64,000 bases of DNA from Maribacter polysiphoniae (GTDB taxonomy: Bacteria > Bacteroidota > Bacteroidia > Flavobacteriales > Flavobacteriaceae): the NCBI RefSeq assembly GCF_003148665.1, contig NZ_QGGQ01000001.1, positions 141,762 to 205,761 on the forward strand, written 5' to 3'. Position 1 is the stretch's first letter. Every line of letters begins with the position of its first letter. The translations under genes were made by a program, and so were the position numbers. Below are positions 1 through 64,000 of the stretch, in pieces. The notes under the pieces were generated by a model. That model was not told where the DNA came from. It saw only the letters and a list, made by a program, of their open reading frames with translations, and did not search any database.

Positions 1-187
1 GGGTTCACAACATATTTTAGGCGAAATCGTCTAGGCAGACTTATCTTTACATTGTAATTAAGTGATAGCATTGACCCCAAATCGATTCAAGAACTTAACT
101 AGAGAATTAAAGGTTTCCCCAAGCCTTTTTTAACCTACAAATGACTACCGAAGTTTATTCGGACCATATCTTACAAACCTACTTAAC

Positions 188-222
188 TAAAAAAAGCTCT
201 TTCCCAAAAGGGCTTTTTTTTA
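188..222 (+). terminator. Rho-independent terminator
   Basis: A hairpin with arms AAAGCtCTTT and AAAGgGCTTT around a CCC loop is followed by a run of eight T residues. It would end a rightward transcript entering from outside the window; the A-run on its left could also serve leftward transcripts. Confidence 0.65.
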
Positions 223-918
223 TGGAATAAAACTACAGGCCCCAAACAATTGGAAAATGGATCAAATACAATTTCTGGGTATTAGGATATTTATGCAAAT
301 AGTTGGGTTAACCTAAATAGGGGTCATGACCAATTGTTGTGTTTATGTAAGGATCATTATCAATCTGTAAAGGAAGAATGTTATATTTTTCACACCCCTG
401 AACGGGGGGATAAAGAAGGAACGGCCTATTTTTGATTTCGTTTTAAATCAAGTGGTTTCCGCATTGGGTGGGGGAAGCCGTCCATAGAGCATTTCACTTT
501 AGTGAAAGCGGCCTGGGCGGTGTGGCTGCGGAAAGTGCGTGGATTTAAAGAAATTCAAAATCAGCCTAGCGTTTTTTGTTTCTTTTTTTGGCAATGCAAA
601 AAAGAACAGAACACGAACTTCGGGATAGTTTATGCTTTCTTTTTCTAATTCACACCCAATTTTTGGGATTGATTCTGGAAAATCCGGTAAACTTGTCATT
701 CACTTTAACAAGTTATGCTACAAATCCAGCAGGATTCACAACAATAATTTACTTTTCAATATCAATGCCATTACATTCGTAGTGTATTTATGATTTATTA
801 TCGCGTCCCAATCGGATTATGAGTTAACCTATAAATAAGTATTTGGAATTAGCCCGTTCAAAATTGACAACTAGGATACAATGTTTGACTAACTAATTCA
901 ACCAAAACCTACTTAATA

Positions 919-956
919 AAAAAGTCCTGACGAATTCGTCAGGACTTTTTATTATT
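919..956 (-). terminator. Strong bidirectional terminator after the DUF3078 gene
   Basis: A perfect 32-nt palindrome is centred on GAATTC (arms AAAAAGTCCTGACGAA and its complement), with A and T runs at its two ends. It lies 23 nt past the stop of the DUF3078 gene and can terminate that leftward transcript. Confidence 0.85.
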
Positions 957-972
957 ATATATCTATTGGGGA

Positions 973-1902
973 TTAAAAGGCGTAGTTCAGGCCAAATAAC
1001 CAATAAGTCTGTAATTTATCATCGATATTATCGAAAGTAGCGGCTGCATCGGGTGTTGGTCCGTTCAAAGCATAATTAAGCGCTTCCTGCTTATTATCCC
1101 TTAGTCCAAACTCAAAACCTAGTCCAATCCCATTCCAAATGGTGTAACCGAAAGAGTTGATCCAAGTCCAATTGGACAAATCTGATGATTTATAGCTTTG
1201 GAACATTGAAAGATTGGTCTTGAAGTTCACCTTACCTATTTTACGGGTATAATCGGCAACGATCTTGGCACCAAGTGAAGATTCGAAAATATCATCCTCA
1301 CTACTGAAAACAAAGTTGTAGTTCAAAGGGTGGATCACCACTACCAAATCGGTAATTGGTGTCCATGTAGCACCAACACCTATATCCAAATACCCTGGAT
1401 CGTTGAAGTTGCTCAATATGGTGGTCCTGTATTCCGCTAACGTCGATATGGCGAACTTCTCACTGATTTTTCGCCCGTAAAGCGAAGTAATGTTAAAAAC
1501 ATCGGTAGCTTGCTTAAAGCTATCATCGTCAGTAGGGTCATCCTTGTCATCGAATTTTACCCAACCCAAATTGACGTTTCCAGAGTTTCTCCAGAAATAT
1601 TTCTCTTGGTTAAGGTTGGCAAAACCATTGATTGTAACACCGATATTACCGGCATTGGAATTGGCGGCATCCTTTGAATACCAATTGTTGAAACCGGAAA
1701 GGTTGGCTCCAATAGTTCCAAATGCCCCTTTTTTCCAACCTGGAAGGGCATTGATTTGTGCTTGCAGGGCATCTACCCTACCTTGGATTGCAGCTATCGA
1801 ATCCTTTTTAGGTCCTTGCAAGGCCTTAAGTTCATCGGCAGTCTGCGCGTAAGTAGCTGATAAGGCCAAAAACGCAGTTAACGTTACTACTAAATTTCTC
1901 AT
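973..1902 (-). CDS. DUF3078 outer-membrane barrel protein
   Basis: A secreted 309-residue protein. Residues 1-19 form a signal peptide ending at TYAQ. A short segment rich in Leu, Ala and Gln follows (about 20-55), then alternating hydrophobic and polar strands with many aromatic residues, ending in NYAF with the terminal Phe typical of outer-membrane barrels. It matches the DUF3078 family of Bacteroidota, whose function is unknown. It has its own promoter upstream and a strong terminator downstream, so it is probably transcribed separately from the suf operon behind it. Family assignment is by recognition of sequence style, not by search. Confidence 0.8.
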   Translation of the reverse strand: MRNLVVTLTAFLALSATYAQTADELKALQGPKKDSIAAIQGRVDALQAQINALPGWKKGAFGTIGANLSGFNNWYSKDAANSNAGNIGVTINGFANLNQEKYFWRNSGNVNLGWVKFDDKDDPTDDDSFKQATDVFNITSLYGRKISEKFAISTLAEYRTTILSNFNDPGYLDIGVGATWTPITDLVVVIHPLNYNFVFSSEDDIFESSLGAKIVADYTRKIGKVNFKTNLSMFQSYKSSDLSNWTWINSFGYTIWNGIGLGFEFGLRDNKQEALNYALNGPTPDAAATFDNIDDKLQTYWLFGLNYAF

Positions 1903-1933
1903 AATGCTTAGTGTTTAATTATGTTATGAAGCG

Positions 1934-1962
1934 CAAAAATAAGCATTGTTAACAATAAACAA
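1934..1962 (-). promoter_or_regulatory. Promoter of the DUF3078 gene
   Basis: Read leftward, TATTTTTG (1934-1941) matches the Bacteroidota -7 element TAnnTTTG and a TTG at 1960-1962 lies 18 nt upstream as the -33 element. The expected start site is near 1928, giving a leader of about 25 nt. Confidence 0.6.
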
Positions 1963-1978
1963 TTACCGTTATCAACAA

Positions 1979-2485
1979 TTATCCCTTTTTATACAATGGC
2001 ACGGAAGAGCAAGCCTCACCGTACATAACGCTTTTTGCAACCGGCAATAATTTTGAAGTTATAAACAAATAGGCATTTTGCGGAACAGGTTTATTGCTGC
2101 ACCCTTTGATTATAACAGGCCTGTCCTCGTAGGCAGAAACATCAAGGTCCTCAATGATGGATTGATACAGGGAAGTTTCCAAGGTTTCCAGATTTCCTTG
2201 CACCACTCTTTTGGCATAAGGATGTAGTTTGGTACTAATAAGCATATAGGCCCATCCTGGGATGATGGCATCGGTAGAACAGTCTACCGCAATGAATTTA
2301 TCTTGATACTGTTTCCAATCGTGTTCGGCAATACTAGCCCGGAAATCCTTTTCCCTCAAGACAAAACCTTCGTAAAGCCAGTCCTTGATATCCAGGAAAA
2401 CGCGTTCCCCAACAGGGTAATAATCTTCCAAATCAATGGTCTTCAATTGACTTTGGGCCACACGGTTGATGATTTCCTTTTCCAT
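1979..2485 (-). CDS. DUF2480 family protein
   Basis: A 168-residue soluble protein with no signal peptide or membrane segment. It resembles the DUF2480 family, which is confined mainly to Bacteroidota and commonly lies directly after suf genes. A motif with a conserved-looking cysteine, IIKGCSNKPVP, sits near residue 125, and another Cys is in FIAVDCSTD. The gene starts 56 nt after the DUF59 gene on the same strand and is probably the last gene of the suf operon. A role in Fe-S metabolism is inferred only from this position. No catalytic motif is recognised. Confidence 0.8.
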   Translation of the reverse strand: MEKEIINRVAQSQLKTIDLEDYYPVGERVFLDIKDWLYEGFVLREKDFRASIAEHDWKQYQDKFIAVDCSTDAIIPGWAYMLISTKLHPYAKRVVQGNLETLETSLYQSIIEDLDVSAYEDRPVIIKGCSNKPVPQNAYLFITSKLLPVAKSVMYGEACSSVPLYKKG

Positions 2486-2541
2486 GGACGATACGTTTTA
2501 AAAATAGATTTATCCTAAAAAGGCGCTACTCACGAAATTAC

Positions 2542-2868
2542 CTAAAGCAATCCCAGTTCCAATTTTGCCTCTTCACTCATTAAATCCTGGGTCCAAGGCG
2601 GATCAAAGGTTATTTCGACGATGGCATTCTTTACGGCATTCAACGATTTCACTTTCTCCTCTACTTCAACAGGAAGGGTTTCTGCCACAGGGCAATTCGG
2701 TGAGGTAAGGGTCATTAATATCTTGACATCCATGACCTCATTGACAAAAACATCATAAATCAATCCCAGTTCATAAATATCAACGGGAATCTCAGGGTCA
2801 TAAATTGTTTTTAATACCTGTACTATTTTCTCGCCCAATTCTTGGGTGTTTATTGCTGCTTCGCTCAT
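2542..2868 (-). CDS. SUF-associated DUF59/MIP18-type Fe-S assembly protein
   Basis: A 108-residue DUF59 (MIP18/SufT/PaaD-like) protein. The family helps insert or mature Fe-S clusters. The signature stretch LMTLTSPNCPVAETLP carries the conserved cysteine (about residue 60), followed by DPPW near residue 90, both typical. It lies 10 nt after sufE in the suf gene order seen in many Flavobacteriia. Whether it should be called SufT is uncertain, because bacterial SufT proteins are usually longer, so no symbol is given. Confidence 0.9.
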   Translation of the reverse strand: MSEAAINTQELGEKIVQVLKTIYDPEIPVDIYELGLIYDVFVNEVMDVKILMTLTSPNCPVAETLPVEVEEKVKSLNAVKNAIVEITFDPPWTQDLMSEEAKLELGLL

Positions 2869-2878
2869 TTTTCTAGAT

Positions 2879-3301
2879 TTAGTTCAATTGTGTCTGGTAC
2901 GCAATGGCATACATCTTCAATTGTTTCACCATACTCACCAAGCCATTTGCCCGGGTTGGGGACAAATGCTCTTTCAATCCAATCTCATCTATAAATTCGG
3001 TATCGGCATCTATGATATCCTGAGGTTTTTGATTGCTAAATACACGAATCAAAATAGCGATTATCCCTTTGGTGATTATGGCATCACTATCTGCCGTAAA
3101 TACCAACTTATCCCCTTCCAATTCTGCGTGTACCCAAACCTTACTTTGACAACCTTTAATGATATTGCCATCGATTTTGTACTTCTCGTCTATCAAAGGA
3201 AGGGATTTACCCAACTCTATCATGTATTCATAGCGCTGCATCCAATCCTCGAACATTGAGAATTCATCTACTATTTCCTCTTGAATTTCCTTTATACCCA
3301 T
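2879..3301 (-). CDS. sufE: SufE cysteine desulfurase sulfur acceptor
   Basis: SufE accepts persulfide sulfur from SufS and passes it to the SufBCD scaffold. The 140-residue length is normal. The acceptor cysteine is in IIKGCQSKVWV (about residue 51), the family signature. The N-terminal EEIVDEFSMFEDWMQRYEY region is also typical. It follows sufS by about 70 nt in the same operon. The start ATG gives the usual short N-terminal helix, so no alternative start is needed. Confidence 0.95.
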   Translation of the reverse strand: MGIKEIQEEIVDEFSMFEDWMQRYEYMIELGKSLPLIDEKYKIDGNIIKGCQSKVWVHAELEGDKLVFTADSDAIITKGIIAILIRVFSNQKPQDIIDADTEFIDEIGLKEHLSPTRANGLVSMVKQLKMYAIAYQTQLN

Positions 3302-3372
3302 TACCTGATTTTATACAAAAATACAATAAGTATTATACCTTTTCAATACTATGCCAAGACCAGCCGCTTTGT

Positions 3373-4599
3373 TCAAAGCAACATTGCCTTGGCTCGTTTT
3401 ATTCCGGCAACCAAAACATCTACCTCATCCTTGGTATTATAAAAACTAAAACTGGCCCGTACCGTACCTGGGATCTTGTAGAAGTCCATAATTGGTTGGG
3501 CGCAATGGTGGCCTGTACGAACGGCGATTCCCAATTTATCCAGAATGGAGCCCATATCATACGGGTGTATCCCCTCTATATTAAAGGAAATCACGGATGT
3601 TTTAGATTTTGAAGTCCCGTAAATACGTAATCCCTCTATGGTCAACAATTGTTCGGTTGCATAGTGAAGAAGTTCATTTTCATAGGCGGCAATCCCCTCA
3701 AAACCTATGGCATTCATATAATCCAAGGCTGCACCAAAGGCGATTCCTCCACAAATATTGGGTGTACCAGCTTCAAACTTATGGGGTAAATCGGCATATG
3801 TGGTTTTCGCAAAGGTAACCTCGGCAATCATTTCACCACCTCCTTGATAGGGTGGCAATAAATTGAGCCATTCTTCCTTTCCATACAACATACCCTCTCC
3901 TGTAGGACCACACATTTTATGGGCCGAAACGGTATAAAAATCCACATCCAATTCCTGTACATCGGCCTTAATGTGGGGTGCGGCCTGCGCACCGTCTATC
4001 AATACCGCAGCTCCTACTTCATGGGCGGCATCGATTATTGTTTTAATCGGATTTACCGTTCCCAAGGCGTTGGACACGTGGTTACAGAAAACCAATTTGG
4101 TTTTCCCTGACAGTAATTTATGGTATTCATCCAAAAGCAATTCCCCTTCCTCACTCATGGGAATCACCTTTAAGATTGCTCCTGTGCGTTCGCACAACAT
4201 CTGCCAAGGAACGATATTGGAATGGTGTTCCATGGCCGAAACGATAAGTTCATCCCCGGCCTTTAAAATAGACGAAAAGCCATTTGCCACTAGATTGATA
4301 CTATGCGTGGTTCCTGAAGTGAAAATGATCTCATAGGGCTTCGCCGCGTTAAAATGCTTTTGGATCTTAATACGTGCCTGTTCGTATTTATCGGTCGCTT
4401 CTTGCGATAACGCATGTACACCCCGATGTATATTGGCATTGTAATTACTGTAATAGTCTACAATAACATCGATTACCTGTTGTGGTGTCTGCGAAGTTGC
4501 CGCATTGTCGAAATAGACCAAAGGATTCCCATTGACCTTACGGTTCAGAATCGGAAAATCTTTTCGGATTGTTATTGGATTAAAAGTTGTTTTTTCCAT
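3373..4599 (-). CDS. sufS: SufS cysteine desulfurase
   Basis: A PLP-dependent class V aminotransferase fold enzyme that takes sulfur from cysteine to give alanine and an enzyme persulfide. The PLP lysine is in SAHKMCGPTG (about residue 228) and the persulfide cysteine is in RTGHHCAQP (about residue 365). The ATG at 4599 is preferred over an in-frame TTG four codons upstream because it gives the standard N-terminus and a 1-nt gap from the sufD stop. Length, 408 residues, is standard for group II desulfurases. It works with the downstream sufE. Confidence 0.96.
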   Translation of the reverse strand: MEKTTFNPITIRKDFPILNRKVNGNPLVYFDNAATSQTPQQVIDVIVDYYSNYNANIHRGVHALSQEATDKYEQARIKIQKHFNAAKPYEIIFTSGTTHSINLVANGFSSILKAGDELIVSAMEHHSNIVPWQMLCERTGAILKVIPMSEEGELLLDEYHKLLSGKTKLVFCNHVSNALGTVNPIKTIIDAAHEVGAAVLIDGAQAAPHIKADVQELDVDFYTVSAHKMCGPTGEGMLYGKEEWLNLLPPYQGGGEMIAEVTFAKTTYADLPHKFEAGTPNICGGIAFGAALDYMNAIGFEGIAAYENELLHYATEQLLTIEGLRIYGTSKSKTSVISFNIEGIHPYDMGSILDKLGIAVRTGHHCAQPIMDFYKIPGTVRASFSFYNTKDEVDVLVAGIKRAKAMLL

Positions 4600-4600
4600 T

Positions 4601-5917
4601 TCACAAATCAAAACCCAAACGGACTCCCAGCTTTTCTGCTATAAGTCGGTTTATACTTGTTTTCAGCTCGGAAATACGAACACTTTCCAAAACATTATTG
4701 GCAAAAGCGTACATCAACAAAGCCCGGGCCTCTTTTTTGGGGATACCACGCGATTGTAAATAGAATAGTGCATCCTCGTCCAATTGTCCAATGGTACAAC
4801 CATGGGAACATTTAACGTCATCAGCAAAAATCTCCAATTGTGGTTTGGTGTTTATCGTTGCCTTGTCGCTGATCAAAATATTATTGTTCTGCTGAAAGGC
4901 ATTGGTCTTTTGGGCAATCTTGTCAACAATGATCTTACCGTTGAAGACCCCTGTGGAATTTTCCCCATAAACCCCCTTATAGTCTTGATGACTTTCACAG
5001 TTTGGCTCAATATGATGAACCAAAGTATGGTGGTCTACATGCTGTTTATCCCCCAAAATGGTAATCCCCTTCATGGTAGAATCGATATGCTCCCCATTCT
5101 GGTAGAAGTTCAGGTTGTTTCTTGTGAGTTTACCTCCGAAAGAAAAAGTATGCACTTTTACTACACTGTTACTTTTTTGATTGATATAGGTGTTATCTAT
5201 CAAAGAAGCGGTTTTGGCATCGTTCTGAATCTTGTAATAATCGATAATGGCATTCTCAGCTGCAAAAATCTCGGTTACCACATTGGTCAAAACCTCGTTC
5301 GTTGTTAAACTTTGATGCCTTTCGATGACCTGAAGCTCAGCATTCTCCTCAGCAATAATCAAATTCCTGGGCTGAATCATCAAGGACGCCTCGTTACCTG
5401 TGGAGAAATGTACGATTTCCACCGGTTTTTTGGGCATTTTGTTCTTTGGGATATAAATAAAGGCCCCTTCCCTACTAAATGCAGTATTCAACGTGGTCAA
5501 GGAATCTTCCTTGGAAGCCACCTTATTAAAATACACATCGATATATTGCTTGTACATGGGTTTGGTCAAAGCCGCACTCATTAAACATATATCAACCCCG
5601 TCGTGGGTGGTTTCAGAAAGAAAAGAAGAATAAATACCATCGACAAAAACAATTTTGTAGGTATCGATCTCCTGTAGGAAATACTTCTTCACTTGTTTAT
5701 TTTCCAGGGCATTTACCTCTTTTGGGAAAATACTGAAATCTATTTTTTGAAGACTTTTCAAGGAAGTATACTTCCAAGCTTCCTCTTTTTTGGTGGGAAA
5801 CCCTTTCTCCTCAAAGTTCTTAAACGCTTCAGACCTGATATCATGCACTGGGTGCTCAACATCGATCTTGTTCTCGAACGCCATGAAAGAAGAAATCAAT
5901 TTATCTTTTAAATCCAT
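4601..5917 (-). CDS. sufD: SufD, Fe-S scaffold subunit
   Basis: SufD pairs with SufB and the ATPase SufC to build Fe-S clusters in the cytosol. The protein has 438 residues. The C-terminal core carries KCSHGCTIGQLDEDALFYL, the SufD/SufB signature near residue 370, with the histidine expected to take part in cluster formation. The start at 5917 (MDLKDKL) is chosen over an upstream in-frame codon because it begins at a typical SufD N-terminus. It lies between sufC and sufS in a tight operon. Confidence 0.95.
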   Translation of the reverse strand: MDLKDKLISSFMAFENKIDVEHPVHDIRSEAFKNFEEKGFPTKKEEAWKYTSLKSLQKIDFSIFPKEVNALENKQVKKYFLQEIDTYKIVFVDGIYSSFLSETTHDGVDICLMSAALTKPMYKQYIDVYFNKVASKEDSLTTLNTAFSREGAFIYIPKNKMPKKPVEIVHFSTGNEASLMIQPRNLIIAEENAELQVIERHQSLTTNEVLTNVVTEIFAAENAIIDYYKIQNDAKTASLIDNTYINQKSNSVVKVHTFSFGGKLTRNNLNFYQNGEHIDSTMKGITILGDKQHVDHHTLVHHIEPNCESHQDYKGVYGENSTGVFNGKIIVDKIAQKTNAFQQNNNILISDKATINTKPQLEIFADDVKCSHGCTIGQLDEDALFYLQSRGIPKKEARALLMYAFANNVLESVRISELKTSINRLIAEKLGVRLGFDL

Positions 5918-5974
5918 ATCAATTCTATTGGTAGTTGGCACTTACATACTGCCGACTGTACTGCTTACTGCTGT

Positions 5975-6727
5975 TTATACCGCTGTCTCTTGTTTGAGCC
6001 AATCGTATCCTTTTTCCTCTAACTCATGGGCCAAATCCTTAGTGCCCGATTTTACGATTTTACCTTGGTGCAATACATGCACAAAATCAGGGACTATATA
6101 ATCGAGAAGACGTTGATAGTGGGTAATTACGATTACCGCGTTATCCTTGTTCTTTAATTTATTCACCCCATTGGCCACAATACGAAGGGCATCAATATCG
6201 AGACCGGAATCGGTTTCATCCAAGATAGCCAACTTGGGTTCCAACATGGCCATTTGAAAAATCTCGTTCCGCTTCTTCTCCCCACCTGAAAAACCTTCAT
6301 TCAGGGAACGCGACAAAAATTTACGGTCAATCTCCAATAACTCGGCCTTTTCCCGTATCATTTTCAACATATCCTTTGCTGGCATATCGTCTAAACCTTT
6401 TGCCTTGCGACCTTCATTGATGGCCGTTTTCATGAAATTGGTGACGGACACCCCAGGAATCTCAACAGGATACTGAAAAGAAAGAAAGATACCTTTATGA
6501 GCCCTTTCCTCAGGAGATGAATCTTCCAGGTTTTCACCCTCAAGAACCACACTGCCCTCGGTTACCTCATATTCCTCTTTACCGGCAATGACCGAAGCCA
6601 AGGTACTTTTTCCCGATCCGTTGGGACCCATTATGGCATGTACTTCCCCTGCTTTGACCTCAAGGTTTATGCCTTTTAGAATTTCGTTATTTTCAATACC
6701 CGCATGCAGGTTGCTAATTTTTAACAT
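5975..6727 (-). CDS. sufC: SufC, Fe-S assembly ATPase
   Basis: An ABC-type ATPase without membrane domains that powers the SufBCD scaffold. Walker A is GPNGSGKST (about residues 35-43), the ABC signature is FSGGEKKR (about 147-154), and Walker B with its glutamate is LAILDETDSGLD (about 166-177). The 250-residue length is standard. It sits between sufB and sufD. Confidence 0.97.
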   Translation of the reverse strand: MLKISNLHAGIENNEILKGINLEVKAGEVHAIMGPNGSGKSTLASVIAGKEEYEVTEGSVVLEGENLEDSSPEERAHKGIFLSFQYPVEIPGVSVTNFMKTAINEGRKAKGLDDMPAKDMLKMIREKAELLEIDRKFLSRSLNEGFSGGEKKRNEIFQMAMLEPKLAILDETDSGLDIDALRIVANGVNKLKNKDNAVIVITHYQRLLDYIVPDFVHVLHQGKIVKSGTKDLAHELEEKGYDWLKQETAV

Positions 6728-6746
6728 CTTCTACTTTTTATAAATA

Positions 6747-8192
6747 TTATCCAACTGAGCCTTCTAGGCTTATTTCCAATAATTTTTGTGCTTCTACGGC
6801 AAATTCCATAGGTAGTTTGTTCAAAACCTCCTTACTGAAACCATTTACGATCAATGCTATGGCCTTTTCGGTATCGATACCACGTTGATTACAGTAAAAA
6901 ATCTGGTCTTCACCTATCTTACTGGTTGTCGCCTCATGCTCAATTTGGGCCGTTTTATTCTTCACTTCGATATAAGGGAAAGTATGTGCCCCACAATCGT
7001 TGCCCATCAATAAGGAATCGCATTGTGAAAAGTTCCTGGCATTCTTTGCACGACTGTTCACCTGTACCAAACCGCGATAGCTATTCTGCGATTTACCTGC
7101 GGAAATCCCTTTTGATATGATCGTACTTCGGGTATTCTTGCCAATATGAATCATCTTCGTGCCTGTATCGGCCTGCTGATAATTGTTGGTTACCGCAATC
7201 GAATAGAATTCACCGATTGAATTATCCCCTTTTAAGATACAGGAAGGATATTTCCAAGTAACGGCAGATCCGGTTTCAACCTGTGTCCATGATATTTTTG
7301 AATTCGTATGGCAAATACCCCGCTTAGTTACAAAGTTGAAAACACCACCTTTTCCATTTTTATCACCAGGAAACCAGTTTTGTACCGTTGAGTATTTTAT
7401 TTCGGCATCATCTAACGCAATGAGCTCTACAACAGCGGCATGCAATTGGTTTTCATCCCTTGATGGAGCCGTACAACCTTCCAAATAACTTACATAACTG
7501 CCTTTATCGGCAATGACCAATGTTCTTTCGAACTGTCCGGTACCGGCTTGATTGATCCTAAAATAGGTTGACAATTCCATTGGGCAACGAACACCTTTTG
7601 GAATATAGCAGAACGATCCATCGGAGAAGACCGCAGAGTTTAGGGCGGCATAGAAATTATCTTTTTGAGGCACTACAGAACCAATATACTTTTTCACAAG
7701 TTCCGGATGCTCTTTGATGGCTTCTGAAATGGAACAGAAAATGATTCCTTTTTCCGCCAATGTTTTTTTAAACGTCGTAGCCACGGAAACCGAATCCATA
7801 ACGATATCCACGGCAACCCCTGCCAATTTCTTCTGTTCATCCAAAGAAATCCCCAATCGTTTAAAAGTATCCAATAATTCCGGATCAACTTCATCCAAAC
7901 TATCGTATTTCGGTTTACTATTTGGGGCAGAATAATAGGATATCGCCTGAAAATCAGGTTTTGGATAGGTAATATTGGCCCACTCAGGTTCTTCCATGAG
8001 CTTCCATGCCTTAAAGGCTTCCAATCGCCATTGGGTCATCCAATCCGGCTCCTCTTTCTTTTTGGAAATCGCAACAACAATCTCCTCATTCAGTCCGATA
8101 GGGAAAGTATCCGATTCAATATCCGTATAGAAACCATATTCATACTCCTTGGTCTCGAGTTCCTTCTTTAATTCCTCTTCGGTATATGCCAT
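6747..8192 (-). CDS. sufB: SufB, Fe-S scaffold subunit
   Basis: The core scaffold protein of the SUF system, 481 residues. Visible family hallmarks include [20 protein letters not shown] in the middle, [14 protein letters not shown] and [15 protein letters not shown] in the C-terminal third, and [17 protein letters not shown] near residue 430. The cysteine in QCDSLLMG is a likely candidate for the catalytic site. The gene follows sufA by 8 nt and precedes sufC by 19 nt. Confidence 0.97.
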
Positions 8193-8200
8193 ATCTTATT

Positions 8201-8530
8201 TTATAATGAAAAGCTTTCCCCACACCCACAGGTACGCTGTGCATTAGGGTTGTTAAATACAAAACCTTTCCCGTTCAATCCTCCGGAATATTCCAAAACT
8301 GTTCCAGCGAGATATAAAAAGCTTTTTTTATCTACAATTATACGTACTCCGTTGTCCTCAAAAACCTTATCGGTATCGGCTACCGAAGTATCAAAATCCA
8401 ATTCGTATGAAAGTCCACTACACCCTCCACTTTTAACGCCGACCCTAACATAATCCTTGGCAGCATCAAAGCCACCCTCTGTCATTAGGCCAATCACCTT
8501 TTGTTTAGCTGTTTCTGAAACTTGTATCAT
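8201..8530 (-). CDS. sufA: SufA/HesB-type Fe-S carrier protein
   Basis: An A-type carrier of 109 residues that receives clusters from the SufBCD scaffold and hands them to target proteins. The three ligand cysteines are visible: one in SGGCSGLSYEL (about residue 34) and two in RTCGCGESF near the C-terminus. It is the first gene of the suf operon, preceded by a good promoter. It could equally be labelled IscA/ErpA; the suf context favours SufA. Confidence 0.93.
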   Translation of the reverse strand: MIQVSETAKQKVIGLMTEGGFDAAKDYVRVGVKSGGCSGLSYELDFDTSVADTDKVFEDNGVRIIVDKKSFLYLAGTVLEYSGGLNGKGFVFNNPNAQRTCGCGESFSL

Positions 8531-8556
8531 TATTTGTTTTGATTCTAAATAGTTTA

Positions 8557-8586
8557 CAAATATAAGTTATAAGTAGGGTTCTACAA
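8557..8586 (-). promoter_or_regulatory. Promoter of the suf operon
   Basis: Read leftward, TATATTTG (8557-8564) fits the -7 element and TTG (8584-8586) fits the -33 element, with 19 nt between. Transcription would start near 8551, about 21 nt before the sufA ATG. No regulator-binding palindrome is evident around it, and no sufR or iscR gene is in the window. Confidence 0.65.
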
Positions 8587-8759
8587 TAAAACCTAACATT
8601 ATTATAACGTATACATTCATAAGGGTTATCTATTGCAACCCCAGGCCGTAAGAAACCTGCATAAGAATTTGTGCCCTTTTCAACAAAAAAATAGCTTTGC
8701 ATCAGTAAGTGAAGTATTTAAAATACCCACGAACCTATAACACTTCAAATGGGCTAAAT

Positions 8760-10403
8760 TTATTTGTAAAGTTCCTCGTAATACTGTTTGGCCATACGGT
8801 TACTGCCGAACTCCGGCAGCACGTCATCAATACTATTGAATACTATTTCCTGCCATTTCTTAGGCTTGTCATAATACGTGGGCAGCACCTTATTCTCAAG
8901 AATGTCATACAAATTATCGCTGTCAATCTTATCTTGATCCCAAGTAGGTAAATTTTGATCTATCACAGGAAAGACAAAGGAATTTATACCATCTTTGGAG
9001 AATTCAGGCATCCAACCGTCGTTTGATGAGACATTCACCGAACCGTTCATGGCCGCCGTCATACCGCTAGTCCCTGAAGCTTCCCTTGTGATTCTTGGAG
9101 TATTCAGCCAAATATCGGATCCGCATTTCAATTTACGTGACAATTCGATTTCGTAGCCTACCAATACCGCCAAGTTCGATTTCTGTTTGGAATAATGCAC
9201 TAAATGATTGAAAATATCAATGGCATAAAAATCGTATGGATAGGGTTTTCCGGCCCAAATGATCTGTACGGGATATTTTTCATTATTGATCAGTCTTTCA
9301 AAACGTTCTAGGTCATTGAGCAACAAATCGGCCCTTTTATACCCGGCAAATCGTCTTGCCCAAACCATGGTCATTACATTGGGGTCAAAAAGCTTATTGG
9401 TTTGGTTCAAAACCGCATTAAACAAATCTTTTTTGAGTTCAACCTTTCTTTTGGTATATAATTTCGCATCCTTTTCCTGGTGCGCCTCTTCAATGACCTC
9501 ATCTTGCCAGAACTTTTGGTTCTGGGCATTGGTTATGGGGATGATCTCACTGATACCGGAATAGTCCTTCCACATATCTCGGGAGACCTTGGCATGCAAC
9601 TTGGATACCGCATTTGATTTTTTGGCCATTCTTAAGGCAGAAACCGTATAATTGATCATTCCACCGTTGACCATCTCTTGCTGTAGTTCAGGTTCAGAAA
9701 GATATCTTCCGAAGAAGCCACAACGATTCAAATGACGACCATCGCGCTCCTCATTACCTGCCTTTTCAGGGGTATGCGTAGTAAATACCATTTGGTCTTT
9801 TTTTACGCCTTTGTCGCGTAGGTAATAAAAAGCAGGCAAGGCATGCCCTTCGTTGAGATGGTACATATCGGCACCTCCCAAGGCCTCAACTATTTTAGCC
9901 CCACCAATTCCCAAAACGATACTTTGGGAAATACGCGTTAAATAATTGGAATCGTACAGGTGATTGGTAATCGTCTTGGACAAATAATCATTTCCTTCAA
10001 CATCGGTGGTTAACAAATACATGGGCACCGTACCGAATATCTCCGGTTTTAAAACCATAGCCCGGACCTTGACCGAAGGATTGTCGTGCAATTTAACTTC
10101 AACCTCAATACCGGAATCTTCTAGAAACGTATAGTTCTTTTCGATAAAATTGGTGCTCATGGTTTGATCACCATTCCTGCCTTGGTCATAATAACCATAT
10201 TTCCATAGCATTCCGATGCCGATCATATTTTGCTTAAGCTCAAAAGCCGATCGCATATGCGATCCCGCTAAAAAACCGAGCCCACCAGAATATATCTTAA
10301 GGGCCTGGTGTATCCCAAATTCCATACTGAAATAGGCAACTTTCTTATTAAATTCCTTGGCTGGGGTGTATGGCATGTGCCATTGGTTATACTCAGAGGT
10401 CAT
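8760..10403 (-). CDS. Short GT35 alpha-glucan phosphorylase-like protein lacking the PLP lysine
   Basis: A 547-residue member of the GT35 phosphorylase fold. Recognisable blocks are YFSMEFGIHQALKIYSGGLG near the N-terminus, HLNEGHALPAF, SKLHAKVSRDMW, WARRFAGYKRADLL (the Arg and Lys of the phosphate/PLP site), and LNTPRITREASGTSGMTAAM near residue 460. In ordinary phosphorylases the last block reads GTS(G/N)MK, the lysine holding pyridoxal phosphate; here the codon is ACG, threonine. It may be a PLP-independent glucan transferase or an inactive relative. ATG at 10403 is preferred to a TTG two codons upstream. No other glycogen gene is nearby. Confidence 0.8.
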   Translation of the reverse strand: MTSEYNQWHMPYTPAKEFNKKVAYFSMEFGIHQALKIYSGGLGFLAGSHMRSAFELKQNMIGIGMLWKYGYYDQGRNGDQTMSTNFIEKNYTFLEDSGIEVEVKLHDNPSVKVRAMVLKPEIFGTVPMYLLTTDVEGNDYLSKTITNHLYDSNYLTRISQSIVLGIGGAKIVEALGGADMYHLNEGHALPAFYYLRDKGVKKDQMVFTTHTPEKAGNEERDGRHLNRCGFFGRYLSEPELQQEMVNGGMINYTVSALRMAKKSNAVSKLHAKVSRDMWKDYSGISEIIPITNAQNQKFWQDEVIEEAHQEKDAKLYTKRKVELKKDLFNAVLNQTNKLFDPNVMTMVWARRFAGYKRADLLLNDLERFERLINNEKYPVQIIWAGKPYPYDFYAIDIFNHLVHYSKQKSNLAVLVGYEIELSRKLKCGSDIWLNTPRITREASGTSGMTAAMNGSVNVSSNDGWMPEFSKDGINSFVFPVIDQNLPTWDQDKIDSDNLYDILENKVLPTYYDKPKKWQEIVFNSIDDVLPEFGSNRMAKQYYEELYK

Positions 10404-10417
10404 ATTCAATTTTTAGC

Positions 10418-10425
10418 CAAAATTA
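10418..10425 (-). promoter_or_regulatory. Possible -7 element of the phosphorylase gene
   Basis: TAATTTTG read leftward fits TAnnTTTG and lies 14 nt upstream of the start codon. No TTG lies at a suitable -33 distance, so support is moderate. Confidence 0.4.
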
Positions 10426-10617
10426 ATCAATATCACTGGTCATAGGAATCCTAACCAAGGAAAATTTACAGTTCTGGAGTTGGAAACCGTTGTGTTTTCC
10501 ATTGCCCAGGCCAATAAAATACTCCGTAATATATTGTTTTTGTGGTTTTTAACGATAACACAACACTTGTATTTGGTTCTTTTGTATCCAAAATAATGAT
10601 TCCTATAATATCCTTCT

Positions 10618-10625
10618 TATTTTTG
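10618..10625 (+). promoter_or_regulatory. Possible -7 element directly before thiL
   Basis: TATTTTTG fits TAnnTTTG and ends only 4 nt before the thiL ATG. If used, transcription would start at or next to the start codon, giving a leaderless message. A -33 TTG at the right distance is not present. Confidence 0.35.
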
Positions 10626-10629
10626 CAAA

Positions 10630-11679
10630 ATGCTGGAGAACAAGAATCAAGAAAAAACAGATTTGGAATCATTGGGGGAATTCGGTTTGATAGACCACCT
10701 TACCCAACAATTCACTATTGAACAAAAATCAACCATAAAAGGCATTGGTGATGATGCCGCCGTACTGGATTTTAAGGATAATAAGACCATAATATCTACG
10801 GATCTTTTGATTGAGGGAGTTCACTTTGACCTCAGTTATATGCCCTTGAAACATTTAGGCTACAAGGCCGTCATGGTCAATCTTTCAGATATTTATGCAA
10901 TGAACGCAAAGGCGACGCAAATAACGGTATCCCTAGCGGTTTCAAACCGATTTCCGTTAGAAGCTTTGGAAGAGCTTTATGCCGGTATTGCCATGGCCGC
11001 AAAAATTTATAATGTCGATTTGGTCGGTGGAGACACCACCTCTTCGCAAACTGGACTCATCATTAGTATAACCGCAATCGGAGAGGCAAAAGATAAGGAT
11101 ATCGTATATCGCTCCGGGGCCAAGGAAAATGACCTATTAGTCGTAACCGGCGATCTAGGCGGGGCCTATATGGGCTTACAAGTGTTAGAACGGGAAAAGG
11201 CGGTTTATCAGGTAAACCCAAACAACCAGCCCGATCTAGAACCGTATTCCTATATTGTGGAACGACAATTGAAACCCGAGGCCCGTAGGGATGTTTTCGA
11301 TTTGTTCCAGAAATTGGAGGTGCACCCAACGTCTATGATCGATATCAGTGACGGACTTTCTTCCGAAATCCTACACCTGTGCAAAAACAGTAAAGTGGGT
11401 TGTAATTTGTATGAAGATAAGATTCCATTGGACCCAACGGTCATCTCAGCCTGTGAGGAATTTGGTATAGACAGCACCCTAGTGGCACTAAGCGGTGGGG
11501 AGGATTATGAACTGTTATTCACTTTAGACCAAAAAGAATTCCCGAAAATAAAGGGCAATCCTAACCTAACAGTCGTGGGGCACATGACTGCTGAGAACGA
11601 AGGTGCGCACTTAGTTTCCAGGAATAACTCTAAAATTCCATTAACCGCTCAGGGTTGGAATTCATTTGCCAAAACATAA
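10630..11679 (+). CDS. thiL: Thiamine-monophosphate kinase
   Basis: ThiL phosphorylates thiamine monophosphate with ATP to make the cofactor thiamine diphosphate. The 349-residue length is normal. The N-terminus LGEFGLIDHL and the motif GIGDDAAVLD (about residues 37-46) are family hallmarks. DLLIEGVHF, VNLSDIYAM and VGGDTTSS mark the Mg-ATP site, and LSGGEDYELLF lies near residue 290. The gene is divergent from the phosphorylase gene and stands alone on its strand. Confidence 0.95.
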   Translation: MLENKNQEKTDLESLGEFGLIDHLTQQFTIEQKSTIKGIGDDAAVLDFKDNKTIISTDLLIEGVHFDLSYMPLKHLGYKAVMVNLSDIYAMNAKATQITVSLAVSNRFPLEALEELYAGIAMAAKIYNVDLVGGDTTSSQTGLIISITAIGEAKDKDIVYRSGAKENDLLVVTGDLGGAYMGLQVLEREKAVYQVNPNNQPDLEPYSYIVERQLKPEARRDVFDLFQKLEVHPTSMIDISDGLSSEILHLCKNSKVGCNLYEDKIPLDPTVISACEEFGIDSTLVALSGGEDYELLFTLDQKEFPKIKGNPNLTVVGHMTAENEGAHLVSRNNSKIPLTAQGWNSFAKT

Positions 11680-11898
11680 TTAGGCTGCGTGATCCGCAGT
11701 ACAATGTCTTCTTTGGTATATAGATTTTAAAGTATCGTTGATTTCTTGACGCTCAGGGGTCAAGACAGAAAGATCTCCGGTTTCACTTGTGGTCACTTCT
11801 TTACCACAATGAATGCATTCATACTCCTTGATGTGTTGGGTGACTTTTTTGGTGACAGCGTAATGGTGTCCGAAAATCTGGCAAATTACTTTCTTCAT
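11680..11898 (-). CDS. Small zinc-ribbon-like protein
   Basis: A 72-residue protein starting MKKVICQIFGHHYAVTKK, with a second metal-site half YECIHCGKEVTT. One Cys and adjacent His residues near the N-terminus plus a CxxC give a plausible four-ligand zinc site. It resembles small DUF1660-type proteins of Bacteroidota, with no known function. Its stop codon directly abuts the thiL stop codon on the other strand. The acidic and polar C-terminal half shows no motif. Confidence 0.65.
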   Translation of the reverse strand: MKKVICQIFGHHYAVTKKVTQHIKEYECIHCGKEVTTSETGDLSVLTPERQEINDTLKSIYQRRHCTADHAA

Positions 11899-12112
11899 GA
11901 TGTAGGTTTTTTAGGCGTGCATTCTTCCGATTTGAGGAAAAGGATGAATGCTGAATACTTTGATTAGGTCTTTTGTAAAAAGCGGTTCATGAATCACTTT
12001 ATGCTACAACGTCCTTTTCCTGTTATTTATTGGGATTAACCAAATTATTTATCTATAAATTCGATGAAATACACCTAAATCGTCAAAATGTTCATTTTTA
12101 ACGATGAAACAC

Positions 12113-12145
12113 TTGGTTCTCCTCTTCGATTTAATAGTATCTTTG
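12113..12145 (+). promoter_or_regulatory. Promoter of brnQ
   Basis: TTG at 12113-12115 and TATCTTTG at 12138-12145 match the two Bacteroidota promoter elements with 22 nt between them. The start site would be near 12150, about 14 nt before the chosen brnQ ATG. Confidence 0.65.
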
Positions 12146-12163
12146 CGCCCGAAATTCCAACCC

Positions 12164-13429
12164 ATGAACAAAACCAAGGAAACCCTAGTCACGGCATTCG
12201 CCCTTTTCTCACTTTTCTTCGGAGCAGGAAATTTAATATTACCTCCATTACTCGGGTTTAAGTCGGGTGATTTTTGGTGGCTCGTTACCCTTGGGTTTTG
12301 CATTTCCGCCATATGCATTCCTATCATGGGTATTTTTGCCCATGCCCGCCTGCAAGGTACCCTCTACGATTTCGGCAAGAAGGTGTCCCCTAAGTTTGCT
12401 TTGGTATTCGCCCTACTCATATATGCCATCGCTGCAGGACTCCCCTCCCCACGTACAGCCTCCGTGACCCATGAAATTGCCATTCAGCCTTATTTTGACA
12501 CCCCCTATATCCTAACGAGTATCATTTATTTTGCCTTGGTCTTTGTCTTTGTAATGAACCGGTCAAAGATCCTGGACATTCTGGGTAAATTTTTGACACC
12601 TGCCATTATTTTTATTCTATTGTTGATTATTGGCATTACCACATTTTCATACCCGATGGATTTTGGCGATACCGTTTTCCCGAATCCTTTTACGGCTGGA
12701 GTTTTGGAAGGGTACCAAACCTTTGACGCCATAGGCGCGGTGGTAGTGGGCGGTGTTATCATTGTTTCCATCAACCTAAAAAACAAGGGGGATTCCTTTA
12801 AAGAGAAAAGATCCCTTGTACGAAGGGCCGGCTGGATCGCAGGATTCGCATTGCTATTGATCTATGCCGGACTCATTTTTACCGGTGCACTAATGCACCA
12901 AGAATTTGATGCTGATGTTTCGCGCACCGCCATTTTAAACGGAATCAGTTTAAAAACCTTGGGCAACAAAGCCAACCTATTTTTGGGCATCTTGGTAAGT
13001 TTGGCCTGTTTTACCACAGCGGTAGGTATTGTTACCGGAACGGCCGATTTTATAAAATCCAGGTTCGGTGACTCCCAAATGGCCTATACGATAACGGCCA
13101 TAATCGGATGTGTTCTCGGCGTGGGGATGGGACAGTTCAATGTCGATTATATCATTGACGTGGCCTTACCCACACTTATGTTCATTTACCCCATAACCAT
13201 CATTTTAATCGTATTGAATGTACTGCCCGAAAAATATACCTCCCCAATGGTCTTTAAAACGGTCGTTATCACTACTTTCCTATTCAGCATCCCTGATTTT
13301 ATGGGTAGTATTGGCCTAGGTGATACAATTTCCGCCGTTAAGGATCTTATTCCTTTAAGTGACTACAGTATGGGATGGGTAATCCCCGCTTTTGCTGTTT
13401 TTATTGGGGTGAATGGGATAAAGAAATAA
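12164..13429 (+). CDS. brnQ: Branched-chain amino acid carrier BrnQ (LIVCS family)
   Basis: A 421-residue inner-membrane transporter with about 12 membrane segments that couples Leu, Ile and Val uptake to an ion gradient. ALFSLFFGAGNLILPPLLG near the N-terminus is the LIVCS signature. The ATG at 12164 is chosen over an upstream in-frame start, because the promoter -7 element lies just before it and the family N-terminus begins here. The upstream extension would begin before the promoter. The gene is monocistronic. Confidence 0.93.
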   Translation: MNKTKETLVTAFALFSLFFGAGNLILPPLLGFKSGDFWWLVTLGFCISAICIPIMGIFAHARLQGTLYDFGKKVSPKFALVFALLIYAIAAGLPSPRTASVTHEIAIQPYFDTPYILTSIIYFALVFVFVMNRSKILDILGKFLTPAIIFILLLIIGITTFSYPMDFGDTVFPNPFTAGVLEGYQTFDAIGAVVVGGVIIVSINLKNKGDSFKEKRSLVRRAGWIAGFALLLIYAGLIFTGALMHQEFDADVSRTAILNGISLKTLGNKANLFLGILVSLACFTTAVGIVTGTADFIKSRFGDSQMAYTITAIIGCVLGVGMGQFNVDYIIDVALPTLMFIYPITIILIVLNVLPEKYTSPMVFKTVVITTFLFSIPDFMGSIGLGDTISAVKDLIPLSDYSMGWVIPAFAVFIGVNGIKK

Positions 13430-13561
13430 GGATGTACCCTATGTTCGATTTATCCCATATTTCAACCAAAAATTCGTAAGGACCCATACGACACGGTAAA
13501 CAAAGTAACCCGAGGCTTATTCAAAAAATGGGATAATCTTATTTTGGAAAACGACTTGCCC

Positions 13562-13569
13562 TATATTTG
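13562..13569 (+). promoter_or_regulatory. Possible -7 element of the CopD-like gene
   Basis: TATATTTG fits TAnnTTTG and lies 25 nt before the chosen ATG. The nearest upstream TTTG, at 13543-13546, is only 15 nt away, shorter than usual, so the assignment is moderate. Confidence 0.45.
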
Positions 13570-13594
13570 TAAATCCAAAAAAAGGACTAAAAAA

Positions 13595-14074
13595 ATGGAA
13601 CATTTTACACTTGCCAGGGTTATCCATATCATTGCTGTGGTTTTATGGATAGGCGGGGTTAGCATGGTCACGACCGTAATCATTCCTGCCGTTAAGAAAA
13701 TGAAATCCAAAGAAGACCGCATTAAAACCTTTGAACAGATTGAAGGTAGGTTTGCCCTTCAAGCCAAAATTACCACCTTGATAACAGGTATTACCGGGTT
13801 TTATATGCTCTATGTACTCGATGGATGGGAAAGATATCTTGATTATAAATTCTGGTGGGTACACGCCATGACCTTAGTTTGGATATTATTTACCTTGGTC
13901 TTATATGTTTTGGAGCCTTTGTTACTTCATAGACTCTTTAAAAAATATGCCGATAAAAACCCAGAGAAGACTTTTGCCATTATGCACAAGGCCCATTGGA
14001 TATTGTTGATGCTAAGTTTAATAACAACAGCGGGTGCAGTTGCCGGCAGCCATGGTTGGTTTTGGGTAAATTGA
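13595..14074 (+). CDS. Four-helix membrane protein, CopD/DUF2269-like
   Basis: A 159-residue inner-membrane protein with four predicted membrane helices: about residues 6-30, 56-78, 88-112 and 133-153. Conserved-looking histidines occur in RVIHIIAVVLWIGGV, KFWWVHAMTLVW and MHKAHWILLM, a pattern seen in CopD-like and related heme or metal membrane proteins. The ATG at 13595 is chosen because the upstream in-frame start would precede the probable promoter element. No partner copC or copper gene is adjacent, so a copper role is not supported. Function unknown. Confidence 0.7.
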   Translation: MEHFTLARVIHIIAVVLWIGGVSMVTTVIIPAVKKMKSKEDRIKTFEQIEGRFALQAKITTLITGITGFYMLYVLDGWERYLDYKFWWVHAMTLVWILFTLVLYVLEPLLLHRLFKKYADKNPEKTFAIMHKAHWILLMLSLITTAGAVAGSHGWFWVN

Positions 14075-14088
14075 GGTTTTATATTCAA

Positions 14089-14117
14089 TTCAACGCAGGC
14101 CTAAGGCCTGCGTTGAA
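14089..14117. terminator. Bidirectional terminator hairpin between convergent genes
   Basis: A perfect inverted repeat with 14-nt arms (TTCAACGCAGGCCT and its complement) around a single A lies between the CopD-like gene and the convergent decarboxylase-like gene. T tracts are short, so it may be a transcript-end stabiliser rather than a classical terminator. Confidence 0.6.
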
Positions 14118-14123
14118 CTTCAT

Positions 14124-14684
14124 TTAGGCATTCACTGATTTTTTCCAAGCAAATTTTTCAAAAGGCTTATCTACAGGAGTGTTTGCAATGTGATTGGTGT
14201 AATTACTGATTATTTTTTGAGACAACCCCAAGATGATTTCCAACACTTGTCTCTCTCCATAACCAGCGGCATAAAACGCTTGTAATTCTTCCGGCGTAAC
14301 ATGTCCGCGATTACGAACGATTATTAGGGTCATTGTACGTAAGGCCTCTAATTTTGGATTCTCAAGAGGGGTCTCATTACGTAAAGACTCCGTAATGGCA
14401 TCATCTACCTTCATCATTTTCGCAATTGCAGTATGGGCAGGCACACAATAATGACAAGCGTGTTCTACGTTTATGGTTTGCCAAACTACAGTCAACTCAT
14501 CCTTATCAAATGAAGAATCCGTGAACAATTTGTGTAGGGTTTGATAGGCTTCCAAAATGCCTGGCGCCCCTGCCAATACGCCGTGTAAACCAGGAATCAT
14601 TCCGTTCGCTTTTAAGGATTGCTCCAATAATTCCTTGCTTCCTTCTGGAGCAGTTTCAATGTTGTTGACTTTCAATGTTGTCAT
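14124..14684 (-). CDS. Carboxymuconolactone decarboxylase/AhpD-like protein
   Basis: A 186-residue all-helical protein of the AhpD-like superfamily. The redox signature is VEHACHYCVPAH (about residues 93-104): a CxxC pair with a preceding Glu and a following His, as in AhpD-type peroxidase partners. Members act as disulfide reductants or decarboxylases; the CxxC favours a redox role. The ATG at 14684 is preferred over the codon 15 nt upstream. A palindrome 33 nt upstream matches one in the promoter of the neighbouring TetR gene, suggesting that regulator controls this gene. Confidence 0.85.
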   Translation of the reverse strand: MTTLKVNNIETAPEGSKELLEQSLKANGMIPGLHGVLAGAPGILEAYQTLHKLFTDSSFDKDELTVVWQTINVEHACHYCVPAHTAIAKMMKVDDAITESLRNETPLENPKLEALRTMTLIIVRNRGHVTPEELQAFYAAGYGERQVLEIILGLSQKIISNYTNHIANTPVDKPFEKFAWKKSVNA

Positions 14685-14716
14685 AATTTTAAATTTCAAT
14701 TGTTATCAAATAGTTT

Positions 14717-14732
14717 CTAAGCTATCGCTTAG
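14717..14732. promoter_or_regulatory. Putative TetR operator upstream of the AhpD-like gene
   Basis: CTAAGCTATCGCTTAG is a perfect palindrome with 6-nt arms and a 4-nt centre. It lies 33 nt upstream of the AhpD-like start codon and matches 14 of 16 bases at the site in the TetR promoter (15339-15354). Confidence 0.65.
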
Positions 14733-14751
14733 TTTTGTTGTAAAAAAAATG

Positions 14752-15315
14752 CTATATGTTCCTAAACGTCATTTCTATATAATCCTCGAGCTCTTCTTTG
14801 CTGTTTACCCTTGAAGCCGCCGCAAGGCCGTGTTTGGCCAATAATAAATAATTGGCCTGTTTGCGTATGGTTGCTTCATCTTTGGAGGAATCCATACTTA
14901 ATTTTTCAATAAAAATCGCTTTTACTCCCTCCATGAAATCCACAATTTCCTTACTGATCACATCATCCTCTTTCTCGGCAAACTCATTATATGTGTTTGT
15001 CACAAGGCAGCCTTTCTGATTTCCCAATTCTTCTGGAACCCTAATGGAGTCATAAAAGAATTCCTTGATGTCTTCGACACCACGGGTAGAGGTTTTCAGT
15101 TTATTGAAAATCGCACTTACCTTTTGTTTATAACACTTCAAGCTTTCCTGAAAAACGCCATGTTTACTCCCAAAACTGGAATAGATAGAGAATTGATTGA
15201 TTCCCATTTCCTTCTCCAACATTCTGACGGAAGTAGCTTCATAACCGTTATGCCAAAACAAATGCATTGCTTTTTCAATAACCTCCTCCTCTATGTATTC
15301 TTTCTTTCTTGCCAT
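14752..15315 (-). CDS. TetR/AcrR family transcriptional regulator
   Basis: A 187-residue regulator. Residues about 5-50 form the TetR DNA-binding domain: VIEKAMHLFWHNGYEATSVR, then MGINQFSIYSSFGSKHGVFQ as the recognition helix region. The C-terminal two thirds is a helical ligand and dimer domain containing GCLVTNTYNEFAEK, as in YxaF/QacR-like regulators. The ATG at 15315 is chosen by the family N-terminus. A palindrome overlaps its own promoter, so it probably represses itself and the downstream AhpD-like gene. The ligand is unknown. Confidence 0.9.
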   Translation of the reverse strand: MARKKEYIEEEVIEKAMHLFWHNGYEATSVRMLEKEMGINQFSIYSSFGSKHGVFQESLKCYKQKVSAIFNKLKTSTRGVEDIKEFFYDSIRVPEELGNQKGCLVTNTYNEFAEKEDDVISKEIVDFMEGVKAIFIEKLSMDSSKDEATIRKQANYLLLAKHGLAAASRVNSKEELEDYIEMTFRNI

Positions 15316-15333
15316 TACATTTGTAATACGATA

Positions 15334-15367
15334 CAAAACTAAGCAATCGTTTAGTTATAAAAAACAA
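15334..15367 (-). promoter_or_regulatory. Promoter of the TetR gene
   Basis: Read leftward, TAGTTTTG (15334-15341) is the -7 element and TTG (15365-15367) the -33 element, 23 nt apart. The operator palindrome at 15339-15354 covers the upstream edge of the -7 element and the spacer, as expected for repression. Confidence 0.6.
15339..15354. promoter_or_regulatory. Putative TetR operator in its own promoter
   Basis: CTAAGCAATCGTTTAG, extendable to AACTAAGC and GTTTAGTT arms with one mismatch. It overlaps the core promoter and resembles the site at 14717-14732. Confidence 0.65.
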
Positions 15368-15725
15368 TTTAACGTTTATTATAGGTTTTAATACATCTAC
15401 CACATCATTAACACCTCATTGTAAGCTTATTATATTTATCGGAAGCCATAAACAATTCGGTCTATTTATTGATCATTATGAAAGATATAATCTCCCACCG
15501 ATAAAAAATGGATGTTTTATAAAATCGGAATGGGATGGAAACCGTCCGATTATAATAATACAACCTGCCAAATCGCATTATTGAACAATATTACCCTTTT
15601 ACGCTAAATCCTATTTAAATAATGTAAATTTTGGTCAAATTACAGCACAAAAATGTACTTAACCCTTCCATAGGCCGAAATTAGGTTTTATGTTCCCCTC
15701 TTGGGGACGGATGCATTAGACGCGT
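15355..15725. other. Intergenic region, nothing recognised
   Basis: Apart from the -33 element of the TetR promoter at 15365-15367, this AT-rich stretch shows no open frame with family resemblance, no RNA gene and no clear terminator for the leftward SulP gene. Confidence 0.5.
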
Positions 15726-17393
15726 TTACGAATTTTGTTCATAATTCGATGGTGGGCGTTCCAAGATCTCACGGGCTTTTTTTGTTGCCCCACTGAAACT
15801 ATCGAAAATCAGGTCTTCCTGTATCAAATCGGTCAACTGGTATTTCTTGAATTTCGCTTTAACCTCAGGATTGAGTCCGGATAAAAGAATAGTAATGTCC
15901 TTGTTTCTCAGAATCTTTATGGTATCCTTTAAGTTATGCAATCCCGTCTGGTCAATAAATGAAACATGGCGCATTCTAATAATAAGGACCTTACACGTTA
16001 ACCCAATCTCTTCAATCGCCTCCGAATATCTTCTTGCCGATGCAAAAAACAAAGGCCCGCTAATCTCATAGATATTCAAAGCAATAGGAAGGTCCGAATA
16101 GTTCTCGATCAAATCGCTATCTACAAAATCATCAATCCGTTTTTCACTGATATCCGCCATTCTCTTCATGAATAAAATGGCCGAGAGGACAACCCCTACC
16201 TCAATGGCCAATGTCAAATCGAAGAATACGGTAATGAAGAAGGTGGTTAATAAAATGAGTGTATCAAAATAGGAACCTTTCAGAATAGAGGCGAAAGATC
16301 TCCATTCACTCATATTATAAGCCACAACCATCAAAATACCCGCCAAGCAAGACATCGGGATCATTTTCGCCCATTGTCCTAGAAATAGCATGATCAACAA
16401 CAAAGTGATTGCGTGTACCATTCCTGAAATCGGCGTTCTACCTCCATTCTTCACGTTCGTCGCAGTACGTGCGATGGCCCCGGTTGCAGGAATACCCCCA
16501 AAAAACGGAGTAATAATATTGGCTATACCCTGTGCAATCAATTCCGTGTTAGACCTATGTTTGCCCCCGATCATACCATCGGAAACGACGGCTGAAAGCA
16601 AGGACTCTATACCTCCCAATAAGGCAATGGTAATGGCAGGTGCGATGTAATTCTGCAATTCATTCCATTGGAAACTGGGAATGGTAATATGAAAATTATT
16701 GGGAATGGCCCCAAAAAAAGTTTCAATGGTAGACACATCGAGTTTCAATATATGTACCAAAGGTGTTATGAGGATAATCGCCAAAAAGGAACCTGGAAGC
16801 TTTGTTGTTATCTTTTTTGAGAAAATGGTAATTAAAATGGTAATTGCGGTCAATGAGAATGCCACCCAATTTATTTGATCAAGGTTGGAGAAGTAGACCA
16901 GCCATTTCTCATGAAATTCAGAAGGTACTTTGTCTATAGGCAACCCCAACGCATCCTTGATCTGGGTCGAAAAAATGACCAAGGCGATACCACTTGTGAA
17001 ACCAACGACCAATGGATGGGGAAAATACTTCAATAAAGCCCCAAGTTTCAATAAACCGAAAAGAATCAATATTACGCCCGCAAGGATAGTTGAAATGACC
17101 AAACCATCGATGCCGTATTGTTCAACAATACCATAGACAATTACAATAAACGCCCCCGTGGGCCCACCAATCTGAACCCGACTGCCCCCCAGTAACGAAA
17201 TTAAAAATCCAGCGACTATTGCCGTGATCAATCCCTTTTCGGGCGATACCCCAGAGGCGACGGCAAAAGCAATAGCCAATGGTAAAGCCACAATACCCAC
17301 GACAATTCCTGATAAAATATCATCTGATATTTGCTTTCTGTCTAGTCCAGATTTTAAAACCGAAAAGAATTTTGGTTTAAAAACATTCTTCAT
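15726..17393 (-). CDS. SulP family anion transporter with STAS domain
   Basis: A 555-residue inner-membrane transporter. The membrane part (about residues 20-410) starts ISDDILSGIVVGIVALPLAIAF and contains the SulP signature GGIPATGAIARTATNVKNGG near residue 300. A cytoplasmic STAS domain (about 440-545) contains VSFIDQTGLHNL. Substrates of the family include sulfate, bicarbonate and other anions; the sequence does not tell which. The ATG at 17393 is chosen because the 43 upstream in-frame residues are hydrophilic and unlike SulP. No sulfate-assimilation or carbonic anhydrase gene is adjacent. Confidence 0.92.
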   Translation of the reverse strand: MKNVFKPKFFSVLKSGLDRKQISDDILSGIVVGIVALPLAIAFAVASGVSPEKGLITAIVAGFLISLLGGSRVQIGGPTGAFIVIVYGIVEQYGIDGLVISTILAGVILILFGLLKLGALLKYFPHPLVVGFTSGIALVIFSTQIKDALGLPIDKVPSEFHEKWLVYFSNLDQINWVAFSLTAITILITIFSKKITTKLPGSFLAIILITPLVHILKLDVSTIETFFGAIPNNFHITIPSFQWNELQNYIAPAITIALLGGIESLLSAVVSDGMIGGKHRSNTELIAQGIANIITPFFGGIPATGAIARTATNVKNGGRTPISGMVHAITLLLIMLFLGQWAKMIPMSCLAGILMVVAYNMSEWRSFASILKGSYFDTLILLTTFFITVFFDLTLAIEVGVVLSAILFMKRMADISEKRIDDFVDSDLIENYSDLPIALNIYEISGPLFFASARRYSEAIEEIGLTCKVLIIRMRHVSFIDQTGLHNLKDTIKILRNKDITILLSGLNPEVKAKFKKYQLTDLIQEDLIFDSFSGATKKAREILERPPSNYEQNS

Positions 17394-17701
17394 AATAGTA
17401 TGCTTAATAAAAGTTTTTTCTTTAAAAATCACAGAACACCTTCTGGTACAAATGTGAAAAGTTTCCGCCTTGTTCGAAGTACCGGGATCCTCATTTTTGT
17501 ATTCTAACGGAGTAGTATACAACTAAGGTATTCTCCCCGGATTGTGGGTGATATTAAACTTCATAAGATTGATATACTATAGGAATGGTTTTAACTCCAT
17601 ATTAAAAAAACAGTTTTCCCATAAGAAGATTGCTATGATTCCTTATTTCCATGCCAAGGGTCCAGTAGTCCCAATTGATTAAGAAAGACCATTGACCAAG
17701 A
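17394..17701. other. Intergenic region, nothing recognised
   Basis: The gap between two leftward genes, aminopeptidase P and SulP. It holds no convincing open frame, hairpin or TAnnTTTG element on the minus strand. Confidence 0.45.
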
Positions 17702-18994
17702 CTAGGCCTTCATCAATTCCTCTATCTCCTCAACCTCTATAGGGATATTGGCCATAAGGTTGAAAGGTTCCCCTTTTTCTTGGATTACCACATCATCCTC
17801 AATTCGAATACCCATATTCTCTTCCGGAATGTAAATGCCCGGTTCAACGGTAAAGACCATATTGGCCTTCATAGGGGATTTTAAAGGTCCATAATCATGG
17901 GTGTCCAATCCGATATGGTGACTGGTACCGTGCATAAAATACTTTTTATAGGCTGGCCAGTTTTTATCCTCGTTTTGTACATCGGCCTTGTCCAATAAGC
18001 CCAAGCCCAATAGTTCCGAGGTCATGATATTACCGACTTCCTTATGATACTCAGCCCAATCGGTACCGGGTACCAACATTTTCGTAGCTTCGTTTTTCAC
18101 TCTTAATACCGCTTGGTATACTGCTTTCTGACGTTCGGTAAACCTTCCATTTACAGGAATGGTCCTCGTTAGGTCACTGGAATAATTGGCATATTCCGCA
18201 GCAACATCCATCAACAACATATCTCCATCCTTACACTGCTGATTGTTCACGATGTAATGAAGTACATTGGCATTGGCACCGGAAGCTATAATCGGGGTAT
18301 AGGCAAAACCTTTGGAGCGGTTTCGTATAAACTCATGTAGAAGTTCAGCTTCGATTTCATATTCCCAAACACCCGGTTTTACAAAACCCAATAATCTTCT
18401 AAATCCTTTTTCGGTAATATTGCAGGCTGTTTGCATCAGGTCGATTTCCTCAGGTTCCTTAACCCCTCTTATTTCCTGTAAAATAGGATTGCTCTTCGCT
18501 ACTTTATGCCCTGGGAATTTTTGTTTACAATCCCGGATAAAACGATCTTCACGGGTTTGGGTTTCCACGGACTGTCTGTAGTGTTCATTGGTATTGAAAT
18601 ATATCGTATCGGCCTCGGTCATTAAATTAAAAAAGACCTTGTCAAACTCACTCAACCAATAAATGGTCTCGATTCCGGATATTTCCGTTGCTTTTTCCTT
18701 GGTCAGTTTTTCACCTTCCCAAACGGCAATATGATCATTGGTCTCACGTACAAAAAGGACCTCACGAAGTTTCTTGTCATGGGCATCCGGAAAGAGCAAT
18801 AAAATGCTCTCTTCCTGATCGGCTCCACTTAAATAAAAAATATCGCGATGTTGCTCAAAAGGCAAAGTGCTATCCGCACTTACGGGATAGATATCGTTGG
18901 AATTAAATACTGCAATACTCGAAGGCTCCATTTTGGCCATGAATTTCCTGCGATTCTTAATAAAAAGTTCACTGCTGATCTGTTCGTATTTCAT
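17702..18994 (-). CDS. pepP: Aminopeptidase P family metallopeptidase (M24B)
   Basis: Removes N-terminal residues preceding proline. The 430 residues divide into an AMP_N domain (about 1-150) and a creatinase-fold catalytic domain (about 175-430). The dimetal ligands are visible in DVAAEYANYSSDLTRT (two Asp), HGTSHHIGLDTHD (His), and EPGIYIPEENMGIRIEDDVV (two Glu). It is cytoplasmic, with no signal peptide, and monocistronic with its own promoter. Confidence 0.93.
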   Translation of the reverse strand: MKYEQISSELFIKNRRKFMAKMEPSSIAVFNSNDIYPVSADSTLPFEQHRDIFYLSGADQEESILLLFPDAHDKKLREVLFVRETNDHIAVWEGEKLTKEKATEISGIETIYWLSEFDKVFFNLMTEADTIYFNTNEHYRQSVETQTREDRFIRDCKQKFPGHKVAKSNPILQEIRGVKEPEEIDLMQTACNITEKGFRRLLGFVKPGVWEYEIEAELLHEFIRNRSKGFAYTPIIASGANANVLHYIVNNQQCKDGDMLLMDVAAEYANYSSDLTRTIPVNGRFTERQKAVYQAVLRVKNEATKMLVPGTDWAEYHKEVGNIMTSELLGLGLLDKADVQNEDKNWPAYKKYFMHGTSHHIGLDTHDYGPLKSPMKANMVFTVEPGIYIPEENMGIRIEDDVVIQEKGEPFNLMANIPIEVEEIEELMKA

Positions 18995-19013
18995 GTGGAA
19001 TGTATTTGGACCA

Positions 19014-19046
19014 CAAAATTAATAATTCCGATATGGAAAGGGTCAA
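19014..19046 (-). promoter_or_regulatory. Promoter of the aminopeptidase P gene
   Basis: Read leftward, TAATTTTG (19014-19021) and TTG (19044-19046) are separated by 22 nt. The start site would be near 19008, about 14 nt before the ATG. Confidence 0.6.
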
Positions 19047-19156
19047 TTTCTAAATTTAATTATCTTAGTAAGGATAAATAAATCTCGGTGTCCCTATATT
19101 TTCAACCTCGTTGGGGTTTTTTCAGTTGTGGGGATCTTTTCAATTATGCACTTCCT

Positions 19157-22100
19157 ATGAATCCAAGACCCAACATACTTCTCCTTGTTTTTTTGCTTAC
19201 TTTCATTTGCAATGCCCAGACCGAATCCGAAACATTCAAAAACCTGAAATTCCGGTTTATCGGCCCTGAAGGAAACCGGACCATTGCCATTGCAGGAGTA
19301 CCCGGAAATACCATGATCAATTATATCGGTGCCGCTTCCGGAGGTTTATGGAAAACCTCGGATGGCGGGGTAACCTGGAAATCGATTTTCGATGACCAGG
19401 ATGTCTCTTCAGTCGGTTCCTTGGCCATAGCCCCTACAAATCCCAATGTTATTTGGGTGGGTACGGGGGAAACTTTTATAATACGGCCTGCCCATGCCAT
19501 GGGTGATGGCATCTATAAGTCTGAAGATGCAGGCAAGACATGGAAGAACATGGGCCTTGAAAAAACAGGACGTATTGGTCGCGTGGTCGTTCACCCCACC
19601 AATCCTGACATCGTTTACGCCGCTGCCCTTGGACATACCTATGGACCCCAGCAGGAGCGTGGTGTGTACAAGACCATTGATGGTGGCAAAAATTGGAAAC
19701 GCATACTTTTCATTGACGAAAACACCGGGGCTGCGGACATTGCCTTGGACCCTAAAAATCCAGATAGGCTATTGGTCGGCATGTGGTCTATCCTAATAAA
19801 CACTTGGGGACTGAACAGTGGTGGTCCCGGTGGCGGCATCTACCGATCCCTTGACGGGGGTGATACATGGCAAGCACTCTCAGAGAAAGGATTACCGGGA
19901 GGTAGGAACAATCCTGTTGGTAAAACGGGTGTTGCCATTTCGCATTCAGACCCCAATGTAGTCTACGCCCTTTTTGAAATTGATAGTCCGGCCCTCTATA
20001 AATCCATTGACTTTGGTGACACATGGACACTGCAAACCCGCAACCACGATATCAATGAGCGTGCACCCTACTATACCCGCATGGCAGTTTCCACCAAAGA
20101 CCCCAATGAAATCTATTTTGCAAATGTAAAGTTCAGCACTTCGAAAGATGGGGGGGAAACCCTAAAAGGCGGCTATAAGGCAGGTGGTGACAACCATGAT
20201 ATTTGGATAGACCCCACCAACGCTGACCGCATATTGGTTGCCCATGACGGAGGTGCAAGTATAAGTCTTAATCATGGAAAAACCTTTCAAAGGGTTGTAC
20301 TGCCCATCGCCCAAATGTACCATGTGGCCGTTGATGACCAAATACCTTATAACGTCTATGGAAACCGACAGGATGGCTATTCCTATAAAGGCCCCAGCAA
20401 TAGCCTGCAAGGATATATACCAATTGGTCTTTGGAAAGGGGTGGGCGGATGTGAAAGTGGATTTGCGCAACCAGACCCCTTTGACAACGATATTGTCTGG
20501 TCGGGTTGTTATGATGGTGGACTCCAAAGGTATAATGCCAAAACAGGACATTCACAAGATGTTCGCGTATGGCCCGAATCAGGGTATGGTTGGGCCCCTT
20601 CAGAAATGAAATACCGCTGGCATTGGAATTTTCCCCTTGCCTTTTCTCCCCATGTAAAACATCGGGTATATGTAGGGAGTCAATATGTGCATAAAAGTGA
20701 TGACAATGGTCAAAGCTGGCAGGTAATCAGTCCAGACCTTACCCTAAACGATAAATCGCACCAACAAAGTTCAGGGGGTATCGCCAAAGACAATCTAATG
20801 ACCTTCGACGGATCCACCTTATTTGCCATAGAGGAATCCGGATTGGAAGCCGGACTTATCTGGGTAGGAACCAATGATGGTCAAGTACAGCTTACACGAA
20901 ACGGGGGTGAAAATTGGACCAACGTGACCCAAAATATCCCCAACCTTCCAAAATGGGGTACCATATCCAATATAGAAACCTCACGGTATAAAAAAGGGGC
21001 TGTATACCTTAGTGTTGACTTACATCAAATGGGTGATTTTAATCCTTACATCTACAAAACAGAGGATTATGGGCAACATTGGAAGTTGATAAGTGGCAAC
21101 ATTCCGAAATCCGTACATAGTTTTGTGCATGTCATCAAAGAAGACCCTAAAAGGGAAGGTATGCTTTACGCTGGGGTCGATAATGGTTTGTATATCAGTC
21201 AAGACGATGGGGAACATTGGATGCGACTTCGCAATAACCTTCCCCCTGCACCGGTATATTGGCTTGAAATTCAGGAACGTTTTGATGATTTGGTTGTAGG
21301 CACCTACGGAAGGGGCTATTACATCCTTGATAATATTTCACCCCTGCGTGAATTCGATTTGGATGCTAAGGATAAAAAAGCCCATTTGTTCAGTTTACGA
21401 CAAGCGTATCGGTTTCAAGAGCGGGAAAGTATAAAAACCGACGGACCTAGTAACAACGCTGGACAAAACCCTACGTATGGGGCCGATATCAACTATTACT
21501 TAAAAGATAGTACAGATCAAAAGGTGGAAATACAAATATTGGATGCCAACAATGAAATCATACGTACGTTAAAAGGTGAAAATGACAAAGGCATACATAG
21601 AACCGTATGGAATTTACGCTACGAACCCACCTACAAGCCCAAATTGAAGTCGACCCCACCCGGAAGACCTTGGGTACAACTCAATGGGGAAGGATGGCGC
21701 CCATTGGTTACATGGGATTTAGATCTTTGGCGTGGGCAATTCGGACCACGGGTAGTGCCCGATACCTATACAGTAAAGCTCATTATTGGCAAGGACGAAT
21801 ATGTCCGTGAATTAAAAGTTCTTAAGGACCCTTCTTCCGAAGGTACTTTGCAAAGTATTCAGGAGCAGGTGGCTTTTTCGTTGGAATTAAGGGATGCCAT
21901 GAACTATGCCGTTACCCTAATCAACGATATTGAAACGATACGGTCCGAGTTGAATGAGGTCATTCCCAGCTTAAAACGTAAAAACGATATTCAACGTGCT
22001 ACAGAGCTTCGGGAAATGGCCCAAAATATAGCAGGTACACTGTATGACATCCAATTAACCGGTGCCCGTGAAGATGCCTTTAGGGCTCCTATGAAACTAT

Positions 22101-22318
22101 ACGGAAGATTGAGTGCCCTGGCGAGCGATATTGGAGCCAATGGTGTCGATTTTAAACCAACCGACCAACAACGTGAGGTCTATGCCATTTTCAACAAGCG
22201 TTTGGAAAACGTAAATGAAAAGTTCAAAAAGTTCATCAAGGTTGATGTAAAACAATTGAACACCCAACTTAAAAAGAGCAAATATCAAATACACCTTAAC
22301 AAAAAAATAAAACCCTAG
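19157..22318 (+). CDS. Secreted VPS10/sortilin-like Asp-box repeat protein
   Basis: A 1053-residue exported protein. Residues 1-20 are a signal peptide ending CNAQ. Residues about 25-730 form a beta-propeller region with about ten BNR/Asp-box motifs, such as SDGGVTW, SEDAGKTW, SLDGGDTW, SDDNGQSW and SQDDGEHW; two are degenerate (SKDGGETL and TRNGGENW). The last 300 residues hold a beta-sandwich segment (about 755-900) and a helical segment (about 910-1040). The family is often called glycosyl hydrolase-like or exo-sialidase-like, but no catalytic residues are identified and the function is unknown. ATG 19157 gives a proper signal peptide, unlike the upstream GTG. Confidence 0.85.
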   Translation: MNPRPNILLLVFLLTFICNAQTESETFKNLKFRFIGPEGNRTIAIAGVPGNTMINYIGAASGGLWKTSDGGVTWKSIFDDQDVSSVGSLAIAPTNPNVIWVGTGETFIIRPAHAMGDGIYKSEDAGKTWKNMGLEKTGRIGRVVVHPTNPDIVYAAALGHTYGPQQERGVYKTIDGGKNWKRILFIDENTGAADIALDPKNPDRLLVGMWSILINTWGLNSGGPGGGIYRSLDGGDTWQALSEKGLPGGRNNPVGKTGVAISHSDPNVVYALFEIDSPALYKSIDFGDTWTLQTRNHDINERAPYYTRMAVSTKDPNEIYFANVKFSTSKDGGETLKGGYKAGGDNHDIWIDPTNADRILVAHDGGASISLNHGKTFQRVVLPIAQMYHVAVDDQIPYNVYGNRQDGYSYKGPSNSLQGYIPIGLWKGVGGCESGFAQPDPFDNDIVWSGCYDGGLQRYNAKTGHSQDVRVWPESGYGWAPSEMKYRWHWNFPLAFSPHVKHRVYVGSQYVHKSDDNGQSWQVISPDLTLNDKSHQQSSGGIAKDNLMTFDGSTLFAIEESGLEAGLIWVGTNDGQVQLTRNGGENWTNVTQNIPNLPKWGTISNIETSRYKKGAVYLSVDLHQMGDFNPYIYKTEDYGQHWKLISGNIPKSVHSFVHVIKEDPKREGMLYAGVDNGLYISQDDGEHWMRLRNNLPPAPVYWLEIQERFDDLVVGTYGRGYYILDNISPLREFDLDAKDKKAHLFSLRQAYRFQERESIKTDGPSNNAGQNPTYGADINYYLKDSTDQKVEIQILDANNEIIRTLKGENDKGIHRTVWNLRYEPTYKPKLKSTPPGRPWVQLNGEGWRPLVTWDLDLWRGQFGPRVVPDTYTVKLIIGKDEYVRELKVLKDPSSEGTLQSIQEQVAFSLELRDAMNYAVTLINDIETIRSELNEVIPSLKRKNDIQRATELREMAQNIAGTLYDIQLTGAREDAFRAPMKLYGRLSALASDIGANGVDFKPTDQQREVYAIFNKRLENVNEKFKKFIKVDVKQLNTQLKKSKYQIHLNKKIKP

Positions 22319-22389
22319 TGTTTGATATTACCGGATAGCCTATTCCTTATCCAATATTTTGTCCCACTTAAAGTGAAAGTCCAAACCTG

Positions 22390-22959
22390 TTATTCAATAA
22401 CCGCAAAAGGTTGTAGCTCCTTAGCACCCATCTTAATGATATTCACATCCAAGGATATGGGTTTTAAGGGTTGGTCTATGGAATCCCTTGGGCTATTCAC
22501 AATAGCGTCGACAACGTCCATACCTTTGATAACCTTACCAAAAACAGTATAATCACCATCCAAACGGTGCTCCCCTTTCGCATTGTGGACGATATAAAAC
22601 TGACAACGGGCAGAAAGTTTGTCGGGGTTGTTGTCCCTTCCTGCACCGAGTGCACCATAATCATGCAACAATTTTTCGTTGAATTCCGGTTTCAATAAAT
22701 ATTCGGGATCCTTAAACCCTTCCGGAGTATCCGGGCAACCGCCCTGGGCCACAAAATTCGGAATTACCCTATTGAATGTAAGTGAATCCCAATACCCGTC
22801 TTTAGCCAATTGCAAAAAACTTTGTTTGTGATTTGGGGTTTCATCGTAAAGCCAGACCAAAATTTCCCCTTTGGGTGTGCTTATCTGTCCGACTTCATAG
22901 CTCTTCTGGGTTCCGCAGGAAGACAGTACAAATAATACCGGCAAAATCAGTTTATACAT
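22390..22959 (-). CDS. Cyclophilin-type peptidyl-prolyl isomerase lipoprotein
   Basis: Catalyses cis-trans isomerisation of peptide bonds before proline in the envelope. The ATG at 22959 gives a lipoprotein signal with lipobox LSSCG (Cys about residue 17). The cyclophilin domain covers about residues 28-185: LTFNRVIPNFVAQGGCPD contains the active-site Arg, and DGDYTVFGKVIKGMDVVDAI is the C-terminal signature. The W in GYWDSLTFNR fits the short bacterial cyclophilin type. It is convergent with the Asp-box protein gene. Confidence 0.92.
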   Translation of the reverse strand: MYKLILPVLFVLSSCGTQKSYEVGQISTPKGEILVWLYDETPNHKQSFLQLAKDGYWDSLTFNRVIPNFVAQGGCPDTPEGFKDPEYLLKPEFNEKLLHDYGALGAGRDNNPDKLSARCQFYIVHNAKGEHRLDGDYTVFGKVIKGMDVVDAIVNSPRDSIDQPLKPISLDVNIIKMGAKELQPFAVIE

Positions 22960-23197
22960 ATTTTGATTTTTTTTGGAAGATAAAAAAAAGCGGTAACAAA
23001 AGCAGTTTGCCCCACCTTTTGATTTCATTTCTTAATGGTACATCCAATGGTAGATGATCCCAATAACCGGAAACCAATTAAGACCTCTAAACTTTTGGTT
23101 TTTTTGGCAATCGTCTGAATGACAAGGAAATTAATACACCCTGCCTTGTGGTTTACGCTTTGAAACACTAAATTTAGTAACCAATAAAAACCACTCC

Positions 23198-24181
23198 ATG
23201 CGCCTTACCCTTAAACTATTTTTATTCACTTTTGGTTTTACGATGATTGCCTTTACACAGGAAAAAACGAATTCGCCCCAAAAAATAAGGGCGCTGATCA
23301 TCGATGGGCAAAACAACCACGATCAATGGCCCAAAACCACCTTTATGTTGAAAAGGTATTTCGAAGAATCAGAATTGTTCGATGTGCAGGTAGAACGTAC
23401 CGCTTTTACATGGAAAGGTGAGGAATACCTAACGGATTATGCCATTTCAGGTACAGGTGATTCCGAAATTGTTGAAAAACCCATAACCGACCCTGATTTT
23501 AAACCTGATTTTTCCAAATACGACGTTGTCATCTGTAATTTCGGGTGGAATGCCGCGCCATGGCCCGATGAAACACAGAAATCTTTTGAGACCTACATCA
23601 ACAATGGCGGTGGTTTGGTGGTTTTTCATGCTGCGGATAACTCCTTTCCCAATTGGCAAGCCTACAATGCCATGATCGGACTTGGAGGATGGGGTGATCG
23701 TACCGAAAAAGATGGACCTTATGTATATTACAATGAAAAAGACGAGTTGATAAGGGATATGTCCCCAGGAAAAGGGGGTGCCCACGGACCTCAACATGAA
23801 TATCAGATCCAAATCAGGAATACTGAACACCCGATTACGAAAGGTATGCCCAAGATATGGCTTCACACAAAGGATGAACTGTACCAACAATTACGGGGAC
23901 CGGCTGAAAACATGGAAATCTTGGCCACTACTTTTGCCTCAGGGGAATTTAAGGGTTCCGGACGGCACGAACCGGCATTGATGGTGCTTAATTATGGCAA
24001 GGGCCGTATTTTTCATACCATCATGGGGCATGCCGACTATTCCGTACAATGTGTTGGTTTTATCACGACCATGCTACGAGGAGCCGAATGGGCGGCTACA
24101 GGAAAGGTTTCCCTGCCAATCCCAAATGATTTTCCTTCGGCAGAACAATCAAAAAGTCGCGATTTTACCGCAAAAAATTAA
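23198..24181 (+). CDS. ThuA domain secreted protein
   Basis: A 327-residue exported protein with signal peptide 1-21 ending FTQ. The rest is a ThuA (trehalose-utilisation) domain, a glutamine-amidotransferase-like fold: ALIIDGQNNHDQWPKTT at the start, NNGGGLVVFHAADNSFPNW in the middle, and YGKGRIFHTIMGHADYS near residue 275. ThuA-like proteins in Bacteroidota often act in sugar or osmolyte metabolism, but biochemical roles are mostly unproven. No polysaccharide-utilisation genes are adjacent. Confidence 0.88.
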   Translation: MRLTLKLFLFTFGFTMIAFTQEKTNSPQKIRALIIDGQNNHDQWPKTTFMLKRYFEESELFDVQVERTAFTWKGEEYLTDYAISGTGDSEIVEKPITDPDFKPDFSKYDVVICNFGWNAAPWPDETQKSFETYINNGGGLVVFHAADNSFPNWQAYNAMIGLGGWGDRTEKDGPYVYYNEKDELIRDMSPGKGGAHGPQHEYQIQIRNTEHPITKGMPKIWLHTKDELYQQLRGPAENMEILATTFASGEFKGSGRHEPALMVLNYGKGRIFHTIMGHADYSVQCVGFITTMLRGAEWAATGKVSLPIPNDFPSAEQSKSRDFTAKN

Positions 24182-24377
24182 ACATCACCCACGAAATAGA
24201 AGAAAGGTATAAATCTTTCTTCAAAGACCCCAAAACCTATAAAATAATCCAAACCGACCCATCGGTCGGATATACATGGTACAATACAATTCCATAAAAG
24301 ATTTGCAAAGGATAAGCGACCTGAAATGTCCGTCGAGCGTCACTTATTCAGAGCCAATACCGTTGGCGGGAAACACG

Positions 24378-24400
24378 AACAGACCCATGGGTCTGTTTTC
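24378..24400 (+). terminator. Terminator after the ThuA gene
   Basis: A perfect 20-nt palindrome with arms AACAGACCCA and TGGGTCTGTT is followed by TTC. It lies between the convergent ThuA and aspartoacylase-like genes. A second short hairpin, CCGACC-CATC-GGTCGG, is at 24254-24269. Confidence 0.6.
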
Positions 24401-24461
24401 TGGGAAGGGCTTGAGGAAGAAATGCATTACGAAAGTGTCGTTTTTCCCAATAATCCTCTAA

Positions 24462-25433
24462 TCAAATCGGCTTTCCAACATGAAAAAGGGCATCCCCCTG
24501 ATTAACTACCGCTTGGTGGTTCACACTAAATACAAAACCATCGAAAGGTGCTCTTATTTTTTTACTTCGCTGGGCATAAGTATCGGTGACAATACCCATT
24601 TCCTGACCTTTTCGCACTTCACTACCATTGGTTATTACCGGAATGAACATCCCTGCCGTAGGGGCCCGAAGCCATTTACGATCACTTAGCATAACCGTTC
24701 CCGTTCGTTCAACATACATGGGATCTATACTGGAAATCATCTTAAAATGTTTTAAAACATTCAGGATGCCCTGTATCCCCTGTAAAATGGAATAATCATC
24801 GAACCGCATACTTTCCCCGGCCTCAAACACAATGGTAGGTTTCCCCATTTGAAAAGCTGCGTTCCTAAACGACCCTTTGATCAATCGGGAAGAAAATGAG
24901 AATGGGGCATTAAAAATCTCAGCTAATTTCCTGCTGTTTTCATCATTCTTGGTAAAACGTATTTGTGGAAAATTATGGCGTTGGGCTCCCCCAGTATGCA
25001 AATCGATGGCAAAATCCATTTGATCCATGATCTCGGAAATATAATGATACGCCATACGACTGGCCATAGAACCGGACTTAGTCCCAGGAAAGCTACGGTT
25101 CACATCCTTACCATCAGGCACATCGCGGGAAAAGTGTATAAACCCAAAGATATTTAAAATGGGGACTGCAATAACGGCCCCGATATCAATCTTAAACTTT
25201 TTCTCCTGGATCATTCGACGTACGATCTCTATGCCGTTGATCTCATCGCCATGTAAACCCGCCTGGATCAACAAGGTCGGACCGGCATGTTTCGCATTGA
25301 ACACATATACCGGTATATCGATAAGCGTTCCTGTGGGTAGCCTATCTATGCTTATTTTCACGAGTTTATCTTCTCCCGGGAAAACCGTCTCACCACCGAT
25401 CTCGATATTTCTATTATCTTTTTCTTGGAACAT
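24462..25433 (-). CDS. Succinylglutamate desuccinylase/aspartoacylase family protein
   Basis: A 323-residue zinc carboxypeptidase-fold (M14-like) protein. AGLHGDEINGIEIVRRM (about residues 57-73) has the His and Glu zinc ligands, DLHTGGAQRHNFPQIR (about 140-155) the third ligand, and VFEAGESMRF the likely catalytic Glu region. The C-terminal 90 residues form a beta domain typical of AstE/AspA-like proteins. It overlaps rimK by 20 nt, so the two are cotranscribed. In several bacteria a relative of this family is linked with RimK, suggesting it hydrolyses or trims glutamyl modifications. The substrate is not established. Confidence 0.88.
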   Translation of the reverse strand: MFQEKDNRNIEIGGETVFPGEDKLVKISIDRLPTGTLIDIPVYVFNAKHAGPTLLIQAGLHGDEINGIEIVRRMIQEKKFKIDIGAVIAVPILNIFGFIHFSRDVPDGKDVNRSFPGTKSGSMASRMAYHYISEIMDQMDFAIDLHTGGAQRHNFPQIRFTKNDENSRKLAEIFNAPFSFSSRLIKGSFRNAAFQMGKPTIVFEAGESMRFDDYSILQGIQGILNVLKHFKMISSIDPMYVERTGTVMLSDRKWLRAPTAGMFIPVITNGSEVRKGQEMGIVTDTYAQRSKKIRAPFDGFVFSVNHQAVVNQGDALFHVGKPI

Positions 25434-26301
25434 TCTTTTCTACAAACAAGATTATTTCTTTGGCAATATTCACTCCAGTGGCCGCTTCGATTCCCTGTAA
25501 TCCAGGCGATGCATTGACCTCGATAAGCAATGGTCCTTTTCTGGAACGAATGATATCGACCCCTGCAACGCCCAAACCCAAATGCTTGGTTGCCCCCAAG
25601 GCCATATGTTGTTCTTTTGGGGTAGGCACTATCGTTTCCGTAGAACCTCCGCGATGTACATTGGATCGAAAATCCTCTACATCGCTGCTTCGTTTCATAC
25701 TAGCCACTATTTTTTGGCCCACCACAAAAATCCGGATGTCCTCACCATTCGATTCCTCGATAAACTTTTGGATAAGGATACTGGTATCCATCTTATAAAA
25801 GGTATCGATGATCGATTTTGCCGATTTTTTACTTTCCGCCAAAATTACCCCTAACCCCTGTGTACCTTCCTGAAGTTTGATAATGACAGGAGGTCCCCCC
25901 AAAAGTTCGATTTGTTCCTCAATATCATCGGGATTAATGGAAAACAGGGTTTCTGGGATGGGAATGTGCTTACGCGATAGGATCTGAAGGGTTCGCACTT
26001 TATTTCTTGCCCTTGTAATACCTATGGAATGGGCCGTGCTGAACACCCCGTTCATTTCAAGTTGTTTTACAATGGCAACCCCATGCTTGGTCACCTTGGC
26101 CCCTATTCGAGGAATAATGGCGTCAAAGGCATTTGTAATATCCTCATTTAGATAATACACCTTAGGTTTGCCCGAACCCAATTTTACCGAACATTTGGTA
26201 TGGTCTATCAATTCTATATAGTGCCCACGATTTTCGGCTTCATCCGCAATGCGCTTTGTTGAATACACATTCATACTCACTGATAGAAGTCCAATATCCA
26301 T
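25414..26301 (-). CDS. rimK: RimK-type ATP-grasp alpha-L-glutamate ligase
   Basis: A 295-residue ATP-grasp enzyme expected to add glutamate residues to a protein or peptide C-terminus, in E. coli ribosomal protein S6. The N-terminal preATP-grasp domain covers about 1-95, then GGPPVIIKLQEGTQGLGV binds ATP, IQKFIEESNGEDIRIFVVG lies in the middle, and GPLLIEVNASPGLQGIE near residue 265 has the Mg-binding Glu and Asn. It is the first gene of a two-gene operon with the aspartoacylase-like gene. The usual rimB-type zinc protease partner is absent here. Confidence 0.92.
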   Translation of the reverse strand: MDIGLLSVSMNVYSTKRIADEAENRGHYIELIDHTKCSVKLGSGKPKVYYLNEDITNAFDAIIPRIGAKVTKHGVAIVKQLEMNGVFSTAHSIGITRARNKVRTLQILSRKHIPIPETLFSINPDDIEEQIELLGGPPVIIKLQEGTQGLGVILAESKKSAKSIIDTFYKMDTSILIQKFIEESNGEDIRIFVVGQKIVASMKRSSDVEDFRSNVHRGGSTETIVPTPKEQHMALGATKHLGLGVAGVDIIRSRKGPLLIEVNASPGLQGIEAATGVNIAKEIILFVEKNVPRKR

Positions 26302-26461
26302 ATACTAATATTTTTACCACGGGTAAGATCGTTGAAAAAAAAGAAACTGCCTAATTAAAAAAATAACCCAAAAAATAAGGCCACTTTCACAAAATATTTC
26401 ACAAAAAAATGGCCAATTAAGATATTTAATCCCTAAAAACCCTAAAACCCATTATTTTATC

Positions 26462-26514
26462 CTGTTTAAGAAAGTGCTTAAAATCAGTCCTTTCAGGCCT
26501 TATTCCTTAAACAG
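26462..26514. repeat. Inverted repeat upstream of the sdh promoter
   Basis: CTGTTTAAG (26462-26470) and its exact complement CTTAAACAG (26506-26514) are separated by 35 nt. With the direct repeats in the same stretch it suggests a regulator-binding region. Confidence 0.5.
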
Positions 26515-26539
26515 AGTTTTTTGGTGCTTAAAATGAGTC
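26474..26539 (+). repeat. 16-nt direct repeat upstream of sdhC
   Basis: GTGCTTAAAATCAGTC (26474-26489) recurs as GTGCTTAAAATGAGTC (26524-26539), with one mismatch and a period of 50 bp, about five helical turns. The second copy ends 29 nt before the -33 element of the sdh promoter. Confidence 0.6.
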
Positions 26540-26568
26540 TAAATAAGCGTACTTATGTCCCCCAAAAC

Positions 26569-26599
26569 TTGTTCATAATTCCACGGAAATGTAAATTTG
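26569..26599 (+). promoter_or_regulatory. Promoter of sdhCAB
   Basis: TTG at 26569-26571 and TAAATTTG at 26592-26599, with 20 nt between, match the Bacteroidota consensus. The start site would be near 26605, about 14 nt before the sdhC ATG. Confidence 0.7.
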
Positions 26600-26618
26600 C
26601 AGCCAAAATCAACAACCA

Positions 26619-27296
26619 ATGAGCGGGTTCTTTAATTCTTCGATAGGTAGAAAGTATGCGATGGCGCTTTCTGCTTTTTTTCTTATTATTTTTTTAGTCA
26701 TTCATTTAGCGGTAAACATCACATCCGTTTTCAGTGAGGATTTGTTCAATCAACTATCCCATTTCATGGGTACGAATCCATTAATTCAATTTGGATTACA
26801 GCCTGTTTTGATATTTGGTGTCGTCTTCCATTTTGTGATGGGGTTTGTTCTTGAGAGAAAGAACAAAGGCGCAAGAAACATTAAATACTTTAAAAACAAT
26901 GGGGCTGCCAATTCCACTTGGATGAGTCGTAACATGATTTACAGCGGCTTGGTTATCCTAGCTTTTATCGTATTGCATTTTATAGATTTCTGGATTCCGG
27001 AATTGAACACCAAGTATGTTCAAGGTGATATGTCTGGCCTTTTGGCGGATGGGGAAGGATTTCGTTATTTCGAAGAACTTCAACATAAATTTGTTAACCC
27101 TGCCAGGGTAGGTGCTTATGTAGTTGCCTTTATTTTATTGGCGCTGCATTTATTACACGGATTCACCTCTGCTTTCCAATCCGTTGGGGCAACCATGGGA
27201 AGAAGAAAAGTAATGCAAAATATTGGCAAGGCATATTCAATTCTTATTCCATTAGGATTTATCGTTGTTGCTCTTTTCCATCATTTTAACCATTAA
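26619..27296 (+). CDS. sdhC: Succinate dehydrogenase cytochrome b subunit
   Basis: The single membrane anchor of a class-B succinate:menaquinone oxidoreductase (or fumarate reductase), 225 residues with five membrane helices. Histidines suited to bind two b hemes occur in FLVIHLAVN, GVVFHFVMG, IVLHFIDFW and LLALHLLHGF. There is no sdhD, as expected for this class. It is the first gene of the operon, 12 nt before sdhA. Confidence 0.93.
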   Translation: MSGFFNSSIGRKYAMALSAFFLIIFLVIHLAVNITSVFSEDLFNQLSHFMGTNPLIQFGLQPVLIFGVVFHFVMGFVLERKNKGARNIKYFKNNGAANSTWMSRNMIYSGLVILAFIVLHFIDFWIPELNTKYVQGDMSGLLADGEGFRYFEELQHKFVNPARVGAYVVAFILLALHLLHGFTSAFQSVGATMGRRKVMQNIGKAYSILIPLGFIVVALFHHFNH

Positions 27297-27308
27297 TACC
27301 ATTTACTT

Positions 27309-29324
27309 ATGTCTGTATTAGACTCAAAAGTGCCTGAAGGCCCAATTAAGGACAAGTGGACTACCTATAAGGACAAAATAAATCTTGTAAACCCTGCGAA
27401 CAAGCGTCACATCGACATTATTGTTGTTGGTACCGGATTGGCAGGAGGATCCGCCGCTGCAACCTTAGCGGAGCTAGGATACAATGTTAAAGCATTTGCA
27501 TATCAAGATTCTCCCCGTAGGGCACACTCAATCGCAGCACAAGGTGGTATTAATGCCGCTAAAAATTATATGGGTGATGGCGATTCTGTTTATCGTTTGT
27601 TCTATGATACCGTAAAAGGTGGCGATTATCGCTCCCGTGAGGCGAATGTTTATCGTTTAGCCGAGGTGTCAGCCAATATTATTGACCAATGCGTAGCCCA
27701 AGGGGTACCATTTGCACGTGATTATGGCGGATTGTTGGACAACCGTTCTTTTGGAGGGGTTTTGGTTTCCAGGACATTTTATGCCAAAGGACAAACGGGT
27801 CAACAATTATTGCTAGGTTGTTATTCGGCCATGAACCGACAAATTGCCCGCGGTAAGATCGATATGTACAACCGACATGAAATGCTCGATGTTGTTAAGA
27901 TCGACGGCAAAGCACGTGGTATTATTGCCCGTAATTTGATTACAGGTGAACTCGAACGTCATTCTGCCCATGCCGTGGTAATCGCCACAGGTGGTTATGG
28001 TAATGTATACTTCCTTTCAACCAATGCTATGGGATCCAACGCAACCGCTGCTTGGAAAATACATAAAAAGGGTGCTTTCTTTGCCAACCCTTGTTTTACA
28101 CAAATCCACCCAACATGTATTCCTCGTTCAGGGGACTACCAATCCAAATTAACCTTGATGTCAGAATCATTGCGTAATGATGGTAGAATTTGGGTGCCAG
28201 CAAAATTAGAAGATGCTAAAGCAATACAACAAGGTAAATTAAAGCCTACACAAATTGCTGAAGAAGATAGGGATTACTATTTAGAACGTCGTTACCCAGC
28301 CTTTGGTAACCTTGTACCTCGTGATGTTGCCTCAAGGGCCGCCAAGGAACGTTGTGACGCCGGTTACGGAGTAAATGCCACTGGAGAGGCTGTTTATTTG
28401 GATTTTGCCGCTGCGATTGAACGTTATGGTAAAGAGCAAGCGAAAATCCATGGTATTACCAATGCTTCCAAAGAAAAGCTCACTGAATTGGGTGAAGCTG
28501 TTATAGAGGCCAAATACGGTAACCTTTTCCAAATGTACGAGAAGATCGTAGATGAGAATCCCTATAAAACACCAATGATGATCTATCCTGCTACCCACTA
28601 TACTATGGGTGGTATTTGGGTCGATTACAACTTAATGACCACGGTTCCCGGTTTATATTGTATCGGTGAGGCCAACTTCTCCGATCATGGTGCCAACCGA
28701 TTGGGTGCTTCTGCACTAATGCAAGGTTTAGCCGATGGTTATTTTGTATTACCTTATACTATCGGAGATTATTTATCGGATGATATTAGGACCGGAGCAA
28801 TCCCAACCGACAGCAAGGAATTCGAAGAGACCGAAAAAGAGGTTCGCGAACGTATCGATTTCTTTTTGAACAACAATGGGACTAAATCTGTCGACCATTT
28901 CCACAAACGCCTAGGAAAAGTAATGTGGGATAAAGTAGGAATGTCCCGTAACGCCAAAGGCTTAAAAGAAGCCATGGCAGAAATCAAGCAGATACGCGAA
29001 GAATTCTGGAAAGACGTCAAGGTTCCTGGTGGAGCCAATGAAATGAACCCGGAACTGGAAAAAGCAGGTCGTGTGGCCGATTTCTTGGAACTCGGTGAAT
29101 TGTTCGCAAAAGACGCCCTTATCCGAGAGGAATCCTGTGGTGGTCATTTCCGTGAAGAATCCGTAGAAATGGATGGGGAACAAGAAGGGGAAGCCAAACG
29201 TAACGATAAGGATTATGCCTTTGTTTCCGCTTGGGAATACAAAGGGGAGCCTGGAGACGCCGTATTGCACAAAGAGCAATTGGAATTTAAGGATATAGAA
29301 TTAAAACAACGTAGTTATAAATAG
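27309..29324 (+). CDS. sdhA: Succinate dehydrogenase/fumarate reductase flavoprotein subunit
   Basis: The FAD-bearing catalytic subunit, 671 residues, which oxidises succinate to fumarate on the cytoplasmic face. The N-terminal FAD motif is [19 protein letters not shown] (about residues 36-54), the flavin-attachment region is [19 protein letters not shown], and the active site includes [27 protein letters not shown] binds FAD near residue 460. The length fits class-B enzymes. Succinate oxidation is the default reading in an aerobe; direction cannot be told from sequence. Confidence 0.96.
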
Positions 29325-29401
29325 TAATACGCTCTTAGTGGGAAGTTTATAAACAACTTTTCTCCACTATTACAAACCGTATTACTTAATACTCATATAG
29401 T

Positions 29402-30151
29402 ATGAATCTGACGCTTAAAATTTGGAGACAAAAAGGACCACAGGATAAAGGCAAGATGGTCGATTACAAGGTGTCTGAAATTTCAGAACATATGTCTTTC
29501 TTGGAAATGATGGATGTTTTGAATGAACAGCTTGTAAATTCTGGCGAAGAACCTGTAGCATTTGACCATGATTGTCGTGAAGGTATTTGTGGCATGTGCT
29601 CCTTACATATAAATGGAGAAGCCCACGGCCCAGACAGGGGTATCACTACCTGTCAATTGCACATGAGAATGTTCAAGGACGGTGACACCATAACCATTGA
29701 ACCATGGAGAGCCAAGGCATTTCCGGTAATCAAGGATTTGGTAGTGGATAGAACTGCCTTTGAGCGTATTCAACAGGCCGGTGGTTATATTTCAGTGAAC
29801 ACTTCAGGAAACACCCAGGATGCCAATTCCATTCCAATTCCAAAACACGCTGCCGATGAGGCTATGGATGCCGCAGCCTGTATCGGATGTGGCGCATGTG
29901 TGGCTAGTTGTAAAAACTCTTCCGCCATGTTGTTCGTCGGCGCCAAAGTTTCACAATTCGCACTTTTGCCCCAAGGACGGGTTGAAGCCACAGACCGAGT
30001 TAAGAATATGGTAGCCCAAATGGATTTGGAAGGCTTTGGGAACTGTACCAATACCGGTGCTTGTGAAGTCGAATGTCCTAAGGGAATCACCCTGGAGAAC
30101 ATTGCCAGAATGAACCGCGAATTGGTGAAAGCGAACCTTATAAAGTTCTAA
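29402..30151 (+). CDS. sdhB: Succinate dehydrogenase/fumarate reductase iron-sulfur subunit
   Basis: Electron-transfer subunit of 249 residues linking SdhA to the cytochrome b anchor. The [2Fe-2S] site is [15 protein letters not shown] (about residues 58-72) with a later Cys in TTCQLHM. The ferredoxin-like domain has [13 protein letters not shown] (about 160-172) and [15 protein letters not shown] (about 216-230), giving the [4Fe-4S] and [3Fe-4S] centres. It starts 77 nt after sdhA and is followed by a strong terminator. Confidence 0.96.
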
Positions 30152-30175
30152 TCACCATTCTTTTTCTATAAAATT

Positions 30176-30208
30176 AAAATCCCAACCGAAATCGGTTGGG
30201 ATTTTTTT
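30176..30208 (+). terminator. Terminator of the sdhCAB operon
   Basis: A 14-nt perfect stem (AAAATCCCAACCGA and its complement) with a 2-nt apparent loop runs into a tract of T residues. It ends the operon 24 nt after sdhB and only 10 nt before the Vsr-like gene. Confidence 0.9.
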
Positions 30209-30218
30209 ATTTTTATAC

Positions 30219-30695
30219 ATGGCCAAAACTTATTCCGAAAATCGAATCAAGGTACCCCGTTTCAATGAAGAATCCGGTTTTTACACAACCCCGGAGCGTT
30301 CCAAGATCATGGCAAAGATTCGCGGAAAGAATACCAAACCGGAACTTGCCTTTCGTAAAGCCTTATGGGCCAAAGGGTATCGTTATAGAATCGACTCCAG
30401 AAAATTGATTGGAAGACCCGACATTGTGTTGAACAAATACAAAACGGTTGTTTTTATCGATGGGGAATTCTGGCATGGTTTCCAATGGGAGGAACGAAAG
30501 GAAAAACTGAAAAGCAATAGGGAATTCTGGATTGCGAAAATTGAACGCAACAGACAACGCGATGAGGAAGTGAATGCCGAACTTGAACGCATTGGCTTTA
30601 CCGTATTCCGTTTTTGGGAAAAAGAGATCAAAAACGATTTGGAAGGCTGTATTCAAATAGTGATTTCACATTTAAAATCACAGCACAACCATTAA
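30219..30695 (+). CDS. Vsr-like very short patch repair endonuclease homologue
   Basis: A 158-residue PD-(D/E)XK-type nuclease of the Vsr family, which nicks 5' of T:G mismatches left by deaminated methylcytosine. IRGKNTKPELAFRKALWAKGY and LIGRPDIVLNKYKTVVF (catalytic Asp about residue 68) are typical. In classical Vsr the next block is VHGCFWHxHxC with zinc and catalytic residues; here it is FIDGEFWHGFQWEERK, so most of those ligands are replaced. No dcm-type methyltransferase is adjacent. The gene starts just after the sdh terminator, and no clear promoter of its own was found. Confidence 0.8.
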   Translation: MAKTYSENRIKVPRFNEESGFYTTPERSKIMAKIRGKNTKPELAFRKALWAKGYRYRIDSRKLIGRPDIVLNKYKTVVFIDGEFWHGFQWEERKEKLKSNREFWIAKIERNRQRDEEVNAELERIGFTVFRFWEKEIKNDLEGCIQIVISHLKSQHNH

Positions 30696-30705
30696 TCCCG
30701 AAACT

Positions 30706-31863
30706 ATGCCAATATATCCCCATAAAATTATTTCCAAACTACCCGATGTAGGAACTACCATTTTCACTACTATGGGGCAATTGGCAAAAGCCCATAACGC
30801 CATAGACCTATCCCAGGGTTTCCCTAATTTCGAACCAGACCCAGAACTCTTGGCCTTGGTCGCAAAGGCCATGCGTGATGGTCATAATCAATACGCCCCA
30901 ATGGGCGGTTTACCGGTGTTAAGGGAAGTAATCGCTAGTAAAATAAAAAGCTTGCACCAAAGGACCTATGACCCCGAAAAAGAAATAACCATCACAGTTG
31001 GTGCCTCCCAGGCTATTTTTACGGCGATTACGGCCTTTATTGGCAAAGGGGATGAGGTAATTGTCTTTAAGCCTGCATATGACTGTTACGAGCCAGCTAT
31101 AGCGGTTAATGGTGGAATTCCTGTAGGCATCCAATTGAATAAAGCGGATTACAAAATAGATTGGAACCATTTTCGAAGCAAGATTACACCTAAAACGAAA
31201 ATGATCATCATTAACACCCCACACAATCCCAGTGGTACCATTCTTGCGAAAGAAGACATGCTGGAGTTGCAAAAGAGTTTGGCCAACACCAACATTATCG
31301 TTATCAGTGATGAGGTCTACGAACATATTGTCTTTGACGGCCATGAGCATGAAAGTGTATCGCGTTTTGAAGATTTGGCCGCTCGTAGTATTATATGTTC
31401 CTCTTTTGGGAAGACCTTTCATGTTACCGGTTGGAAAGTTGGTTATTGTGTAGCACCTGCAGCATTGATGCATGAATTTCGAAAAACACATCAGTTCAAT
31501 GTATTCTGCGTAGATCACCCCATTCAACATGCCCTTGCGACCTATCTACAACAACCTCAACATTACTTAAGCCTTAATGGGTTCTACCAAGGAAAAAGGG
31601 ATTATTTCCTAAACGCCTTAAAAGGTTCCCAATTTACTGCTATCCCAGCCCAAGGAACCTATTTCCAACTTCTGGGATTCTCGAATGTTTCCAATGAGGA
31701 TGATATCACTTTTGCCAAAAGATTGATTGTTGAACACCAACTGGCAAGTATTCCCATTTCAGTCTTTAATATGAATGGGCAAGACCATAAGGTTTTACGA
31801 TTCTGCTTTGCAAAAACCCATGACACCCTGGAAAGGGCCACCGAAATCTTACAACGAATTTAA
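30706..31863 (+). CDS. Methionine/aromatic aminotransferase (YbdL/KAT type)
   Basis: A 385-residue class I PLP aminotransferase. The PLP lysine is in SSFGKTFHVTGWKVGYCVAP (about residue 231). AHNAIDLSQGFPNFEPDP near the N-terminus, NTPHNPSGTIL (about 166-176), and ISDEVYEHIVFDG are family marks. The close resemblance to YbdL and kynurenine aminotransferases suggests transamination of 4-methylthio-2-oxobutyrate (methionine salvage) or aromatic amino acids. It starts 10 nt after the Vsr-like gene, so they are probably cotranscribed. Confidence 0.9.
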   Translation: MPIYPHKIISKLPDVGTTIFTTMGQLAKAHNAIDLSQGFPNFEPDPELLALVAKAMRDGHNQYAPMGGLPVLREVIASKIKSLHQRTYDPEKEITITVGASQAIFTAITAFIGKGDEVIVFKPAYDCYEPAIAVNGGIPVGIQLNKADYKIDWNHFRSKITPKTKMIIINTPHNPSGTILAKEDMLELQKSLANTNIIVISDEVYEHIVFDGHEHESVSRFEDLAARSIICSSFGKTFHVTGWKVGYCVAPAALMHEFRKTHQFNVFCVDHPIQHALATYLQQPQHYLSLNGFYQGKRDYFLNALKGSQFTAIPAQGTYFQLLGFSNVSNEDDITFAKRLIVEHQLASIPISVFNMNGQDHKVLRFCFAKTHDTLERATEILQRI

Positions 31864-32401
31864 AGTCCACGATTCCTTTTGGTGATAGTGAATCAGCAGT
31901 CCCCACAATGGAAAGAAAGTTAAGTGCCCCATCATTGGTTCCCAAAGTAATTGTCACCCAGTGTATTTATCAGGTTACCCCCCAACCGAAGAATACCTTT
32001 TGATCCTTTTAAGCCCAAGTAAATCCGTTAACATGCATTTCTTTATTCCATTTGTATAACACCCGATTCTTCCTAAAATAAAAAAAGCCCTGATAGTATC
32101 AGGGCTTTTTTCAATTCTTATACGAAAAGCATTAAATCATAAACAATTTCTTAATCAATAATACTACACCGTGATAAAAATCATTCTTGTACACTAAAAT
32201 CTCATTTTCATTCGAGGAGTGGTGGTTAATTTGGGCATCCATATAATTTAGGTTTGGGGATAGGTTTATATTAAATTTTTACTGCATATAAATATAATTC
32301 AAAACGCAGATATTCCCTAAATTATTGTTGTGAATTGTGCTTAAAATGTTGTGAAAAAATTGAAAAACTAATTTTATCGTTGAACTACCTATATCTTGGC
32401 C
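31864..32401. other. Convergent intergenic region
   Basis: The spacer between the aminotransferase gene and the convergent CoA-transferase genes. It holds one bidirectional terminator (32081-32111) and otherwise AT-rich DNA with no open frame or RNA gene recognised. Confidence 0.5.
32081..32111. terminator. Bidirectional rho-independent terminator
   Basis: GCCCTGAT and ATCAGGGC arms around AGT (32087-32105) are flanked by six A residues on the left and six T residues on the right, so it can serve both the aminotransferase and the CoA-transferase transcripts. Confidence 0.9.
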
Positions 32402-33055
32402 TTAAAGTTTCATTTCCGGAATATCACCCTCTATGATCAACCGCCCATTTGTGGCATTCTCGATTGCTTCCACACTAACCCCTGGAGCGCGCTCCAATAG
32501 CTTAAAACCGTCTGTTGTAACCTCGAGTACGGCAAGATTGGTCACTATCTTTTTAACACAACCCACGCCGGTTAATGGCAAGGTACATTCCTTTAATAAT
32601 TTGGATTCACCAGCCCTATTGGTATGCATCATAGCGACGATTATATTCTCTGCCGATGCCACCAAGTCCATCGCCCCTCCCATACCTTTGACCATTTTGC
32701 CTGGAATCTTCCAATTCGCAATATCACCTTTATCGGACACTTCCATGGCCCCTAATATGGTAAGGTCTACATGTTGACCGCGAATCATTGCGAAACTGGT
32801 TACCGAGTCAAAGAACGAGGCTCCGGGCATGGTCGTTATGGTTTGTTTGCCCGCATTGATGATATCCGCATCTTCCTCACCCTCGAACGGAAAAGGCCCC
32901 ATACCCAATACACCGTTCTCACTTTGGAATTCCACACTAATATCATCTCGGACGAAATTGGCCACCATCGTAGGAATGCCTATTCCAAGATTAACATAAT
33001 AACCATCCTTTACTTCCTTTGCTATACGCTTTGCGATACCATTCTTGTCTAACAT
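32402..33055 (-). CDS. scoB: 3-oxoacid CoA-transferase subunit B
   Basis: Catalytic subunit of a two-subunit CoA-transferase that moves CoA from succinyl-CoA to acetoacetate or a related 3-oxoacid. The catalytic glutamate is in QSENGVLGMGPFP (about residue 44); GIGIPTMVANFV is near the N-terminus and LTGVGCVKKIVTNLAV in the C-terminal part. The length of 217 residues is normal. Its ATG overlaps the scoA stop codon as TGATG, indicating translational coupling. Confidence 0.93.
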   Translation of the reverse strand: MLDKNGIAKRIAKEVKDGYYVNLGIGIPTMVANFVRDDISVEFQSENGVLGMGPFPFEGEEDADIINAGKQTITTMPGASFFDSVTSFAMIRGQHVDLTILGAMEVSDKGDIANWKIPGKMVKGMGGAMDLVASAENIIVAMMHTNRAGESKLLKECTLPLTGVGCVKKIVTNLAVLEVTTDGFKLLERAPGVSVEAIENATNGRLIIEGDIPEMKL

Positions 33056-33756
33056 CAGTTTCTTGGTCTTACTGTTCGTTGTTCAATTCTTTTCTCATAC
33101 TTTTCCCCTTGGAATATCCGTTGAACGAAGATACCGGGAACATGTATATCATTGGGGTCCAAGGATCCCGCAGGCAATAATTCCTCTACCTCAGCAACCG
33201 TGATATTGGCCGCCCCACACATACAGGGATTGAAATTTCGCGCAGTACCCTTAAAAATCAGGTTCCCTGCCTCATCGCCTTTCCATGCCTTTACGAATGA
33301 AAAATCGGCCTTAAAGGCCTCTTCCAAGACATACATCTTACCGTTGAATTCCCGGGTTTCCTTTCCCAAAGCCACTTCGGTCCCAAAACCAGCAGGTGTA
33401 TAAAATGCCGGGAAACCCGCTTGGGCAGCCCTGCATTTCTCGGCCAGGGTTCCTTGTGGGGTAAGTTCAACCTCCAATTCCCCACTTAACATTTGACGTT
33501 CAAATTCATCATTCTCTCCCACGTAAGATGAAATCATCTTCCGTATTTGCTTTTTTTGCAAAAGCAGGCCCAATCCAAAATCATCTACCCCCGCATTATT
33601 GGAAATACAACAAAGATCGGTTACCCCCAAACGCACTAATTCCGAAATCGTATTTTCAGGAATACCGCATAAACCAAAACCTCCAAGCATCAAGGTCATT
33701 CCGTCCTTTACCCCTTTTAATGCTTCCTGAACATTTTCTACCGTTTTACGAATCAT
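33055..33756 (-). CDS. scoA: 3-oxoacid CoA-transferase subunit A
   Basis: Partner of scoB, 233 residues. The CoA-binding loop [13 protein letters not shown] (about residues 25-37) is the subunit A signature, followed by [14 protein letters not shown] and [16 protein letters not shown]. The pair lets the cell use or make acetoacetate-type ketone bodies and links to amino acid breakdown. It is the first gene of the two-gene operon. Confidence 0.93.
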
Positions 33757-33818
33757 AATTTGTCTAGTCTGTTTTTATAATCTGAAAAGCCAAGCTACAC
33801 TAAATTAAGGTTTTAAAA

Positions 33819-33857
33819 AGAAAATGCCCTTACTTTTTGGTGAAAGTTAAGGGCATT
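33819..33857 (-). terminator. Terminator of the ricT-gldH-PBP1A operon
   Basis: Ten-nt perfect arms AATGCCCTTA (33823-33832) and TAAGGGCATT (33848-33857) are followed, in the leftward reading direction, by a T-rich run. It lies 34 nt after the PBP1A stop codon. Confidence 0.8.
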
Positions 33858-33891
33858 CAGCAAGGTCGCTGATTTATAATCCATGAGGAAT

Positions 33892-36252
33892 TTAGAAATC
33901 GAGATCCTCTAAATCGTCATCCAAATCTTTTTCTTTATTGGAGTCCTCCGCTGATTTAGTACAATCCAAATTGATGGACATATTCTCGGGTTTGGGAAAT
34001 TCACCATCAGAAACCCCCAAGTCCTTATCGTCATAATTCTTTCGCATATAAAGTCCCCAAATGGGCAACGCCATTGATGCTCCTTGACCGTAAGTGATTG
34101 ACTTAAAGTGTACGGAACGATCATCACCACCTACCCATACACCAGTGACCAAATTAGGTACCATACCCATAAACCACCCATCACTTTGATTTTGGGTAGT
34201 ACCGGTCTTACCGGCAATAGGGTTTTTAAATTCATAGGGGTATCCCGTGATTATCTCCTTATATTCCGGACGCCATTTATCATAACCCGTTGTACGTAAG
34301 CGGGTACCTGAACCTCCTTGGGTTACACCTTCCAATAAATTTACCATGGCATAGGCTACTTCTTTACTCAATACATCCTTGGTTTCTGGGACATATTCAT
34401 ATAATACCGTTCCATTCTTATCCTCGATACGGGTTACCATTACAGGTTTTACGTACACTCCTTGATTCACAAATGCCCCATAGGCACCAACCATTTCATA
34501 AACGCTAAGGTCGGGTGTTCCTAGGGCTATAGAAGGTACTTCCGGAATTTCACTGGTAATTCCCAGATTCTTTACAATCGAAACCACCGACTTGGGACCG
34601 ACCCTATCGATCAATTGGGCGGTAACACTATTTTTGGAATTCGCCAAGGCCCTTTTCAAGGTATACATCTCACCTGAATACTTGCCTTCGGAATTTTTTG
34701 GACACCAAGGTTCTGGATTCCCGTGTTTTCCAGCTTCAATACAGTATTGTGTATCTGGTAATTCATAACAAGGGGATAACCTTAACTGGTCAATTGCCGC
34801 TGCATACACAAATGGCTTAAAGGTTGAACCGGCTTGGCGGGCACCCTGATAGACATTATCATATTGGAAGTGTCTATAATCAACACCCCCGACCCAAGCT
34901 TTTACGTGTCCTGTTTGTGGCTCCATCGACATCATTGCCGTTCTTAGGAAGGATTTATAATACCTAATGGAGTCCATTGGCGTCATAATAGTATCCTTCT
35001 CATGGGAATCGCTCTTCCAATCAAAGACGGTCATCTCGGTTTTTTTGGTGAAGGAATTTCGAATGTCCTTTTCCGATTTGCCCTGTCTTTTCATCAAGCG
35101 CCAGCGATCCGAATTCTTCATGGCCCGTTCCAGGATACCATCTACCTCCTCCTTCGTCAAATCCAAGAAAGGGGCTGTTTTATTACGATCAGGGGTATTT
35201 TGATGAAAAAACTCCGTTTGCAATTTCTCCATATGCTCTTGTACGGCTTCTTCCGCATTGGCCTGCATACGGGAATCGATCGTCGTGTATATTTTTAGTC
35301 CGTCAAGATAAAGACTCCACTTATCACGCTCACCTTCCACCGCCGGTTTAGGATTCTTTTTGATCCAATCGTTCATAAAGCCTTGCAAATACATCCTAAA
35401 ATACGTTGCCAATCCTTCCCTATGGTTCTCAGGGTTGAAATGGACTTCCATTTTTAAGGCCTGAAGGGAATCTTTTTCTTCTTCAGTGATATAGTCGTAT
35501 TTCGCCATTTGGGCCAAAACCGTATTTCGCCTATTGAAAACCAGTTCTTTACGCCTTAAGGGGTTGTAATATGAGGAATTCTTCAACATCCCTACGAGCA
35601 TGGCCGACTCCTCTATCTTCAAGTCGATGGGCTCCTTGCCAAAATAAATCTTGGAGGCCGATCGAATACCATCCGCAGCATATCCGAAGTCATAAATATT
35701 CAGATACATGGCAATAATTTCATCTTTGGTGTACTGTCGTTCCAAACGTGTAGCCAAAACCCATTCCTTGACTTTCTGCAGAATAGCCTGGGTCTTCTTC
35801 TCTTTTTCCCTGGCACCAATGAACAGTTGACGTGCCAATTGCTGGGAAATGGTACTTGCCCCTCCTTTTTTACCCAAATAGGCAAAGGCCCTCAAAGTAC
35901 CCCTGGCATCTATCCCTGAATGCTCATAAAACCGGGCATCTTCAGTAGCCACTAAGGCGTTTATCAAGTTTTGTGGAAGATCTTCAAATTTGATCGGGGT
36001 ACGATTATCATCCAGATAAAATTTACCTAAAGTCTCTCCGTCGGATGAAAAGATTTCGGAAGCTAGATTTGTCTGGGGGTTTTCCAAATACTCATACGGG
36101 GGCAATTCCCCAAATACACCCCATGATGCCAATAAAAACAACATTACCCCGGAAAGCGCACCCACGGTGAACAAAATCCAGAACCATTTAACAAACTTAA
36201 AAAAGCCTTTATTGTTATTTTTCTTCTTGGCTTTCACCATTTTTTTACTCAT
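33892..36252 (-). CDS. Penicillin-binding protein 1A, bifunctional peptidoglycan synthase
   Basis: A class A PBP of 786 residues with transglycosylase and transpeptidase domains. A basic cytoplasmic tail and one membrane anchor (about residues 21-47) come first. The GT51 domain has EDARFYEHSGIDARG (catalytic Glu about residue 106) and GGASTISQQLARQLF. The transpeptidase has the SxxK serine in AGSTFKPF, SKNS as the SxN motif, and AGKTGTTQNQSDGWFMG as KTG. The acidic tail ends DLDDDLEDLDF. It overlaps gldH by 8 nt. Confidence 0.95.
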   Translation of the reverse strand: MSKKMVKAKKKNNNKGFFKFVKWFWILFTVGALSGVMLFLLASWGVFGELPPYEYLENPQTNLASEIFSSDGETLGKFYLDDNRTPIKFEDLPQNLINALVATEDARFYEHSGIDARGTLRAFAYLGKKGGASTISQQLARQLFIGAREKEKKTQAILQKVKEWVLATRLERQYTKDEIIAMYLNIYDFGYAADGIRSASKIYFGKEPIDLKIEESAMLVGMLKNSSYYNPLRRKELVFNRRNTVLAQMAKYDYITEEEKDSLQALKMEVHFNPENHREGLATYFRMYLQGFMNDWIKKNPKPAVEGERDKWSLYLDGLKIYTTIDSRMQANAEEAVQEHMEKLQTEFFHQNTPDRNKTAPFLDLTKEEVDGILERAMKNSDRWRLMKRQGKSEKDIRNSFTKKTEMTVFDWKSDSHEKDTIMTPMDSIRYYKSFLRTAMMSMEPQTGHVKAWVGGVDYRHFQYDNVYQGARQAGSTFKPFVYAAAIDQLRLSPCYELPDTQYCIEAGKHGNPEPWCPKNSEGKYSGEMYTLKRALANSKNSVTAQLIDRVGPKSVVSIVKNLGITSEIPEVPSIALGTPDLSVYEMVGAYGAFVNQGVYVKPVMVTRIEDKNGTVLYEYVPETKDVLSKEVAYAMVNLLEGVTQGGSGTRLRTTGYDKWRPEYKEIITGYPYEFKNPIAGKTGTTQNQSDGWFMGMVPNLVTGVWVGGDDRSVHFKSITYGQGASMALPIWGLYMRKNYDDKDLGVSDGEFPKPENMSINLDCTKSAEDSNKEKDLDDDLEDLDF

Positions 36253-36730
36253 TGCTTTTTACTATTTCAAATCCGACATCGGTAATGCCCTCTAAGTTAA
36301 TAATACCCTCGACATTGCCATTTTTTCGCATGGCTTGTGAGATACGTAAGGTATATACGCCTGAAGAAGGAAAAACGATGTTTTCTTTATACCATAATTT
36401 ATTTTCCTTTACGCTACCATAGCCTTTACCCAGCCAGGTCCCATCCGGATCGGCCATCATATATTCCAACGTATCGGTAGCGGTTTCCCCATTGGGATAT
36501 TCCAAGGTTGCTATTAAAAAAAGGTTGCTATAGGGAAAGGTATTATCGTTTCTGACATTGATAAACATATTGTGTTTCTGAATGGTATCGAGTCCCGAAA
36601 AATTGAACTGCATAACACTATCCTTATTCCAAATGCCATTATTGGTCCCCTTGAATTCTGTCTTTACAATGGAATTATCACAGGAAACCATAAAAACAAC
36701 CCCTACAAACGCTACTAATATCCTAAGCAT
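36245..36730 (-). CDS. gldH: Gliding motility lipoprotein GldH
   Basis: A 161-residue lipoprotein required for gliding in Flavobacterium johnsoniae, where GldH is needed for cell movement and chitin use. The ATG at 36730 gives a signal peptide with lipobox VSCDN (Cys about residue 17); the 37 in-frame residues upstream lie inside ricT and are not a signal. The mature part contains GTNNGIWNKDSVMQFNF and GKGYGSVKENKLWYKE, typical of GldH. It is embedded between ricT and the PBP gene with overlaps on both sides. Confidence 0.9.
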   Translation of the reverse strand: MLRILVAFVGVVFMVSCDNSIVKTEFKGTNNGIWNKDSVMQFNFSGLDTIQKHNMFINVRNDNTFPYSNLFLIATLEYPNGETATDTLEYMMADPDGTWLGKGYGSVKENKLWYKENIVFPSSGVYTLRISQAMRKNGNVEGIINLEGITDVGFEIVKSNE

Positions 36731-37901
36731 TTCTTTGACGTCTTTTTTTATTTTTATTATTTCTCCTCTTCTTATTGTTGTTATTACTCTTATTCGTACG
36801 TCTTTTGGGCCTATCAAAACGGGTAAGGCTATCTTGACCAACTACATTTTCAAATACCACCTTGTCGTCGTCAACGATATTATCAACCGCATATTCCTCT
36901 AAACTGGCTACTTTCTCTTTCTTTCTGTTCTTGTTGATGATCTCAACTACCTGTTCCTTGGACAACATATGCCAATTTGAGGGGTCTTCTTTGTAAGAGA
37001 ACCATAACTTGGACTTGAAAATATCGGCCTTTTGGCAGAATGCCATTCCTTTTTCAGTGAACAGTTTGGTGTCTTGGGAAGGAAAATCCTTTAAGGCATC
37101 GAGATATAAATCGAGCTCGTAGTTAAGGCAACATTTTAATTTACCACATTGCCCTGCCAATTTCTGGGGGTTCAATGATAATTGCTGATATCGGGCAGCG
37201 GATGTACTCACCGACCTGAAATCTGTCAACCAGGTAGAACAACACAATTCCCTGCCGCAGGAACCGATGCCCCCCAAACGTTGGGCCTCTTGTCGATACC
37301 CTATTTGGCGCATTTCTATTCGAATACCAAAGGCCTTGGCCATATCCTTTATCAATTGGCGAAAATCAACACGTTCCTCGGCCGTATAATAAAAAGTGGC
37401 TTTGGACCCATCGCCTTGGAACTCGACATCGGAAATCTTCATTTGCAATTTCAAGATGATCGCAATCTCACGGGAGCGTTTTTTGATCTCTTCCTCCCGA
37501 TCTCTTACCTTTTGCCAAATATCAATGTCTTTTTGTGTGGCTTTTCGATAGATTTTGGGGATATCCTCCGCATTTGGATCCTCCTTTTTCTTTTTCATTT
37601 GCACCCTCACAAGTTCACCCGTCAAAGTGACCATGCCAATATCATGACCCGATTGTGCCTGCGTAGCCACAATATCACCTATTGAAAGGGTTAAATCCCC
37701 GGAATTCCTAAAGAATTCCTTTCTGCTATTTTTAAATCGGACTTCAACGATGTCAAATGGTTTTTCCCCATTTGGAAGTGACATGTTGGAAAGCCAATCA
37801 AATACCGTTAATTTATTACAACCATCAGAGCCACAAGTCCCATTGTTCTTGCACCCTTTCGGTTGTCCGTCCTTACCGGTTGAACAACTGTTACAACCCA
37901 T
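36723..37901 (-). CDS. ricT: PSP1 domain protein, RicT-like, with cysteine-rich N-terminus
   Basis: A 392-residue PSP1/RicT protein. In Bacillus RicT works with RicA and RicF in an Fe-S complex controlling RNA processing. The N-terminus holds five Cys in its first 28 residues (GCNSCSTGKDGQPKGC, then GTCGSDGC). The PSP1 domain follows (about 110-260), with GGIGSCGRELCCSTWL and GQCGKLKCCLNYELD rich in Cys. The C-terminal 40 residues are a basic Lys/Arg/Asn tail. No ricA or ricF is in the window. It is the first gene of the overlapping operon with gldH and PBP1A. Confidence 0.9.
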   Translation of the reverse strand: MGCNSCSTGKDGQPKGCKNNGTCGSDGCNKLTVFDWLSNMSLPNGEKPFDIVEVRFKNSRKEFFRNSGDLTLSIGDIVATQAQSGHDIGMVTLTGELVRVQMKKKKEDPNAEDIPKIYRKATQKDIDIWQKVRDREEEIKKRSREIAIILKLQMKISDVEFQGDGSKATFYYTAEERVDFRQLIKDMAKAFGIRIEMRQIGYRQEAQRLGGIGSCGRELCCSTWLTDFRSVSTSAARYQQLSLNPQKLAGQCGKLKCCLNYELDLYLDALKDFPSQDTKLFTEKGMAFCQKADIFKSKLWFSYKEDPSNWHMLSKEQVVEIINKNRKKEKVASLEEYAVDNIVDDDKVVFENVVGQDSLTRFDRPKRRTNKSNNNNKKRRNNKNKKRRQRNA

Positions 37902-38075
37902 ATTTTGTATCTTGATTTGGGAAAATCCTATGATTTCCCCAAAAAAGGTTCATATTAATCTTATCCGTAAAGGTACTAATTTTTTAATGTGTCAAAAAGT
38001 TATCTCAACTTACACAGGTTCTTCGTTCTTTTGCACCAATTACGTCTATGTTTAAAAAATTGCATGCCCCGTTAT

Positions 38076-39245
38076 ATGGAAAAACAAAAAAGGGTAAGTG
38101 ACACCGTTCTCTATCTCATGAGCCTTTCAGCAGGCCTAATCGTTGCAAACCTCTATTACAACCAGCCTTTACTTCAAATGATTTCGGAAAGTTTTGGCGT
38201 AACCGAATCTGCCGTGAGCAATGTGGCATTGGCCACACAATTGGGTTATGCTGTGGGCTTGCTTTTTGTAATACCCCTAGGGGATATGGTTTCTAACCAA
38301 AAAATATTGAAAATCGATTTCACCCTTATGATTATATCCTTGTTGGCAGCGGTTTTCTCCACCTCACTCTGGTTTCTTGTAGTCGCAAGTTTTTTTATTG
38401 GGTGTACCTCTGCCTTGCCACAATTGTTTGTTCCCATGGCCGCTCAATTATCGAATCCCGAAAACAGAGGGCGTGCGATAGGGATCGTCATGAGTGGACT
38501 GCTCATCGGTATTTTGGCAAGTCGTGTTGTCAGTGGTTTCATTGGCGAACAGTTTGGTTGGCGCACCATGTATTTGATAGCCACGGTTATGATGCTTCTT
38601 CTCTTTATCGTGCTAAAATTAAAGCTGCCCCAGGTTACACCGGTTTATAAAGGCAATTATAAAAATTTGATGAAGTCATTGGTTCATTTTTTTAAAGCAG
38701 AACCGTCATTACGTCTGGCAGCAGTACGTGGTGGACTTTCATTTGCGGGTTTAAGTGCGTTTTGGACCACCTTGGTTTTTTTAATGGAAGATAATTTCGG
38801 CTATGGAAGTGGTATCACCGGAACCTTTGGACTAGTTGGCGTTGTTGGGGCATTGGCAGCGTCTGTCGTCGGAAAATTAAGTGATAAGATGAGCAAAAAC
38901 CGAATTATTATTACTGCGACTTCTATCTTTATTTTCTCATGGACGGTCTTTCTGTTTTCCCATCATTCCATCATTGGTATAATAATCGGTGTTATTTTAA
39001 TAGACCTCGGGCAACAATCACTTCATATCGCCAACCAGAACATCATATTCTCCAAAAACGAAAATGCCCGAAATCGCATAAATACGGTTTATATGGTCAT
39101 CTTTTTCATGGGAGGTGCCCTTGGAACGATTTTAGGCGCCCTGGCATGGCAACATTACCAATGGACAGGTGTATCGGTCCTAGGTCTTACCCTTTCACTA
39201 CTATTGTTAATGGCCCATTTGGTATTTGGCAATAAGGAAATCTGA
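38076..39245 (+). CDS. MFS transporter, DHA1-type exporter
   Basis: A 389-residue major facilitator with 12 membrane helices. ANLYYNQPLLQMISESFGV near the N-terminus and the loop 2-3 motif FVIPLGDMVSNQ (about residues 67-78, GDxxSNQK variant of motif A) fit bacterial drug or sugar exporters. The ATG at 38076 is favoured; an ATG at 38064 is also possible, and the still longer upstream start is unlike the family. The substrate is unknown. Its stop lies 2 nt from the convergent trhO stop. Confidence 0.85.
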   Translation: MEKQKRVSDTVLYLMSLSAGLIVANLYYNQPLLQMISESFGVTESAVSNVALATQLGYAVGLLFVIPLGDMVSNQKILKIDFTLMIISLLAAVFSTSLWFLVVASFFIGCTSALPQLFVPMAAQLSNPENRGRAIGIVMSGLLIGILASRVVSGFIGEQFGWRTMYLIATVMMLLLFIVLKLKLPQVTPVYKGNYKNLMKSLVHFFKAEPSLRLAAVRGGLSFAGLSAFWTTLVFLMEDNFGYGSGITGTFGLVGVVGALAASVVGKLSDKMSKNRIIITATSIFIFSWTVFLFSHHSIIGIIIGVILIDLGQQSLHIANQNIIFSKNENARNRINTVYMVIFFMGGALGTILGALAWQHYQWTGVSVLGLTLSLLLLMAHLVFGNKEI

Positions 39246-39247
39246 AC

Positions 39248-40279
39248 CTATTTTTTGAATTTCAGCACTTCTGACCGCCCTTTTTTAAAAATCTTATTGC
39301 TTACCGTTTTCCCTTTTCTTAGTGCCTTTTGCTCTTCATAGGGCAAGGCGTGGATCTCTTTGCACTCATTTGAACAACAATCGTTCATTTTCTTGGCACA
39401 ATCCTCGCATTGGATAAACAATAAATGACAGGCTTCATTGGCACAGTTCACATGCGTATCACAAGGTTGACCACATTGATGGCAATGTGAAATCACATCT
39501 TCGGAAATGCGCTCCCCCCTACGGTGATCAAAAACAAAATTCTTCCCGATAAACTTGTTTTCCAAGTTCTGGTCCTTGGCCTGTCTGGCATATTCTATTA
39601 TCCCACCCTCTAACTGAAATACGTTCTTAAACCCCTTGTGTTTATAGTAGGCACTGGCTTTTTCGCAACGGATACCCCCTGTACAGTACATAACCAATTT
39701 CTTGTCTTCCTTGAAAGCTTCCAAATCCTTTTCAATAATATCCAAGGAATCGCGAAAGGTATCGACATCGGGTGTAATGGCATTCTTAAAATGACCTATT
39801 TCACTCTCATAATGATTTCGCATGTCGACCAAAATGGTGTCGGGATCTTCAATAAGTTCATTGAATTTCTGTGCATTTACATGCACCCCTTTATTGGTGA
39901 CATCAAAGGTGGCATCATTCAATCCGTCGGCCAAAATCTTCTTTCTCACCTTTACCTTTAATTTCAAGAAAGATTTATTGTCCTGTTCAATGGCAATATT
40001 CAATCGTACATCCTTTAAGAAGGAAATACTATCCAAATGTGCCTTAAATGCCTCGAAATTAGCTGCTGGCACAGACAACTGGGCATTGATGCCTTCATGG
40101 GCCACATAAATTCGCCCAAGAACATCGAGGTCATTCCAATGAATGAATAAATGGTTCCTGAAAATAGAAGGGTTTCCTATATGTGCATATTGGTAAAAGG
40201 AAATGGTCAGACGGTCCTGTCCGGCCTCTTCAATAAGAGCTTCCCTTTCCTTTGCACTTAATGTATTGTACAGTTGCAT
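39248..40279 (-). CDS. trhO: tRNA uridine(34) hydroxylase TrhO (rhodanese family)
   Basis: An oxygen-dependent enzyme that makes 5-hydroxyuridine at wobble position 34 of tRNA; TrhO is the former YceA. The 343 residues comprise an N-terminal acylphosphatase-like part (about 1-110), a rhodanese domain with the catalytic Cys in VMYCTGGIRCEKASA (about residues 198-212), and a Cys-rich C-terminus (CHQCGQPCDTHVNCANEAC, then CEDC) likely to bind zinc. It is the last gene of a probable operon with the ferredoxin and the U32 protein. Confidence 0.93.
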   Translation of the reverse strand: MQLYNTLSAKEREALIEEAGQDRLTISFYQYAHIGNPSIFRNHLFIHWNDLDVLGRIYVAHEGINAQLSVPAANFEAFKAHLDSISFLKDVRLNIAIEQDNKSFLKLKVKVRKKILADGLNDATFDVTNKGVHVNAQKFNELIEDPDTILVDMRNHYESEIGHFKNAITPDVDTFRDSLDIIEKDLEAFKEDKKLVMYCTGGIRCEKASAYYKHKGFKNVFQLEGGIIEYARQAKDQNLENKFIGKNFVFDHRRGERISEDVISHCHQCGQPCDTHVNCANEACHLLFIQCEDCAKKMNDCCSNECKEIHALPYEEQKALRKGKTVSNKIFKKGRSEVLKFKK

Positions 40280-40333
40280 GCTATACCAATCGTTAAGTTA
40301 AAGAATAGTTTCGTGGGCAAATATAGGTTAATC

Positions 40334-40564
40334 CTAACGTATTTTGGTGGTAATGATCTTTACCGGGCAAGCTAATTGGGCTTGTTTGCATGGTTCAAAA
40401 ATTGCATTGTCATGCGATTTTATCGTAAAAAAACCCTTTTTCTCTATGGAGTGCAACAAAACACTTTTCCCGTCTTTTTTTGACATCTGAAATTGCTCTG
40501 GGGCCAATTCGACGCAATAATTACAACCAATGCATTTTTTGCGCTGCAAAGTAACGACGACCAT
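40334..40564 (-). CDS. Single-cluster 4Fe-4S ferredoxin
   Basis: A 76-residue ferredoxin. The cluster ligands are KCIGCNYC (Cys 11, 14 and 17) and a distant Cys in QLACPVKII near the C-terminus; an extra Cys occurs in FEPCKQ. The ATG overlaps the stop codon of the U32 gene as TAATG, so the two are translationally coupled. It is a likely electron donor to the U32 enzyme, which is inferred from this arrangement. Confidence 0.92.
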   Translation of the reverse strand: MVVVTLQRKKCIGCNYCVELAPEQFQMSKKDGKSVLLHSIEKKGFFTIKSHDNAIFEPCKQAQLACPVKIITTKIR

Positions 40565-41805
40565 TATTCCTTTACGATTTTATACAACTTATCAGAGGGT
40601 CGGATCTTGAAACCGGTCGGAAAAGTACAGTTATTTCCCTTTTCGGCCATTGCCGTTTTTAGGTCATCTACCATCATTTGATCCAATTGCAGTTCTTTTA
40701 CGCCAGTCGTAGGGCCAGTGATCAAAAGGGTGTCACCCACTTTGATGTCGTAGGCTTCGATTTTGAATTCCGCGATGCCTGGTTTGGGATAATAATGTAC
40801 TCCCTTGCCCACGTATACCTTTTTTTGCGTGGCCTGTGTACCAGGGCCATCGCTCCATTCCCCCAATTTCTGTCCGAGATAATAACCACCCCAAAATCCA
40901 CGGTTATAGACCTTTTCCAAGGCTTTCATCCAAACGTCTATTTTTTCCTTGGTAAATGTTCCTTCGTAATAGGAATCTATCGCCTCCCTATAGGTTTTGA
41001 TAACCGTAGCCACATATTCAGGTGCACGCCCCCTACCTTCTATCTTCAATACTTTTACGCCGGCATCGATGATCTGATCTAAAAAATCAATCGTACAAAG
41101 GTCTTTGGGAGACATCATATATTCATTGTCCAATTCAATCTCGAAACCACTTTCCTGATCAATGACCGTGTATTTTTTACGGCAATTCTGTTTGCAAGCC
41201 CCCCTGTTGGCCGATGAATTATGGGAATGTAGACTTAGGTAACACTTTCCTGAGACCGCCATACATAAAGCACCATGGCCAAAAACCTCAACCTCGATCA
41301 AATTGCCGGAAGGTCCTTTTACCCCTTCCTTCTCTATTTGTGAGCAAATCTTCTTAATCTGCCTCAGACTCAATTCCCGACTTAGGACCACAGTATCGGC
41401 AAATAAGCAATAGAATTTTACGGCTTCAATATTGGTGATATTGATTTGGGTGGAAATATGCACTTCCATATTGATCTGCCTTGCATAGGCAATGACCGCC
41501 TGATCCATTGCAATAACCGCGGTAACCCCCGATTCTTTGGCCGTATCCAAAACCGTCTTTATAATAGAAAGGTCATGGTCATATATGATCGTATTCAGTG
41601 TTAGGTACGTTCTAATATTCCTTTTACCACATCGTCGGGTAATCTCCGGTAAATCTTCCAAAGTGAAATTGATGGTTGCCCTAGCCCGCATGTTCAATTG
41701 CTCAACGCCAAAATATACCGAATCCGCTCCACTGTCGATAGCCGCCTGCAGGGACTCGAAATTCCCGGCTGGGGCCATTAATTCTATCTTTCCATTTCTT
41801 GTCAT
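40564..41805 (-). CDS. Peptidase U32 family protein, TrhP-like RNA hydroxylation enzyme
   Basis: A 413-residue U32 protein. Despite the name, characterised relatives hydroxylate RNA: TrhP (YegQ) makes ho5U34 in tRNA and RlhA modifies 23S rRNA. Conserved cysteines expected to hold an Fe-S cluster are in GHGALCMAVSGKCYLS (about residues 168-183) and GACKQNC (about 196-202). KIELMAPAGNFESLQAAI at the N-terminus is the U32 signature. The C-terminal region (about 330-410) is a small beta domain as in YegQ. TrhP is favoured because trhO is two genes downstream. Confidence 0.88.
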   Translation of the reverse strand: MTRNGKIELMAPAGNFESLQAAIDSGADSVYFGVEQLNMRARATINFTLEDLPEITRRCGKRNIRTYLTLNTIIYDHDLSIIKTVLDTAKESGVTAVIAMDQAVIAYARQINMEVHISTQINITNIEAVKFYCLFADTVVLSRELSLRQIKKICSQIEKEGVKGPSGNLIEVEVFGHGALCMAVSGKCYLSLHSHNSSANRGACKQNCRKKYTVIDQESGFEIELDNEYMMSPKDLCTIDFLDQIIDAGVKVLKIEGRGRAPEYVATVIKTYREAIDSYYEGTFTKEKIDVWMKALEKVYNRGFWGGYYLGQKLGEWSDGPGTQATQKKVYVGKGVHYYPKPGIAEFKIEAYDIKVGDTLLITGPTTGVKELQLDQMMVDDLKTAMAEKGNNCTFPTGFKIRPSDKLYKIVKE

Positions 41806-41834
41806 AAGTACAAGGTGCTACATTTTTTGGACTG

Positions 41835-41842
41835 CAAAGATA
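41835..41842 (-). promoter_or_regulatory. Possible -7 element of the U32-ferredoxin-trhO operon
   Basis: TATCTTTG read leftward fits TAnnTTTG and lies 29 nt upstream of the U32 start codon. No TTG is at a suitable -33 position. Confidence 0.4.
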
Positions 41843-41987
41843 CATTATATGGGCAGATTACCATGCTAGCCCACTAATTATAAGGGCTATAGTACATAAT
41901 CTAACCGAGTAACATAGTACCCGTTGAAATTGATGAAGGAAAAAAAGGATTTTGGCATTAATACGTGTAAAACCATGTATAGTATGC

Positions 41988-42034
41988 TCAACCTTCCAAT
42001 CTGACGGAGCATTGCATGCTGGCCGTACCGGGGT
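41988..42034. repeat. 47-bp repeat, copy 1
   Basis: Begins TCAACCTTCC and ends CCGTACCGGGGT. It shares a 26-bp identical 3' part with copy 2 and differs at 6 of 47 positions overall. The core contains GCAT-TGC-ATGC, able to form a small hairpin. Confidence 0.8.
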
Positions 42035-42052
42035 AATTGATTTTGTATGAAG

Positions 42053-42075
42053 ACCCTGATGTTCACCATCAGGGT
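42053..42075. repeat. Perfect hairpin between the two 47-bp repeats
   Basis: Nine-nt arms ACCCTGATG and CATCAGGGT surround TTCAC. No T tract follows on either strand, so it is more a structural RNA or DNA element than a terminator. Confidence 0.65.
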
Positions 42076-42079
42076 TAGT

Positions 42080-42126
42080 TCAACCTTCCGGTCCAGCGGC
42101 GCATTGCATGCTGGCCGTACCGGGGT
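42080..42126. repeat. 47-bp repeat, copy 2
   Basis: The second copy, 92 bp after the first. Here the arms CCGGT/ACCGG and CCAGC/GCTGG can pair, so this copy has a longer imperfect hairpin than copy 1. No third copy was seen in the window. Confidence 0.8.
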
Positions 42127-42130
42127 TTCA

Positions 42131-42165
42131 CTAAAAAAAAAGAGCCTTGAATCTCAAGACTCTTT
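42131..42165 (-). terminator. Terminator-like hairpin facing leftward without an obvious gene
   Basis: Arms AAAGAGcCTTGA and TCAAGaCTCTTT around ATC, with a long A tract on the left, which reads as a T tract leftward. No gene lies to its right on the minus strand before recA, so what it terminates is unclear. Confidence 0.6.
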
Positions 42166-42418
42166 ACGGTCATCCCATTTTTTCCTTTTTCATAGCCTTC
42201 TCTGAGTCGTAAAAAGGGGATTGACCACCATTAACCACTGTTAAAAAAACAACGGGTCTGTACATTGAGTTAGTAATGTATTTACAATAAGATGTTCCTT
42301 TTTTGAAAAGGTTGCGTTTTTAAATCCATCAAGCCCAGACCACTGTGCATAAAATAATTTTGAGTGCTGGAATTATGACAAAAGAAATGGTAAATTAGCA
42401 TTCCTAATAAAATATAAC

Positions 42419-43423
42419 ATGAGTTCTGAAAAAGAAGCAAAATTAAAAGCATTAAAACTAACCTTGGATAAACTGGACAAGACCTATGGCAAAGGCGCCG
42501 TTATGAAATTGGGCGATAGTGTTATTGAGGATGTGGAAGTGATTCCATCAGGGTCTTTAGGGCTAGACATCGCCCTTGGGGTAGGAGGATATCCTAGAGG
42601 AAGGGTCATTGAAATATACGGTCCTGAATCGTCAGGTAAAACAACCTTGACCTTGCATGCCATTGCCGAAGCACAAAAAAACGGTGGTATTGCAGCCTTT
42701 ATTGATGCTGAACATGCCTTTGACCGTTTTTACGCCGAAAAACTGGGCATTGACATTGATAATTTGATTATTTCACAACCCGACAACGGGGAACAGGCAT
42801 TGGAAATCGCCGATAATTTAATCCGTTCAGGAGCCATTGATATTGTTGTGGTGGATTCCGTGGCCGCCTTAACGCCAAAAAGTGAGATCGAAGGTGAGAT
42901 GGGGGACTCCAAAATGGGGTTACATGCACGGTTAATGTCCCAAGCCCTTAGAAAGTTGACGGGATCGATCAGCAAAACCAATTGTACGGTTATCTTCATT
43001 AACCAATTGAGGGAGAAAATCGGGGTCATGTTCGGTAATCCGGAAACCACAACAGGTGGTAACGCCCTTAAATTCTATGCTTCGGTTCGTTTGGATATTC
43101 GAAGATCAACCCAGATCAAGGATACCGATGGTAGTGTACAAGGGAACAAGACAAGAGTAAAGGTTGTCAAAAACAAAGTAGCACCACCTTTTAGATTGGC
43201 AGAATTCGATATCATGTACGGTGTTGGTATTTCCAAAGTCGGTGAAATCATCGATCTTGGGGTAGAATATGAAATCATAAAGAAAAGTGGTTCTTGGTTC
43301 AGTTATGGCGACACCAAACTTGGTCAAGGTAGGGATGCCGTAAAAGCACTTTTAAACGACAATCCAGAATTATATGAGGAACTTGACGCCAAAATCCGAG
43401 AGGCCATAAAAGCAGTCAAATAG
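42419..43423 (+). CDS. recA: Recombinase RecA
   Basis: Strand-exchange ATPase for homologous recombination and the SOS response, 334 residues. Walker A is GPESSGKTT (about residues 67-75), Walker B is [10 protein letters not shown], and loop L2 contains [26 protein letters not shown]-type [16 protein letters not shown] is near residue 250. The acidic C-terminal tail is short. No E. coli-like LexA box was recognised upstream. It is monocistronic with a hairpin after it. Confidence 0.98.
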
Positions 43424-43448
43424 AACGATACTCCATTTTAATATGATA

Positions 43449-43478
43449 CAATAGGCGCCAATGGCGCCTATTGTCGTT
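43449..43478 (+). terminator. Hairpin after recA
   Basis: Perfect 11-nt arms CAATAGGCGCC and GGCGCCTATTG surround AAT, followed by the weak T-rich TCGTTTAA. It is a probable terminator, starting 25 nt after the recA stop. Confidence 0.75.
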
Positions 43479-43586
43479 TAATAACCCAAATATTGCGGTA
43501 AAACAACTTTTCCCGTACCTTAACATCAGCAAACGCAACCATAATCGAATAATTTCATCTTAGGAATAAAATAAATTGTTTAGATT

Positions 43587-44006
43587 ATGAAAAGGACATT
43601 CGTGGCACTATGTGCTATTGCGGTAGCATTAGCTTTTAATTCTTGTGAGGTTGATGATGACAGCCCAAACTTTCATTTTGTATCCCTACCAATTGAAAGT
43701 GTAGACATGCCAGAATCATTCGAACTTGATGAGACCTATCAAATTAATTTGACCTATACGATACCCGATGGGTGCACTTATTTTGAAGGTTTTGATGTTA
43801 CCAAGAGTGATGTTACCACTCGGGAAGTTGTTGCCATTGGTTCCCAAAGAACCGATCAAGAAGCGTGTACACCTACCGTTCGGGAGGCAGAAGGTTCATT
43901 TGACTTTATCGTAATTCATACCGAACCGTATTTATTTCGTTTCTACCAAGGCGATGATGAAAATGGTGACCCAATATTTTTAGAGATTGAAGTTCCTGTA
44001 AATTAA
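43587..44006 (+). CDS. Hypothetical lipoprotein
   Basis: A 139-residue lipoprotein with signal 1-19 and lipobox FNSCEVDDD (Cys about residue 20), followed by acidic residues that in Bacteroidota act as a lipoprotein export signal. The mature part looks like a beta-sandwich, with YQINLTYTIPDGCTYFEGFDV and a C-terminal EIEVPVN. Two further Cys (in DGCTY and EACTP) may form a disulfide. No family recognised. It ends 22 nt before the sigma factor gene and may be in one operon with it. Confidence 0.8.
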   Translation: MKRTFVALCAIAVALAFNSCEVDDDSPNFHFVSLPIESVDMPESFELDETYQINLTYTIPDGCTYFEGFDVTKSDVTTREVVAIGSQRTDQEACTPTVREAEGSFDFIVIHTEPYLFRFYQGDDENGDPIFLEIEVPVN

Positions 44007-44028
44007 ATAAAATAACCTAATCAATATT

Positions 44029-44655
44029 TTGAGTCTAGAAGAACTCATAAACAAATGTAAGAAGGGCGATAGAAAGGCACAGGAACGACTATATAGGCAA
44101 TACGCCGATATACTGTTCGGTATATGTCTTAAATATTCGCGCAACAAATCGGAGGCCGAGGATAGTCTTCATGACAGTTTCATGACTATTTTCGAGAAAA
44201 TCGGCCAATATAAATCAAAGGGGTCCTTTGAAGGCTGGATCAAACGCATCACGGTTAACACGGTCTTACAAAAATACAGGAAGGAAGAATACCTCAAAGT
44301 AGTTACCGAAAACACCGAGGAAGAAGTTGAAGTGGAGACCGGATATATGGATCTTGACCTTCAGACCCTCTTAGGCTACATTCAGGAGTTACCGAACAAA
44401 TACCGTTTAACCTTCAATCTTTATGTATTGGACGGTTACTCACATAAGGAAATAAGTACGATGCTAGGCACATCGCCTGGCACATCAAAATCAAATCTTG
44501 CCCGTGCCAGAATGATTTTAAAGGAAAAAATTGAAAGCAGAAAAGCCAAAGCGATAATCGGCATATTGATTATGGCCTTGGGAAAGGATCCGTGCAACCC
44601 ACATGGGGTTCACAACAGAAAAGACATGAACATTGCTGAACATAAAGCAAAATGA
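44029..44655 (+). CDS. ECF-type RNA polymerase sigma factor
   Basis: A 208-residue sigma-70 family extracytoplasmic-function factor. Region 2 covers about residues 10-75 (RLYRQYADILFGICLKYSRN, then DSLHDSFMTIFEKIGQYK), and region 4 about 115-170 (LPNKYRLTFNLYVLDGYSHK, then IST-MLGTSPGTSKSNLARAR). The start is TTG: it gives the standard N-terminus SLEELINKCKKGDRKAQERLY, and no in-frame ATG is upstream within reach. Its stop overlaps the next ATG (ATGA), coupling it to the barrel protein, a candidate anti-sigma factor. Confidence 0.9.
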   Translation: MSLEELINKCKKGDRKAQERLYRQYADILFGICLKYSRNKSEAEDSLHDSFMTIFEKIGQYKSKGSFEGWIKRITVNTVLQKYRKEEYLKVVTENTEEEVEVETGYMDLDLQTLLGYIQELPNKYRLTFNLYVLDGYSHKEISTMLGTSPGTSKSNLARARMILKEKIESRKAKAIIGILIMALGKDPCNPHGVHNRKDMNIAEHKAK

Positions 44656-46166
44656 GTAAAAAAAACATAGACCGATTATTTCAAGAGAAATTCTCGGATT
44701 TTTCAGACACCCCTACCGAAAAAGTCTGGAAATCCATCGAGGCCTCCTTGAATATGAAAAAGAAAAACCGGAAGGTCATCCCCATTTGGTGGAGACTGGG
44801 CGGTATTGCCGCAGCATTGGCAATAGGCTTATTCCTTTTTAACCCGTTCCATACAGCAAGTGATGCACCGGAAGAGAAAGTCACGGATGTTAAAGACACA
44901 AAGGAAGAACCTTTACAGCCAGGGAAGGATATTAATCAATCCCCCTTTCCCAACACTCCGAAAGTCGTTGAACAATCACATCAAGGGAACGTAGGCAACG
45001 ATAATACCAAAAAGGTAGATGATGCCAATGACCATCCAACCAACAATTCGAGTCTACAGCCGGCCTCCGGCAATAATGGGGTATTGGCAGCCAAAGATAA
45101 CTTAAGTCAAACCTTGCAAACACAGGATAGCAAGAATACCCAATTCGCAGCTTCTGGGAAAAATCCAAAGAAAGACCTTGGGGAACCTAACATCCTAAAT
45201 GAACAAGGATCAACAAAGGTTTTGGACCATCAAGTCGCAAAAAGTGATTCTTCCACCAAAATTCCCCCTACAGCCAATAGTAGTGAAAACACATTGGGGA
45301 ACCCTGGATTAAAAACGAATGAAGAAGCCATTGCCCTAGCGGGGGATGAAGATGCCGAGGAAAAGACAGGGAATACCAAAAAATCGATTTTTGATGAAAT
45401 TGTAGCGGAGGAAGAAGAGGTTGCCACGGCAAAAGGCAGTAAATGGTCTGCCGGCCCAACGATTGCACCAGTGTATTTCAATGCTATGGGAAATGGCTCC
45501 CCAGTACATTCGATCTTTGTACCCAATTCCAAATCCGGGGATTTCAACATGAGTTATGGGGTGGCGGTTTCATATGAAATAAGTCCAAAACTATCTGTAA
45601 AAACAGGCATCAACAAAGTCGACTACGGTTACAACACCAACGATGTGGAGTTTTCCTCGACTTTAGAGGGTTTTGGCAACGGACAAATTGAAAATATAGC
45701 CTATAGTAATCAGTCAATGAATATCCTCGTGGAAAGCACTGCCAGCAATACCACCTCATTAACTGGGAAAAACGCTTTTGATGCAACAGCAAAAAACCCT
45801 TCCCTATCGGGGGTCATGGCCCAACAATTTGGATATTTGGAAATACCGGTGGAATTGAATTACGCCCTTATCAACAATAAATTCGGTGTTGACCTTATTG
45901 GTGGTGTCAGTTCCTTGTTTTTAGTAGATAATTCGGTCTCATTGACCTCTGGTGAATTAACCACCGAAATGGGTGAAGCCAATAATTTGAACACAGTGAA
46001 TTTCAGTACCAATGTCGGATTTGGACTCCATTATAAATTCACACCAAAAGTACAACTGAATATAGACCCTATTTTTAAATATCAGCTGAATACCTTCTCC
46101 AATACGGCGGGCGAATTCCGCCCATTTACCATTGGTGTCTACAGTGGGTTGAATTTCAAATTTTAA
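44652..46166 (+). CDS. Envelope-spanning protein: cytoplasmic tail, one TM helix, linker and outer-membrane barrel
   Basis: A 504-residue protein. Residues 1-43 are a charged tail (NIDRLFQEKFSDFSD, then TEKVWKSIEASLN) resembling the tails next to ECF sigma genes. A TM helix follows at about 46-64 (WWRLGGIAAALAIGLFLF). Residues about 70-255 are a low-complexity Asn/Ser/Thr/Lys-rich linker. Residues about 270-504 look like a PorT-like outer-membrane barrel ending with GLNFKF. There is no cleavable signal. The order with the sigma gene suggests an anti-sigma factor whose sensor is the barrel; this is inference. Confidence 0.75.
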   Translation: MSKKNIDRLFQEKFSDFSDTPTEKVWKSIEASLNMKKKNRKVIPIWWRLGGIAAALAIGLFLFNPFHTASDAPEEKVTDVKDTKEEPLQPGKDINQSPFPNTPKVVEQSHQGNVGNDNTKKVDDANDHPTNNSSLQPASGNNGVLAAKDNLSQTLQTQDSKNTQFAASGKNPKKDLGEPNILNEQGSTKVLDHQVAKSDSSTKIPPTANSSENTLGNPGLKTNEEAIALAGDEDAEEKTGNTKKSIFDEIVAEEEEVATAKGSKWSAGPTIAPVYFNAMGNGSPVHSIFVPNSKSGDFNMSYGVAVSYEISPKLSVKTGINKVDYGYNTNDVEFSSTLEGFGNGQIENIAYSNQSMNILVESTASNTTSLTGKNAFDATAKNPSLSGVMAQQFGYLEIPVELNYALINNKFGVDLIGGVSSLFLVDNSVSLTSGELTTEMGEANNLNTVNFSTNVGFGLHYKFTPKVQLNIDPIFKYQLNTFSNTAGEFRPFTIGVYSGLNFKF

Positions 46167-46249
46167 TACAGCCAACAGACCCTACTTTGGTTGGTTCCAA
46201 TTAATTTTCCCCCTCTTAGGTAATATTGGGGGCGGTTGTTCAATGCTGA

Positions 46250-46987
46250 TTATTTTTCGAGTTCCTTTAAAATCACATTCCGCACCTGTTCCCGTAACGT
46301 AGCTTTATCCTTGTCCTCTAGATTTGCAGTCTCAAAGAACGCATGTACCTTGGCCCGCAACAACCCTGGACCTCCACTCAAGAACGTAAAGGAAAACCGT
46401 TTTTTATTATCGTAAAACGTCATGGGTACCAAGGGAATATTATGGGCAATGGCCATTTTAAAAGCTCCATCCTTAAATTCATCCAAGACGATGCTTTCAT
46501 CATCGGGCACGCCACCTTCGGGAAAAATACAAATGCTCAAACCTTGGTCCAATCGGCGTTGCGCCCTACGGTAAACACCCATTCTACTCCGGCTATTCTC
46601 CCGGTCTACCAGAATACATACCCGCTTATAGAAAAACCCAAATAGCGGAATTTTTACCAATTCCTTTTTTCCGACAAAAACAAATGGGTTTCTACTTATT
46701 CGAAGCATCAACATGATATCCAACATACTGGTGTGGTTCGCCACCAACATATAACTTTTCCCCCGAACCAGTTTCTGCTCCCAAGTCACCTTCTGCGGAC
46801 ATCCCATTCCCAACAATATGGGTCTTGCCCAAAAGTTTCTGGCCAACCAGAAAAATTGGGGATACCATTTTTCCGATAATGTGGTCAATACCAAAAAAGG
46901 AAAGAACAATACGATGGGTACGGCCACCAAAACATAAAACCAAATCCGGTATAACGTGTATCCAATATTTTTAACAATTCGCAACAT
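46250..46987 (-). CDS. plsC: 1-acyl-sn-glycerol-3-phosphate acyltransferase (PlsC family)
   Basis: Adds the second acyl chain in phosphatidic acid synthesis at the inner membrane. The 245 residues begin with a membrane segment (about 12-35). The catalytic HX4D motif is NHTSMLD (about residues 82-88) and the glycerol-phosphate motif is FPEGGVPDD (about 153-161). It is divergent from trpS, from which it is separated by 72 nt. A lyso-ornithine-lipid acyltransferase role cannot be excluded. Confidence 0.9.
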   Translation of the reverse strand: MLRIVKNIGYTLYRIWFYVLVAVPIVLFFPFLVLTTLSEKWYPQFFWLARNFWARPILLGMGCPQKVTWEQKLVRGKSYMLVANHTSMLDIMLMLRISRNPFVFVGKKELVKIPLFGFFYKRVCILVDRENSRSRMGVYRRAQRRLDQGLSICIFPEGGVPDDESIVLDEFKDGAFKMAIAHNIPLVPMTFYDNKKRFSFTFLSGGPGLLRAKVHAFFETANLEDKDKATLREQVRNVILKELEK

Positions 46988-47003
46988 GGATCAAAAATAA
47001 CAA

Positions 47004-47038
47004 TTTGATCTAGTTATTTATGAATTGTTTTACCTTTG
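47004..47038 (+). promoter_or_regulatory. Promoter of trpS
   Basis: TTTG at 47004-47007 and TACCTTTG at 47031-47038, 23 nt apart, match the Bacteroidota consensus. The start site would be near 47044, about 16 nt before the ATG. Confidence 0.6.
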
Positions 47039-47059
47039 TGCTTCTTTAAAAATAATGGA

Positions 47060-48028
47060 ATGGCAAGAATACTAACAGGCGTTCAAAGTACAGGTGTACC
47101 CCACCTAGGAAATATCATGGGTGCAATCCTACCGGCCATAAAAATGGCACAGGATCCCAAAAACGAATCTTTCTTATTTATCGCAGACATGCACTCCCTG
47201 ACCCAAATAAAAAATGGGGAAGAGTTAAGAAGCAATACCTATGCTGTTGCGGCCACTTGGCTTGCCTGTGGTTTGGACATCAATAAAACGGTTTTTTACC
47301 GTCAAAGCGATGTGCCGCAAACCACTGAACTTTCTTGGTACTTAAGCTGTTTCTTTCCATACCAACGTTTAACCCTTGCCCATTCTTTCAAAGATAAGGC
47401 AGGGCGTCTTGAAGATGTTAATGCCGGACTGTTCACCTACCCAATGCTGATGGCTGCGGATATATTGCTCTATGATGCCAATTATGTCCCGGTGGGCAAG
47501 GATCAATTGCAACATTTGGAGATTACCCGTGATGTTGCTGCACGTTTCCATTCCAAATTGGGGGAAACATTTGTAATTCCCGAAGCTGAAATACAGGACA
47601 ACGCCAAGATCATTCCCGGTACCGATGGTGAAAAAATGAGCAAAAGCCGTAACAACCTCATCAATTTATTTCAAACCGATAAAAAACTGCGCAAGCAGAT
47701 TATGGGAATTGAAACGGACAGTACCCCAATGGAAGAACCAAAAAATCCGGATACAGATAATGTTTTTGCCCTTTACAGCCTTATTGCCTCTGAGGAACAA
47801 ATAGCCGAAATGCGGGCCAATTACCTAGGGGGTAACTATGGGTATGGCCATGCCAAACAAGCTTTGTACGAAGTTATCCTGGAACGTTTTGGCGAAGCCC
47901 GTGATAAATATGCCTATTATATGGCCAACCTCAATGAAGTGGATGAGGCCTTGACCCTAGGTGCGGAAAAAGCCAAAAAAGTGGCTGATGGGGTATTGCA
48001 AAGAGTACGTACCAAGCTAGGTTATTAG
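47060..48028 (+). CDS. trpS: Tryptophanyl-tRNA synthetase
   Basis: Class I synthetase charging tRNA-Trp, 322 residues. The HIGH-like motif is TGVPHLGN (about residues 11-18) and the KMSKS motif is KMSKSRNN (about 193-200). PMLMAADILLYDANYVPVGK is the tryptophan-site region. The ATG at 47060 begins MARILTGVQ, the usual N-terminus; the earlier in-frame codon overlaps the promoter. Monocistronic. Confidence 0.97.
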   Translation: MARILTGVQSTGVPHLGNIMGAILPAIKMAQDPKNESFLFIADMHSLTQIKNGEELRSNTYAVAATWLACGLDINKTVFYRQSDVPQTTELSWYLSCFFPYQRLTLAHSFKDKAGRLEDVNAGLFTYPMLMAADILLYDANYVPVGKDQLQHLEITRDVAARFHSKLGETFVIPEAEIQDNAKIIPGTDGEKMSKSRNNLINLFQTDKKLRKQIMGIETDSTPMEEPKNPDTDNVFALYSLIASEEQIAEMRANYLGGNYGYGHAKQALYEVILERFGEARDKYAYYMANLNEVDEALTLGAEKAKKVADGVLQRVRTKLGY

Positions 48029-48347
48029 GCTATTGAAATCAAACGGTTCATAGGTTTAATTTTCGGGATTTTACATTGATTATACGGGTAACGGAAAATA
48101 TTCCTTTTAAAAAACAGGAATAGCCGTAAGGCTATCTTAAAAAGCCATAATCATGCAAACAAACCCCATGGTCGGTTTTGGTTGTTTCGAATGTAATTCC
48201 GTAGCAGTTTCTTTCGGATTTTTGTCGGCGCTTTGTCGATGAACTACCGAATTGATAAAGCCAAACTACAAATCAAGACTCAAACAAACTACTTGGTCTT
48301 TTATTTTGGGATTGCGGTCTACAAAGAATTGAGAAGCTAGAGGTCTT
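48029..48347. other. Convergent spacer after trpS and dprA, with tandem hairpins
   Basis: Two adjacent small hairpins lie at 48100-48121 (ATTCCT/AGGAAT) and 48120-48135 (ATAGCC/GGCTAT). They may end the trpS transcript, though a good T tract is lacking. The rest shows no gene. Confidence 0.4.
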
Positions 48348-49463
48348 TTATACCGCTTCAAACAACTTTCCGGGCAAGGGACGAACGACGCCTTTCATCT
48401 CCATGTTCAATAGGGTCGATGATACTTTGAAGATGGGAAGTTTACAATCCAAAGCGATGGTATCCAAGAGTTGCTTTCCCCCTTGTTGCAAATATGTGTG
48501 TATGATTTTTTCCATTTCATCCAATTCGACAAATAATTCTTGTTGAATGGGGCTGGACTTCTTTTCCTCCAATTCCCAATTGAGTATATAAATTAGATCG
48601 GCTGCGGATGTGATCATATGTGCCTTTTGTTGTTTGATTAAATTATTACATCCCGAACTGTATTTATCCTGAGCCCGACCTGGGGCGGCAAATACCTCAC
48701 GATCATAACTATTTGCGATGTCGGCAGTGACCAAACTGCCACCCTTCTCTGCCGATTCGACGACGATCGTGGCCTCGCTCATCCCGGCAATAATCCGATT
48801 GCGCTTAAGGAAATTCTCCCGATCCGGATTGCTTGAACTCCAGAATTCAGTAACAAACCCTCCATTTTTTTCAATGTCATTTACATATTTCGAATGTACT
48901 TTCGGATATATCTGGTTCAACCCATGTGCCAGGCACCCTATGGTCTGTAACCCATGTTTCAAGGCAGCCCGCTGTGCACAAATATCGACCCCATAGGCAA
49001 AACCACTTACTATTATAGGGTCAAGCGGGGCCAAATCAGCTATAAACTTTTCACAAAAGGCAGTACCATAACTGGTGATGTTCCTTGTGCCCACAACACT
49101 GATGATCTTACGGTCATCAAGGTCAAAATCCCCCTTTTTGAACAAGATCAAAGGACTATCGATACAATGCTTCAAATATCTTGGATAATCCTTATCCTGA
49201 AAATAAGAATACGCTATTTCATGATCCCGTATATATTGCAATTCCTTTTCGGCCGCTTCAAGATGTTCCGCATCATGAAGCCCTTTGATGGTTTGGGTCC
49301 CAATACCATCTATTCTCAAAAGATTTTTCGATTTATCGTTAAAAACAGCAACTGGACTACCACAATGGGAAATTAATTTTTTTGCCGTTACATCCCCAAT
49401 ATTTGGAATGTTCTGAAGTCTCAATACCGCAATCAATTCATCTGTAGTCATTTGTATTCCCAT
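48348..49463 (-). CDS. dprA: DNA-processing protein DprA
   Basis: Binds incoming single-stranded DNA and loads RecA during natural transformation. The 371 residues contain an N-terminal helix-hairpin-helix part (about 1-75: LQNIPNIGDVTAKKL and IDGIGTQTIKGL), a Rossmann domain (about 80-290) with VVGTRNITSYG, VSGFAYGVDICAQRAAL and ESAEKGGSLVTADIA, and a C-terminal winged helix (about 310-371). A second ATG four codons in (49451) could also serve as start. Confidence 0.95.
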   Translation of the reverse strand: MGIQMTTDELIAVLRLQNIPNIGDVTAKKLISHCGSPVAVFNDKSKNLLRIDGIGTQTIKGLHDAEHLEAAEKELQYIRDHEIAYSYFQDKDYPRYLKHCIDSPLILFKKGDFDLDDRKIISVVGTRNITSYGTAFCEKFIADLAPLDPIIVSGFAYGVDICAQRAALKHGLQTIGCLAHGLNQIYPKVHSKYVNDIEKNGGFVTEFWSSSNPDRENFLKRNRIIAGMSEATIVVESAEKGGSLVTADIANSYDREVFAAPGRAQDKYSSGCNNLIKQQKAHMITSAADLIYILNWELEEKKSSPIQQELFVELDEMEKIIHTYLQQGGKQLLDTIALDCKLPIFKVSSTLLNMEMKGVVRPLPGKLFEAV

Positions 49464-49555
49464 GTTAGTTGTTCACAATTTAATAAAAATATAATGTTAA
49501 TAAAAAGTGTCCTTGATTCTGTTTAACTACTATAATTTTTGCAATATTTGTCCTG

Positions 49556-50506
49556 ATGGTATTAGAACACTATATCTCCGATTTACTCTATAGGTACAAC
49601 TGTGTGGTTGTTCCAGGCTTTGGTGCTTTTTTATCACAACATAAATCAGCTACCCTCAATAAGCAGACCCACTCCTTCCACCCGCCTTCAAAATCCTTGT
49701 CATTCAATAGACAATTGTCTTCGAATGACGGACTTTTGGTTTCCTATATGGCAGAAGTTGAAAAGTGCTCCTATGAGGAAATGCTAGCGCAGGTTACTGA
49801 AAAGGTTGAACAATGGAAACGTACGTTGAATCAAGGTGTACGCTTGTCATTGGAGAACATTGGTGACCTTAAATCGAATAAGGAAGGACGTATTTTATTC
49901 CAACCTTCCTATGAAGTCAATCATTTGACCTCTTCCTTTGGTCTGTCTTCGTATGTTTCAGCGCCGATCACTAGGGAAGTATTAAAAGAAGAAGTGGTTT
50001 CCATTGAGGAAAAAGTTCCTTTTATCATCACCCCTGAACGAAGAAAGGAAGCATCATTACGCCCTTATTTAAAATATGCGGCAGTACTGCTATTAGCGGT
50101 TTCAACTGGATTGACAGGGTACAGGTTCTACAATAAAAATCTTACCCAAGAGCAAATCGTGGTAGAAAAGGTCCAAGAGAAAGTTTCAAAAAGTATCCAG
50201 GAAGCTACCTTCTTTGACACTGCACCATTGGAGTTGCCCACATTGAATCTAAAGGTTGTTACCAAAAAACCGGAAGTTGCCATGCACCATATTATCGCTG
50301 GAGCTTTTAGGTTCAAGGAAAATGCGGACAAAAAAATAAGCCAACTGAAAAGACGGGGATACGATGCTGCCTATCTAGGTACCAATGACCATGGTTTGCA
50401 TGTAGTGACTTACAGTAGCTTTAGCGATGTTGATGAAGCCCTGCGTACCCTTAGAACGATTAAAAGAACGCAATCCAAGGATGCGTGGTTACTTTCTGTT
50501 CGATAA
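49556..50506 (+). CDS. SPOR domain protein with HU/CCDC81-like N-terminus
   Basis: A 316-residue protein. Residues about 1-60 and 65-130 form the CCDC81-like prokaryotic HU domains (YRYNCVVVPGFGAFLSQHKS, then LENIGDLKSNKEGRILFQP). One membrane helix lies at about 167-184 (YAAVLLLAVSTGLTGYRF). A periplasmic linker leads to a SPOR domain (about 240-316: HHIIAGAFRFKENADKKIS), which in characterised proteins binds glycan strands at the division septum. The layout places an HU-like fold in the cytoplasm and a peptidoglycan binder in the periplasm. Confidence 0.88.
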   Translation: MVLEHYISDLLYRYNCVVVPGFGAFLSQHKSATLNKQTHSFHPPSKSLSFNRQLSSNDGLLVSYMAEVEKCSYEEMLAQVTEKVEQWKRTLNQGVRLSLENIGDLKSNKEGRILFQPSYEVNHLTSSFGLSSYVSAPITREVLKEEVVSIEEKVPFIITPERRKEASLRPYLKYAAVLLLAVSTGLTGYRFYNKNLTQEQIVVEKVQEKVSKSIQEATFFDTAPLELPTLNLKVVTKKPEVAMHHIIAGAFRFKENADKKISQLKRRGYDAAYLGTNDHGLHVVTYSSFSDVDEALRTLRTIKRTQSKDAWLLSVR

Positions 50507-50563
50507 TTCTGTCATCAACACATAGAATTCCCCATTAATAAAATCTCTTTTAATAAAAGATTT

Positions 50564-51088
50564 ATGCAGCCCAAAAGCCCCAGTCACTCACGTACAATAA
50601 TGACCGATTTGGTGCTCCCCAGTGAGACCAACCCTTTAAACAATCTGTTTGGTGGTGAACTTTTGGCCCGTATGGATCGTGCGGCAAGCATTGCCGCCCG
50701 TCGTCATTGTAGACGAATTACGGTAACGGCTTCCGTGAACCATGTAGCCTTTAACCATCCCGTTCCGTTGGGTAGTGTGTTAACTGTTGAAGCGGCAGTT
50801 TCGAGAGCTTTTAATACCTCAATGGAAATCTATATTGATGTTTGGATGGAAGACCGTCATAACAGAAATCGTTCCAAAGCCAATGAAGCCATTTACACCT
50901 TCGTTGCCGTGGATGATTCAGGCATACCTACCAAAGTTCCACCATTGGTTCCTGAAACCGATTTGGAAAAGGAACGGTTTGAAGGGGCCTTACGCCGTAA
51001 ACAGTTGAGTTTGATCTTGGCCAAAAGAATGAAGCCGAGTGAAGCTACCGAACTCAAGGCCTTGTTTATGGGTAAATCGCCTAACTAA
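50564..51088 (+). CDS. Acyl-CoA thioesterase (single hotdog domain)
   Basis: Hydrolyses acyl-CoA to free acid and CoA. The 174 residues contain one hotdog domain of the YciA/ACOT type: LPSETNPLNNLFGGELLARM near the N-terminus (the Asn and Asp-type active region), then RRITVTASVNHVAFNHPV and IDVWMEDRHNRNRSKANEA. Chain-length preference is unknown. It starts 57 nt after the SPOR gene and may be cotranscribed with it. Confidence 0.9.
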   Translation: MQPKSPSHSRTIMTDLVLPSETNPLNNLFGGELLARMDRAASIAARRHCRRITVTASVNHVAFNHPVPLGSVLTVEAAVSRAFNTSMEIYIDVWMEDRHNRNRSKANEAIYTFVAVDDSGIPTKVPPLVPETDLEKERFEGALRRKQLSLILAKRMKPSEATELKALFMGKSPN

Positions 51089-51333
51089 GGGCTCTTTAAA
51101 AAAAATGCATGAGGGTGGCTTTACTGTCCGCTTCAAAAATCCGATACAATCTTTTCTGATAGCAATACGTGTTTCCTCCTAATGATATCCGCTAGATCTA
51201 TACCCGTAATGCCTCCTTTAATAGGATTACTTCTCTAAAGATTTGGAATATAAAACACCTAAAAACACCCACATGGGTGATAATCACGATATAAGGGAGT
51301 AAAGAACTATTTGATTAGTGGGATAAGGAAGAT

Positions 51334-52182
51334 TTAAAAATCAAATGTATCGGGATCTGGACCAAATCTTTTGCCTTTTTCAAGACGGTCTAAATAGGCC
51401 ATGTCTTCTTTGGATAATTCAAAATCGAAAATATCGGCATTATTGACAATACGTTCTTTTTTCACCGATTTTGGTATGGTCACCACTCCTTTCTGAAGAT
51501 CCCATCTCAAAACGATATGGGCAGGTGATTTGCCATATTTCTTAGCCATTTCCTTAATGGAATCCAACTCGAATATTTTGCCCTGCATCATGGGCGACCA
51601 TGCCTCATACTGTATTTTATGGGCATTACAATAGTCAATCAAATCTTGCTGCACCAAATACGGATGAAATTCCATTTGATTCACCATAGGGACAATCACT
51701 GCGGATTGTTGTAGGTCTTCCAAATGATGTTTTAAAAAATTACTCACCCCAATCGCCCGTATCTTCTTTTCCCGGTACAAATGTTCCAATGCGCGCCAAG
51801 TTTCCTTGTATTTGCCTTCTACCGGCCAATGGATCAAATAGAGGTCCAGATAATCCAATTGCAAGCGTCTTAGACTTTCATTAAAGGCCTTCAGCGTACT
51901 TTCGTAGCCTTGGTCGGCGTTCCATACCTTACTGACAACAAACAGTTCCTCCCTGTTGATTCCGCTTTGTTGGATACCTTCACCAACGCCCTTTTCATTA
52001 TTATAGATAGCAGCCGTATCAATATGCCTATACCCGGCTTCAATCGCCCAGCGAACCGCATTGATGACTTCCTGACCATCTTCCGACAAATAGACCCCCA
52101 AACCAAAATAAGGCATTGCAACGCCATTATGTAATTCGAAAGTACCTCTAAGATCCGTTATTTTCTTTGATGCTGTTGTCAT
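51334..52182 (-). CDS. Aldo/keto reductase
   Basis: NADPH-dependent carbonyl reductase of the AKR5-like group, 282 residues. The catalytic tetrad is seen as Asp in HIDTAAIYNNE with its Tyr, Lys in FVVSKVWN, and His in YLIHWPVEG. IGVSNFLKHHLEDL and the NADPH-binding IPKSVKKERIVNNADIFDF complete the family marks. It follows the envC-like gene by 9 nt on the same strand. The substrate cannot be told. Confidence 0.93.
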   Translation of the reverse strand: MTTASKKITDLRGTFELHNGVAMPYFGLGVYLSEDGQEVINAVRWAIEAGYRHIDTAAIYNNEKGVGEGIQQSGINREELFVVSKVWNADQGYESTLKAFNESLRRLQLDYLDLYLIHWPVEGKYKETWRALEHLYREKKIRAIGVSNFLKHHLEDLQQSAVIVPMVNQMEFHPYLVQQDLIDYCNAHKIQYEAWSPMMQGKIFELDSIKEMAKKYGKSPAHIVLRWDLQKGVVTIPKSVKKERIVNNADIFDFELSKEDMAYLDRLEKGKRFGPDPDTFDF

Positions 52183-52191
52183 ATCAATAAT

Positions 52192-53436
52192 TTAAAGTTG
52201 ATACACCCATTCTTCGGGATTCAATCGGGAAGTATCTTGGTATAGATAGAATTTTAAACGCGTCTGACCGTTAGACCGATTGGTATATATTTTCCCCAAC
52301 TCGGTTTTGATACTGACCTTATCCCCTTTTTTTACATAGAGGTCAGACAAATTATAATAGGTGCTGATGTAGTTACCGTGCTTGATCTGTACACCTTTAT
52401 TCCCACCGGGTACGGAAAGGATGGCGATTACCTCCCCCTCAAAAATGGCCCTGGCCTTGGCTCCCTCATCCGTAGCGATGATAACCCCATTGCTTTGGTG
52501 TTTGATACCGGGATAAACGGGGTCTTTGTAAATACCAAAACCTTGGCTTTTTATACCCTTTTCGACCGGCCAAATAAGTTTGCCCTTATTGGCTGAAAAA
52601 TTGTTGGCCACCAGTGTAGCCTCCGGGGTCAGTACAAATTTATTGGTAGACACCTTAGTGGTCTTCTTCCCTTTGGTGGCTTTCTTGTTCGATGCCGCAA
52701 TGGCACTTCGAATCAAACGCTCGATCTGCTGGTCGATCTTACGGGCTTCCCGTTTTTTCTTGTCTATGGCCGATGCATACTTGCTTTCATTTTTACGAAT
52801 GCTTCCCAATAGATCTTTTTGGGACTTCATTTCTTTCATTAACTGTGCCTTGGCTTTATTGTTGACCGCAATCAATTGGTCTTTTTCCTTGCGCTGCTCG
52901 GCTAGATCCAAATTCAATCGGGTAAGATCATCGGTCTTGGCCATTATTTTTTCGCCTTGCTCTTTACGATACTGCGTATATTGTTTCATATACTGCATAC
53001 GCTTAAATGCTTGGAAAAAATTCTCGGAAGATAGCAGGAACATCAACCTACTCTGTTGTGATTTGTTCTGATACGATTTACGGATCATCGTTGCATATTC
53101 TTCCTTCAAAAGTTCTAGGTCTTCCCGTAATTTGGAGATATTGCGAATATTGGCATTGATCTGCCTATTCAACAAATTCGATTGTTGATTGGTCACCCGG
53201 ATCAATTGTTGCCGTACGTTTATTTTTTTGTCCAAAGCCTCCATCTGGTCCAAGACATTGCCCTTTTCGGTCTTTTCAGCAAATAACAACCGGTTTATTT
53301 CACTGATTTCCTTTTGTAGCTGTTCCCGTTTGGCCTCGAGTGCCTTTTGCTCATTCGTTTGGGCATAGGAAGTCTGTATCGACAAAAATGTCAAAAACAA
53401 TAGGGAAGAAACGAAGAAAATGCGTCTACAAAGCAT
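52192..53436 (-). CDS. EnvC-like murein hydrolase activator (degenerate M23/LytM)
   Basis: A 414-residue exported protein. The signal peptide ends SYAQ (about residue 26). Residues about 28-260 are long coiled coils (EKALEAKREQLQKEISEINR and on). The C-terminal LytM domain (about 290-414) has most zinc ligands replaced: HQSNG instead of HxxxD, HGNYISTYYNL instead of the HxH, and LKFYL instead of LHFE. That is the pattern of EnvC-type proteins, which activate amidases rather than cut peptidoglycan. It overlaps the DUF4292 gene by 11 nt. Confidence 0.9.
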   Translation of the reverse strand: MLCRRIFFVSSLLFLTFLSIQTSYAQTNEQKALEAKREQLQKEISEINRLLFAEKTEKGNVLDQMEALDKKINVRQQLIRVTNQQSNLLNRQINANIRNISKLREDLELLKEEYATMIRKSYQNKSQQSRLMFLLSSENFFQAFKRMQYMKQYTQYRKEQGEKIMAKTDDLTRLNLDLAEQRKEKDQLIAVNNKAKAQLMKEMKSQKDLLGSIRKNESKYASAIDKKKREARKIDQQIERLIRSAIAASNKKATKGKKTTKVSTNKFVLTPEATLVANNFSANKGKLIWPVEKGIKSQGFGIYKDPVYPGIKHQSNGVIIATDEGAKARAIFEGEVIAILSVPGGNKGVQIKHGNYISTYYNLSDLYVKKGDKVSIKTELGKIYTNRSNGQTRLKFYLYQDTSRLNPEEWVYQL

Positions 53437-54211
53437 CAGCCTTTAATTCTATCTTTTTAAAACCTTTCGGTATCTTATATGGAAAGTTCAAGTTTCTATT
53501 GAACTCAACACTTTTATAATCTATGTCTATGGTATTTTTTGAATTGCCGTCTATCGCGGTAATCAAAATCTCGTTGGGTAATATCCTATTGTTGACTTCC
53601 TGATAATTCTTATAACTTATATCCAACACCCGTTGCTTTAAAGGTTGTGACAATTGCTGGGCGGCGATCATAAAATTATCCGGTTCGATCATGTAACTTG
53701 TCTTAAACAGTTCCAACGGCTTCTTAGGCTTTAGGATATAATCGGATTCGGTATGCGAAACCTCATATTTTGCAGTTCTTAAATCGAACAAGGCCCGCCC
53801 CAAAAGCAGGTTTTGCATTTTATCAAAATCGAGTTCGGTTCCCAATATACGGCTCAAATATGAAAAATCCCCATCGAAATACTCGTTCTCAAGTTTGTTG
53901 TAAAAAGAAACCCTATTGGGTGTAATATAGGCTTTAACGATCCCCAAAGGTGCGCTAAGCCATATGGCCCGATCCTTTTCCATGCGGAGGCTTACCGTCA
54001 CACTTTTTGTAGATTCCCCATCATAGTAGGCAATCTTCATTCGACCACTTAGGGTCTTGAAGTTGATATGGTTTTGATAATGGGTTCGGATAATGGCCTT
54101 GGCAGACATATTATCCCTGACGGCATTATCGGAAACCACTTTTTTGGATTTACACGAAAACATGAGTAGTATCAAAACACTAAAACGTGTCCATTTTATT
54201 ATGGTAGCCAT
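53426..54211 (-). CDS. DUF4292 lipoprotein
   Basis: A 261-residue lipoprotein with signal 1-19 and lipobox LMFSCKSKK (Cys about residue 20). The mature part matches the DUF4292 family of Bacteroidota, a presumed LolA/LppX-like beta fold: LSGRMKIAYYDGESTKSVTV, then KDRAIWLSAPLGIVKAYITP, and PYKIPKGFKKIEL at the C-terminus. The function is not established. It lies between the TPR protein and the envC-like gene, an order common in flavobacteria and consistent with envelope biogenesis. Confidence 0.85.
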   Translation of the reverse strand: MATIIKWTRFSVLILLMFSCKSKKVVSDNAVRDNMSAKAIIRTHYQNHINFKTLSGRMKIAYYDGESTKSVTVSLRMEKDRAIWLSAPLGIVKAYITPNRVSFYNKLENEYFDGDFSYLSRILGTELDFDKMQNLLLGRALFDLRTAKYEVSHTESDYILKPKKPLELFKTSYMIEPDNFMIAAQQLSQPLKQRVLDISYKNYQEVNNRILPNEILITAIDGNSKNTIDIDYKSVEFNRNLNFPYKIPKGFKKIELKADAL

Positions 54212-54214
54212 AGT

Positions 54215-55141
54215 CTAAAACCCGGGTTTTATCTTACGAAGATACATATTTGCCTTCGAAGGATTGTTCAATGCGGAATGCGCGTCGGCCAATTCCTGAT
54301 ATATTTTATTCAATAGGGGAATGTCGTCCAACATATAATCCAAGGCCGTTTCAAGCACCTCTATTGCCGCTTTGAATTTACTTGTTTTATTCAATGCATG
54401 TCCGTTTATATAATAGAAGTACGGCTGAGCCGGAAAATCTTCCATGGCCTGTGCACTAAGTTTGGTTAATTCGGGGTATTCCTTTTTCACCATTAAGTCA
54501 GCCAATTGTTGCTTGAGCCCTTCGATAGGATTTTTTCCGGTTTCTTGTCGTACAACCACCTTCTCCTTCTTAATGTGTACCACACTCTTCTTCATGGAAT
54601 CCTCGATCTTAGCTTTTAATCCCTCCGTATAGGTCGACTTTTCCATATCGGAAAGAACCGATAGTGCCTTATCGTAATTCTTCTGCTTAAAGTAAATCAA
54701 GGCCAGATTCCCCTTTAAAGTATTGTTTGTCATGGGAAGATTGATATTCATCTGATCCAATGAACTTCCTTGCATTTGGATACAGGAGACCAAGGTATTC
54801 AGGTACCATAAATTCCCGGGATCAGACAAAACAGCCGAAACAGCATATTCCTGGGCCATTGAATACTGCTTCTCTACCAAATATACCTTAGCCAATTCGT
54901 GGTCTACCACGGTATTATCGGCATCGATCAACTTACATTCCAAAAGAAGGTTAATGGCCTTATCATAATTTTCAATTCCCTTTTGCTTTAGGGCCTCAAA
55001 GAAATTCTCTTGAAAAGTATCGGAGTACTCCTCTAAAAAGACGTCCGCACTTTCCTCGATATCCATATCCTTGACTTGTCCTACCCCCCATAAGGGATAG
55101 ATCAAAACGACCAAAGGAAATATGATTTTCAGGATTTTCAT
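54215..55141 (-). CDS. Tetratricopeptide repeat protein, exported
   Basis: A 308-residue protein with a signal peptide ending about residue 22 (WGVGQ). Several TPR-like helical pairs are visible: KGIENYDKAINLLLECKLID, VYLVEKQYSMAQEYAVSAVL, LALIYFKQKNYDKALSVLSD, GHALNKTSKFKAAIEVLETA and LADAHSALNNPSKANMYL. It is a periplasmic or membrane-bound adaptor of unknown partner. It starts the group continuing into DUF4292 and envC, with 3 nt to the next gene, and lies 147 nt after dut. Confidence 0.88.
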   Translation of the reverse strand: MKILKIIFPLVVLIYPLWGVGQVKDMDIEESADVFLEEYSDTFQENFFEALKQKGIENYDKAINLLLECKLIDADNTVVDHELAKVYLVEKQYSMAQEYAVSAVLSDPGNLWYLNTLVSCIQMQGSSLDQMNINLPMTNNTLKGNLALIYFKQKNYDKALSVLSDMEKSTYTEGLKAKIEDSMKKSVVHIKKEKVVVRQETGKNPIEGLKQQLADLMVKKEYPELTKLSAQAMEDFPAQPYFYYINGHALNKTSKFKAAIEVLETALDYMLDDIPLLNKIYQELADAHSALNNPSKANMYLRKIKPGF

Positions 55142-55288
55142 TGTTGTGGACTCAAAAAAATAAATTGTATTGGATTTTGGATTAAAATTATCAATAAGTA
55201 TTCCAGTGCTTCCCTCTTTTATGTTAAAACACCCTTAAAACAACATAATGCCAAATGGACACGTCTATTTGAAATCGTATAAACGCAA

Positions 55289-55723
55289 TTATTTGGTTCC
55301 CGTACTACCAAATCCACCAGCACCCCTTGAGGTATCGGACAATTCATCAACTTGGATCCATTCGGCCCGTTCGTGCCTGGCAATGACCAATTGCGCAATA
55401 CGCTCCCCATTCTCTATGGTAAACGGCTCCTTGGATACATTCACCAAAATGACCCCTATTTCGCCACGATAGTCCGCATCAACGGTTCCAGGGGCATTGA
55501 GTACCGTAACCCCTTTTTTTGCCGCTAAGCCACTCCTAGGACGCACTTGGGCCTCAAACCCAATAGGCAACTCAATGAACAACCCCGTTTTCACAATGGT
55601 ACGGCCCATAGGCTCCAAGGTGATACTTTCCTCAATGTTGGCCCTTAAATCCATTCCTGCTGAGGCCAGGGTCTCATAATTAGGCAATGCATGGGCTGAT
55701 TTATTAATGATCTTTATCTTCAT
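55289..55723 (-). CDS. dut: dUTP diphosphatase
   Basis: Cleaves dUTP to dUMP and pyrophosphate, keeping uracil out of DNA and feeding dTMP synthesis. The 144 residues show the five trimeric dUTPase motifs: [28 protein letters not shown] (catalytic Asp), GERIAQLVI, and the C-terminal [10 protein letters not shown] arm. The ATG overlaps the flippase stop (ATGA), so the genes are coupled. Confidence 0.96.
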
Positions 55724-57180
55724 TTTTTCAAAAATATTTTTCTCAAGTTCTGATTTTCAAGTTTATACACCATCCCCAAAAACAAAATCAGTAAAGGAAT
55801 ACCAATAAATAGGTTACGATCAAAAACGTAAAAGGACAAGCCCGAAAATACAACAGAGACTAAAAGGTAAAAAGTGATTTTTCTAAAGTTATAGGGAATA
55901 GGATAGTACATTTTGCCGAAAAAGAAAGATAACATCATCATACAACCATAGGCAGACAGCGTTGCAACGGCTGAAGCCATATATCCGAAATGGGGTATAA
56001 AAACCAGGTTTATGATAATCGTTAAAACAGCACCTATCAAAGAGATATAAGCCCCGAATTTGGTTCTGTCGGTTACCTTGTACCAGACAGAAAGGTTATG
56101 GTATATTCCCAAGAAAAAACTTGCCAGGATTATAATCGGAACTATATTCATCGCCTCCCAATATTTGGGATCTCGGACAAACAATATCTTCAGAACATCG
56201 GCAAAAACAACGACGCCGAGAAGAATTATACTTCCTAAAACAACAAAATAATTGGTTATTTGGGCATAGGCCTTTTGAGGGTTCTCGGTATTGGAGTGAC
56301 TAAAAAAGAAAGGCTCTATCCCCAAACGGAATGCCGTAGCGAACAAGGTCATAAAAAGTGCCAGTTTATAACAAGCCGAATACATACCCACTTCGCTATC
56401 AGCGACATTCTCCGGCAACAATTTTTCCAATAAAATACGATCGAAGACCTCGTTGACCGTAAATGCCACTCCAGCAACCAGTACGGGTAAGGCATATTTC
56501 ATCATTTTTTTCCAAAGCGTTACATCAAAAACAAACTTTGATCTCAGATAGAGCTTTAACATCAATAGAAGCGTTATACCGCTTGCAATTAAATTCGCTA
56601 TGAAAATATACGATATTTGAAAATCGGGCTTGTAAATAGCGCTAAAAAGTCCTTCTGGGTCCGATGACACCATCTTTGGCAAGGAATATAGGAAGAATAC
56701 ATTCAATCCAAGGTTGATCGCCACATTCAATATCTTGACCACAGCGTATCGCATAGGTTTTTCATTGGCCCTTAACCAAGCAAATGGAATAATGACCAGG
56801 GCGTCCAAGGTCAAAATAAAAATGGCGAATCTTAAATATTGTGGATTAATTCCGGAAGCTTCCGAAATGCTGTTTTGCAACAAAAGGGCCAATGCCATAA
56901 ATACCATTGTACTGACCATTATTGAAATCAACGAGGTGGAAACTACCTTTCTTCGGTTGTCGGAACCATTGTAAAAACGAAAGAACGCCGTTTCCATACC
57001 ATAGGCCAAAAACACATTGAAAATAGCAAACCAAGCATAAATCACTGAGAGTTGACCATAGTCTCCCGTTGCCAAAATATCGGTGTGGAATGGCAGCAAT
57101 AGGAAAGAAAGCATCCGTGGTAAAACAGTTGCGAGACCATAGATGGCCGTTTGCTTAAAAAGTTTCTTAAAGAGATTCAA
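55720..57180 (-). CDS. Polysaccharide flippase, MOP superfamily (Wzx-like)
   Basis: A 486-residue inner-membrane protein with about 12-14 membrane helices, expected to flip lipid-linked oligosaccharides or an O-antigen or capsule precursor. [20 protein letters not shown] at the N-terminus is a flavobacterial signature. The start codon is TTG: the next upstream ATG is out of frame and no in-frame ATG precedes it. No glycosyltransferase cluster is adjacent. It heads an operon with dut. Confidence 0.88.
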
Positions 57181-57255
57181 CCAAGCATAATTAAAGTATA
57201 AAAATAGGTATTAAATCGAAAGCGGCAAAGCGGGTACAATCAATTGGTCTGATGA

Positions 57256-57284
57256 ATAAAAAACCTCGCATACAGCGAGGTTTT
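57256..57284 (-). terminator. Terminator of the atp operon
   Basis: Perfect 8-nt arms AACCTCGC (57262-57269) and GCGAGGTT (57275-57282) with loop ATACA; in the leftward direction a T run follows. It lies about 60 nt past atpG. Confidence 0.85.
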
Positions 57285-57344
57285 CCTATAATTACTTCTT
57301 AGCACCTTAAATAAAACACCAAGTATGTCGTATATATGACTTCG

Positions 57345-58205
57345 TTAATTGTTGAGTGCCTCTGCACCGCCAACAATCTCCAGAATTTCACCGGTAATGG
57401 CAGCCTGTCTAGCCTGATTGTATGTCAATTTCAATTGATCCCTTAGCTCAGTTGCATTATCCGTGGCCTTGTGCATCGCTGTCATACGCGCACCGTGCTC
57501 ACTAGCAAAGGAATCCCGTACCGCTTTGTACAACTGCGTCTTCAGCGACTTCGGAATCAACTGCTCAATGATATCAACCTTGGAAGGTTCAAAAATATAA
57601 TCGGCATTGGAACCTTGGTCACCTTCCGCCGGAACGATTGGTAAAAATTGCTCCGTAGTTACGATTTGTGTAGCGGCATTCTTGAATTTGTTATAGACGA
57701 GTTCTATACGATCGTAAGATCCGTTTTTAAACAACCCCATCAATTCCTCAGCAATAGCGGCAACATTCTCAAAGGTCAAATCTTCATAGACATCACTATG
57801 GTTTGCCGTAATTGTACGTTTCTTACCTAGAATATCATTGGCTTTCTTGCCTATCGCCATAAAATCGACTTGCTTTCCTTGAAAGGTTTCATCAGCCAAA
57901 AATGTACTCTGCTTTAGAATATTGGTATTAAAGGCTCCACACAAACCACGATTTGAGGTAATTGCAACTACCAAAACCTTATTGATCGGTCTGTTATCCG
58001 CATATGTACTACCCGAATCAGCATCCATACTTGCACTTAAACCCTGTAAAAGTTCAGTAAGCTTATCTGAATATGGCCTCATGGCGGTAATTGCGTCCTG
58101 TGCCTTCTTCAACTTTGCGGCAGATACCATTTTCATGGCACTGGTAATCTGCATCGTTGATGATACCGATGATATTCTGTTACGTATTTCCTTTAAGTTG
58201 GCCAT
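57345..58205 (-). CDS. atpG: ATP synthase F1 gamma subunit
   Basis: Central rotor stalk of the F1 motor, 286 residues. MANLKEIRNRISSVSSTMQI at the N-terminus and the C-terminal ITGEILEIVGGAEAL are diagnostic; SNRGLCGAFNTNI is in the middle. It is separated from atpA by the 377-bp cassette listed below and is the last gene before the operon terminator. Confidence 0.97.
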   Translation of the reverse strand: MANLKEIRNRISSVSSTMQITSAMKMVSAAKLKKAQDAITAMRPYSDKLTELLQGLSASMDADSGSTYADNRPINKVLVVAITSNRGLCGAFNTNILKQSTFLADETFQGKQVDFMAIGKKANDILGKKRTITANHSDVYEDLTFENVAAIAEELMGLFKNGSYDRIELVYNKFKNAATQIVTTEQFLPIVPAEGDQGSNADYIFEPSKVDIIEQLIPKSLKTQLYKAVRDSFASEHGARMTAMHKATDNATELRDQLKLTYNQARQAAITGEILEIVGGAEALNN

Positions 58206-58220
58206 TTTTATAAATTATAA

Positions 58221-58597
58221 GTTGTGAATGATGAGTTATGAGTTTTTTATTATTGCCACTAAAATTCGTATTAACTCTTCACATTTTTTCCTCATCCCTT
58301 TTGGTACTTGCCTACCGGTTGCTTCTAAAATATCTAACCAATACAACGTTTCGTCTGCCTCCTTAAGCGCAATACCAAACTTATGTTTAAAATCTTTTTT
58401 ACTAACTCCTCTTTGTGCTTCCTTAGTATTTGCCCAATACTCGTTCCACTTTTTAACAACTGGGATGCTAGTTCAAAATCATTATTTTTCTTTAAAATAT
58501 CACAGTATAGAACAATATCACAGGCAAACTGAAAGCTTTTAATCTGAATCGGACTCTCATTCAATGTGCCCATAACCCTGCACTCATAATTCTTAAC
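58221..58597 (-). mobile_element. Inverted-repeat-bounded cassette with IVP gene, between atpA and atpG
   Basis: Sixteen-nt imperfect inverted repeats bound the segment: GTTGTGAATGATGAGT at 58221-58236 and, on the other strand, GTTAAGAATTATGAGT at 58597-58582; 13 of 16 bases match. The right repeat begins on the last base of the atpA stop codon. Inside is only the four-helix-bundle gene. The structure resembles intervening-sequence elements of 23S rRNA genes, which carry the same protein family, but it sits in a protein operon. Mobility is inferred, and no target duplication was identified. Confidence 0.6.
58236..58573 (-). pseudogene. Four helix bundle protein (23S rRNA intervening-sequence protein family), frameshifted
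   Basis: The frame from ATG 58573 reads MGTLNESPIQIKSFQFACDI to KSGTSIG (residue 47), matching the S23/IVP family, then diverges. In the next frame the family sequence resumes with ANTKEAQRGVSKKDFKHKFG and continues to a stop at 58236. One extra base at the GGG codon (58433-58435) restores a normal 112-residue protein. It is thus a pseudogene by single-base loss in a G run, a sequencing error, or a frameshifting site. IVP proteins form pentamers of unknown role. Confidence 0.85.
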
Positions 58598-60177
58598 TAG
58601 CTTCTGTATTTTCCTGTTAGGTCCTTACAAACTGCCGTTAATGTATCGGTAACCTCATCGGTCAATTTACCTGTTTTAAGCAAATCCAACACATTCCTAT
58701 GTTTGGCATTCATGAATTCAATGAAATCCTTTTCAAATTCTTTCACCTTTTCTACAGGAACATCACGTAATAGGTTCTTGGAACCAGCATAAATAATGGC
58801 TACCTGATCTTCCACGGTAAAAGGATCATTCTGGGCTTGTTTTAGAATCTCAACGTTACGACGTCCTTTTTCAATAACGTTCAATGTTGCAGCATCCAAA
58901 TCGGAACCAAACTTGGCAAAAGCTTCCAATTCCCTAAACTGGGCTTGGTCCAATTTCAAGGTACCCGCTACTTTCTTCATTGATTTTACCTGGGCGTTAC
59001 CACCTACCCTAGACACAGAGATACCTACGTTAATCGCGGGACGTACACCTTGGTTGAATAAATCCTGCTCCAAGAAAATCTGTCCGTCGGTAATAGAGAT
59101 CACGTTTGTTGGGATATAGGCTGAAACGTCACCTGCCTGGGTCTCAATAATAGGCAAGGCCGTTAAGGAACCTCCACCTTTTACCATAGGTTTTAATACA
59201 TCCGGTAAATCGTTCATATCTTTTGCGATGTCATCATCGGCAATAACCTTTGCCGCACGTTCCAACAATCTTGAATGCAAATAGAATACATCCCCAGGAT
59301 ATGCCTCACGTCCCGGTGGACGTCTTAATAACAATGAAATCTCACGATAAGCCACCGCTTGTTTTGATAAATCGTCATATATGATCAATGCTGGTCTACC
59401 CGTATCCCTGAAATACTCTCCGATCGCAGCACCTGCAAAAGGAGCATATACCTGCATTGGTGCAGGGTCAGAGGCATTTGCCGCTACTATCGTAGTGTAG
59501 GCCAAAGCACCTTTGTCCTCCAATACCTTAGCTATGGCTGCAACGTTCGACGCCTTTTGGCCAATAGCCACATAGATACAATACACAGGGTTACCTGCAT
59601 CGTAAAATTCTTTTTGGTTTAGGATGGTATCGATACATACTGTAGTCTTACCCGTTTGACGGTCACCGATAACCAGCTCCCGTTGTCCACGACCTACAGG
59701 AATCATAGCGTCAATCGCCTTGATACCCGTTTGCAATGGCTCTGTAACCGGCTGGCGGAAAATTACCCCTGGTGCCTTTCGCTCCAATGGCATTTCGTAA
59801 AGTTCACCGGAGACAGGACCCTTACCATCGATGGGAGCCCCTAAAGTATTTACTACTCGACCAACAATACCTTCACCTACATTAATAGATGCGATACGCT
59901 GTGTACGTTTTACAGTAGCCCCTTCTCCAATTTCCCTGGAATGGCCCAAAAGTACAACACCAACATTATCCTCCTCCAAGTTCAAAACGATACCCTCAAG
60001 GCCTCCTTCGAACTCAACCAATTCACCATATTGGACGTTTGATAATCCATATACCCTTGCAATACCATCACCTACTTGCAATACGGTACCTACTTCATCC
60101 AACGAAGCGGTTGATTCAAATCCTGATAATTGCTGTTTTAAAATTGCTGATACCTCAGCGGCTTTTACTCCTGCCAT
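58597..60177 (-). CDS. atpA: ATP synthase F1 alpha subunit
   Basis: Non-catalytic nucleotide-binding subunit of F1, 526 residues. The P-loop is GDRQTGKTT (about residues 170-178), and [17 protein letters not shown] near residue 366 carries the alpha-subunit signature and arginine. [17 protein letters not shown] is in the N-terminal barrel. It lies 44 nt after atpH; its stop codon abuts the cassette. Confidence 0.98.
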
Positions 60178-60221
60178 TTGTTTTAGATATAAAGTTTAGA
60201 CTTGTTGAGCCTTCAAATATA

Positions 60222-60761
60222 TTATAGACTATTTGTAAATTCTCTTTTTAAATTATTCAATTTATTGGCGACACTGGCGTCGAACTGCAAATCACCTATC
60301 CTAAGAATAAAACCACCAATGATATCCTCATCGATTTTATTCTGTATGGTAACCTCATTACCGGTAATCTGTGCCACCTGGACCAATATCTTTTTCTCAA
60401 GATCTTTGGTCAATGGTACGGCAGTTGTTACTACAGCCACATCCTGACCTTTAAGTTGCTCATTAAGAATGATATATTTTAAGGCCACCTCGTTTAACAT
60501 GCCGATTCGCCTATTGTCAACCAATAGCTTGATCAAACCCTCGGAAATCGCATGGGCACCTTTAAAAATAGTGGTTAATGCCTTCTTCTTATCCTCAGCC
60601 TTGACAATCGGACTTGCCAACATATTCTTTAATTCCTTACTATCGGAGATAGTTTTGACCACAGTGCGCATATCGTTTTCAACATCAGCGGTTGCTTTGT
60701 TGTCAACAGCAATATCCAAAATTGCTTTTGCGTATCGTATGGCGGCTCTCGTATCCTTCAT
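60222..60761 (-). CDS. atpH: ATP synthase delta subunit (OSCP)
   Basis: Peripheral-stalk subunit that joins F1 to the b subunits, 179 residues. AIRYAKAILDIAVDN at the N-terminus and VTIQNKIDEDIIGGFILRIG near residue 153 are the OSCP marks. It lies 6 nt after atpF and 44 nt before atpA. Confidence 0.95.
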   Translation of the reverse strand: MKDTRAAIRYAKAILDIAVDNKATADVENDMRTVVKTISDSKELKNMLASPIVKAEDKKKALTTIFKGAHAISEGLIKLLVDNRRIGMLNEVALKYIILNEQLKGQDVAVVTTAVPLTKDLEKKILVQVAQITGNEVTIQNKIDEDIIGGFILRIGDLQFDASVANKLNNLKREFTNSL

Positions 60762-60767
60762 TCTTGA

Positions 60768-61268
60768 TTAATTCAATTTAATATCACCTAACATATCATC
60801 GACCAACTTCAATTGTTTGTCTTTGTTGGACAATTGTTCCTTGATGATTTTTTCAGCGATATCAACAGAAAGTTCCGCTACTTGGTTCTTAATATCGGCA
60901 ACCGCAGCTTTTTTCTCGCTTTCGATGGCAGCTTGGGCCTGCTTGATCATTTTATCACCTTCCACTTTAGCCTGCTCCTTTGAATCGGATATCATTTTAT
61001 CCTTAATCTCACGGGCTTCTTTCAATAATGCCTCACGCTCGGCTCGGGCTTCTTTCAAAAGCTTTTCACTATCGGCCGTAACATTCTGCATTTCCTTTTT
61101 GGCATTTTCAGCTGCCGCTAGAGCATCCTTAATACCTTCTTCCCTATCATTAACAGCATTCAAGATGGGTTTCCATGCAAACTTTCGCAATAACAAAAGC
61201 AATAGCACGAACAATATGATCTGCCAAAAGAAAAGGCCGAACGAAAAGTCATTTACTAATTTTTCCAT
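60768..61268 (-). CDS. atpF: ATP synthase b subunit
   Basis: Peripheral stalk subunit of 166 residues. One membrane helix covers about residues 11-28 (LFFWQIILFVLLLLLL), then a long charged amphipathic helix (about 35-160) dimerises and reaches F1. KFAWKPILNAVNDREEGI is the usual junction. It lies 84 nt after atpE. Confidence 0.95.
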   Translation of the reverse strand: MEKLVNDFSFGLFFWQIILFVLLLLLLRKFAWKPILNAVNDREEGIKDALAAAENAKKEMQNVTADSEKLLKEARAEREALLKEAREIKDKMISDSKEQAKVEGDKMIKQAQAAIESEKKAAVADIKNQVAELSVDIAEKIIKEQLSNKDKQLKLVDDMLGDIKLN

Positions 61269-61352
61269 GTTGTCTTGTATTCTATCCTATGTTTTTAAAC
61301 AATAACAAACAGCTATAACCAACCGTTATAACTGTTTGTCTTTTTGTCTGGT

Positions 61353-61574
<222 letters not shown>

Positions 61575-61612
61575 TTAGTCGCCCAAACCATCGGACATTA
61601 ATAATTCTTTTG

Positions 61613-62740
61613 CTAATGTGCCAATTCGGCGTCATCATCAAATTCGTGCCCGGGATCATGCTCTTCCGAGGCGAATCCAAAATACAAGGCGGCCAACATG
61701 GTGAAGATATATGCCTGTAAAAGCGCAACCAACACTTCAATCAACGAAATGGCGAACGAAAGTCCAAACGACAATGGACCTCCCACCCAACTCTTGAAAA
61801 TAAAGATCAATCCGACCAAACTCATTAAAACTACGTGACCTGCAGTCATGTTCGCATACAAACGAATCAAGAGTGCGAATGGTTTAATGAACAAACCTAA
61901 AATTTCAATGGGGACCAAGATAATATAAATAATGATCTTACCATACCAAGGCATACCATCACCAAGAGGATCGAAAACATGTTTCCAATAATCCTTGGTT
62001 CCCGTTAAGTTGGTAATTATGAATACCAATAATGCCAAAGCCGTAGTTACGGCAATATTTCCCGTTACGTTAACTCCCAATGGGGTTAAACCGAACATAT
62101 TCAAGAACCATATAAAAAAGAATACGGTCAACAAGAAAGGCATGTACCTTTTATATTTCTTTTCGCCGATATTGGCAATGGCAATATCATCCCTTATATA
62201 GAGTACGATAGGTTCAAAGAAACGACCCATACCTGTGGGTATGCTATTGTTCTTTGCGTAGCTTTTTGCAAGACTACTGAAAAGCCAAAGCAATAAAAGT
62301 CCTGTTACTATCATCATAACAACACTCTTGGTAATGGAAAAATCCAATGGTCTTACATTGGTGGGATGATGCTCCCCATCGTAACTGATGGTACCTTCGG
62401 CATCGGTTTTATATATTTTACTGTGGTACAACACATAATGGTTGCCATCTACCTCTGCGACTTCCTCCCCATGGTGGAATTTGGATGACGAAAACACTTT
62501 CAAGCCATTATCCCATAAAATAACAGGCAATGGTAGACCAACGTGATGCACTTTACCATGCTCGTCAGTGGTGCCATAAAAATTAAAATAGTGGGAATCT
62601 TGAAGGTGATGTTCTATGAATTCCTTTATTTCGGTTTTCTTGTCCTTTCCTTTCTCAACCTCCTTTTCATTGGCAAAAGAAGAATTGCCAAAAAGAAGAA
62701 TTGCAGCCAAAAGAAATTTCAATAAAAATGGTTTTCGCAT
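61613..62740 (-). CDS. atpB: ATP synthase a subunit with periplasmic His-rich domain
   Basis: Proton-channel subunit of 375 residues, about 100 longer than E. coli AtpB. A signal peptide (1-23, ending SFAN) precedes a periplasmic segment (about 24-130) with about twelve His (for example HHLQDSHYFNFYG, DEHGKVHHVG, SKFHHGEE and EHHPTN). The membrane domain has five or more helices; the essential Arg is in LLIRLYANMTAGH, about residue 295. The extension is known in Bacteroidota but its role is not. Confidence 0.94.
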   Translation of the reverse strand: MRKPFLLKFLLAAILLFGNSSFANEKEVEKGKDKKTEIKEFIEHHLQDSHYFNFYGTTDEHGKVHHVGLPLPVILWDNGLKVFSSSKFHHGEEVAEVDGNHYVLYHSKIYKTDAEGTISYDGEHHPTNVRPLDFSITKSVVMMIVTGLLLLWLFSSLAKSYAKNNSIPTGMGRFFEPIVLYIRDDIAIANIGEKKYKRYMPFLLTVFFFIWFLNMFGLTPLGVNVTGNIAVTTALALLVFIITNLTGTKDYWKHVFDPLGDGMPWYGKIIIYIILVPIEILGLFIKPFALLIRLYANMTAGHVVLMSLVGLIFIFKSWVGGPLSFGLSFAISLIEVLVALLQAYIFTMLAALYFGFASEEHDPGHEFDDDAELAH

Positions 62741-62774
62741 ATCACTTTATAGTATCGGTCTCTAAAAATCGCTG

Positions 62775-62782
62775 CAAATGTA
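62775..62782 (-). promoter_or_regulatory. Possible -7 element before atpB
   Basis: TACATTTG read leftward fits TAnnTTTG and lies 34 nt upstream of the atpB ATG. A second match, TATTTTTG, is at 62794-62801. Neither has a well-placed TTG, so either or both may be inactive and the operon may be read from upstream of bactofilin. Confidence 0.4.
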
Positions 62783-62854
62783 AGTTATTCCCGCAAAAAT
62801 AAAAAAGCATTCTTGAGTTTATTTAAAGGTATAGGCGCTATAAATGAGAATGTT

Positions 62855-63253
62855 CTAATTAATCCATTTCTTTAAGGTTTGGGCTGTAAATATCGTTTCG
62901 ATGATTAGGGAAATACCATAAGGAACAAAAAAAGCGGCAAATTCCAATCGACTCATCTCTCCATCTGCCTTATAAGTCGGATAAAACAATAGGAAGAAGA
63001 AAAGGAATTTTATAAAACTTCCTCCCATAAAAAGGAAACCGATCTGGTTTTTCAATTTACTCCTGAAAATATAAATGAAAATAAAGATAGAGGCGGCCAA
63101 AATGCAGTTCACCACATAGGAAAGTACAATGAGGTTGTCGTACTTCGGAAATCCTTTATTACCGAGAAAAGTGACATGCACGAGGAATGCCAGACCCAAA
63201 GAAAGGATCACAAGGGCAAGAAACTGTATTATAGGGTTGATCTTCGCTATCAA
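62855..63253 (-). CDS. DUF6168-like four-helix membrane protein in the atp operon
   Basis: A hydrophobic 132-residue protein with four membrane segments (about residues 7-28, 40-60, 70-95 and 105-125). It is a family found just before atpB in flavobacteria, in the place of AtpI. A TTG at 63253 overlapping the preceding TGA as TTGA is chosen as start. A TTG 36 nt further upstream (63289) would lengthen it to 144 residues but overlap atpZ by 40 nt. A role in ATP synthase assembly is inferred from position only. Confidence 0.7.
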   Translation of the reverse strand: MIAKINPIIQFLALVILSLGLAFLVHVTFLGNKGFPKYDNLIVLSYVVNCILAASIFIFIYIFRSKLKNQIGFLFMGGSFIKFLFFFLLFYPTYKADGEMSRLEFAAFFVPYGISLIIETIFTAQTLKKWIN

Positions 63254-63480
63254 TACTTTATTCTTTTTAGCTGTCGCAAAACTACCCAAATAGCAATGGC
63301 CACACCGAAAAGGGTAGCTATCGCGGTATAAATTCTTTTTTCAGTCTGATAATGTTCATCGAGCCACATGCCCCCTTGTGCCGCCAAATAAATGATAGCA
63401 CCCATTTCAAAGGCAATACCTGAGAGCATTGCCACATTTCTAAGGTTATTCTTTTTCTTAGGAGGCTTTTGCTGGTCCAT
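63250..63480 (-). CDS. AtpZ/AtpI-type membrane protein
   Basis: A 76-residue protein with two membrane helices, about residues 17-37 and 48-68, and a basic N-terminus. The segment GGMWLDEHYQTEKRIYTAIA between them fits the AtpZ (DUF/AtpI-related) family, which in other bacteria aids c-ring assembly or ion supply to the ATP synthase. It overlaps the bactofilin gene by 23 nt upstream and the DUF6168-like gene by about 4 nt downstream. Confidence 0.85.
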   Translation of the reverse strand: MDQQKPPKKKNNLRNVAMLSGIAFEMGAIIYLAAQGGMWLDEHYQTEKRIYTAIATLFGVAIAIWVVLRQLKRIKY

Positions 63481-63901
63481 TGTTGTTCGATGTACTGCCG
63501 CTTATAGATGATTTGAAACCACCGGAAGCCGAAGTTCCTCCTTTACCTTTCATGGTACAGGATGCGTTGAAAGTAGCACCGGGTTCCACGGCCAATTTGG
63601 TCACTGACACCGTTCCTTCTATAACAGCGGATGATTTAAGGGACAATAGGTCGGATACTAAAAGCTCACCATTGAAACTACCTTCAATATCAGCATTTAC
63701 ACATTCTACCTTCCCGTGAATATAGCCATCCTTACCGATGACCACTTTTCCTGAAGTCTTTACATTACCGTCAAGTTTGCCATCGATGCGGAAATCAGCT
63801 TCGGAAATGATATCACCTTTGATCCGGGTGTTCTTTTCTATCCTGTTGGGCTGTCCACCAATTTCATTAGTAGCTCTGGGTTTTTGTTTGTCTGAAAACA
63901 T
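63458..63901 (-). CDS. Bactofilin (polymer-forming cytoskeletal protein)
   Basis: A 147-residue bactofilin. The central domain (about residues 18-115) is a right-handed beta helix built from repeats such as GKLDGNVKTSGKVVIGKDG, YIHGKVECVNADIEGSFNGE and SAVIEGTVSVTKLAV. N- and C-terminal tails are short and disordered (NNNGPAKAS). Bactofilins form filaments that organise peptidoglycan or division machinery. The overlap with atpZ indicates cotranscription with the atp genes, an arrangement of note. It is the first gene of this operon in the window. Confidence 0.92.
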   Translation of the reverse strand: MFSDKQKPRATNEIGGQPNRIEKNTRIKGDIISEADFRIDGKLDGNVKTSGKVVIGKDGYIHGKVECVNADIEGSFNGELLVSDLLSLKSSAVIEGTVSVTKLAVEPGATFNASCTMKGKGGTSASGGFKSSISGSTSNNNGPAKAS

Positions 63902-64000
63902 GTTTATGGTTTTGGGGTTAAAACGAAATTCTTATAATCCAACAGGTTTTTATGTACCTGAATGATTTTATAGTTTGAAGATAAAATTACAAAATTCTCA

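Follow-up and report, generated by a model that had tools for sequence, protein, structure and literature searches.

Matched heptad arms flank a four helix bundle gene at the atpA–atpG junction of Flavobacteriaceae: a decaying and probably exchanged IVS-like cassette in Maribacter polysiphoniae

In many Flavobacteriaceae, the junction between atpA and atpG is occupied by a cassette that consists of a left heptad arm, a sense-oriented gene for a four helix bundle (4HB) protein of the S23/IVP family and a complementary right heptad arm. At this site, each arm type is associated with its own protein clade and the type of the cassette departs from the host tree, copies break and get deleted, and the same design recurs at many other junctions, most of which have a 4HB group of their own. 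The conclusion that we regard as most secure is that the gene and its arms make up a single unit, which is tied to one junction and whose type does not track the host. We consider it fairly probable that the atpA–atpG segment in the stretch of 64,000 nucleotides analyzed here (the window) is a decaying copy of such an IVS-like, site-locked and exchanged cassette. The features of the junction are as follows:

58597..60177, minus strand: atpA (F1 alpha), upstream neighbour (TIGR00962, 772 bits)
58206..58596, minus strand: cassette, the entire atpA–atpG intergenic stretch of 391 nt, compared with relatives bearing other inserts between equivalent gene ends
58582..58598, minus strand: left arm (the 5' one on the coding strand), which overlaps the stop codon of atpA (inverted-repeat scan)
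58334..58573, minus strand: 4HB gene, frame open from its own ATG, with about 40 residues matching the family and then a frame break (ORF list and profile matches)
58242..58433, minus strand: C-terminal portion of the 4HB gene, lying in a different frame (profile match, G000:C1:200003-200194)
58208..58246, minus strand: right arm, heptad-periodic stretch directly before atpG (inverted-repeat scan and lag-7 scan)
57345..58205, minus strand: atpG (F1 gamma), downstream neighbour (TIGR01146, 316 bits)

The inverted repeats that an earlier note on this DNA had described at the ends of the segment are real; as measured here, the arms at 58220-58236 and 58582-58598 are 17 nt long and 82% complementary. 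The sole family match inside the cassette is indeed the 4HB/IVP gene on the minus strand, which scores 27.9 bits against TIGR02436, above the curated cut-off of 24, and 24.2 bits against Pfam PF05635, below the cut-off of 33.8, because only part of the protein is in frame. What had been overlooked is that the gene is broken, with TIGR02436 matches in two frames (58430-58546 and 58242-58433). Intact copies occur in relatives. No nuclease, recombinase or reverse transcriptase was present among the Pfam and NCBIfam matches in the cassette, and no known RNA family was found at the junction, where two matches below the gathering score both lay outside the cassette. The atpA stop codon occupies 58597-58599 and the left arm covers its last two bases on the coding strand. 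Insertion exactly at the stop codon, as had been proposed, is correct for the window and holds only loosely elsewhere: across 78 loci, the 4HB start lies between 12 and 109 nt from the stop of atpA. Taken by itself the arm pair is unexceptional, as a scan of 601 nt gives 20 inverted pairs, one of them 19 nt long at 79%. The significance of the arms comes from the comparison across 74 loci, in which the left arm of a near-identical relative (L008) found its best partner among the 74 right arms in its own, with a score of 16. The junction of another genome, G005, is 97% identical to that of the window. The right-arm stretch is the longest of four lag-7 blocks in the 64-kb window, and the window as a whole has no general preference for period 7, since blocks at lags 6 (13), 8 (12) and 9 (13) outnumber them.

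The 74 loci from the host family comprise 29 from a TIGR02436 profile search, 40 from fetched sequences and five further ones, and for each of them the left flank was scored against the reverse-complemented right flank in cognate and non-cognate pairs. The mean arm score was 17.9 for cognate versus 10.9 for non-cognate pairs, with a maximum of 12.4 among 5000 permutation means, and control windows 240 nt further out gave 9.2. Single loci are often weak: 22 of the 74 rank first and 12 lie above the 99th percentile of non-cognate scores. A phylum-wide draw of 28 loci, three of them from the host family, gave 16.3 versus 10.2 (permutation maximum 12.7), and eight of these loci rank first. Five-base words repeating at lag 7 occur at a rate of 45 per 1000 positions in the arms when one locus is taken for each of 26 sites, and at 1.2 per 1000 further out; shuffles yield 2.8, with a maximum of 4.9 in 50. 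For the 28 phylum loci the corresponding rates are 16.7 in the arms versus 5.7 in the control windows, which are not flat (at lag 14, 7.2 per 1000 versus 19.6 in the arms), and at some sites the period peaks at 8, 9 or 17 rather than at 7. The arm sequences are locus-specific, matching their own partner and differing between sites. In the 69 open atp loci, words of the arms also supply codons, TTATG serving as the start of the 4HB gene in 37, CATAA as its stop in 41 and both in 24.

This anatomy resembles that of the IVSs, insertions in rRNA that commonly lie in 23S helices 9, 25 and 45, are cut by RNase III and in some cases carry an S23p ORF, according to the accessible text of PMC4990558. 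For the Coxiella 23S IVS, the same text describes two or three GACAGAT heptads, depending on the strain, before the S23p ORF, an RNase III site at the first heptad and decay of the ORF, and it calls the role and origin of IVSs unclear since their description about 1990 (PMC4990558). The atp cassette shares with the 23S rRNA IVSs of Coxiella and Leptospira the sense-oriented S23/IVP-family ORF, the complementary ends able to form a stem, the sporadic presence at conserved sites and the decay of the ORF; heptameric direct repeats before the ORF are a detail shared with Coxiella and do not define the class. Unlike these IVSs, it lies in the junction of a protein-coding operon and not inside a 16S or 23S rRNA gene, and its arms vary from site to site. 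Location in rRNA is the defining feature of an IVS, and we therefore speak of an IVS-like cassette. The earlier reading of the segment as IVS-type architecture, i.e., matched arms around a sense S23-type gene, in an mRNA instead of an rRNA is borne out.

The closest rival to the cassette reading, which we regard as a possible though doubtful one, is that the segment acts at the RNA level as an IVS in an mRNA: the arms would pair in the atp transcript, RNase III would cut the stem and the separated alpha and gamma messages would be present in a changed ratio. It is favoured by the similar anatomy and the cut at the first heptad in Coxiella (PMC4990558, as far as accessible) and by the orientation of the 4HB gene, which is co-oriented with both neighbours in 77 of 102 loci; the upstream neighbour is on the opposite strand in four and undecided in 13, the downstream neighbour in four and 12, respectively. 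This sense bias points to co-transcription. Furthermore, MFE folds, computed with no shuffled control, show the two arms paired over at least 8 bp in 56 of the 69 atp loci with an open frame, and a local hairpin of at least 8 bp is seen in 18 of the 69. By eye, a second stretch resembling the right arm is visible just before the 4HB start in L107, L112, L119, L133 and L155, so that the left arm could pair either locally or across the gene. Selection for a stem in the sense RNA should give an excess of G-U pairs, and such an excess was not found in cognate arms: 113 G-U stand against 138 A-C mismatches in the 124 of 140 loci scoring at least 12, about the same ratio as in non-cognate pairs (1373 versus 1712), which counts against such selection. 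Duplex strengths argue in the same direction, the sense duplex being the stronger one in only 24 of 71 loci at non-atp sites (Wilcoxon p 0.004) and no difference between sense and antisense appearing at the atp site (sense stronger in 36 of 69). Mean duplex energies at the atp site are -26.2 kcal/mol for cognate and -26.7 kcal/mol for same-type non-cognate arms, whereas cross-type duplexes reach -21.8 (type 1 left with type 2 right) and -10.8 kcal/mol (type 2 left with type 1 right; the types are described below); at the other sites the cognate mean is -33.8 versus -22.8 kcal/mol. Excision of the cassette from RNA is a live but unsupported idea.

That the cassette is exchanged at its site, as we prefer to read it, is suggested by a comparison of relatives. 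A protein scan for the atp site found 99 relatives, of which 80 were kept; it used conserved peptides and hence favoured intact genes. All 80 carry the 4HB gene at atpA–atpG, 78 in the main set and two in loci at contig ends (L114 and L121), and a rule-based call assigns a full open 4HB frame to 69 of the 78. The 45 nt before atpG define two arm types, one AACTC-like (type 1, 58 loci) and the other AATTC-like (type 2, 20 loci). In a tree of 66 intact 4HB proteins with a start codon (112 columns), in which half of the inner branches are unresolved and the branch between the types is starred, the arm types form two clades separated by a single change, compared with a minimum of 12 changes in 200 shuffles. 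On the tree of AtpA plus AtpG for the 78 loci, the type changes 12 times; 300 shuffles give 13-20 changes with a mean of 18, and the types are thus scattered yet partly clustered. Type 2 as a single host clade is rejected (p-AU 1.6e-5), and the 4HB data reject clades of Kordia (p 2e-4) and Aequorivita (p 2e-5); the corresponding test for Aquimarina was not significant (p 0.074). With both types pooled, 4HB and AtpG distances correlate with a Spearman coefficient of 0.108, within the permutation range (maximum 0.200 of 999). Within type 1 the coefficient is 0.51 and within type 2 it is 0.34, values reached in none and two of 999 permutations, respectively, so that descent inside the types appears to be largely vertical. 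Differential loss from an ancestor with both types may serve as an alternative to exchange; no atp junction that was read held both types.

These data also bear on the possibility, unlikely in our view, that an ordinary host gene is inherited vertically beside atpA and that its hairpin arms are only signals for translation or stability. Its occurrence in many genera and the host-like distances within types are in line with such a gene, as is purifying selection: the median dN/dS is 0.088 over those 94 of 105 close pairs for which dS was finite, many of them near synonymous saturation. This selection could equally reflect a function for the host. The 12 type changes on the host tree contradict simple vertical descent, and so do close relatives without the gene or with broken copies. 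In the sister species of Aequorivita represented by L171 and L175, a type 2 cassette in one and a broken type 1 cassette in the other lie between atpA windows that are 93-99% and atpG windows that are 93-100% identical, which already disfavours the host gene; the flank windows were compared ungapped, and in three of 11 pairs the atpA side fell out of register and was left out. Among 11 Kordia genomes, three carry type 2, four carry type 1 and four a gene-less insert with TTGAGTA heptads, all flanked by an atpA end and an atpG start that differ little among the genomes.

The genus of the window is represented by 12 genomes, nine of which gave a junction match. A type 1 cassette is present in G000, G003 and G005 and a GAATTC-type cassette in G009, and the 4HB gene is missing at the junctions of G006, G007, G008, G010 and G011. 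G006 retains approximately the last 30 nt of the 4HB gene together with the right arm, and G010 aligns as a more degraded remnant; for these two junctions, deletion is therefore a better reading than a site that was never occupied. A search of relatives that was blind to intactness matched 55 of 60 genomes, and 30 junctions were fetched. Seven of them carry the 4HB gene, which is open in three (L008, L011, L012) and broken in four, by frame breaks in L007 and L009 and by stops in L010 and L029. The other 23 lack it, again in conflict with a vertically inherited host gene, and have atpA–atpG gaps of 3-138 nt, four of at most 21 nt and many with another short hairpin as judged by eye. The comparison of relatives' junctions that the earlier note had called for thus revealed gene-less sites, deleted copies and different cassettes. 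In three loci from the same genus (L015, L018 and L024), the gap contains no heptad cassette and has instead another hairpin-like stretch, in which the words TTGTCATTCCTGC occur.

Beyond the atp site, TIGR02436 is present in 113 of 149 genomes of the host family and in 114 of 148 genomes of the phylum. The genome of M. polysiphoniae has six profile matches at four places, namely L001, L002, a copy on C10 (L003/L005) whose second part contains stops, and the atp-site copy. By eye, each of the four lies between its own, different arms, L001 being low in the arm test (score 10, rank 45). The search for further copies that had been suggested therefore succeeded for the design and failed for shared end repeats, each site having its own matched pair. 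When sites are defined by flanking genes, 26 groups including the atp site are obtained, and among the 64 loci at recurring sites, 53 have their best 4HB match at the same site, where 6.4 would be expected. At a site that we take to be fadB–fadA (18 loci), the 4HB gene correlates with neither neighbour (Spearman 0.10 and 0.08, values reached in 194 and 305 of 999 permutations), while the two neighbours correlate with each other (0.36; one of 999 as high). At the metH site (10 loci), it tracks the upstream gene (0.60, 0 of 999) and not the downstream gene (-0.13), and the neighbours are mutually uncorrelated too (0.09). In L044 (G069), L077 (G071), L092 (G025) and L100 (G028), metH is split in two and, judged by coordinates, the 4HB cassette lies between its parts. 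Most of the metH matches listed are split near model position 320, many of them without room for a cassette, and the split is therefore independent of present cassettes. In Kordia, nine of the 15 examined loci, including an overlapping pair, have heptad arrays without a 4HB gene, and heptad arms are thus not exclusive to 4HB cassettes; the gene-less arrays or hairpins with no 4HB match are L202, L206, L207, L208, L210-L213 and L215, and L212, which overlaps L215, contains a long run of GAATTAT heptads.

REP/REPIN and MITE elements have short inverted ends and gene-less forms, REPs being GTAG/CGTC-tagged palindromes of 20-40 bp and MITEs having terminal repeats that are conserved among copies. 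The cassette shares the inverted ends and the gene-less forms, and an element of this kind, moved in trans by a transposase that recognizes hairpin ends, would also agree with the heptad inserts that lack a gene, seen both at the atp junction and at other places, and with arm mismatches that are symmetrical between the strands. We nevertheless think it improbable: in contrast to REP/REPIN and MITE elements, the cassette carries its own gene, and its arms differ between the genome copies (by eye) and between sites, which leaves no common end for recognition. Most 4HB groups stay at one site, and the strong sense bias likewise speaks against such an element. A classical transposon with uniform terminal repeats was rejected, as the arms differ between copies and sites.

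TAACTGA heptamers precede start codons in Beggiatoaceae, Cyanobacteria and five Bacteroidetes (MacGregor 2015, PMC4679880); as far as the accessible text goes, they share with the cassette the intergenic heptamer arrays just before start codons and differ from it in consisting of one fixed heptamer in direct repeats, and "S23" or "four helix" gave no match in that text. PF05635 resembles Avd of diversity-generating retroelements in the accessible part of PMC10053308. Such elements have a reverse transcriptase and template/variable repeats close by, and no sign of a retroelement was detected in three window proteins scanned against Pfam and NCBIfam. In Flavobacterium columnare, a four helix bundle gene between those for guanylate kinase and nicotinate-nucleotide adenylyltransferase is listed under phage elements (PMC5524665, accessible part) and may be another junction cassette. 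In the partly surveyed open-licence PMC literature, we found no description of heptad-armed 4HB cassettes at operon junctions, and the accessible portions of PMC5041132, PMC11637426, PMC13392368 and PMC8700078 contain nothing on them.

From the distribution patterns, we infer that the cassette is mobile. Our best guess is that it would persist as a site-locked, largely selfish element and that replacement from related donors would take place through some form of homing or through recombination in the conserved ends of atpA and atpG. F1 needs one gamma for every three alpha subunits, and an insert placed before atpG would therefore, as we propose, cost little and be tolerated. With less confidence, we suggest that the arms may pair up in the transcript and that RNase III may cut them, as it does in rRNA IVSs. 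More speculatively, and with considerable reservation, S23/4HB cassettes could constitute a homing-like mobile class of which the rRNA IVSs are a special case. Each clade would be locked to one orthologous operon junction, the 4HB protein, probably a pentamer, would recognize its own heptad arms, and the cassette would spread between species by junction conversion in a cycle from intact to broken, deleted and replaced. The closest solved structure by sequence to the 4HB protein is 2RLD, a five-chain entry.

An IVS-like design is thus found at defined operon junctions of many named genomes, and because sister species are in different states, mobility, the specificity of the protein for its arms and RNA processing are directly testable. 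Many Bacteroidota genes labelled "four helix bundle protein" would also be accounted for by the cassette design.
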